A DNA stretch of 33,565 nt, taken from an uncultured Alphaproteobacteria bacterium. GTDB lineage: Bacteria; Pseudomonadota; Alphaproteobacteria; MPNO01; UBA830. The translations under genes and the position numbers were made by a program. Where the stretch lies: positions 1 through 33,565 of the forward strand of contig CAJWSW010000026.1 in NCBI GenBank assembly GCA_913046035.1, read 5' to 3'. Positions within the stretch are counted from its first letter, which is position 1, and every line of letters begins with the position of its first letter. Below are positions 1 to 33,565 of this stretch, one piece after another. Below the pieces are notes generated by a model that saw only the letters and a program-made list of their open reading frames with translations, was not told where the DNA came from and did not search any database.

Positions 1-1
1 G

Positions 2-619
<618 letters not shown>

Positions 620-655
620 GCGAAAACGTGTTGCGTCGAACTTTGGAAACTGTTT

Positions 656-1063
656 ATGGCTGAAGAATTCTCTTTCGAATTGGTCTCTCCAGAAAAGCTC
701 CTGTTAGCCGAAGAGGTAGATATGGTTGTCGTCCCAGGTGCGGAGGGTGATTTTGGAGTGTTAGTTGGGCATGCGCCGTTAATATCATCACTTCGGCCGG
801 GCGTTATCGACACTTATAACGGCGGCAAGGTAGCAGATCGTATTTTTGTCGCAGGGGGTTTTGCAGAAGTTACAGGTGAGCGCTGCACCGTATTGGCCGA
901 AGAGGCGATTCCAGTGAAGGACATTGATTCCGCAAACGCGGAGGAGAGGCTCAAGGTTGCAAAAGAAGCAATCTCAGGCGCTGATAATGATACCTTACGG
1001 AATGCCGCCGAAATAGAGCTCACGGTGGCGGAAGCAATGCTCGCAGCTGGACGCGCTGCGTGA
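656..1063 (+). CDS. atpC: ATP synthase F1 subunit epsilon
   Basis: A 135-residue epsilon subunit of F1 ATP synthase, part of the central stalk that couples rotation to catalysis and can inhibit ATP hydrolysis. The N-terminal beta-sandwich is clear: FELVSPEKLLLAEEVDMVVVPGAEGDFGVLVGHAP, then LRPGVI and FVAGGFAEV. The C-terminal part (about residues 85-135) is a short, Ala/Glu-rich helical region, as in alphaproteobacterial epsilon subunits. The start is the ATG at 656; the upstream GGAAA is only a weak ribosome site, so translation may depend on reading from atpD 36 bases upstream. It is the last gene of the atp operon here, and the next gene is convergent. Confidence 0.96.
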   Translation: MAEEFSFELVSPEKLLLAEEVDMVVVPGAEGDFGVLVGHAPLISSLRPGVIDTYNGGKVADRIFVAGGFAEVTGERCTVLAEEAIPVKDIDSANAEERLKVAKEAISGADNDTLRNAAEIELTVAEAMLAAGRAA

Positions 1064-1227
1064 CAAATACGACGCTCCTCCTAGATAGAAAATTTCATTC
1101 ATTTTCTTTCCGGTAGTCGTAACAATGCTTTGCCTCTTTAATAGGCGGCGTGTAGCGGGTCTGAGAATTACAGGCATAATAGGATACCGGGTAACGCGCT
1201 TTAGGCATTAAATCCTATGGCGCCACG

Positions 1228-1713
1228 TTAAGTGACCTTGTCCTCCCATTCCGGATAAGATGTTATAATATCGCGGTAGATATTACGTTTAAAGTGAACG
1301 ACTTCGCGCACCAAGGTCTCCGGATCGGTCCATTTCCAACGTCTGAATTCAGGCTCCACAGTTGCTATGTTGATATCCGCGTCTGTGCCAGTAAAGGAAA
1401 ATGAGGTCCAAATCTGCGCTTGCCCGCGAAACTCTCCGCCCCAAGCGCGACGCCTAATGCGCTCGGGTAAGTTGTATGTGCGCCAAGTCTTGTCGATCCC
1501 CAAGAGCTTAGCTTTGTAAATACCAGTTTCTTCGCGCAATTCACGAATTGCAGCTTCGACGGCACTTTCTCCAGCGTTAATACCACCCTGAGGCATCTGC
1601 CAGGCATTTGGCGTATCTAGCCGCTCGCCAACGAACAAATTGCCGGCTTTATTAATTAAAAGTATACCCACGCAGGGGCGATAGCGCTGCGGCGGGGGTC
1701 CGGGATAAATCAT
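1228..1713 (-). CDS. rppH: RNA pyrophosphohydrolase (Nudix)
   Basis: A 161-residue Nudix hydrolase of the RppH/NudH (IalA) family, which removes pyrophosphate from the 5' end of triphosphorylated mRNA and so starts decay. The Nudix box Gx5Ex7REUxEExGU is complete, from GGINAGESAVEAA through IRELREETGI at about residues 41-63. The N-terminus YRPCVGILLIN and the WQMPQGG motif before the box are characteristic of RppH rather than of other Nudix enzymes. The ATG overlaps the stop of the preceding gene as ATGA, so it is probably translationally coupled. It is the last gene of the long minus-strand block and converges on atpC. Confidence 0.93.
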   Translation of the reverse strand: MIYPGPPPQRYRPCVGILLINKAGNLFVGERLDTPNAWQMPQGGINAGESAVEAAIRELREETGIYKAKLLGIDKTWRTYNLPERIRRRAWGGEFRGQAQIWTSFSFTGTDADINIATVEPEFRRWKWTDPETLVREVVHFKRNIYRDIITSYPEWEDKVT

Positions 1714-2612
1714 TGATTTGCGACCGGTTTATTTTTTTGACTTAGTGCGGATATCGGAGCCAGCACAAACCCGCGTGCTCTTAACAGAATTGCCCAATCA
1801 GAAATTTTTTCGAAGGTCACCGGATATGGAGAGGCTATTCCAATTGCTTGCTTCTCGCTCTTAGCTTGTTTTTCCAACTCGGTGAACTTTCGATCGATAC
1901 TTTGCCGGGATGCCGATTCGTCAAGCATCAGCGTGGCCGTGGAAAATGGCATCTTTAAATCTTGCGCCAAAGAAGGTGCAGTGCTGCCCGGGCTGCTTCC
2001 GCTATCGAAATACAGCAGACCGCGTTGTTTAATAGCGTTCAAGATCGGTAGCATATGTTTGCGTGAAGCGGTGAAACGGGATCCAAGGAAATCCATTACA
2101 CCGACATACCCGATTGCCTGACCGAGAGCTAAATCTAGCCGATTTAGATTGTCGTTTGTGCTGAGAGAGGTCAGTAGTGCCTGCGGTCCCGGATCGTAGG
2201 GGGGAAAGTTGTTTGGTTCCATTGGTATATCGATTAGTACTTCGTGTCCGCTTGCGTGGGCAAGCGTTATCCAACTATCGAGTTTCGCGGAGTAAGGTGC
2301 AAAGGCTAGCGTTACGCCGCCAGGTAACGCTTGGATCGCTGCCTCCGTTGCTGCGTCAGATAGTCCCAAACCAGTTACAACAATCCCTATCCGCGGTCGT
2401 GTGTCCTTGTGGTTGAAGGGTTTAGCGTAAATGTTGACGGGCTGGCGGTCATTACTGTCTTCTGTCCGTGCTATCCCGACAGGAGTCGATTGTATCACAA
2501 GAGGCGTTGATGCCGATTGTTGTTTCGCAAAGGCGGGCAATTTTGTTGGTAACGTTAATGCTGTGGCCCAACCAATTAGCAAAAGGATTGGTAATTTGAT
2601 CCCGTTTTTCAT
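1710..2612 (-). CDS. Divergent polysaccharide deacetylase family protein (YibQ-like)
   Basis: A 300-residue exported protein of the divergent polysaccharide deacetylase family (YibQ/DUF610). It starts with a signal peptide (KNGIKLPILLLIGWATAL, likely cleaved near residue 30) and a linker to about residue 70. The NodB-like barrel follows, with the family motifs RIGIVVTGLGLS, the VTLAFAPYS strand, HEVLIDIPMEP and GVMDFLGSRFTA. In this family the metal-binding residues of true NodB deacetylases are only partly kept, and the substrate is not firmly known; a periplasmic role in envelope glycan metabolism is inferred. It lies downstream of ctpA and envC, a common alphaproteobacterial arrangement, and its stop overlaps the rppH start. 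Confidence 0.85.
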   Translation of the reverse strand: MKNGIKLPILLLIGWATALTLPTKLPAFAKQQSASTPLVIQSTPVGIARTEDSNDRQPVNIYAKPFNHKDTRPRIGIVVTGLGLSDAATEAAIQALPGGVTLAFAPYSAKLDSWITLAHASGHEVLIDIPMEPNNFPPYDPGPQALLTSLSTNDNLNRLDLALGQAIGYVGVMDFLGSRFTASRKHMLPILNAIKQRGLLYFDSGSSPGSTAPSLAQDLKMPFSTATLMLDESASRQSIDRKFTELEKQAKSEKQAIGIASPYPVTFEKISDWAILLRARGFVLAPISALSQKNKPVANQ

Positions 2613-2658
2613 TCACGTCCTAAGCTTTGCTACTCAGATATTGTGTTAGCCAGTCTAG

Positions 2659-3939
2659 TTATTTGCTTGAACGGCTACCGTATAGCGCGATGCCCCGAAG
2701 CAAATCGAGGGCTCTTGAGAGTTGGTAATCTTCCGGCGGTTTATCAGTTTCCTTCACCAGCTGTTCTGTGTCGGGTTTAATCTGATTATCGCTCGGGTTT
2801 TCGAGCCTTCCACGGAGATCTTCCTCTCTTTTTACACCCGGTCGCGTTATTTTCTCGACCTTGGCCTGTTCCACTAATATGTCAGGTTCAATACCTTTAG
2901 CTTGGATTGATCTCCCGGACGGAGTGTAGTACCGCGCAGTTGTTAAACGGATCGCGCCGTTACCCGATAACGGTATGATAGTCTGCACTGATCCTTTGCC
3001 GAACGTCCGAGTTCCGAGCACTATGGCTCGCCGATGGTCTTGCAATGCCCCAGCTACAATCTCGGAAGCGGAGGCAGAGCCACCATTAACCATGACCACT
3101 ATAGGTAATCCGTCTGTAATGTCGCCTGCTTTGGCATTGAAGCGCCGACTCTCGTCAGGTCGTCTCGATCGAGTTGAAACAATCTCACCTTGGTCCAGAA
3201 ATGCGTCCGATACCTTAACAGACTGGTCTAACAGGCCGCCGGGATTATTCCTTAAGTCGATAACAACACCTGCAAGCTTTCCCTTCGCTTTTTTTCTTAA
3301 ACTTTTAATTGACTGTTCGACGCCACTAGTTGTTTGTTCGCTGAAAGATGTGATCCTCACGTAGGCGATATCCCCGCCTTCCATGCGGGACCGGACTGAG
3401 CGAATCTTGATAATATCTCGTGTTACGGTGACGTTAAACGGGTCGAGATTCTCTCGACGGACGGTCAATTTAAGATCGCTTCCTACTTTCCCACGCATTT
3501 TTTCTACCGCTTCCGATAGCGTAAGGCCTTGAACCGGTTCGCCATCAAGGTGGGTTATAAGATCACCAGACTTAAGTCCAGCGCGGAATGCTGGTGTGTC
3601 GTCAATTGGAGATACTACTTTAACAACCCCATTCTCCATCGTTACTTCGATACCCAGTCCACCGAATTCACCTCGCGTTTGCGTTTGCATCTCGCGGAAA
3701 TTTTTAGGACTCAAATAGCTGGAATGTGGGTCTAGTGCAGATAGCATTCCGTTAACAGCAGCTTCGATTAGCTGTTCGTCAGATACATCTTCCACATATT
3801 CAGAGCGTACGCGCTCGAAAACATCGCCAAATAGGCTCAGTTGCCGGTAGGTCTCTGAGCTATTCTCTTGTGCGACGGCGGGCGAGGACAAGGCCATTAT
3901 CGCTGCGAGCGCAAATGCTTTTATAGTTGGGTTAGTCAT
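2659..3939 (-). CDS. ctpA: Carboxy-terminal processing serine protease, S41 family
   Basis: A 426-residue periplasmic C-terminal processing protease. Residues 1-23 are a signal peptide ending at AVAQ. An N-terminal helical segment is followed by a PDZ domain (about 90-170, GGLGIEVTMENG and SGDLITHLDGEPV) and the S41 catalytic core. The Ser-Lys dyad is visible as S290 in GGSASASEI and K315 in FGKGSVQ, with the usual 25-residue spacing. Substrates in the family are envelope proteins and peptidoglycan hydrolases. The start ATG overlaps the envC stop by one base (TAATG), so the two are co-translated. The C-terminal tail after about residue 360 is a charged, less conserved extension. Confidence 0.95.
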   Translation of the reverse strand: MTNPTIKAFALAAIMALSSPAVAQENSSETYRQLSLFGDVFERVRSEYVEDVSDEQLIEAAVNGMLSALDPHSSYLSPKNFREMQTQTRGEFGGLGIEVTMENGVVKVVSPIDDTPAFRAGLKSGDLITHLDGEPVQGLTLSEAVEKMRGKVGSDLKLTVRRENLDPFNVTVTRDIIKIRSVRSRMEGGDIAYVRITSFSEQTTSGVEQSIKSLRKKAKGKLAGVVIDLRNNPGGLLDQSVKVSDAFLDQGEIVSTRSRRPDESRRFNAKAGDITDGLPIVVMVNGGSASASEIVAGALQDHRRAIVLGTRTFGKGSVQTIIPLSGNGAIRLTTARYYTPSGRSIQAKGIEPDILVEQAKVEKITRPGVKREEDLRGRLENPSDNQIKPDTEQLVKETDKPPEDYQLSRALDLLRGIALYGSRSSK

Positions 3940-5117
3940 TATCCGCGTACCTTATTCCTAGACGCCGCTTCAGGAAGCAACGGGTTAATTGGACGGCCTT
4001 TTTTTCTCAGTTCGAAATACAGCCGCTGAGAGCCCTCAGGAGATTGGGCCATTTCCCCGAGCGGTTCTCCAGCAAAAATATCATCTCCCTCTACCGCACT
4101 TATTTGAGCCATGCCTGAAAAAAGCGCGTGACCCATATCAGGTAGTTCTAATATGACAAGATTTCCATACCCACGAAACATGCCCGCGAATACGACACGT
4201 CCCTTTGTGGGAGCAACAACAGGGGCCGCTGGGCGCGTTGCAATATATACACCCTTACTGAGCACCCCATTTGGCATTTTTTGGCCGAATGTTGTAACAA
4301 CGCGCCCTGGCGCGGGAACCGTTCCTTCGATCAATTTAAAAGGGGTTAGGGAGCGTTGTGCATCAAAATTATTTGTGCCAAGTATTTCAGGATTTTGGCG
4401 TTTTTTAAGTTTCTTTAAAATGTCACGGATATTCTCCGCTTGGCGGGAAAGGCGTGTCGCACCGCGGATAGCGCGTTTTTTTTCGGTTTGAGTTTTTGAT
4501 AGCAGTGTCTTTTTTTTCATCGTCAGAGATTGCAGCGCAAGTCTCTCTCCTTCTAACCGAGATAATGTCATTGAAAGTAATTTTTTGTCCTCTGTAATTC
4601 TGACGCGTACCTTTATTAATTCGCGAATTTGCTCTGAAAGTTCGTCAGTTTCTCTCCTGATCTTAGCGATAATCGCGCGCAGTAGGATGCCACTTCGGAT
4701 TGTTTTATCAAAGGACTGCGGAGAAGTTACGAGGATGACAGCGGGTTTGAGCGCCAAACGCTGGACAGCGATTAGAGTCACCGACATTTTTTCCTGCAGA
4801 AGGGCCATCGTATTGGATTGCTCTAACTCCTGTTCCTGAAGTTTTCTTAAGCGTGCCTCTAATTTGTTAGCCTGCGCAGAATATCGGTATAACGATTTCG
4901 CTAAATCGACCCTGAGCTGTTTAATTTGTCGTAGCTCATTAGCAGTTTTCTGTGCGGATCGCCCAAGTTTGTCTCGCGTTGCACGTGTGTCAGATAGATT
5001 TTCCTCAATCACTTGTAACCGCAATCGAAGTTCTTCGGCGCATGCTTTGTTACTCAAGCCGCCGATAAAACATGCTGCCGCACTGAAAAGCACGATGGTG
5101 CCTGCGGCGGTAATCAA
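3939..5117 (-). CDS. envC: EnvC-like murein hydrolase activator (degenerate LytM domain)
   Basis: A 392-residue periplasmic protein with a signal peptide, a long coiled coil (about residues 30-250, rich in Leu, Lys, Arg, Glu) and a C-terminal LytM/M23 domain. The zinc ligands of active M23 peptidases are not kept: the usual G-x-D-I is KGVYIATRP, and the final H-x-H is replaced by LYFELRKKGRPINP. This matches the EnvC class, which activates amidases at the division site rather than cutting murein itself. The only nearby starts are TTG at 5117 and GTG eight codons in. The frame stays open upstream and would give a more basic signal peptide N-terminus (LLRPN), so the start is uncertain. gpmI ends just upstream and ctpA overlaps downstream. 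Confidence 0.87.
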   Translation of the reverse strand: MITAAGTIVLFSAAACFIGGLSNKACAEELRLRLQVIEENLSDTRATRDKLGRSAQKTANELRQIKQLRVDLAKSLYRYSAQANKLEARLRKLQEQELEQSNTMALLQEKMSVTLIAVQRLALKPAVILVTSPQSFDKTIRSGILLRAIIAKIRRETDELSEQIRELIKVRVRITEDKKLLSMTLSRLEGERLALQSLTMKKKTLLSKTQTEKKRAIRGATRLSRQAENIRDILKKLKKRQNPEILGTNNFDAQRSLTPFKLIEGTVPAPGRVVTTFGQKMPNGVLSKGVYIATRPAAPVVAPTKGRVVFAGMFRGYGNLVILELPDMGHALFSGMAQISAVEGDDIFAGEPLGEMAQSPEGSQRLYFELRKKGRPINPLLPEAASRNKVRG

Positions 5118-5124
5118 GTTTGGC

Positions 5125-6705
5125 CTAAGCAGGGACGTGGTCCTGTTGGGTTCCAGTTGTCGTAGTTGCCAGAGATATGCCCGACATTTCCGTAGGAGTT
5201 TCTATGCCCATGAAATCGAGGAGGGTCGGCGCGATATCAGCGAGCCGGCCGTTTGCAAGCCCATGTTTGTCGGTAGGTGGATTCACCACTACAGCAGGCA
5301 CTGCGTTCAATGTGTGAGAAGTGTGCGGCTCTCCTGTCCGTTCGTCTCGGAGAGTTTCGGCGTTTCCGTGATCCGCCGTTATGAGCATGGTACCCCCTGC
5401 ATTTTGAACCGCCTCAGAAAGACGGCCGACACAGTCATCAACGGTGCGAATCGCAATTTCCGTTGCTGAAAGTATACCGGTATGACCCACCATGTCCGGA
5501 TTGGCATAATTCACTAGTATAAAGTCATATTTATTGGATTCGATCTCTATGAGCAGTCTATCCGTGACTTCCTGTGCCGACATTTCCGGTTGAAGATCAT
5601 ACGTGTGAACTTTTGGCGATGGGATAAGAATGCGATCTTCTCCAGGAAAGGGCGCCTCTTCACCTCCATTGAAAAAAAACGTCACATGCGCGTATTTTTC
5701 CGTTTCTGCAATACGTAACTGGCGTTTTCCAGCCTCTGCTAAAATACTACCAAGAATGTTGTTGAGCCGTTCCGGTGGGAACATCGTTTCCATTAGGGCA
5801 TTGTGGCAACTCGAGTACTCTGTGAGTCCGATAGCCGCAGCAAAGTTAACTGAGCGTGTCCGTTTGAAGCTAGCAAAATGTGGGTCGAGCAATGCTGAGA
5901 GAATTTCCCGTGAGCGGTCAGCGCGGAAATTTGCCATCAGCAACCCATCACCATCTGAAACACCAGGATAACCGTTGATTGCGACAGGTTCTAGGAACTC
6001 GTCTGTAACCCTCGCTTCATAGCTAGCGTCTATCGCCGAGTTTACATCATCCGCGATTTTCCCCGTTCCAGAGACTATAAGATTGAAGGCTTTTTCAACT
6101 CGATCCCAACGTTCGTCACGGTCCATGGCGTAGAACCGGCCACATAGAGTGGCGATCGTTGCGTTATGGCATGCCGACAACGCTGCATTAAAATCGGTTG
6201 TGAATTCACGACCGCTAACTGGCGGGGTGTCCCGACCATCTAAAAACGCGTGAACAGCGACCGGGATATCCTGCATTGATAATATTTCTGCCAACTTTAG
6301 CAGGTGCCTCTGATGTGAATGAACACCGCCCGGTGAGAGAAGCCCCAGCAGATGACATGTGCCACCGGAGTTTTTCAGCGCCGAAATAAAAGCCGACAGC
6401 GCTGGATTTTCATCTAATAAACCACCCTCGATTGAGGCATCTATCCGCTGAATATCTTGGTTAACTATCCGCCCCGCCCCAAGGTTCATGTGCCCGACTT
6501 CAGAATTTCCCATCTGACCAGCTGGCAGTCCCACATCCAGGCCAGATGTATTGATTAATGCACTCGGCCCTTTGTTCCAAATCCGTTGGAAATTAGGTGT
6601 ATTTGCAGGGATGATAGCGTTGTCGGTCTTGGTAGCTCTGTAGCCCCAACCGTCGAGGATGCACAGCACTACAGGCCGTCGCGAATTTTTTGTATAACTG
6701 TTCAT
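5125..6705 (-). CDS. gpmI: 2,3-bisphosphoglycerate-independent phosphoglycerate mutase
   Basis: A 526-residue cofactor-independent phosphoglycerate mutase that interconverts 3- and 2-phosphoglycerate in glycolysis and gluconeogenesis, in the cytoplasm. It belongs to the alkaline phosphatase superfamily and uses two Mn ions and a phosphoserine: S68 in QMGNSEVGHMN is the nucleophile, and D18 in CILDGWGYR is a metal ligand. Further motifs are HAFLDGRDTPP, GRFYAMDRDERWDR, NYANPDMVGHTG and the ITADHGNAE metal site near the C-terminus. Its length is normal for the family. A TATAAT-like -10 element lies about 26 bases upstream of the ATG, so the genes from here leftwards may form their own transcript. 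Confidence 0.97.
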   Translation of the reverse strand: MNSYTKNSRRPVVLCILDGWGYRATKTDNAIIPANTPNFQRIWNKGPSALINTSGLDVGLPAGQMGNSEVGHMNLGAGRIVNQDIQRIDASIEGGLLDENPALSAFISALKNSGGTCHLLGLLSPGGVHSHQRHLLKLAEILSMQDIPVAVHAFLDGRDTPPVSGREFTTDFNAALSACHNATIATLCGRFYAMDRDERWDRVEKAFNLIVSGTGKIADDVNSAIDASYEARVTDEFLEPVAINGYPGVSDGDGLLMANFRADRSREILSALLDPHFASFKRTRSVNFAAAIGLTEYSSCHNALMETMFPPERLNNILGSILAEAGKRQLRIAETEKYAHVTFFFNGGEEAPFPGEDRILIPSPKVHTYDLQPEMSAQEVTDRLLIEIESNKYDFILVNYANPDMVGHTGILSATEIAIRTVDDCVGRLSEAVQNAGGTMLITADHGNAETLRDERTGEPHTSHTLNAVPAVVVNPPTDKHGLANGRLADIAPTLLDFMGIETPTEMSGISLATTTTGTQQDHVPA

Positions 6706-6730
6706 ATGGAGATCCTATAGACCCAATTCT

Positions 6731-6736
6731 ATTATA
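6731..6736 (-). promoter_or_regulatory. Candidate -10 element upstream of gpmI
   Basis: On the minus strand the bases read TATAAT, 26 bases before the gpmI ATG, in the 78-base gap after rlmH. No good -35 hexamer is seen at 16-18 bases upstream, so the promoter assignment rests on the -10 and position only. Confidence 0.35.
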
Positions 6737-6783
6737 CAAGAAAACCAAATGAAAATGTTATTGGAGGTCTTTGAAATCTCATA

Positions 6784-7239
6784 TCAATCGCGGTGATAAG
6801 GGTGACCCGCTAAAATTGCCTGCGCCCGATAAATCTGTTCGACAAGCAGAACCCGCGTTAGTTGATGTGGCCAGGTCGCGGCGCCGAGCGCGAGTACAGT
6901 ATTGGCCTCATCTTTAAGCTCCTTCTCCAATCCGCCTGCTCCGCCGATCATAAAAGTGATTTCTGTATTCTGTTTTTGCCAGCAGTCTAGTTTAGCGGCG
7001 AATGCACGGCTGCTAAGCGACTTGCCTCGTTCGTCCATTGCAATCCGCAAGCTTCCCTGTGGCACTGCTTTTCTAATCAAATCCGCCTCTCGACGTTTGA
7101 GCTCCCTCGCAGATGATTTCCGGTGTTCCTCTAATTCCAATATTTTTAAGGGCCAATAGATCCGTCGCTGATATCGTCTTAACAATTCATGTTCTGGACC
7201 TGGCTTAATCTTTCCGATTGCATAGATGGTGATTTTCAC
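6784..7239 (-). CDS. rlmH: 23S rRNA pseudouridine1915 N3-methyltransferase
   Basis: A 151-residue SPOUT-class methyltransferase that methylates pseudouridine 1915 in helix 69 of 23S rRNA using S-adenosylmethionine. The family pattern is clear: MKITIYAIGKIK at the start, then the trefoil-knot SAM region ITFMIGGAGGLE, and the C-terminal motif TWPHQLTRVLLVEQIYRAQAI ending in HPYHRD (hallmark YH at the end). It follows rsfS by about 10 bases, the classical rsfS-rlmH pair, both acting on the ribosome. Confidence 0.96.
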   Translation of the reverse strand: MKITIYAIGKIKPGPEHELLRRYQRRIYWPLKILELEEHRKSSARELKRREADLIRKAVPQGSLRIAMDERGKSLSSRAFAAKLDCWQKQNTEITFMIGGAGGLEKELKDEANTVLALGAATWPHQLTRVLLVEQIYRAQAILAGHPYHRD

Positions 7240-7249
7240 AGCTCTGTGA

Positions 7250-7639
7250 TCAGAATGTAGTTGGTTCGGACGTGTTCGGAAGTTCCGCGTTCCACATCTT
7301 TTCTAGATTGTAGAATTGACGAACTTCAGGCCGAAAGAGATGGATCACGATATCGCCAGCATCAAAAAGGACCCAGTCCGCTTTCGCGCGGCCCTCTGGT
7401 GTGATGCCTTTGACACCATACTTTTTTGCAACCTCCATTAGCCTATCGGCCATAGTTGCCACCTGTCGGTTAGACTGACCGCTTGCTATTACCATATAGT
7501 CAGCTATGTCAGACTTCCCTTTCAAGTCGATCACAACGATATCTTCCGCTTTATGGTTGTCGAGCGACTTGCAAATATCTCCAAGAAATTTGTCTGCTTG
7601 GCCTCTGTCGTCCGCAACTTCTTTAAATGTATTTGTCAG
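7250..7639 (-). CDS. rsfS: Ribosomal silencing factor RsfS (likely CTG start)
   Basis: RsfS binds ribosomal protein uL14 and blocks subunit joining when nutrients are scarce. The conserved core is visible: EDIVVIDLKGKSDIADYMVIASG, then GVKGITPEGRAKADWVLFDAGDIVIHLF and the FYNLEKMW end. The first usual start codon, GTG at 7534, would remove the conserved first helix (KFLGDICKSLDNHKAED). The same frame is open upstream to a stop at 7645, and the only start-like codon there is CTG at 7639, which gives 129 residues, a normal length. An AGGA lies about 10 bases before it. An ATG at 7646 with good AGGA spacing is one base out of frame and stops after seven codons, so a one-base indel is the alternative explanation. 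Confidence 0.85.
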   Translation of the reverse strand: MTNTFKEVADDRGQADKFLGDICKSLDNHKAEDIVVIDLKGKSDIADYMVIASGQSNRQVATMADRLMEVAKKYGVKGITPEGRAKADWVLFDAGDIVIHLFRPEVRQFYNLEKMWNAELPNTSEPTTF

Positions 7640-7651
7640 TGGTCATGTTTC

Positions 7652-8308
7652 CTATTTAGATGATAACTTCTCTCTGTCGGCATTCACTATACCTTTTTTA
7701 AGTGCACGACTTTGCCGAATTTTCGTCGCGGATCCAGGATGCAGTCTGGTATGAAAAAACATCCAGGCCGGCGGCTGCATGTCCGCCAATGAATAAGCAT
7801 CGGTCCGTTTGCGCTTAAAGCGAAAAAATGCTCGTGCTGCTTTTCCCGATAGCGCACCGAAAGAATAAGGCGCCCGATCAAACACAGCAATTGGAACTTG
7901 ATTGAAGATCCGTGTCCATCGGTGCCAGCGAGAAATCTGTTTCAGATTGTCTGCACCCATGAGCCAGACAAAGTTTGTGGCTGGGAAACAGTCTTTAAGG
8001 ACCACAAGAGACCCTGCCGTATAGGCCGTGCCAAGCCGGGTTTCAATGTCTGTGACACGGATGTTTGGATGCCGTGCCATCTCATGTGCACTTTGTAACC
8101 GCTCTTTAAAAGTTGCCATCCCGTCAGTTGATTTCAGGGGGTTTTGAGGTGATACCATCCACCAAACTTCGTCTAATTGTAAAAGTTTCAGCGCCAGCAA
8201 ACTTATATGTCGGTGGCCTTCATGTGCGGGGTTAAACGAACCGCCAAGAATGCCAATACGAAGGCCAGTTACGGAATGGCCTCGGCGGATATCGGTGATG
8301 CTTTTCAG
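7652..8308 (-). CDS. nadD: Nicotinate-nucleotide adenylyltransferase (likely CTG start)
   Basis: NadD transfers AMP from ATP to nicotinate mononucleotide, the last-but-one step of NAD synthesis. The nucleotidyltransferase fold is clear: RIGILGGSFNPAHEGH holds the ATP-binding GSFNPxHxGH motif, followed by LDEVWWMVSPQNPLK, the FVWLMGADN region and a C-terminal SATKIR corresponding to the SxTxxR motif. A TTG at 8200 would delete the ATP-binding motif and cannot be the real start. Between the upstream in-frame stop at 8314 and the motif there is no ATG, GTG or TTG in the frame. The only candidate is CTG at 8308, which overlaps the proA stop as CTGA and gives 218 residues, a normal length. Confidence 0.9.
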   Translation of the reverse strand: MKSITDIRRGHSVTGLRIGILGGSFNPAHEGHRHISLLALKLLQLDEVWWMVSPQNPLKSTDGMATFKERLQSAHEMARHPNIRVTDIETRLGTAYTAGSLVVLKDCFPATNFVWLMGADNLKQISRWHRWTRIFNQVPIAVFDRAPYSFGALSGKAARAFFRFKRKRTDAYSLADMQPPAWMFFHTRLHPGSATKIRQSRALKKGIVNADREKLSSK

Positions 8309-9588
8309 GGTCTAACCTGTCCTGCGCCGCGGACGACGTATTTAAATGTGGTCAGCTGCTCAACTCCCACCGGTCCGCGCGCATGCAACCTGCCGGTGGA
8401 AATTCCTATCTCTGCACCCATACCAAACTCACCGCCATCAGCGAATTGGGTAGAGGTATTGTGCATTACAATCGCAGAGTCTACAGCGGCTATGAATTTA
8501 TCTGCTGCGGCAAGATCTTCGGTGATAATCGAGTCCGTGTGGTGAGAACCAAAGGCTTTGATGTGATCGATCGCGCCGTCTACGCCCTTTACTTGCCGGA
8601 TAGAGAGTATTGGCTCTAGGTATTCAGTGCGCCAGTCTTCTTCTGTAGCAGGAGCTATGCGATCATCGATTGATTGCATATTATTATCACCGCGAAGTTC
8701 GCATCCGGCGTCGATTAAAGCATTAAAAATTGGCGGGAGGTTATTAAGCGGCATGGCTTGGTCGATGAGCAAAGTTTCTGTCGCGCCGCAAATACCAGCA
8801 CGGCGCATCTTTGCATTAACTATAATCTCGCGAGCCATATCGGGGTTAGCGGCACGATCTACATATGTATGACAAAGCCCTTCAAGATGCGCGATTACTG
8901 GAATCTTGCTCTCTGTTTGCATCCGCTCGATCAGGGATTTGCCTCCGCGAGGTACAATGATATCGATATAGTTGGTCATCGTAAGCATTTCGCCAACAGC
9001 CAACCGGTCGGTGGTTGGAACCAGTTGGATAGATGCAACGGGCAAGTCCGCTGCTGCAAGCCCTGCTTGAAGGCATTGCAGGATTGCGTTTGACGAATGA
9101 AAGCTCTCTGATCCGCCGCGCAGGATTGCGGCATTTCCAGATTTCAGACACAGCCCGCCAGCATCTGCCGTAACGTTGGGTCGAGACTCATAGATTATCC
9201 CGATCACACCTAGGGGCACGCGCACGCGGGTTATGTTAAGCCCATTGGGTCGGTCCCACTCTGATGTGACCTCGCCGACCGGATCAGGTAGATCTGCGAT
9301 CTGTTCCAGTCCGGATGCCATTGTTTCGATGCGGCCCACATCAAGCTTAAGGCGGTCAAGTAGAGATCCCGAAACATTGTGCTCTTCTGCTGCTGTCACA
9401 TCCTTTTCGTTGGAGCTTAACAGATCACCGATATTGTCCCGAAGCGCCATTGCCGCCCCCCGCAGCGCAGTGTTTTTGCGTTCGGTGCCTGCCGATCCCA
9501 AGTCATGTAGTGCTGCTCGGGCGCGCTGGCCCATTTCTCTCATCTGGCCGGCGATCTCATCTGTTTCGATCGCAGTTGCAGCGCTCAT
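8305..9588 (-). CDS. proA: Glutamate-5-semialdehyde dehydrogenase (gamma-glutamyl phosphate reductase)
   Basis: A 427-residue enzyme of the aldehyde dehydrogenase superfamily that reduces gamma-glutamyl phosphate to glutamate semialdehyde with NADPH, the second step of proline synthesis. Seen are PLGVIGIIYESRPNVT, the GNAAILRGG cofactor region, PRGGKSLI and the catalytic cysteine C267 in RRAGICGATET. The C-terminal FGMGAEIGISTGRLHARGPVG is typical of ProA. The ATG overlaps the proB stop (ATGA), so the two enzymes, which hand over an unstable intermediate, are co-translated. Its own TGA overlaps the presumed CTG start of nadD. Confidence 0.97.
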   Translation of the reverse strand: MSAATAIETDEIAGQMREMGQRARAALHDLGSAGTERKNTALRGAAMALRDNIGDLLSSNEKDVTAAEEHNVSGSLLDRLKLDVGRIETMASGLEQIADLPDPVGEVTSEWDRPNGLNITRVRVPLGVIGIIYESRPNVTADAGGLCLKSGNAAILRGGSESFHSSNAILQCLQAGLAAADLPVASIQLVPTTDRLAVGEMLTMTNYIDIIVPRGGKSLIERMQTESKIPVIAHLEGLCHTYVDRAANPDMAREIIVNAKMRRAGICGATETLLIDQAMPLNNLPPIFNALIDAGCELRGDNNMQSIDDRIAPATEEDWRTEYLEPILSIRQVKGVDGAIDHIKAFGSHHTDSIITEDLAAADKFIAAVDSAIVMHNTSTQFADGGEFGMGAEIGISTGRLHARGPVGVEQLTTFKYVVRGAGQVRP

Positions 9589-10748
9589 TTTTGATTGACC
9601 TCCACTACGTTCATTTCTAAGACCAAGTCATCCCTATGCACCATTTCATCCCGCCCACGGTAGCCCAGAATTCTCTCGATATCACGGCTTTTTCGCCCCG
9701 AAATGCGTATCGCATCATCTGAAGAATAGGCAGAAAGGCCACGCCCCACCACACCAACACCCGGAACCCTAATATTTACAACATCGCCCCGCTCAAAAGT
9801 TCCTTCAATGCTGGTGACGCCAGCTGGCAAAAGGCTCTTTCCTGACTTCAAAGCGTTGATCGCACCCGCATCGATAACGATCGACCCGGCGGCAGAGACA
9901 GTGCCTGCAATCCAGCCTTTTCGTGCGGTCAATGGCTCTGAAGACGGCATGAACCATGTGGCCCGTCCCCCTGAAGCCAAAGCCGACAGTGCATTCATCA
10001 CTGTGCCGTCTGTGATAGCCATGGTACAACCTGCGGCCATAGCGATTTTGGCAGCTTCGAGCTTTGTTAACATGCCACCCGAAGAATATCCTGAGGGCGC
10101 CGCGCCGGCCATCGCTTCTATCTCTGGAGTTATTTCCGTAACTTCGCTTATTAGATCAGCGTTACTATTGAGGCGAGGATCCTCGTTATAAAGCCCATCC
10201 ACGTCTGAGAGTAATACAAGCGTGTCTGCACTGATCATTTGGGCGACGCGGGCTGCAAGGCGGTCGTTGTCGCCATATCGAATTTCTTCCGTCGCCACAG
10301 TGTCGTTTTCGTTAATCACCGGAATGGTACCCAGTTTTAATAATGTTTCAATCGTTGCCCGGGCATTTAGATGCCGTCGTCGCTCTTCTGTATCGGATAG
10401 CGTCAACAGTATTTGGGCGACGGTGATGTTATGTATTCCTAACGCTTGCTGCCAAGCGTGGGCCAGGCGAATCTGACCGGTCGCAGCTGCTGCCTGTTTT
10501 TGTTCAAGCGCGAGTTCACCGCTTGGCAGTTCCAGCCGGTTTCGCCCAACCGCGATTGCGCCTGACGACACGATTACAACCTCTATTTTTTGCTTGTGGA
10601 AACCCGCTATATCCGACGCTAATTCGGATAGCCAGGTGCCTCGGATCTCCCCCTTATCGTCGTCAACCAGCAATGCAGATCCGATCTTGACAATGACGCG
10701 GCGTGAGCCGCTCAGTTGGTTGTGTGTGCTGAGCTCTATGGTGCCCAT
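9585..10748 (-). CDS. proB: Glutamate 5-kinase with PUA domain
   Basis: A 387-residue glutamate 5-kinase that phosphorylates the gamma-carboxyl of glutamate, the first and feedback-inhibited step of proline synthesis. The amino-acid kinase domain (about 15-270) shows [50 protein letters not shown] and [13 protein letters not shown]. The PUA domain occupies about 285-370 ([24 protein letters not shown]). The chosen ATG overlaps the end of obgE by 13 bases. The kinase core begins near residue 16, so a slightly later start is possible. obgE-proB-proA is a frequent alphaproteobacterial order. Confidence 0.96.
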
Positions 10749-11779
10749 AAGCCTGTGCTTTTCACCGCCTGGCTCACGCCGGCATTCATCCGCTCGGCTT
10801 CAACGGTTATCTTCATCTTGCGCAGAACGTCCTCGATTCCGGCGCCGGATAACCCGGATGTAACATGAACTTCCGCTCCTGTTGCAATTTCCAGCTCTGA
10901 ACGTTTTTCGTTAATAAATTCTTCTGGGATGGCATCGATCTTATTTAACGCTAAAATTTCTCTCTTTTCTTCTAAGCTCCCTCCATAAGCGGCGAGTTCG
11001 CTGCGGACGGTAAGCCATGCTCCCACTATGTCGTCTTCGGTACAGTCAATTAGGTGCAGTAGAGCGCCGCAACGCTCAACATGCCCAAGGAACCGGTCGC
11101 CCAGCCCCGCTCCCTTGTGCGCGCCTTCAATCAGGCCGGGGATGTCGGCAATCACGAACTCAGTCTGGTCTATATATACAACGCCAAGTGCTGGGGTCAG
11201 GGTCGTGAAAGGATAGTCTGCTACCTTGGGCTTTGCGCGAGATACTGCCGATAAGAAAGTAGACTTTCCAGCGTTAGGTAATCCTACCAACCCGGCATCG
11301 GCTATGAGTTTCAGACGCAGCCTCACCCAACGTTCCTCTCCTTCTCCGCCGGTATCGGCTCGCCTGGGTGCTTGATTGGTAGAGGACTTGAACCGAGTGT
11401 TTCCACGTCCGCCCTGGCCACCTTGTAAAAGTATGACGCGTTGTCCAACGCGGGTAAGGTCGGCAAGTAGGAAATCATGCTCATCATCAAAGATTTGCGT
11501 GCCGATTGGGACCTGGAGGGTGATGTCTTCGCCCGCCGCACCAAAACGGTTTTTGCCCATTCCGTGGCCGCCAGTTTTGGCCTTAAAGTGCTGTTGATAA
11601 CGAAAATCGATTAGCGTGTTTAGCCCATCGACTGCTTCCACTATTACATCCCCGCCCCGGCCACCGTCCCCTCCATCTGGCCCGCCAAACTCGACATGAG
11701 CTTCCCGACGGAAGCTTACGCATCCGGCCCCGCCGTTGCCGCTCCGGACGTATACTTTCGCGGTATCGAGAAACTTCAT
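10736..11779 (-). CDS. obgE: GTPase ObgE/CgtA, ribosome assembly
   Basis: A 347-residue Obg GTPase acting in 50S subunit assembly and growth control. The glycine-rich Obg fold covers about residues 1-158 ([44 protein letters not shown]). The G domain follows with P-loop [13 protein letters not shown], switch region [13 protein letters not shown]3 [16 protein letters not shown] and the G4 motif NKID. There is no long C-terminal OCT domain. It follows rplU and rpmA, the conserved ribosomal context, after a 127-base gap in which no clear promoter or terminator is seen. Confidence 0.97.
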
Positions 11780-11906
11780 ATTCGTGGTGCAGTCCCGTTA
11801 GGTTGCCAACGCGTCTAGCCTAGCCCAAGGGGACGAAGCTTCCACAAGATTACACCTGGCATAAACCTCAGCCGATCCGGTTAGGCGCGTTTAATAGTCT
11901 GCCTTG

Positions 11907-12164
11907 TTAGGCCGCAGGATCGACCGAAACGAGGACACGGCCACCCGAAGACTTGCGGAACGCTACTTTTCCCTCACTCTTGGCGAAGATGGTGTGGTCC
12001 TTGCCTATGCCGACGTTTTCACCGGGGTGCCACTTGGTGCCACGCTGACGAATAATGATATTTCCAGGTATCACTGCCTCGCCACCAAACTTTTTTACAC
12101 CAAGACGCCGACCTTCGGAGTCGCGACCGTTGCGTGAACTACCGCCTGCTTTTTTATGGGCCAT
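11907..12164 (-). CDS. rpmA: 50S ribosomal protein L27
   Basis: An 85-residue bacterial ribosomal protein bL27, whose N-terminal tail reaches the peptidyl transferase centre. The sequence [18 protein letters not shown] and GVKKFGGE is family-defining, as is the [15 protein letters not shown] segment. The start directly gives MAHKKAGG, with no Firmicutes-type N-terminal extension that would need cleavage. It lies 38 bases downstream of rplU. Confidence 0.98.
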
Positions 12165-12202
12165 TATTCAATCTCCTTCGGACAAGTCGTCCGCTTAATT
12201 CA

Positions 12203-12709
12203 CTATTTACCCTTCGCCACTTTCTTTGCTGCTTTCTTTGCCACCGACTTGCCGGCGGCCTTAGCTTTGCCCTTAGCTTTTACTTTGCCTTTAGCATTTG
12301 CTTTACCTTTAGTTTTCGAGGCGCCCTTTTTAGCTGACGCCGCCTTGGTATCTTTTGTGACTGCGTCTTTGGTTTTTTGTGCACTGGCTTTACGGGCACT
12401 AGATAGAATGTCAGTAACGCGGATGACAGTTAACTGCTGGCGGTGTCCGCGGGTCCGACGATAATTTTTTCGCCGTTTTTTCTTGAAAATTACTACCTTG
12501 TCGCCCTTTTTTTGCTCAAGCACCTCGGCAGTAACGTGTGCACCGGGCAGCGAAGGCGCGCCCACTGTTAGACCTTTGCCGTCGTCCATTGCTAGCACAT
12601 TGTCCAATTCAATAGTGGTACCTGCGTCCCCCTCAAGCTTTTCGACCGTCAGAACATCGTTTTTCGCAACGCGGTACTGTTTACCGCCGGTTTTGACCAC
12701 TGCGTACAT
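12203..12709 (-). CDS. rplU: 50S ribosomal protein L21 with long Lys/Ala-rich tail
   Basis: Residues 1-102 are a normal bL21: MYAVVKTGGKQYRVAKNDVL, GDKVVIFKKKRRKNYRRTRGHRQ and LTVIRVTDI. The usual protein ends there. Here about 65 further residues follow, made almost only of Lys and Ala with some Gly, Ser, Thr and Val, in loose repeats such as AKGKVKAKGKAKAAGKSVAKK. The tail is disordered and resembles histone H1/HU-type nucleic-acid binding tails; such extensions of L21 occur in some Alphaproteobacteria. It probably binds rRNA nonspecifically. A strong promoter lies about 120 bases upstream, so this gene starts the rplU-rpmA transcript. Confidence 0.96.
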   Translation of the reverse strand: MYAVVKTGGKQYRVAKNDVLTVEKLEGDAGTTIELDNVLAMDDGKGLTVGAPSLPGAHVTAEVLEQKKGDKVVIFKKKRRKNYRRTRGHRQQLTVIRVTDILSSARKASAQKTKDAVTKDTKAASAKKGASKTKGKANAKGKVKAKGKAKAAGKSVAKKAAKKVAKGK

Positions 12710-12829
12710 TTACTTTCCCGTTCACTTACTTTTGAGGTGCAAGCTAATAGAACACCCACCATTGGAATTTCCACGAGCGATTTTGTGCGAAGGTAAGGCA
12801 AACCGCTAGGGACCTTCAGAAGAGCGGGA

Positions 12830-12857
12830 AATATAGCCTTGGGTTGTCAGGTGTCAA
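12830..12857 (-). promoter_or_regulatory. Sigma-70 promoter for rplU-rpmA
   Basis: On the minus strand TTGACA (12857-12852) is followed by 16 bases and TATATT (12835-12830), an almost ideal housekeeping promoter. The expected RNA start lies near 12823, leaving a leader of about 110 bases before the rplU ATG. The leader could carry a ribosomal-protein control structure, but no known fold was recognised in it. The 275 bases further upstream, to 13132, show no gene. Confidence 0.75.
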
Positions 12858-13132
12858 CGGTTTTCGGCTGGGTTTGTCGCCTGTTTGCACATAGCTTTGT
12901 GTCGCTCACTTTTTTATATAAAGGCTGGTGCTCCCGCGTGGCGTTAGGCCCGACCAACTCTTAAGCAGCTATGTAATTAGATGACAAACATCGCCTAAAC
13001 TTTCTTCCAAATAAACCTCGACTGCAGATCGGTGAAGCTCATTAGAAAACAGACTTTATGTTTGCACCAATTCACAATACTTCTGTGCAACAGAAAATTA
13101 ACTTAGATTGAGATGCGGGGTATAGAGAGATT

Positions 13133-13300
13133 ATGGCGTTCAGACTTGTTACGGTGGCGCTCAACTTCCTGCTTTTATTGATGTTTGTGTTCTATTTCAT
13201 TGGACATGGGCTTCCGCAACACCCAATACTTTGGGTCTCTGCAACCCTTTGGTTCGTCACGCCTGTGGTGACACTTTTGTTCATCCGAAAGTCTCAATAG
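13133..13300 (+). CDS. Possible small membrane protein, 55 residues
   Basis: An ATG at 13133 preceded by GAGAGA opens a 55-codon frame ending in TAG. The translation begins MAFRLVTVALNFLLLLMFVFY and continues with HPILWVSATLWFVTPVVTLLFIRKSQ. It has two hydrophobic helices (about residues 5-23 and 30-49) around a short polar turn, and a basic end that would keep both termini in the cytoplasm. Not recognised as a named family. The composition is coherent for a two-pass mini-protein and unlike random DNA, but length alone cannot prove it. It stands alone between the rplU promoter and a gene-free stretch. Confidence 0.45.
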   Translation: MAFRLVTVALNFLLLLMFVFYFIGHGLPQHPILWVSATLWFVTPVVTLLFIRKSQ

Positions 13301-14213
13301 ATTCATCGAATTCGGTGAACTGGTTAATTTCGGGAAATTTGGAGGGCAGATGTTCACAAACCAAAGTCTTCTATGCCCCGGAAATCGTCGCCTCAATCTA
13401 GGGAAAAAATTTAGGCAATGATAGTATATGTTGCCCACACCTTAGATAGGAAAAGGCGGTGAATTTCCGTGGTGCTTGACTTCAGAGGCAAATTTGCGAG
13501 GGCGCTGCGGTAGAAATCTCGCTGTGAATTGAAGGTGGTAGGTCTAGCTTTTTATGCCGCCGCTAAGAGATGACCGAGAGTGGCGCGTGTTGCGGCATTT
13601 TTGGGAGCAATACAGCACCTCGTCCCAAACCCGCTTCCACTTCTTCCGCCATGTAAAAGGGCGACCGCATGTTTTGCAATTTTTCGTGGCGAGATCAGAT
13701 TTTCGTTTCATAGACTTGCATTACCTTTTACACACCGACATTACTCAGCCTGTGACCTATGCTACAGCCTACCTAATAAGGGCCAGATATTTTTGACGAA
13801 GAAGTGGCATCGACCTCGTAAACAGAAATTGTTGATGTCGTTTTTTAAATTGGGTTCAGGCCCCTTTAATCGCGTTATCCATTTTCATTAAGATCGGGCG
13901 CGCGTCGGGAGTGCAGAGTGGTATGATACTCCCCTGATAGCGGACACATAGTGTTGGTGATGACTGGGTTTCATCACCAAGATTCACCTCAAGGTCGGCA
14001 ATTATTATTTCGGCTTTTTCTAGAACGCTTAGAACCTTCATTAGACAGTCTCACTTGGCCTCAGTTGTCAACTTACTTTGGTTTATTCCATTTTTTGTGC
14101 GGACGCGCTCTCGATAAAAAGTTGAGCGCTGTTGAAAGAACAACACCCGAGGTGGATGATGCATTTCAAAGTGAACCTGAAAGTAATTCAAAGTGAATCA
14201 GAAAAAGGTCCCT
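13301..14213 (+). other. Gene-poor stretch
   Basis: About 900 bases in which no convincing gene is seen. Several open frames of 60-103 codons exist on both strands (for example minus 13856-14041 and plus 13951-14196), but none has a good ribosome site or a recognisable protein pattern. The stretch holds one plausible intrinsic terminator (13806-13846). Near its end there is also a pair of direct copies of TTCAAAGTGAA (14165 and 14186). Confidence 0.5.
13806..13846 (+). terminator. Possible intrinsic terminator
   Basis: GGCATCGAC (13806-13814) can pair with GTTGATGTC (13831-13839) over nine positions including two G-U pairs, with a 16-base loop, followed by CG and six T residues. No gene is recognised directly upstream on this strand, so it may end an unannotated small RNA or the transcript of the small protein at 13133. 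The long loop lowers confidence. Confidence 0.35.
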
Positions 14214-14486
14214 CTATTCAGGTGGCGCCAGAGGAGTGATCGTGAATGGAATATGCTCTATGACGTAATCCTCGATAAGTTTTTGGAAGTCGGGATCTTC
14301 CATCATCGCTCCCATAGCCGGCATATCGACATCGAATAGGGTCACCAAAGCTGTTGCATCGTTAGCTTTCCCAACAAGTGTTTTGCTCTCATCGCAGATT
14401 TTTGACCGATTATCCGCGTCATCAACGAAAAGCTTATGCCATGCCTCGTAAGATGATTTGAGTTTTACAATAATGTGAATGTCCAT
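14214..14486 (-). CDS. Small unknown protein, 90 residues
   Basis: A 90-residue soluble protein starting MDIHIIVKLKSSYEAWHKLF and ending IPFTITPLAPPE. The pattern of an opening beta strand with an aromatic-rich helix (YEAWHKLFVDD), a middle strand (ATALVTLFDVD), a helix (PDFQKLIEDYV) and an edge strand resembles dimeric alpha-beta barrel (ferredoxin-like, ABM-type) proteins. No catalytic residue can be named. The ATG at 14486 has GGAAAG upstream. It follows a possible small membrane protein by about 18 bases. Coding status is likely from composition and ribosome site; function unknown. Confidence 0.7.
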   Translation of the reverse strand: MDIHIIVKLKSSYEAWHKLFVDDADNRSKICDESKTLVGKANDATALVTLFDVDMPAMGAMMEDPDFQKLIEDYVIEHIPFTITPLAPPE

Positions 14487-14504
14487 TTTTTTCTTTCCCC
14501 GGTT

Positions 14505-14669
14505 TTAATTCGCGATTGTAAGGTCCTGATGGGTCATGTGCTCTTGAACAAAAGGTTCCCACAGAAAACTCACGTTTAAATATGTCAGTATTAAAGTAAA
14601 ACCCACAAAAAATAAAAACACCAAGAATGATGCGCAAAATTCGTAAAGTTTCGTGCTAAAGAACCTCAT
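14505..14669 (-). CDS. Possible single-pass small membrane protein
   Basis: A frame of 54 codons from the ATG at 14669 encodes MRFFSTKLYEFCASFLVFLF and onward, with one long hydrophobic helix (about residues 12-34) flanked by a basic N-terminus and an acidic, His-containing C-terminus ending QDLTIAN. The frame is open further upstream to an ATG at 14792, which would add 41 residues of low-complexity basic sequence; the shorter form looks more natural, although neither start has a clear ribosome site. It precedes the 90-residue unknown gene by 18 bases on the same strand, which suggests a two-gene unit. No family recognised. Confidence 0.4.
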   Translation of the reverse strand: MRFFSTKLYEFCASFLVFLFFVGFTLILTYLNVSFLWEPFVQEHMTHQDLTIAN

Positions 14670-14849
14670 TATGGAAAATACGCTTTTAATTGTATCTGGG
14701 ATCAGTGGAAGAGAGAGGCATCGTCCTGACCTAGTGTTTCGCTTATTAAGAAATCTTTTGTATTTTGCCCTAAACCCAAGGTTTGACGACATTCTCTACT
14801 CAGACCTGCGAAGGTAAGAAACCAGCAAGACAACTCGAGTTATGGAGCC

Positions 14850-14878
14850 TTGACACCCCTGTTTTGAGGTATCAGAAA
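14850..14878 (+). promoter_or_regulatory. Candidate promoter of tRNA-Ser
   Basis: TTGACA at 14850-14855 lies 30 bases before the mature tRNA start. The -10 position 17 bases further on (CAGAAA) is poor, as is common in alphaproteobacterial stable-RNA promoters. Position and the perfect -35 are the support. Confidence 0.35.
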
Positions 14879-14885
14879 GATCCTC

Positions 14886-14975
14886 GGACGGGTGACAGAG
14901 TGGTTGATTGTGCTGGTCTCGAAAACCAGTGTACGTGCAAGCGTACCGAGGGTTCGAATCCCTCTCCGTCCGCCA
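14886..14975 (+). tRNA. tRNA-Ser, anticodon CGA
   Basis: A class II tRNA of 90 bases including an encoded CCA end. Acceptor GGACGGG pairs with TCCGTCC (one G-U). The anticodon stem CTGGT/ACCAG encloses the loop CTCGAAA with anticodon CGA, reading UCG serine codons. The long variable arm (GTACG...CGTAC type) is as expected for serine. The T arm is GAGGG-TTCGAAT-CCCTC. Confidence 0.97.
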
Positions 14976-15164
14976 ATAGTCTTTGACGCTAAAAAAGTTT
15001 CAAGCCAGACATCGCGGTCATAATGGAACATAATAAAAGCTCTATAAAATTTGGTAACGGGCTATTTGTTCCGTTCCTTAATTGCACGCCAATGTTCGCG
15101 TAAAATCCATATTGCTCAGGTCTGTATTGGGTTGAGCAAGACAATTTTTTAAGGAGGCTGAGAA

Positions 15165-15626
15165 ATTTCTGAACGTATATTCGAACCAATGACCAAAGCT
15201 GACGTGGTTGCTGCACAAGGCACTTGGGCAAAATACGTTGTCGCTCGTGATGTCGAGGCGCTATTAAAACTTTATGACTTCGGATCGCCGGAGAAACCTC
15301 TGTTATTTAAGCCTACCCTTGCAAATGTTATTCGGCACGATGAGGAAGCTGCGCGGTCCTATTTTGTAGGAGGAAACATCGGCTACCCGCATGACGATGG
15401 GTTTTTGAATTGCGGCTGGAAGAAGGTTACATTTTGTAGCGCTGTCGGCCCCATTTCCGAGAACGGAGGACTTAGTTTTAGAGATATGGGTAACTACACT
15501 TTTGCCGACGGAAATGGCAATGAAACGCATGCAGACTATACATTCATGTATCACAAACTAAACGGCGTTGTTTTGATTGCATTACAACACTCTTCTCTTG
15601 TGTGGGAGCCCCGAGACGGCGACTAA
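15165..15626 (+). CDS. NTF2-like / SnoaL-like small protein (likely ATT start)
   Basis: A soluble protein of about 153 residues with an NTF2-like pattern: an opening helix (AAQGTWAKYVVARDVEALLKLYDF) and several strands ending in DYTFMYHKLNGVVLIALQHSS. It resembles stand-alone nuclear-transport-factor-2 fold proteins (DUF4440-like) of unknown role; such folds serve as small-molecule binding or isomerase domains. The first ATG, at 15189, lacks a nearby ribosome site. A perfect AAGGAGG (15151-15157) lies 7 bases before an in-frame ATT at 15165, giving the N-terminus ISERIFEPMTKADVV. An in-frame stop at 15159 rules out a start further upstream. If ATT is not used, the gene starts at 15189 with 145 residues. 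Confidence 0.8.
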   Translation: MSERIFEPMTKADVVAAQGTWAKYVVARDVEALLKLYDFGSPEKPLLFKPTLANVIRHDEEAARSYFVGGNIGYPHDDGFLNCGWKKVTFCSAVGPISENGGLSFRDMGNYTFADGNGNETHADYTFMYHKLNGVVLIALQHSSLVWEPRDGD

Positions 15627-15674
15627 GATATGCTGGTATAGGATAGCGCATCAAAAAAAGCGTATGAAATGATG

Positions 15675-15694
15675 ACGCTTGTTTTGGCAAGCGT
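15675..15694 (+). promoter_or_regulatory. Perfect inverted repeat before hutU
   Basis: ACGCTTG (15675-15681) and CAAGCGT (15688-15694) form a perfect seven-base inverted repeat with a six-base loop, ending seven bases before the hutU ribosome site. No T run follows, so it is not a normal terminator. It may be an operator for a hut regulator or an mRNA hairpin controlling hutU translation. It does not resemble a HutC site that I can name. Confidence 0.4.
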
Positions 15695-15712
15695 GATATA
15701 GGGGAGGATATG

Positions 15713-17389
15713 ATGGGCTCGAAAATTATGCGCCGAAATACGAAAGAAATCCGGAGCCCAACAGGCACGGCCCTTAACGCCTTGAGCTGGCAAGCCGAGG
15801 CACCCTTACGCATGTTGATGAATAATCTTGACCCTGACGTTGCGGAACATCCAGAAGAATTGGTGGTTTATGGGGGGATCGGGCGTGCGGCGCGTAATTG
15901 GGATTGTTACGAAACGATTATTTCACAGTTAAAGACATTAAAAGTCGACGAAACTTTGTTGGTGCAGAGCGGAAAGCCGGTCGGCGTATTTCGCACCCAC
16001 GAAAATGCGCCGCGTGTCCTTATCGCGAATTCAAATATCGTCGCTAACTGGGCGACGCTTGATCATTTTACAGAACTGGACCGGGCCGGGCTTATGATGT
16101 ACGGCCAAATGACAGCAGGTTCGTGGATATACATCGGCAGCCAGGGAATTGTGCAAGGAACCTACGAAACATTTGTTGAGGTCGGGCGCCAGCATTTCGA
16201 CGGCAACTTAAGGGGAAAATGGATTCTCACCGGTGGACTAGGGGGTATGGGCGGCGCCCAGCCGCTGGCGGCGACTATGGCGGGGGCAAGCATTATAGCA
16301 GTTGAATGCCAGCCCAGCCGCATAGAATATCGGATGCGAACCGGTTATCTGGATACCAAAGCGGACACCTTTGAAGACGCACTATCAATCCTCCAAAAAT
16401 CTCATGCGAACGGTAAACCGGTATCGGTGGGCTTACTCGGGAACGCCGCCGAGGTGTACCCTAAAATTCTTGAGAGCAGCGTGCGTCCGGATATCGTCAC
16501 AGACCAGACGTCGGCGCACGATCCCGTTAACGGTTATCTTCCGGTTGGATGGACGGTAGAAGAATGGATAGAACGCAGAGAGCGTGAACCAAAGGAGGTC
16601 GAGAAGGCTTCTAAAGAATCCATGGCATATCAAGTTAGGGCAATGCTTGCGTTCCATAGGCAAGGTATCCCGGTTCTCGACTATGGCAACAATTTGCGGC
16701 AGATGGCATTGGATGTCGGCGTTGAGGATGCATTCGATTATCCGGGGTTCGTGCAGGCCTACGTTCGGCCACTTTTCTGTCGGGGGATCGGGCCATTCCG
16801 TTGGGCGGCTCTGTCGGGTGATCCTGAAGACATTTATCGTACGGATGAGAAGGTAAAAGAATTAATCCCTAATGATCCGCACCTTCATAACTGGTTAGAT
16901 ATGGCGCGTGAGCGGATTAAGTTCCAGGGCTTGCCAGCGCGGATTTGCTGGCTGGGCTTGGGGCAGCGTCATCGTATGGGGCTTGCTTTTAACGAAATGG
17001 TGAGAAGTGGCGAGGTCTCTGCGCCTATCGTAATCGGGCGCGATCACATGGACTCAGGGTCCGTTGCTAGTCCTAATCGTGAGACCGAGGGTATGAAGGA
17101 CGGGTCGGATGCGGTCGCGGACTGGCCTTTGCTAAATGCGTTACTCAATACAGCCAGCGGCGCAACATGGGTATCAATCCACCACGGTGGTGGCGTAGGA
17201 ATTGGGTATTCGCAGCATTCCGGCGTCGTTGTCATGGCTGATGGCACTGATGATGCAGCACGTCGGATTGAGCGCGTATTGTGGAACGATCCTGGCACCG
17301 GTGTAATGCGCCATGCGGATGCTGGTTATGAGATAGCTATTGATTGCGCAAAAGAGAATGGGCTCAATCTACCCATGATCGATAATTAA
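15713..17389 (+). CDS. hutU: Urocanate hydratase
   Basis: A 558-residue urocanase that converts urocanate to imidazolonepropionate, using tightly bound NAD+ as an electrophile, the second step of histidine breakdown. Length and sequence are normal: [12 protein letters not shown], the NAD-binding [34 protein letters not shown], the [15 protein letters not shown] block and the GLPARICW motif, whose cysteine (about residue 412) corresponds to Cys410 of the Pseudomonas enzyme. GGGGAGG at 15701-15707 is five bases before the ATG at 15713 and only two before the ATG at 15710, so the second ATG is preferred. hutI lies convergently downstream. No hutH is seen on either side. Confidence 0.97.
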
Positions 17390-17480
17390 GGTCGGATGCA
17401 TTTGTCAGGGATGCGATGTGCCGACAGAAAATTCGCCGGCGTGTAAAAGGCAGGCTAATTGAAACCTGCTTCCCGTATAC

Positions 17481-18743
17481 TCACGCCATGACGCCAGGTA
17501 GGGTCAATTCCTTTTCAAAGTCTACTACAGTACCTCCTTGAATAAGCATATCGAGCGGATTGTACGCCGCCCAATAGGACAACTCGGCAGGTTGCTCGAT
17601 GTTCCATACGGCTAGGTCTGCAAGCTTACCTACTTCCAGCGTCCCGCGATCAGCATCGACACCGAGAGCCCGAGCGGCATTGCGCGTCGCGCCTGCCAGT
17701 GCTTCCTCCGGCGTCATTCGGAACATGGTGCAGCTCATATTCAACATTAGCAGTAAAGATGGCATGGGGGACGAACCAGGGTTGAAGTCCGACGCGATGG
17801 CGATATCGACACCATGTTTACGGAAAAGATCAATTGGCGGCAGTTGCGTCTCGCGCAAAGTGTAGAATGCGCCCGGAAGGAGTACGGCCACGGTGCCCGC
17901 AGCCGCCATTGCACGGACACCGTCCTCGGAAATAAACTCAAGATGGTCTGCTGACATGGCGCCAAATCGTGCAGCTAGTGCAGCACCGCCCTGGTCCGAA
18001 AGTTGTTCTGCGTGTAATTTTACCGGAAGACCGTGAGCCTGAGCCGCTTTGAAGACACCTTCAGTCTCAGCGGCGGTAAATCCAATATTCTCGCAGAATG
18101 CGTCCACTGCATCAGCGGCACCGTTTTCTGCGACCGCTGGTATCATTTCTTCGATTACCTTTTCGATATAGTCACCCTGTCGACCCTTGAATTCTGGCGG
18201 AAGGGCATGCGCTCCTAGGAAAGTTGTTTGAACATTGACCGGTAGAGTCGCTCCTAAGGCGCGCGCGGCGAAGAGCTGTTTCAATTCTGCCGATGTTTCT
18301 AATCCGTAGCCCGATTTGATTTCAACCGTTGTGCATCCTTCGCGTATCAAGTTTGATAATCGGGGAATTCCGGCTTTAATGAGTTCATCTTCGCTGGCGT
18401 TACGAGTAGCAGCCATCGTGGAGACAATACCACCGCCATTTCGGGAAATTTCCTCGTAACTGGCTCCCTGTAGTCGCTGTTCGAATTCACCCACGCGGCT
18501 ACCCCCGAACACAAGATGTGTATGGCAGTCGATTAGACCTGGCGTGATCCACTTCCCAGTTGCATCGATAACGTTGGAAGCGAGGGCCTCAGGTTTTTTG
18601 GGCAGGGTCTCCATAAGGCCAATCCACGCTATGCGGCTATTTTTAATTGCGATTGCGCCGTTTTTAACCTGTCCATAGGAGTTACCGGTCACAGCCATTG
18701 TTGCGAGACTTGTGTTAATCCAGATCGTGTCCCAGTCAGCCAA
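17481..18743 (-). CDS. hutI: Imidazolonepropionase
   Basis: A 420-residue amidohydrolase-superfamily enzyme that opens the imidazolone ring to give N-formimidoyl-L-glutamate, the third step of histidine breakdown. The metal site begins with [15 protein letters not shown] (H-x-H) and is followed by the substrate loop [17 protein letters not shown]. Other landmarks are [30 protein letters not shown] and [11 protein letters not shown] with the catalytic Asp. It is read towards hutU, and its start faces hutG across a 180-base gap that must hold both promoters. No clear HutC-like palindrome was recognised in that gap. Confidence 0.96.
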
Positions 18744-18923
18744 CTCTCACCCTCCTTGATCGCTATTGATTGCGGTTCGAACACCGTCATTTTATACCTG
18801 TGATGCCAGGCTATGAACCGAGAACTCGCGAAATGGCGATAAAATGATCTTTTTACCTGAAATTTTTCATTTCCTGCCCCAACGTAACTTAAATTGTTTC
18901 CTGCTAGGCTATGAGGCGGGATC

Positions 18924-19736
18924 GTGAAGCTACCTGTGATAGATATCCAATTGGGTAATGCGCCCCTTATCATTAATATTCCTCATGACGGCCGCGAAAT
19001 ACCCTCAGATATCGGTGCGACAATGACCGCCGACGCGCTGGCGTTACCGGATACCGATTGGCATATCCGTCACCTCTACTCCTTTGCGGCTGAATTGGGC
19101 GCTACTTTTGCCTCTGCGCGATATTCGCGTTATGTTGTTGATTTAAACCGCGACCCGAGTGGGAAGTCACTTTATCCGGGCGCCGACACCACTGAGGTCT
19201 GTCCGACGAGCACATTCCACAGGGAGCCCATATATGTAAATGGACAGTCTCCCGACAGTGCAGAGGTAAAGCAGCGATTAGATCAATTTTGGTACAGTTA
19301 TCACGCCAACTTGGCACAGCTTATCGCTGAAGAAACGGCCAAACACGGAACCATAATATTATTTGACGCACATTCTATCGGTTCTGAATTACCCCGATTT
19401 TTTGAGGGGCGTCTGCCGGATTTTAACCTTGGTACCGGCGACGGGGTGAGTGCTGATAGCATTTTGACCGAACGCATGTTCGACGTTCTTAATAGGGCCG
19501 AAGATTATACCGCGAGCCTTAACGGCCGCTTTAAGGGAGGATATATCACCCGTCACTACGGTGATCCGGATGCAGGCGTGCATGCCGTCCAACTGGAAAT
19601 GGCACAGGTTGCTTATATGGACGAGAAGGCGCCCTACCGCCTCCTTCCCGACCGAGTGGATCGTGTGCGCCCTGTACTATTCGAACTACTTTCTACCGGC
19701 CTTGACTGGGTCCGGGATCAGACCAACTCGGCTTGA
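18924..19736 (+). CDS. hutG: N-formylglutamate deformylase
   Basis: A 270-residue N-formylglutamate amidohydrolase that releases formate and glutamate, the last step of the five-step histidine pathway used with HutF. The family pattern is clear: APLIINIPHDGREIPSDIG, YVVDLNRDPSGKSLYPG, ILFDAHSIGSELPRFFEGRLPDFNLGT and GGYITRHYGDPDAGVHAVQLEMAQVAYM. The start is the GTG at 18924 behind GAGGCGGG; an ATG at 18911 is out of frame. hutF begins at the next codon (GTG 19737) or one codon later, so the two are co-translated. Confidence 0.95.
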   Translation: MKLPVIDIQLGNAPLIINIPHDGREIPSDIGATMTADALALPDTDWHIRHLYSFAAELGATFASARYSRYVVDLNRDPSGKSLYPGADTTEVCPTSTFHREPIYVNGQSPDSAEVKQRLDQFWYSYHANLAQLIAEETAKHGTIILFDAHSIGSELPRFFEGRLPDFNLGTGDGVSADSILTERMFDVLNRAEDYTASLNGRFKGGYITRHYGDPDAGVHAVQLEMAQVAYMDEKAPYRLLPDRVDRVRPVLFELLSTGLDWVRDQTNSA

Positions 19737-19739
19737 GTG

Positions 19740-21116
19740 ATGGCTGCTTTTAAGTTCGATTACCTCTATTCGAAGTCTGGCTGGCTGTCGCCTGGATTTG
19801 TTCTTATAAATTCTGAGGGTTGGATAACTTACATTTCAGAAGTCGCACCGCCGGAAAAAGTAATGCACATTCCAGGCATCGCCATGCCCGGCATGACTAA
19901 CGTACACTCCCACGCGTTTCAGCGCGGCATGGCCGGCCTCAGTGAATATCGTACTGCCGCAACGCACGATAGTTTTTGGACCTGGCGTGAGCTGATGTAT
20001 CAATTTGTCAGCCGCCTCTCACCAGATGACTTTGAGGCAATCGCGGCACAGCTTTACATCGAGATGCTAAAATCTGGTTATACTGCGGTTGGTGAATTCC
20101 AATATTTGCATCACAACACCGATGGTACTCCATTCGACGTCCCGGCAGAAATGAGCCTTCGCGCACTGGCAGCGGCGCGTGAAACGGGGATCGGCTTGAC
20201 ACTTTTGCCTGTATTTTACCGCTACGCGGGTTTCGCCAAACAGCCGCCAAATAAGCATCAAGAGCGTTTTATCAATGATCCAGAAGAATTTCTTAAAATA
20301 TATCGATCTCTTTCAGAGGCGACAGGGTGTGACCCCAACTGCAATACCGGCATCGCGCCGCATAGCTTGCGTGCAGTAGACGTGGAATCCATTCGTGAGG
20401 TGATGGGTGAAGCCAGCGTTGATACTCCTGTTCACATTCATATCGCCGAGCAAAAAAAAGAAGTCGACGACTGTGTTGCGTTCTTTGGTAGACGTCCCTA
20501 TGAGCATCTACAGGGGTCCATAGACTTCCAAGGGAGCTGGTGCCTTATACATGGTACCCACTTAACTGCCGCCGAGGTTAACGCCGCTATAGCATCTGGC
20601 ATGATTGCGGGTCTTTGTCCGACGACTGAAGCGAACCTCGGCGACGGGCTTTTCGATTTGCCTGAGTGGCAGCGAAATAATGGAGCCTTCGGTATCGGAT
20701 CGGATAGCCATATTTCCATCAGTCCTGTTGAAGAGCTCCGGTGGTTGGAATATGGCCAACGCTTGCGCGATCGTCGGCGTAACGTAGCCGCGACTGAGGT
20801 TTCTTCGACAGGGAAAGCGCTTTTTGACTCCGTTGTCGCCGGCGGCGCAGCCGCATTAAGCAGAACTGGGGGCAACGGCGAAACCGGCCTCGAGCTGGGC
20901 GCGCGTGGGGATATAATAGTGCTAGATATGGAAGCTCCAATATTTGCTGGGCACACTCCAGATACTTTTCTGGATGCTTGGGTGTTCTCGGGAAATGAAC
21001 CATTAGTCACCGATGTTTTCGTTGGTGGTAGCCCCGTTATAACGGAGGGCCGGCATGAGCTCCAAGACGAAGCTGCCTTTCGTTATCAAGCTGCAGTGAA
21101 CCGGCTGCTTGCCTAG
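19740..21116 (+). CDS. hutF: Formimidoylglutamate deiminase
   Basis: A 458-residue amidohydrolase that converts N-formimidoylglutamate to N-formylglutamate and ammonia, feeding HutG. The metal motif is MTNVHSHAFQRGMAGLSEY (H-x-H), followed by DSFWTWRELMYQF and SGYTAVGEFQYLHH, all typical of HutF. Later come TGIAPHSLRAV, VHIHIAEQKKEVDDC, GLCPTTEANLGDG and FGIGSDSHISISPVEELRWLEY. The ATG at 19740 is chosen; a GTG directly after the hutG stop at 19737 would add one residue. Presence of hutF with hutG shows the formate-releasing branch rather than the formamide-releasing HutE-type branch. Confidence 0.96.
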   Translation: MAAFKFDYLYSKSGWLSPGFVLINSEGWITYISEVAPPEKVMHIPGIAMPGMTNVHSHAFQRGMAGLSEYRTAATHDSFWTWRELMYQFVSRLSPDDFEAIAAQLYIEMLKSGYTAVGEFQYLHHNTDGTPFDVPAEMSLRALAAARETGIGLTLLPVFYRYAGFAKQPPNKHQERFINDPEEFLKIYRSLSEATGCDPNCNTGIAPHSLRAVDVESIREVMGEASVDTPVHIHIAEQKKEVDDCVAFFGRRPYEHLQGSIDFQGSWCLIHGTHLTAAEVNAAIASGMIAGLCPTTEANLGDGLFDLPEWQRNNGAFGIGSDSHISISPVEELRWLEYGQRLRDRRRNVAATEVSSTGKALFDSVVAGGAAALSRTGGNGETGLELGARGDIIVLDMEAPIFAGHTPDTFLDAWVFSGNEPLVTDVFVGGSPVITEGRHELQDEAAFRYQAAVNRLLA

Positions 21117-21276
21117 AAATTTGTTAACTTCTCTGCAGCATTCCGCGAGAAACACGATTTTATCGATCGCAAGCGCCTAAAATCTATACCGCGGAAAGAA
21201 TATTCTAGCCGCGCTACTAAAATTCGAAGCCTTCCTTTGTGTAAATCTTGAGAGGATAAATAAATTTAAGTTTAGG

Positions 21277-21332
21277 ATGCATTAAGTTTGCATTCGTCTT
21301 AGGTTTAAATGAGCTGCAGATGAATGCGGTTT
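21277..21332 (+). promoter_or_regulatory. Overlapping inverted repeats upstream of the selenium-type transporter
   Basis: ATGCA (21277-21281) and TGCAT (21289-21293) form a perfect palindrome with a seven-base spacer. The second arm is also part of GCATTCGTC (21290-21298), which can pair with GATGAATGC (21319-21327), with one G-U pair. The two hairpins share bases and exclude each other. The element lies in the 255-base gap before the binding-protein gene. It may be an operator or a leader-RNA switch. No known riboswitch class was recognised, and the rest of the gap shows no gene. Confidence 0.3.
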
Positions 21333-21371
21333 GTTTCACTACAAGAATGATAACGATCTAAGGCTTTATTC

Positions 21372-22241
21372 ATGTTATTACGCGTTTCAATTTTGGTGCT
21401 TGCTTTTATGGTTCCTGTAGTACTCGGATCTAAATCCGAGGCTGCGAATAAGTTCGTCTTTACCGCTATCCCCGATCAAGATGAAAGTGCGCTTCGGAAG
21501 CGTTTCGACAAAGTTGCGAAATACCTCTCGGCCACACTTTCAAAAGAGGTTGAGTATGTCCCTGTGAAATCTTACGCAGCTGCCGTCACGGCATTCCGCA
21601 ACAACCAGGTTCAGTTGGCATGGTTTGGGGGTCTGTCAGGTGTGCGTGCACGGATGCTCGTTAAAGGCTCGACGGCGATTGCTCAAGGTAAGGCAGATCC
21701 ATTTTTCGAGACCTATTTTATTGCAAACGCCAGTACGGGATTGACCTTGTCTAAGGATTTTCCCAAAAAAATTGCCGGAAAGACTTTTACGTTTGGATCG
21801 AAGGGGTCAACGTCCGGTAGGTTGATGCCCGAATATCATATCCGTAAAGCATTCGGTAAAACGCCCCAACAAGTGTTCAGCCGTGTTGGTTTTAGTGGCA
21901 ACCATTCGAGGACTGTCGCACTCGTTCAGTCGGGTGCATACGAAGTAGGTGCGACGAACTTTAAGGTCTGGAAAAAAGGGCTGAAAAACGGCACGATCGA
22001 CCCAAAGAAAATCCGTGTAATATGGAAAACGCCTGGATATCCTGACTACAATTGGTCGATCCGGGGTGACGTTGATAAGGCGTTCGGCAAAGGCTTCTCT
22101 GATAAGGTACAAGCCGCTCTTTTGTCAATGAATGATCCCGATCTCCTCAACTCATTCCCGCGAGCAGGCTTTATTCCAGCGAAAAATTCAGACTATGCTC
22201 CTATCAAAGAGACAGCAAAAGAGCTCGGACTGATCGACTGA
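21372..22241 (+). CDS. ABC transporter substrate-binding protein, PhnD-like, putative selenium oxyanion
   Basis: A 289-residue periplasmic binding protein of the PhnD type. A signal peptide covers about residues 1-24 (LLRVSILVLAFMVPVVLGS, cleaved near KSEA). The mature part shows FVFTAIPDQDESALRKRFDK, VEYVPVKSYAAAVTAFRNNQVQLAWFGG and the anion-binding style segment FTFGSKGSTSGRLMP. This matches a subfamily described as putative selenate ABC transporter binding proteins, which is encoded next to fused SelD genes. Its placement before an ATPase, a permease and selD fits import of a selenium compound for the downstream enzymes. Phosphonate or phosphite remains possible, but no phosphonate-degrading gene is near. 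It overlaps the ATPase start by one base (TGATG). Confidence 0.85.
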   Translation: MLLRVSILVLAFMVPVVLGSKSEAANKFVFTAIPDQDESALRKRFDKVAKYLSATLSKEVEYVPVKSYAAAVTAFRNNQVQLAWFGGLSGVRARMLVKGSTAIAQGKADPFFETYFIANASTGLTLSKDFPKKIAGKTFTFGSKGSTSGRLMPEYHIRKAFGKTPQQVFSRVGFSGNHSRTVALVQSGAYEVGATNFKVWKKGLKNGTIDPKKIRVIWKTPGYPDYNWSIRGDVDKAFGKGFSDKVQAALLSMNDPDLLNSFPRAGFIPAKNSDYAPIKETAKELGLID

Positions 22242-22915
22242 TGTCATTATTGGAACTTCGCGGAGAGTCTGCAGGTTATAATGGAAAGTCGATCCTTCGA
22301 GATGTGTCCTTAAAGATCGAACCTGGTGAGCGCATAGCGTTTGTTGGCGAGAGCGGAGCAGGGAAATCTACCTTGCTCCGCCTTCTTTATGGCAGGTTGG
22401 GCAATACCGCCGCCTTGATGCCCCAGGACTCTGCATTGGTACAGTCATTATCAGTGTTCCACAATGTGTATATGGGCCGGTTGCATCAATGTTCGGTGTG
22501 GCGAAACCTGCGCAACTTGCTTTTTCCAGCAGCAACGGACATCGAGGAAGTCAGGAAAGTTCTCACCCCGCTGCGGCTTGAGGAAAAGTTATTCTCTAAT
22601 GTGGGTCAACTTTCTGGTGGGCAGTATCAACGCACAGCGCTGGCTCGAGCTCTATACCATCCTGGCCGGGTAATTGTGGCAGACGAACCGGTATCCTCGG
22701 TCGACGAACATCAAGCCAGTGAAATTCTGTCAACCATGAATTGCGAAAAAGAAACGGTCCTACTTGCCATGCATGATCGGGCATTAGCCCTGGAGTTTGC
22801 TAATCGAATTATCGGGATTCGCGATGGAGGCATTGTCATGGATACACCATCTGCTGGGATGACACCCGAAGATTTGGACGAACTTTATTTGGCCGGAGGT
22901 ATGATAACAGCGTGA
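22241..22915 (+). CDS. ABC transporter ATP-binding protein (PhnC-like)
   Basis: A 224-residue ABC ATPase. Walker A is GESGAGKSTLLRLLYG (about residues 37-52), the Q-loop is in ALMPQDSALV, the signature is LSGGQYQRTALARAL, and Walker B with the catalytic Glu is VIVADEPVSSVDE. The switch His is in LLAMHDRAL. The segment VFHNVYMGRL is typical of phosphonate-type (PhnC) ATPases. It powers uptake together with the flanking binding protein and permease. The start overlaps the previous stop, and its own stop overlaps the permease GTG (GTGA), so all three are tightly coupled. Confidence 0.92.
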   Translation: MSLLELRGESAGYNGKSILRDVSLKIEPGERIAFVGESGAGKSTLLRLLYGRLGNTAALMPQDSALVQSLSVFHNVYMGRLHQCSVWRNLRNLLFPAATDIEEVRKVLTPLRLEEKLFSNVGQLSGGQYQRTALARALYHPGRVIVADEPVSSVDEHQASEILSTMNCEKETVLLAMHDRALALEFANRIIGIRDGGIVMDTPSAGMTPEDLDELYLAGGMITA

Positions 22916-24399
22916 TCCCGCGTAGGGAGCCGTCGCCCCTCGGGCGAACTACGTCTGGCTTCCTGCTAGTTGGGTTTATTTGCCTCGTTTTTGCAGACAT
23001 CGCGATATCAACAGGCGATCCTTGGAAAGAATTCGGGTTGCTGCTGAACGGCATTGTGACCCCGAACTTTTACCAGACAGATAGTCTGACGCTGGCCATC
23101 GCTTACACCATGGCGTTCGCGATGTTAGGTGTGGCATTCGGAAACATTGCGGGATTTGGCCTTGCACTGGTCTTTCACTATCGAGTGGTGCGTGTTGGCT
23201 GTGCATTTATTCGAGCGATCCATGAATTGTTCTGGGCTCTTATATTTTTGCAGATGTTTGGACTCTCGCCTTTGACAGGTATCCTTGCCATTGCGATCCC
23301 CTACTCCGGGATCATAGCAAAGGTTTACGCTGAGATCCTGGAGGAGGCCGATCCAAGACCCCTTGCTGCAGTACCCGTGGGTGCGGGAAGGACTTCAACC
23401 TTTATTTTCGTTCGCCTTCCTGATGTTTGGGCCCATTTCCGCACCTATTCGATGTATCGACTCGAGTGCGGCTTGCGGTCAAGCGCTGTGCTTGGGTTTA
23501 TTGGCCTGCCAACACTCGGTTTTCATTTGGAGACCGCATTCAAGGAGGGTTACTACTCTGAAGTATCAGCGCTTTTAATTTTATTTTACCTGATTATCGC
23601 AACTATGCGGGTTTGGATGAAAAAACCGCTACTGCCAATCTACTTGATTGGCGCGGCAGCAATCCTGCCTTGGGGTGTCACTTTTTCTTGGGCGCATATT
23701 ACGCGCTTCTTGACTGAGGATATCATTCCATATCCCATTCGCGCTGGGGGTGAGAACATGATGGCATCTCTCGTTGACTGGGTAACAATGCTATTTCTCA
23801 ATCAGATTTGGCCCGGCACTATAGCAACGGTTCAGCTCACAATGATTGCTTTAGTCGCAACCGGTCTACTTACACTTTTCTTTTTTCCGTTGATTTCGCC
23901 GCTTTTGTTCGGTCGCACCGCGCGGACGGGGGGCCATGTATTTTTAGTTGTCGTGCGCTCAACACCAGAATACATCCTCGCCTTTGTGTTACTTAACCTG
24001 TGGGGCCCATCGATGCTGCCAGCAATCGTTGCGCTGAGCCTCCATAATGCGGCGATTATCGGTCACTTGATTGGGCGGTTTACCGAAACCTTGAAGCTTC
24101 GGCTTGATGCAGTCAAAGGTCTGAACCGGTATTTCTACGAGGTGGTTCCGAGGGTTTATCGCCCAATGTTGGCTCTGCTTTTCTACCGTTGGGAGGTTAT
24201 TCTTCGTGAAACGGCGATCTTAGGTATTCTGGGTATTGCAACCCTAGGGTTCTATGTAGATAGCGCTTTCGCTGATCTTCGCTTTGACCGGGCAATGTTT
24301 CTGATCCTAATAACTGCAATACTGAATATTTGCGTCGATGCTCTTTCACGCAGCATCCGCAGCAGGTTGCGCCTGCACACCACACTTGAGGAACGTTAA
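22912..24399 (+). CDS. ABC transporter permease, tandem PhnE-like domains
   Basis: A 495-residue membrane protein that contains two BPD-type permease modules in one chain. The first (about residues 55-240) has an EAA-like loop near EILEEADPRPLAAVPVGAGR. The second (about 285-485) has one near GRFTETLKLRLDAVKGLNRYF. Each is surrounded by several hydrophobic helices, and both end with a similar GFIGLPTLGFHLETAF / GILGIATLGFYVDSAF motif. Two fused half-permeases would provide the whole membrane pore, so only one gene is needed. The start is GTG at 22912, overlapping the ATPase stop. It ends five bases before the SelD fusion gene. Confidence 0.88.
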   Translation: MIPRREPSPLGRTTSGFLLVGFICLVFADIAISTGDPWKEFGLLLNGIVTPNFYQTDSLTLAIAYTMAFAMLGVAFGNIAGFGLALVFHYRVVRVGCAFIRAIHELFWALIFLQMFGLSPLTGILAIAIPYSGIIAKVYAEILEEADPRPLAAVPVGAGRTSTFIFVRLPDVWAHFRTYSMYRLECGLRSSAVLGFIGLPTLGFHLETAFKEGYYSEVSALLILFYLIIATMRVWMKKPLLPIYLIGAAAILPWGVTFSWAHITRFLTEDIIPYPIRAGGENMMASLVDWVTMLFLNQIWPGTIATVQLTMIALVATGLLTLFFFPLISPLLFGRTARTGGHVFLVVVRSTPEYILAFVLLNLWGPSMLPAIVALSLHNAAIIGHLIGRFTETLKLRLDAVKGLNRYFYEVVPRVYRPMLALLFYRWEVILRETAILGILGIATLGFYVDSAFADLRFDRAMFLILITAILNICVDALSRSIRSRLRLHTTLEER

Positions 24400-24403
24400 G
24401 AAA

Positions 24404-26671
24404 ATGAAAACATCTGACACCCCTGTAGTGAAAGATCTCGTGCTTATTGGCGGCGGTCACAGTCATATCGCTGTGCTGAAGCGGTTCGGCATGAAGCCGC
24501 TTCCAGGCGTTCGACTGACGTTGATTTGCCGAGATGCACATACGCCATATTCAGGAATGTTGCCGGGTTATGTCGCGGGTCATTACGATTACGATCAAGC
24601 ACATATTGATTTGGGAGCACTGGCGCGGTTTGCAAATGCGCGGTTCTATCATTCCACGGTGATAGGGTTAGACCTAAAAGATAAGCGGGTTATCTGCGAC
24701 AATCGGCCTCCCGTTTCATTTGAACTCCTCTCGATTAATACGGGAAGCACACCAAATACATCATTGGTTCCTGGTGCGACCAAGAATGTGGTGCCGGTGA
24801 AACCAATCAATACATTCCTTGATCGATGGGATACTCTGTGCGCGCGAACGATGGCGCATGAGGGCCCGCTGCGAATTGCGGTCGTCGGTGCCGGTGCTGG
24901 TGGTGTGGAAATTCTCCTAGCCATACGCCACAGGCTTCAGAATTTGCGCGAAGAAGCTGGGAAAAGTTTTGATACCATCGAATTCCATCTCTTTAGCAGC
25001 ACCAATCAAATACTCCCAACACATAACGCGAAAGTTCGCGCAACGTTTATTGAGACGCTTAGGCAACGAAATGTTGTTGTGCATTTAGGAGCTTCAGTAA
25101 CCGAGGTAGAGCCCGGTCAGCTAAAGATCGGTAATGGAGATTTCGTTACTGCTGACGAAATTTTGTGGGTCACGGCAGCTGGCGCGCCTGAATGGCCAGC
25201 GGCCGCGGGGCTAGATACCGACCAGGCTGGGTTTATAAAGGTTGGAGATACTTTGCAATCGATATCACATCCTGATGTTTATGCGGCTGGGGATATTGCC
25301 ACCATGCTTAATTACCCTCGGCCAAAGTCTGGCGTGTTCGCGGTGCGGCAGGGTAAGCCATTGGAGCGTAATCTACGGCGTGCCTTGCTAGGTAAGTCGC
25401 AGATTCCCTTCCGGCCGCAATCCAAATTCCTCAGCTTAATTTCGACCGGAGATAAGTTTGCTATCGCATCGCGCGGTAATTGGTCGTTGCGAGGACGAGT
25501 CATCTGGCAGTGGAAAGATTGGATCGATCGACGTTTCATGGACAAGTTTAACGATCTTCCCGACATGGACGAAAAGGAAGCTACTGGCCTACCAGACGGT
25601 CTCGCCAATGCTGATGTTGTGAAGGAGATTTCCGCCATCGCTATGCGTTGCGGGGGCTGCGGTGCTAAAGTTGGCGCGACAGTGCTCTCGAGGGCGTTAA
25701 ATTCTCTGACGCCAGCGCCACGCGATGACGTGCTTATCGGTTTGCACGAACCCGACGACGCAGCGGTGGTTGAGGTGCCACCCGGAAAGGTGATCGTGCA
25801 TACTGTGGATTATTTTCGCGCTATGGTCGACGACCCGTATATTTTTGGGAAAATCGCTGCCAATCATAGTCTTGGCGATATTTTTGCCATGGGCGGCGAC
25901 CCGCAGACCGCGCTTGCGGTCGCGACTGTTCCATTTGGCATCGAAGCAAAGGTCGAAGACACGCTAACCCAGATGATGACCGGTGCGATGGAAATTCTAA
26001 ATGATACGAACTGCGCTTTGGTTGGCGGGCACACCTCCGAGGGACCAGAGCTAAGTCTGGGCTTTGCGGTCAATGGTCTGATCGACAAGGATAAAATTAT
26101 GCGCAAGGGCGGGTTAAGACCCGGAGACAAGCTAATAGTCACTAAGCCCATTGGAACCGGTACGCTGTTTGCTGCTGACATGCGGCATAAGGCTAAAGGA
26201 CGTTGGATCGCCTCAGCATTGGATCACATGGTTATGTCAAACCGGAAGGGTGCTGAATGCCTTGTAGAGCACGGCAGTCGCGCGGCAACCGATATCACTG
26301 GCTTCGGCCTACTGGGACACCTCGTAGAAATGGTGCGTGCTTCCGCGGTTGACGTTGTTTTGGAACTGGATGCTGTGCCATTCATGGATGGTTCCGAACA
26401 AACCGCCAAAGCCGGGATCTTATCGTCCCTGCAGCCGCAAAACATTCGGCTACGCCGCGCTGTCGCAAATCTGGAAGAAGCCGGGAAGGACCCACGCTAT
26501 CCCCTTATTTTTGACCCTCAGACGGCCGGGGGGCTGCTTGCCAGTGTGCCCGCTGAAAACGCTGACATTTGTGTTGAGAAACTGAAGGGCCTCGGTTACC
26601 GCTGCACCACGATTATCGGCGAAGTGCTCGAACAGTCGGACAGGCTGGAACCAATTACAGTCAGATTGTGA
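24404..26671 (+). CDS. selD: Fused FAD/NAD(P) oxidoreductase-selenophosphate synthase (SenC/SelD)
   Basis: A 755-residue two-domain protein. Residues about 8-370 are a pyridine nucleotide-disulphide oxidoreductase of the NDH-2 type (DLVLIGGGHSHIAVLKRFG, then IAVVGAGAGGVEIL and PDVYAAGDIATM). Residues about 415-755 are selenophosphate synthase, which makes selenophosphate from selenide and ATP. Its catalytic segment is RCGGCGAKVGATVL, with C419 and K422 matching the essential Cys17 and Lys20 of E. coli SelD; Cys19 is Ala here. The residue is Cys (TGC), not selenocysteine. The oxidoreductase may reduce a selenium species for the synthase; this is inferred. The ATG at 24404 is preferred over the 22-codon upstream extension, which overlaps the permease. 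Next to senA and senB it fills the SenC role. Its end overlaps panE convergently by 11 bases. Confidence 0.93.
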   Translation: MKTSDTPVVKDLVLIGGGHSHIAVLKRFGMKPLPGVRLTLICRDAHTPYSGMLPGYVAGHYDYDQAHIDLGALARFANARFYHSTVIGLDLKDKRVICDNRPPVSFELLSINTGSTPNTSLVPGATKNVVPVKPINTFLDRWDTLCARTMAHEGPLRIAVVGAGAGGVEILLAIRHRLQNLREEAGKSFDTIEFHLFSSTNQILPTHNAKVRATFIETLRQRNVVVHLGASVTEVEPGQLKIGNGDFVTADEILWVTAAGAPEWPAAAGLDTDQAGFIKVGDTLQSISHPDVYAAGDIATMLNYPRPKSGVFAVRQGKPLERNLRRALLGKSQIPFRPQSKFLSLISTGDKFAIASRGNWSLRGRVIWQWKDWIDRRFMDKFNDLPDMDEKEATGLPDGLANADVVKEISAIAMRCGGCGAKVGATVLSRALNSLTPAPRDDVLIGLHEPDDAAVVEVPPGKVIVHTVDYFRAMVDDPYIFGKIAANHSLGDIFAMGGDPQTALAVATVPFGIEAKVEDTLTQMMTGAMEILNDTNCALVGGHTSEGPELSLGFAVNGLIDKDKIMRKGGLRPGDKLIVTKPIGTGTLFAADMRHKAKGRWIASALDHMVMSNRKGAECLVEHGSRAATDITGFGLLGHLVEMVRASAVDVVLELDAVPFMDGSEQTAKAGILSSLQPQNIRLRRAVANLEEAGKDPRYPLIFDPQTAGGLLASVPAENADICVEKLKGLGYRCTTIIGEVLEQSDRLEPITVRL

Positions 26672-27605
26672 CTGGTCTTTCATCTTTATAGAGCCCTGAC
26701 CGGGGCAGTAGCGCAGCGTAAACTGTTTGGCAAACTGGCGTGGGTATCCCGGCCTCCCGGCCCATCCGCACTACCGCGCCTGCCAACCAGGGTAATTCCA
26801 GCCGGTTGCCGGCTTTCAGGTCATGATGCATAGACGTTGTCATCTCAGCGGGCACGCCGTCCGCAAAGTCGAGGCGTGTCGTGCCGAAATTTTCTGGCAG
26901 ATTTACTCCCCGTGCACGGCCAACGGCGGTCACCTCGCGGAAAACATTGTGCAAAAATTCTCGGCCTTCAGTGTCGCTGCGGATTGGGCCGATCTCGCTA
27001 TTCATCAGCGTGGTAGTCGAACTCATGCCAACTAAGAAGACAAATTTTTCCCATATAGTCCGTTCGATGTCGTCGCTAATTTCCGCATCTATCCCGCCTG
27101 CAATCATAGCCGCAAATAGTTTTTCAACAGGTTTTGACGACGGTCCTTCGAGTTCACCCATGATGACCCGCTGCATCGTTCCAATATGTTTAACCGTGCC
27201 AGGTTTTGAAATTGAACTGGCGATGAACGCAACACCGCTTATCATTCGTTCGCGCCCGACAATTGGCGCGAGAATATCATCACCATCCACGCCATTCTGG
27301 AGGGAAAGAACTTTTGTGTTTGGTTTCAGCATCGGGACTATAGCGCGGCCAGCATCTTCCGTATCCCAGAGTTTAACACCGATAATTATATAATCGACTG
27401 GGCCTACGTTAGCGGGATTATTGGTAGCATTGGCGGGATGGATGGTGATGCTTCCCAAATCTGTACTTTCGATTTTTATACCGGTCTTCTGAATGGCCTC
27501 GAGATGGGGGCCTCTGGCAATGAACGTCACATTTATGCCGGCTTTTGCCATGCGAGCTCCGAAATAGCCGCCGATCCCGCCGCTACCCATCATCGCGATT
27601 TTCAT
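26661..27605 (-). CDS. PanE/ApbA-type 2-dehydropantoate 2-reductase paralogue
   Basis: A 314-residue NAD(P)H-dependent reductase of the ketopantoate reductase family. The Rossmann start is MKIAMMGSGGIGGYFGARMA, followed by IGVKLWDTEDA and VLSLQNGVDGDD. The catalytic-lysine segment reads IWEKFVFLVGMSSTTTLM: the Lys is kept, but the Asn that follows four residues later in true PanE (Lys176/Asn180 of E. coli) is Leu. Such paralogues are common and mostly without assigned substrate, so pantothenate synthesis is doubtful. The ATG at 27605 overlaps the senB stop (ATGA), making it the second gene of a two-gene unit with senB. An upstream ATG at 27641 lies inside senB and is less likely. A role in selenium metabolism is inferred from position only. 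Confidence 0.85.
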   Translation of the reverse strand: MKIAMMGSGGIGGYFGARMAKAGINVTFIARGPHLEAIQKTGIKIESTDLGSITIHPANATNNPANVGPVDYIIIGVKLWDTEDAGRAIVPMLKPNTKVLSLQNGVDGDDILAPIVGRERMISGVAFIASSISKPGTVKHIGTMQRVIMGELEGPSSKPVEKLFAAMIAGGIDAEISDDIERTIWEKFVFLVGMSSTTTLMNSEIGPIRSDTEGREFLHNVFREVTAVGRARGVNLPENFGTTRLDFADGVPAEMTTSMHHDLKAGNRLELPWLAGAVVRMGREAGIPTPVCQTVYAALLPRSGLYKDERPVTI

Positions 27606-28564
27606 GATTGTACCCCCAGGTCTTTCAGCAGGCTCTGCCAAGCTTCTTTTTCGCCGGCAGGCGTGTAAAGCGGCTTAAGCTTATTACAACTGTGTTCAAG
27701 GCGCTTTAGAAATGCAGAATTTGTCTCTGATCTCTGCAAAATTTCTGCCAGTGCGGCTTCGTCTTCCGCAGGGTAATAGCCCGGATAATCTTCACCCAGC
27801 ATGCCGACATTGCCGTCGATGCGCGATGCAATTATGGGTACACCGCAGACGATAGCTTCTGAGACGATATTTGCACCGCCTTCCATTATCGAGCTGATTA
27901 ACATTGCATGGCTGCGGGAGAACTGTTTTCGGACTTCCCAGTTTGCGACTTCTCCGCGCCAAATATAGCGGGTGTTAGATTGGACCTCGGCAACCGCGGT
28001 TTTTTCCCATCCTGGATCATGTGCCCTGCCAAGGTGAACAATCCGCAGGCGGGATGTAGACGGAAGCAGCCGTGCCGCGTAAGCGGCGCGCATTGGATCT
28101 TTTTCTTCCCGCAGGTGTCCTGCAACGACGATTTCAAACCATCGTTTGGAGGGCCTTCGCGGAGAAGGAAGAGGGGGGGAAGACTGGCGTATAATTGTAA
28201 GTTTTCTATGGTATTTTTCCGGTATTGCACGTTCCACGAGGTCATGAAGGCCTATAAGTTTGGTCGCGCGTTCCATGGCGTCCAGCGTTACCTTTGTGTG
28301 GCTGTGCTGGAATTTATAGATATCTGTTCCGGCAAGAAGAACTACCAGTGGCCGGTGGGGTCTATGTTGTGAAAATGCGCGAATGGATTTTGCTGACCGC
28401 CAAGCGTGTATAGCTATCATCATATCGGCATCATCGCCGTCATCATTCATCGAAATATTAACTTGGTGACCAAAGTCGCGCAGGATCCGCGCCCAGCGTG
28501 CCGCTGTGGTTCGGTTACCTGCGCGCGACTGTTTCCCTGCGGGTGTTACAAGGCTAATCTTCAT
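27602..28564 (-). CDS. senB: SenB-type selenosugar synthase (GT-B glycosyltransferase)
   Basis: A 320-residue glycosyltransferase of the GT-B fold. The N-terminus MKISLVTPAGKQSRAGNRTTAARWARIL and the segment LLAGTDIYKFQ are typical of the family described as SenB (earlier a putative glycosyltransferase family found beside EgtB-like proteins). In the C-terminal half FEIVVAGHLREEKDPMRAA begins the nucleotide-sugar domain, and EGGANIVSEAIVCGVPIIASRI holds the E-x7-E motif. In the known pathway SenB joins selenophosphate to a UDP-sugar, giving a selenosugar, the selenium donor for SenA. It is divergent from senA with only 22 bases between start codons, and its stop overlaps the PanE-like gene. 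Confidence 0.9.
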   Translation of the reverse strand: MKISLVTPAGKQSRAGNRTTAARWARILRDFGHQVNISMNDDGDDADMMIAIHAWRSAKSIRAFSQHRPHRPLVVLLAGTDIYKFQHSHTKVTLDAMERATKLIGLHDLVERAIPEKYHRKLTIIRQSSPPLPSPRRPSKRWFEIVVAGHLREEKDPMRAAYAARLLPSTSRLRIVHLGRAHDPGWEKTAVAEVQSNTRYIWRGEVANWEVRKQFSRSHAMLISSIMEGGANIVSEAIVCGVPIIASRIDGNVGMLGEDYPGYYPAEDEAALAEILQRSETNSAFLKRLEHSCNKLKPLYTPAGEKEAWQSLLKDLGVQS

Positions 28565-28586
28565 TATGCCAAACTAGCGAAGTATT

Positions 28587-29894
28587 ATGACTGCACAAGT
28601 TTCAACCACTCATTTAACAAACATTCTAAGTAGCGCTCGACAGCGGACGTTGGAGCTGTTGGACGGGCTTAACGGCGAACAATTAGTTGGCCCAAAGCAG
28701 CCGATCCTTAATCCAATGATTTGGGAAATAGGGCATGTAGCCTGGTTCCACGAATTTTTTATTTTACGCCAAGAGTATGGAAACGCTCCGCTACTTGATC
28801 GAGGTGATCTTTTATACGATTCGATCGCTGTCGCCCATGATACGCGGTGGGATTTGCCAGTTTATCCCTTGGTTGAGATGAAAGATTATATGACACGTGT
28901 TTTCGACCAACTGGTTGATCGTCTAGATGGTGGGCTCGCTTCCGAACGCGACAGTTATTTGTACCAATTTACAACCTTCCACGAAGACATGCACGATGAA
29001 GCGTTCACGTGGGCGCGGCAGACCCTGGCGTACCCGACGCCCAACTTCAAAGATGATGGGCCAAGGGTGAGTAGGGATCCGATTTTTGGTGAGATAAGCG
29101 GCGATGCATGCATTCCCGGTGGCGCTTTACGCATGGGATCGGAACCTACTGACGCTTTTGTTTTTGATAATGAAAAATGGGCGCGTGAAATTCAGGTCTT
29201 CCCTTTCAAGATGGCAAAGGTGCCTGTGACTTGTGGGCAATTTGCAGAATTTGTGGAGGATGGCGGTTACGAGACTGACGGTTTGTGGACAGAAGACGGT
29301 CTTAGGTGGCGTCGTGAGATTGGCGCTAAATTCCCCGTCTATTGGAAGCGAGATGCTGCGGGTGGCTGGAAGGTTCGATCGTTCGATATCTGGGATGATA
29401 TAGATTTAGATAAACCGGTCGTGCATGTTAATTGGCATGAAGCTAATGCTTTTTGCAAGTGGGCCGGGCGGCGTCTGCCCACTGAGGCCGAATGGGAGTT
29501 CGCAGCAACTATGTGCCCTGGACGGGACGGGACGTTCGTAAAATCCGAATACCCTTGGGGCAATAGTCCTATTACTGGCTTGAGGGCTAACACGGATGGG
29601 TTTGAGCTTGGTTGCGCAGCCGTGAGTGATTATTCCGCCGGCGATAACGCATGGGGTTGTCGACAACTTATAGGTAATGTTTGGGAGTGGACCGCGGACA
29701 CTTTTAACCCCTTCGACGGGTTCTCTCCCGACGATTATAAGGAATATTCCAAACCTTTATTTGGCACGACTAAGGTTTTGCGGGGGGGGTCATGGGCGAC
29801 CCGAAGCCGATATATCGACGCTAAATATAGGAATTATTTTGGGCCACAACGGTCGGATATTTTCTGTGGTTTCAGAACATGCGCTAATGATTAA
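28587..29894 (+). CDS. senA: SenA-type selenoneine synthase (EgtB homologue)
   Basis: A 435-residue non-haem iron enzyme with an N-terminal DinB-like helical domain and a C-terminal sulfatase-modifying-factor/FGE domain, as in EgtB. The three-His iron site is visible: H50 in EIGHVAWFHEFF and H132/H136 in FHEDMHDEAF, close to His51, His134 and His138 of EgtB. The FGE part begins near residue 170 (IPGGALRMGSEP) and shows NWHEANAFCKWAGRRLPTEAEWE, LIGNVWEWTADTFNPF and LRGGSWATRSR. SenA oxidatively couples a selenosugar to hercynine on the way to selenoneine. Assignment as SenA rather than EgtB rests on the adjacent senB and selD; no gamma-glutamylcysteine ligase (egtA) or egtC is near. Confidence 0.88.
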   Translation: MTAQVSTTHLTNILSSARQRTLELLDGLNGEQLVGPKQPILNPMIWEIGHVAWFHEFFILRQEYGNAPLLDRGDLLYDSIAVAHDTRWDLPVYPLVEMKDYMTRVFDQLVDRLDGGLASERDSYLYQFTTFHEDMHDEAFTWARQTLAYPTPNFKDDGPRVSRDPIFGEISGDACIPGGALRMGSEPTDAFVFDNEKWAREIQVFPFKMAKVPVTCGQFAEFVEDGGYETDGLWTEDGLRWRREIGAKFPVYWKRDAAGGWKVRSFDIWDDIDLDKPVVHVNWHEANAFCKWAGRRLPTEAEWEFAATMCPGRDGTFVKSEYPWGNSPITGLRANTDGFELGCAAVSDYSAGDNAWGCRQLIGNVWEWTADTFNPFDGFSPDDYKEYSKPLFGTTKVLRGGSWATRSRYIDAKYRNYFGPQRSDIFCGFRTCAND

Positions 29895-29966
29895 TAAAAA
29901 GTTGGATTTGATTGAACATTGCTCGCGGTGCAGTCACGACGGTGCTGATCGCTAATGGAGGGCCCT

Positions 29967-30947
29967 ATGCTGGGAAAAATTGCGCTCGAGGAGCATTATG
30001 CTATTGAAGATACACTGCAAGACTCCAACGGATATTTGCCGCCGGAGACCTGGGACGAGTTATCGGGACGTTTGTTAGATATTGAAGGCCGCCGAATTGA
30101 CGAGATGGATGAAAACGGCGTTCAAATGATGATCCTGTCATTAAACGCTCCAGCGGTTCAAGCGATTCATGACCGGGAGCGTGCCAATGAAATTGCGAAA
30201 AAATCCAACGATATGTTGGCGGAATGGGTGCAGCGAAATCCTCGACGCTTCCGTGGGTTTGCCGCATTGCCAATGCAAGATGTAGAAATGGCTTGCGCCG
30301 AATTGGAACGGTGTGTCAACCAACTGGGCTTCGTTGGTGCATTGGTCAACGGCTTCTCGCAGATAGATACCGAGGACTCCGCCGTATACTACGACCTACC
30401 GCAATACGAACCGTTTTGGGAAGTGATGGCAGAGCTTAATGTGCCATTTTATCTGCATCCGAGAAATCCGCTTCCCAGTATGGCGCAAATTTATGAGGGT
30501 CATCCCTGGCTGCTCGGTCCGACTTGGGCGTTTGGTCAGGAAACCGCTGTGCATTCACTGCGACTGATGGCGTCCGGACTTTTTGATAAACACCCGAACT
30601 TGCAAATTATACTAGGACACATGGGAGAAGGGCTGCCTTATAGTATGTGGCGTGTTGACAATCGCAACAAATGGGTCGGAGATCAGCGAGCCTATCCGGC
30701 GGAAAAGCTGTTGGGTCATTATTTTCAAAATAATTTCTATATCACGACTTCCGGTAATTTCCGCACACAGACATTGATCGATGCTATGCTTGAAATTGGA
30801 TCCGACCGAATTCTTTTTTCTGCCGACTGGCCTTTTGAGAATATTGATCACGCCGCCAATTGGTTTGACGTTTGCTCTATCAGCGAAGATGATCGACAGA
30901 AAATTGGTCGTAAAAATGCAATGCGTCTCTTCAATATAAAACTTTAA
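29967..30947 (+). CDS. ACMSD-type amidohydrolase/decarboxylase (gamma-resorcylate decarboxylase-like)
   Basis: A 326-residue metal-dependent enzyme of the amidohydrolase superfamily, decarboxylase branch. It begins MLGKIALEEHYAI, where E8 and H10 form the first metal motif. Further ligand regions are VPFYLHPRNPLP (His), IILGHMGEGLPY (His) and RILFSADWPFEN (Asp). The sequence resembles 2,3-dihydroxybenzoate and gamma-resorcylate decarboxylases, which remove CO2 from aromatic acids without cofactor. The real substrate cannot be read from sequence. GGAGGG at 29957-29962 points to the ATG at 29967; an ATG at 29955 would add four residues. It follows senA by 72 bases on the same strand, and its stop codon directly abuts that of znuB. 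Confidence 0.88.
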   Translation: MLGKIALEEHYAIEDTLQDSNGYLPPETWDELSGRLLDIEGRRIDEMDENGVQMMILSLNAPAVQAIHDRERANEIAKKSNDMLAEWVQRNPRRFRGFAALPMQDVEMACAELERCVNQLGFVGALVNGFSQIDTEDSAVYYDLPQYEPFWEVMAELNVPFYLHPRNPLPSMAQIYEGHPWLLGPTWAFGQETAVHSLRLMASGLFDKHPNLQIILGHMGEGLPYSMWRVDNRNKWVGDQRAYPAEKLLGHYFQNNFYITTSGNFRTQTLIDAMLEIGSDRILFSADWPFENIDHAANWFDVCSISEDDRQKIGRKNAMRLFNIKL

Positions 30948-31742
30948 TCAACGGCTGTTTTGCTGCATGGGGAAGGCTAGTGAGGCCGCATATAGAAGCG
31001 CCGCTGCTATAACTATTGCTGGGCCGGTGGGTAGATCCCACAGCAGCGATCCTTGAAGTCCAATGGCCACCGCAATTGATCCAGCAATCGCGGCAAATAC
31101 CGCCATCTGTTCCGGGGTTCGGGCGAAGCGCCGTGCTGCGGCCGCGGGAATTATCAATAAAGCTGTTACCAAAAGGATCCCAATTATTTTCATTGCCATC
31201 GCAATCACGAGCGCAAATAGTGTCATGAACACGAGTTGGGTGCGAAAAATATTGACGCCATCTGTGCGGGCAAGATCTTCATGCACTGTGATGGAGATCA
31301 GGTCTTTCCAAAGCCAAGCTAAAACCCCCAAGGTGATTATTCCACCGCCATAGACCCAGGCGATATCCTCAGGTGTTACAGCTAATATATCCCCGAACAG
31401 ATAGCTCATTAGGTCGACCCGAAGTGCTGAAAACAAAGATATTGCCGCTAATCCGAGTGCAAGAGACGAATGGGCTAGGATGCCCAACAATGTATCTTCC
31501 GCCAGGTGGCGTTGGCTCCGAAGATATACCATCCCGATAGCAATAATCAGGCAAACCGCGATTATGCCGACATTTATGTTGATGCCAATGATAAATCCCA
31601 CCGCCACTCCAAGGAGAGCTGAATGTGCCAGCGTGTCGCCAAAATACGCCATGCGACGCCACACAACAAAAACGCCGATCGCACCCATCACAGTAGCCAG
31701 ACCTATGCCTGCGACCAGCGCATAAATTATGAATTCAGGCAT
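30948..31742 (-). CDS. znuB: Zinc ABC transporter permease
   Basis: A 264-residue ABC-3 family permease with about eight hydrophobic helices, which forms the membrane pore of the high-affinity zinc importer. The start MPEFIIYALVAGIGLATVMG and the segment RMAYFGDTLAHSALLGVAVGF are typical of ZnuB, as is AMKIIGILLVTALLIIPAAAARRFA. The start overlaps the end of znuC by eight bases. It is the last gene of the zur-znuC-znuB unit, and its TGA touches the TAA of the convergent amidohydrolase with no base between. Confidence 0.95.
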   Translation of the reverse strand: MPEFIIYALVAGIGLATVMGAIGVFVVWRRMAYFGDTLAHSALLGVAVGFIIGININVGIIAVCLIIAIGMVYLRSQRHLAEDTLLGILAHSSLALGLAAISLFSALRVDLMSYLFGDILAVTPEDIAWVYGGGIITLGVLAWLWKDLISITVHEDLARTDGVNIFRTQLVFMTLFALVIAMAMKIIGILLVTALLIIPAAAARRFARTPEQMAVFAAIAGSIAVAIGLQGSLLWDLPTGPAIVIAAALLYAASLAFPMQQNSR

Positions 31743-32469
31743 GATTATGATTGTGTTGATGAGTATAAAGTGTGACAGCAGGGGTGACTTCGCCGAATAA
31801 TTCTAAGTAAGCCGGATCTTGCGACACTATATCGGGCTTCCCGGAACAACAGACATGCCCATTAAGGCAGATAACACGGTCGGTAGATGACATTACCAGG
31901 TGAAGATCGTGGGAAACCAGCAAAATACCGCACTCTCGCTCATCCCGAATAGCGGCGATCAGTTCGTAAAAACCTGTCCGGCCGTGCACATCAATGTTTG
32001 CTGTTGGCTCATCTAGCACTAGAAGATCAGGTTCGCGAAGTAGGGCACGGGCAAGCATCACACGCTTTTGCTCACCGCCCGACAAGAGCCGCATTTCGTG
32101 ATCAAGTAAATTCGGAGCCCCTACCTTGTCTAGTATCTCGCAAAGCTTTTCAGTGCTACGTATTCCCGCCATTTCGAGAAATCGGCGAACGCTCAACGGG
32201 AGCGTGCGATCGATGGCAAGCGATTGGGGGGAATATCCAATGCGCACATGCTTTGGGGATGAGACAGAACCGAATTTAGGTTTTTGCAGCCCAAGCAATG
32301 ATCTTACCAATGTTGTTTTGCCGGAACCATTGGGACCGATTAAGGTAACTATCTCACTGCGGTGAACGGATATATCAACGTCATGTAGGATGGTTTGATT
32401 TCCATGACGAACGCCGATTCCAGTACCGGCAACGAGGGGTTCCGTCCCATTAAGGTCGTTGTTAGCCAT
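31735..32469 (-). CDS. znuC: Zinc ABC transporter ATP-binding protein
   Basis: A 244-residue ABC ATPase of the zinc importer. Walker A is LIGPNGSGKTTLVRSLLG, the signature is LSGGEQKRVMLARALL, Walker B is LLVLDEPTANID, and the switch His is in LLVSHDLHLV. The C-terminal end is His-rich (YTHQHNHNHA), common in ZnuC. The ATG at 32469 (MANNDLNG) is preferred: a start 23 codons upstream lies deep inside zur. The gene overlaps the zur stop by eight bases and znuB by eight bases, so the unit is translated in series. Zur control is expected from the operator upstream of zur. Confidence 0.94.
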   Translation of the reverse strand: MANNDLNGTEPLVAGTGIGVRHGNQTILHDVDISVHRSEIVTLIGPNGSGKTTLVRSLLGLQKPKFGSVSSPKHVRIGYSPQSLAIDRTLPLSVRRFLEMAGIRSTEKLCEILDKVGAPNLLDHEMRLLSGGEQKRVMLARALLREPDLLVLDEPTANIDVHGRTGFYELIAAIRDERECGILLVSHDLHLVMSSTDRVICLNGHVCCSGKPDIVSQDPAYLELFGEVTPAVTLYTHQHNHNHA

Positions 32470-32962
32470 CAGCAGGCGTTCCACAATCTCCGCATACGCC
32501 CAGTATTTCGACTGTGGGTTGGCCGACCTTGAAACCAATACTGGCTGCTTTTTTTTCGATCAATGCGGCGATTTCTGGATCATCGAGTTCGCCCACTTGA
32601 TTGCATTTCTCACAAATAAGGAACTGTCCAGCGTGAGTATCTCCGAATTTATCGCACCCCACAAAAGCATTCAAAGACTCAATTTTGTGCACGAAACCAT
32701 GTTTAAGAAGGAAATCAAGAGCGCGGTATACTGTGGGCGGAGCTGCTCTAGCTTTGTTGGTGCTTAGCTCCTCGAGAATATTGTAAGCTCCCGTTGGTTC
32801 GTGTTTCGCCCAAATTATCTCAAGAACTCGCCGTCGCAGGGCTGTAAAACGAAGTCCCTTTGATTTGCAAATCTCGTCCGCATTTCTCAGCGCATCGGCT
32901 ATGCAAGAATTGTGATCATGCCCTAGTTTTGGAAATGATTTTTCTGATTTAGATGGGAACAT
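32462..32962 (-). CDS. zur: Zinc uptake regulator, Fur family
   Basis: A 166-residue Fur-family repressor. The winged-helix DNA-binding domain covers about residues 25-95 (GLRFTALRRRVLEIIWAKHEPTGAYNILEEL and PPTVYRALDFLLKHGFVHKIES). The dimerisation domain has the structural zinc site CEKCNQVGE with a second C-x2-C near the end (CGDCG), and the HAGQFLICEKC arrangement is that of Zur. It represses zinc uptake when zinc is sufficient. It is the first gene of zur-znuC-znuB and is divergent from znuA, with a Zur box between them, so it probably represses itself too. Confidence 0.94.
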   Translation of the reverse strand: MFPSKSEKSFPKLGHDHNSCIADALRNADEICKSKGLRFTALRRRVLEIIWAKHEPTGAYNILEELSTNKARAAPPTVYRALDFLLKHGFVHKIESLNAFVGCDKFGDTHAGQFLICEKCNQVGELDDPEIAALIEKKAASIGFKVGQPTVEILGVCGDCGTPADG

Positions 32963-33009
32963 TCTCCACCTCGACGTTTGACCAAATGATCTGACTGTGG
33001 CAACTAACA

Positions 33010-33022
33010 GTTATATTATAAC
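33010..33022. promoter_or_regulatory. Zur box between zur and znuA
   Basis: GTTATATTATAAC is a palindrome of the form GTTAT-N3-ATAAC in the 73-base gap between the divergent zur and znuA starts. This matches the known alphaproteobacterial Zur operator core. It also contains -10-like bases for both directions, so one dimer could block both promoters. Confidence 0.8.
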
Positions 33023-33035
33023 ATAAAGACATAAC

Positions 33036-33565
33036 ATGACTATCCGCTCTGTTCCCGTTCTAACTGCTCTGGCTCTCGCTTTTTTGGGTGCTTCATCCAG
33101 CGTGGCGCAACCCCGCGTCGTCGCTACCATACCGCCTATTCATTCTCTGGCGTCGTTAGTGATGGAGGGCGTTGCAACTCCTAAAGTACTGCTTACGGGA
33201 TCAGAATCTCCACATCGGTATACTTTGAAGCCGTCGCAATCACGCGCTTTGTCAGAGGCCGAGGTCGTATTTCGTGTAGATGAGTCATTTGAAACTTTTA
33301 TGAATAAACCGCTAAAGGCGCTCGCCGGACGAGCTACTGTAGTGAGTTTAATAAATGTCCCCGGTGTCAAACTCTTGAAATGGCAAGATGAACACGACGA
33401 TCATAGTAACCATAAGAATCCTGATGCCCACAAAGACCATGATGATCACAAGAAACATGGTCACAAAGACCATGATGATCACAAGAAACATGGTCACAAA
33501 GACCATGATGCCCACAAGAAACATGGTCACAAAGACCATGATGCCCACAAGAAACATGGTCACAA
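33036..33565 (+). CDS. znuA: Zinc ABC transporter substrate-binding protein, N-terminal part
   Basis: The first 176 complete codons of the zinc-binding periplasmic protein, running off the right edge without a stop. A signal peptide covers residues 1-24 (MTIRSVPVLTALALAFLGAS, cleaved after SSVA). The mature start QPRVVATIPPIHSLASLVM and the ligand motif SESPHRYTLKPSQ with H60 are typical of ZnuA. From about residue 120 the family's His-rich loop begins (WQDEHDDHSNHK), and from residue 132 it becomes a regular 11-residue repeat of His, Lys and Asp. The loop is thought to collect or sense zinc. It is divergent from zur and controlled by the Zur box 14 bases upstream. Confidence 0.94.
   Translation, partial: MTIRSVPVLTALALAFLGASSSVAQPRVVATIPPIHSLASLVMEGVATPKVLLTGSESPHRYTLKPSQSRALSEAEVVFRVDESFETFMNKPLKALAGRATVVSLINVPGVKLLKWQDEHDDHSNHKNPDAHKDHDDHKKHGHKDHDDHKKHGHKDHDAHKKHGHKDHDAHKKHGH
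33429..33565 (+). repeat. Tandem 33-base repeat in znuA (His-rich loop)
   Basis: Four complete copies (33429-33461, 33462-33494, 33495-33527, 33528-33560) and the start of a fifth, cut by the window edge. Each encodes HKDHD(D/A)HKKHG. Copies 1 and 2 carry GATGAT where copies 3 and 4 carry GATGCC; otherwise the DNA looks identical, including silent positions, which points to recent duplication. Confidence 0.95.

Follow-up and report, generated by a model that had tools for sequence, protein, structure and literature searches.

Which compound is carried by an ABC importer whose genes end immediately before selD, and does that compound serve selenium metabolism? The question is raised by a contig of 33,565 nucleotides from an uncultured alphaproteobacterium (the whole stretch is referred to here as the window), in which a preliminary description had pointed to a candidate uptake system for selenium compounds. 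A 2026 review states that a transport system both specific for selenium and of high affinity has yet to be identified in any prokaryote (PMC13188914), and in an archaeon the deletion of five candidate transporters, described in 2024, brought none to light (PMC11097638). From the analysis described below, the locus very probably encodes a selenium importer, and by analogy with solved relatives of its binding protein the main cargo is probably selenite. The evidence brings the search for a selenium importer down to a single family with a single likely ligand, and to a single assay.

Organization of the transport operon and its selenium genes

The operon begins with a periplasmic substrate-binding protein of 289 residues (positions 21372..22241, forward strand; TIGR04553 and PF12974), which carries an N-terminal signal sequence at approximately residues 1–25. 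This is followed by an ABC ATPase of 224 residues (22241..22915, forward strand), PhnC-like and under the PhnC cut-off, in whose sequence the P-loop GESGAGKST, the LSGGQ signature and the motif VIVADEP can be read, and by a permease of 495 residues (22912..24399, forward strand) in which two PhnE-type transmembrane domains are fused. The N- and C-terminal halves of the permease are homologous (E = 2e-11), the matching stretches lying at approximately 23182–23583 and 23914–24312, and no solved structure related to the permease was matched by sequence. All parts of an ABC importer are present: a binding protein, an ATPase with P-loop and LSGGQ, and two transmembrane domains, here on one chain. 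The fused permease of about 500 residues is found in most relatives of this system, whereas most of the control systems introduced below have single domains of about 290 residues.

The three genes had been described as overlapping and as lying just before selD, and the reading frames at these coordinates bear this out: the binding-protein and ATPase genes overlap by one base (TGATG), the ATPase and permease genes overlap by four (GTGA), and the permease stop codon, ending at 24399, is separated by a gap of four bases from the selD ATG at 24404. These junctions suggest that all four genes are probably co-translated. The 270 bases upstream of the binding-protein gene showed no promoter-like match and, when compared with four relatives, no alignable conserved element, and an Rfam scan of the window returned tRNA-Ser alone.

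The selD gene encodes a fusion of an NAD/FAD oxidoreductase with selenophosphate synthetase (SenC; 24404..26671, forward strand), in which the flavoprotein domain (TIGR03169, 505 bits, over its cut-off) is N-terminal to a SelD domain of the Cys version (TIGR00476, 304 bits, cut-off 125) with the catalytic Cys/Lys motif CGGCGAK. Within 4 kb after the fusion are found senB, for the selenosugar synthase of selenoneine biosynthesis (27602..28564, reverse strand; TIGR04348, 397 bits, cut-off 300), and senA, for selenoneine synthase (28587..29894, forward strand; NF041186, 476 bits, cut-off 420), and with all three models over their cut-offs the selenoneine cluster senABC is present between 24404 and 29894. 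A ketopantoate-reductase-like gene (26661–27641, reverse strand; TIGR00745) is positioned between selD and senB. In 80 relatives of the locus senB usually comes straight after selD, and a PanE-like gene was detected near selD in none of them; the gene appears to have been inserted in this lineage specifically. Downstream of senA, between 29955 and 32962, are genes for an amidohydrolase (PF04909), for a znuB/znuC-like zinc importer and for a Fur-family regulator; no gene for an egtD-like methyltransferase, the expected source of hercynine for selenoneine, was seen beside senA.

Abutting the operon on its upstream side is a histidine-utilisation cluster (hutU, hutI, hutG and hutF; 15710–21116). 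Histidine is the precursor of selenoneine; none of the 80 relatives has these hut genes nearby, however, and their adjacency to the selenium operon therefore seems incidental. The genome to which the window belongs has three uses for selenium, encoded by selA-selB-tRNA(Sec), mnmH and senAB. The genes selA, selB and tRNA(Sec) are found together on contig C17 of this genome (4613–8101 of locus L170), with molybdenum-hydroxylase-like genes nearby.

Family assignment of the binding protein

Placement of the binding protein in the subfamily annotated as putatively selenate-binding was upheld by profile searches. The protein scores 377.5 bits with TIGR04553 (cut-off 250), aligned over profile positions 2–266 of 266, and it fails the PhnD model TIGR03431 (127 bits, cut-off 261). 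TIGR04553 (ABC_peri_selen) is a hypothetical equivalog named "putative selenate ABC transporter substrate-binding protein"; the window protein is a full-length member well above the cut-off, and it has relatives that adjoin selenium genes. The remark that phosphonate genes are missing nearby holds for more than the neighborhood, as PhnJ, the marker of C-P lyase, is absent from the whole assembly, which is 91% complete.

Several characterized proteins share the fold of the window protein. E. coli PhnD, the phosphonate-binding protein linked to C-P lyase, differs in having a larger pocket that lacks a tyrosine cap (PMC5700983), and it is the PhnD model that the window protein fails. The AioX and ArrX proteins, which bind arsenic oxyanions, belong to the same fold family and set a precedent for metalloid specificity with a non-phosphorus oxyanion, but they have approximately 20% identity and are parts of sensing systems rather than importers (PMC5908839). 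Closer in detail are the phosphite-binding PtxB proteins (5O2J, 5JVB and 5LV1), which have in common with the window protein the STS-His cradle and the capping tyrosine with its supporting aspartate; they nevertheless form a separate clade, and 5LV1 has Tyr and Gln at the positions where the TIGR04553 family has Phe112 and Asp225. In the literature PtxB is tied to the phosphite dehydrogenase PtxD, and no PtxD-type dehydrogenase is adjacent to the importer at the window locus.

The nearest protein outside the clade, encoded in genome G059 (contig C43; 8848–9957 of locus L143), scores 222 bits with TIGR04553, just under the cut-off. No SelD over the cut-off was found in G059 and no selenium gene was detected near this protein, which may represent a sister group from before or after selenium specialization.

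Genomic association with selenium use

The 80 relatives were gathered by the binding protein alone, without the use of selenium genes. They come from Alpha- and Gammaproteobacteria, SAR324, Campylobacterota, Nitrospinota and Poribacteria (at least five phyla), with no cyanobacterial locus among the 80 kept. A gene for SelD, SenB, SenA, MnmH, SelA or SelB was found within 10 kb in 44 of the 80, versus none of 20 control paralogues with the same fold, from the same class and below the TIGR04553 cut-off. The partners vary among loci and include fused SelD with senB, separate SelD with mnmH, SelD with selA and selB, and senAB alone; the SelD fusion directly follows the permease in 12 loci. Among the gene families that recur near the importer, selenium genes are the ones that can be named once synteny within a single genus is set aside. 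Because the arrangement beside selenium genes recurs in at least five phyla, it is not a product of chance.

Genomes whose importer locus lacks such neighbors were found to have SelD elsewhere. At 36 loci no selenium gene flanks the importer, and 33 of these genomes encode SelD over the cut-off elsewhere; where other selenium genes are present with no local selD the genome has SelD in five of six cases. Overall, 76 of the 80 genomes encode SelD, compared with 19% in the class survey described next. The four exceptions are three metagenome-assembled genomes and one of unstated type, their completeness not being given, and in one of the four (locus L069) the oxidoreductase domain of a SelD fusion is cut off at the contig end.

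For the class survey, 190 genomes were drawn evenly from the class. SelD was found in 36, selA in 24, mnmH in 14, senB in 8 and PhnJ in 30, and TIGR04553 was passed in eight genomes, each from a different family. A selenium trait is present in all eight importer genomes versus 29 of the other 182 (Fisher p = 1e-6), and selD alone in seven of eight versus 29 of 182 (p = 4e-5), with genomes treated in both comparisons as independent, which is only approximately true. In the eighth importer genome (L165), selA-selB come right after the permease. PhnJ is found in none of the eight, a count that alone is not significant. Since 29 of the 36 genomes of the class that encode SelD do without this importer, selenium use does not require it.

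These results sustain the proposal of a selenium-compound importer coupled to selD, through the family assignment, the recurrent linkage to several selenium pathways, the presence of SelD in 76 of 80 genomes and the lack of C-P lyase among importer genomes in the class survey. A survey of co-occurrence with senA and senB had been suggested as a check; here the linkage proved to be with selenium use in general and not specifically with senA and senB. A selenoneine-specific role was accordingly rejected as the general function, as three of the eight importer genomes of the class have no senB and others pair the importer with mnmH or selAB. The common factor is SelD and no single product, which argues that the cargo should be a general source of selenium shared by these pathways, not selenoneine.

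Many importer genomes (G187, G091, G123 and several others) have a SelD gene with one in-frame TGA, presumably for selenocysteine. In G187 a SelD of this kind occurs together with a Cys fusion SelD, the latter beside the importer.

The ligand pocket and its solved relatives

Both by sequence and by the fold of an AlphaFold model (pLDDT 90.7), the binding protein was matched best in the PDB by 7S6G, the PhnD1 protein of Synechococcus with phosphate, and by 5LQ8 and 5LQ5, the PhnD1 protein of Prochlorococcus with phosphite or methylphosphonate. The sequences of 7S6G and 5LQ5 themselves pass TIGR04553 (334 and 297 bits), and together with the selenium-linked proteins they form one clade apart from PtxB (support 100/98). 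The picocyanobacterial PhnD1CE proteins (group 3 of Bisson 2017) thus have in common with the window protein the family model, the clade and the contact residues, including the Phe/Asp pair, at 41–45% identity; they differ in having been published as phosphite-binding proteins or as a constitutive phosphate system, and in adjoining tesA rather than selD.

The pocket of the window protein is formed by D35, Y68, F112, S146, T147, S148, H178, N196, D225 and Y226, and all PhnD1 contacts are represented among these residues. In PhnD1 numbering the contacts are Y46, the S126-T127-S128 run, H158, D205, F90 and the cap Y206 with D13 and N176. The positions of D13, Y46, F90, S126, T127, H158, N176 and Y206 are identical in 81 of 81 members, that of S128 in 80 and that of D205 in 77, the remaining four having Asn in place of Asp225.

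PhnD1 binds phosphite at 0.05–4.3 µM and phosphate at 7–182 µM, a preference for phosphite of approximately 10- to 3,600-fold; it also prefers phosphite over methylphosphonate, does not bind 2-aminoethylphosphonate and, in the Synechococcus protein, has no measurable binding of hypophosphite; the ligand must have three oxygens arranged trigonally (PMC10284923, PMC5700983). The authors infer from the Asp205 contact that the ligand is mono-protonated (PMC10284923, PMC5700983), and in the related HtxB an aspartate enforces the protonation state of the ligand (PMC6629693). The ligands measured for members of TIGR04553 are phosphorus anions; no test of a selenium ligand on any member was found in the literature searched.

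Selenite compared with other ligands

The family name and the pocket point to different selenium oxyanions. Selenite is a pyramidal anion with three oxygens, like phosphite, has a lone pair where phosphite has hydrogen and carries a proton near neutral pH, while selenate forms a phosphate-like tetrahedron of four oxygens and is by then fully deprotonated. The likeness to phosphite is imperfect, in that the bonds to oxygen are longer in selenite and its lone pair, facing the tyrosine ring, does not exactly reproduce the P-H···π contact of phosphite. Both the phosphite-like shape and the protonation match the aspartate acceptor and the tyrosine cap, which favors selenite over selenate; the hydrogen selenite ion, HSeO3−, predominates at pH 4–7 (PMC8981825). 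By this analogy we favor selenite as the better fit to the selectivity measured for PhnD1. Selenate as the natural cargo would be in keeping with the family name, and the genomic association with selenium genes applies to it equally, but the solved relatives bind phosphate, the corresponding four-oxygen tetrahedron, 10- to 3,600-fold more weakly than phosphite. Selenate, being deprotonated, is also unable to donate the hydrogen bond that Asp225 appears to need, a requirement with a precedent in HtxB. We regard selenate as an improbable cargo; the selenate specificity in the name TIGR04553 is a guess, and the pocket argues for selenite.

To a similar degree we doubt that the system imports phosphite, phosphate or a simple phosphonate, as published for PhnD1, with its place beside selD being incidental. 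That reading has direct measurements behind it, namely Kd values for two family members whose crystal structures contain phosphite, methylphosphonate or phosphate (PMC10284923, PMC5700983), but it is at odds with the repeated occurrence of the importer beside selenium genes of four kinds, with the frequency of SelD among the relatives and, if given the little weight it has alone, with the lack of PhnJ in the importer genomes. An organic selenium compound (selenoneine, a selenosugar, selenomethionine or methylseleninate) is suggested by the proximity of senA and senB at this locus and at those of some relatives; against this, the pocket is small and capped, the relatives tested bind neither 2-aminoethylphosphonate nor the two-oxygen anion hypophosphite, and the importer is also found in genomes without senB and beside mnmH or selA, so that such a cargo appears very unlikely. 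Least credible of all is an importer of sulfite or another small pyramidal oxyanion that serves selenium users incidentally: sulfite matches selenite in shape and charge and inhibits selenite reduction in one bacterium (PMC8981825), but the nameable recurrent neighbors of the importer are selenium genes, and its association is with SelD, which handles selenide.

Proposed transport pathway

The reading we consider likely is that of a dedicated selenium-oxyanion ABC importer, most likely for hydrogen selenite, that feeds selenophosphate synthesis. The periplasmic protein is predicted to close around a small three-oxygen anion, most likely HSeO3−, with the STS-His-Tyr cradle holding the oxygens and Asp225 in position to accept the proton of the ligand. 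Tyr226, held by Asp35 and Asn196, would cap the fourth position, which in selenite is occupied by the lone pair. At the cost of ATP, the ATPase and the permease with its two fused domains would then carry selenite to the cytoplasm, where it may be reduced to selenide by cellular thiols or perhaps by the flavoprotein domain fused to SelD. SelD would make selenophosphate from this selenide, for use by SenB and SenA next door (selenoneine) and by SelA/SelB (selenocysteine) and MnmH (selenouridine), encoded elsewhere in the genome.

Implications for marine PhnD1

That the TIGR04553 family was named, with a putative function, was already known; new are the breadth of its selenium association measured against controls, the recognition that two PhnD1 proteins of known structure belong to it, and the case for selenite rather than selenate. 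They link two literatures that are unconnected in the papers searched, one on the "selenate" importers predicted in selenium genomics, the other on the marine PhnD1 proteins. Selenium is not mentioned in the main text of PMC10284923, in the 2017 structural paper or in a 2021 review.

All 97 sequenced marine strains of Prochlorococcus and Synechococcus in the Cyanorak database have PhnD1. Most of these strains cannot grow on phosphite and can use neither phosphite nor methylphosphonate, and the gene is not tied to phosphate supply, a further point against a phosphorus importer; the authors describe this as a paradox and suggest that PhnD1 serves constitutively in phosphate transport (PMC10284923). 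Prochlorococcus and Synechococcus also carry an oxidoreductase-SelD fusion and ybbB (PMC1273633), and the linkage of PhnD1 to selenium in cyanobacteria is drawn entirely from such published work. We give about even chances to the broader proposal that the TIGR04553 transporters fill a long-standing gap as the dedicated importers by which bacteria take up selenium with high affinity, that selenite is their cargo, and that PhnD1CE is a selenite importer too. If so, a role in selenite uptake would explain why most strains keep PhnD1 and yet neither use phosphite nor regulate PhnD1 by phosphate, and some of the most abundant photosynthetic organisms would carry a selenium importer that is annotated as a phosphorus one.
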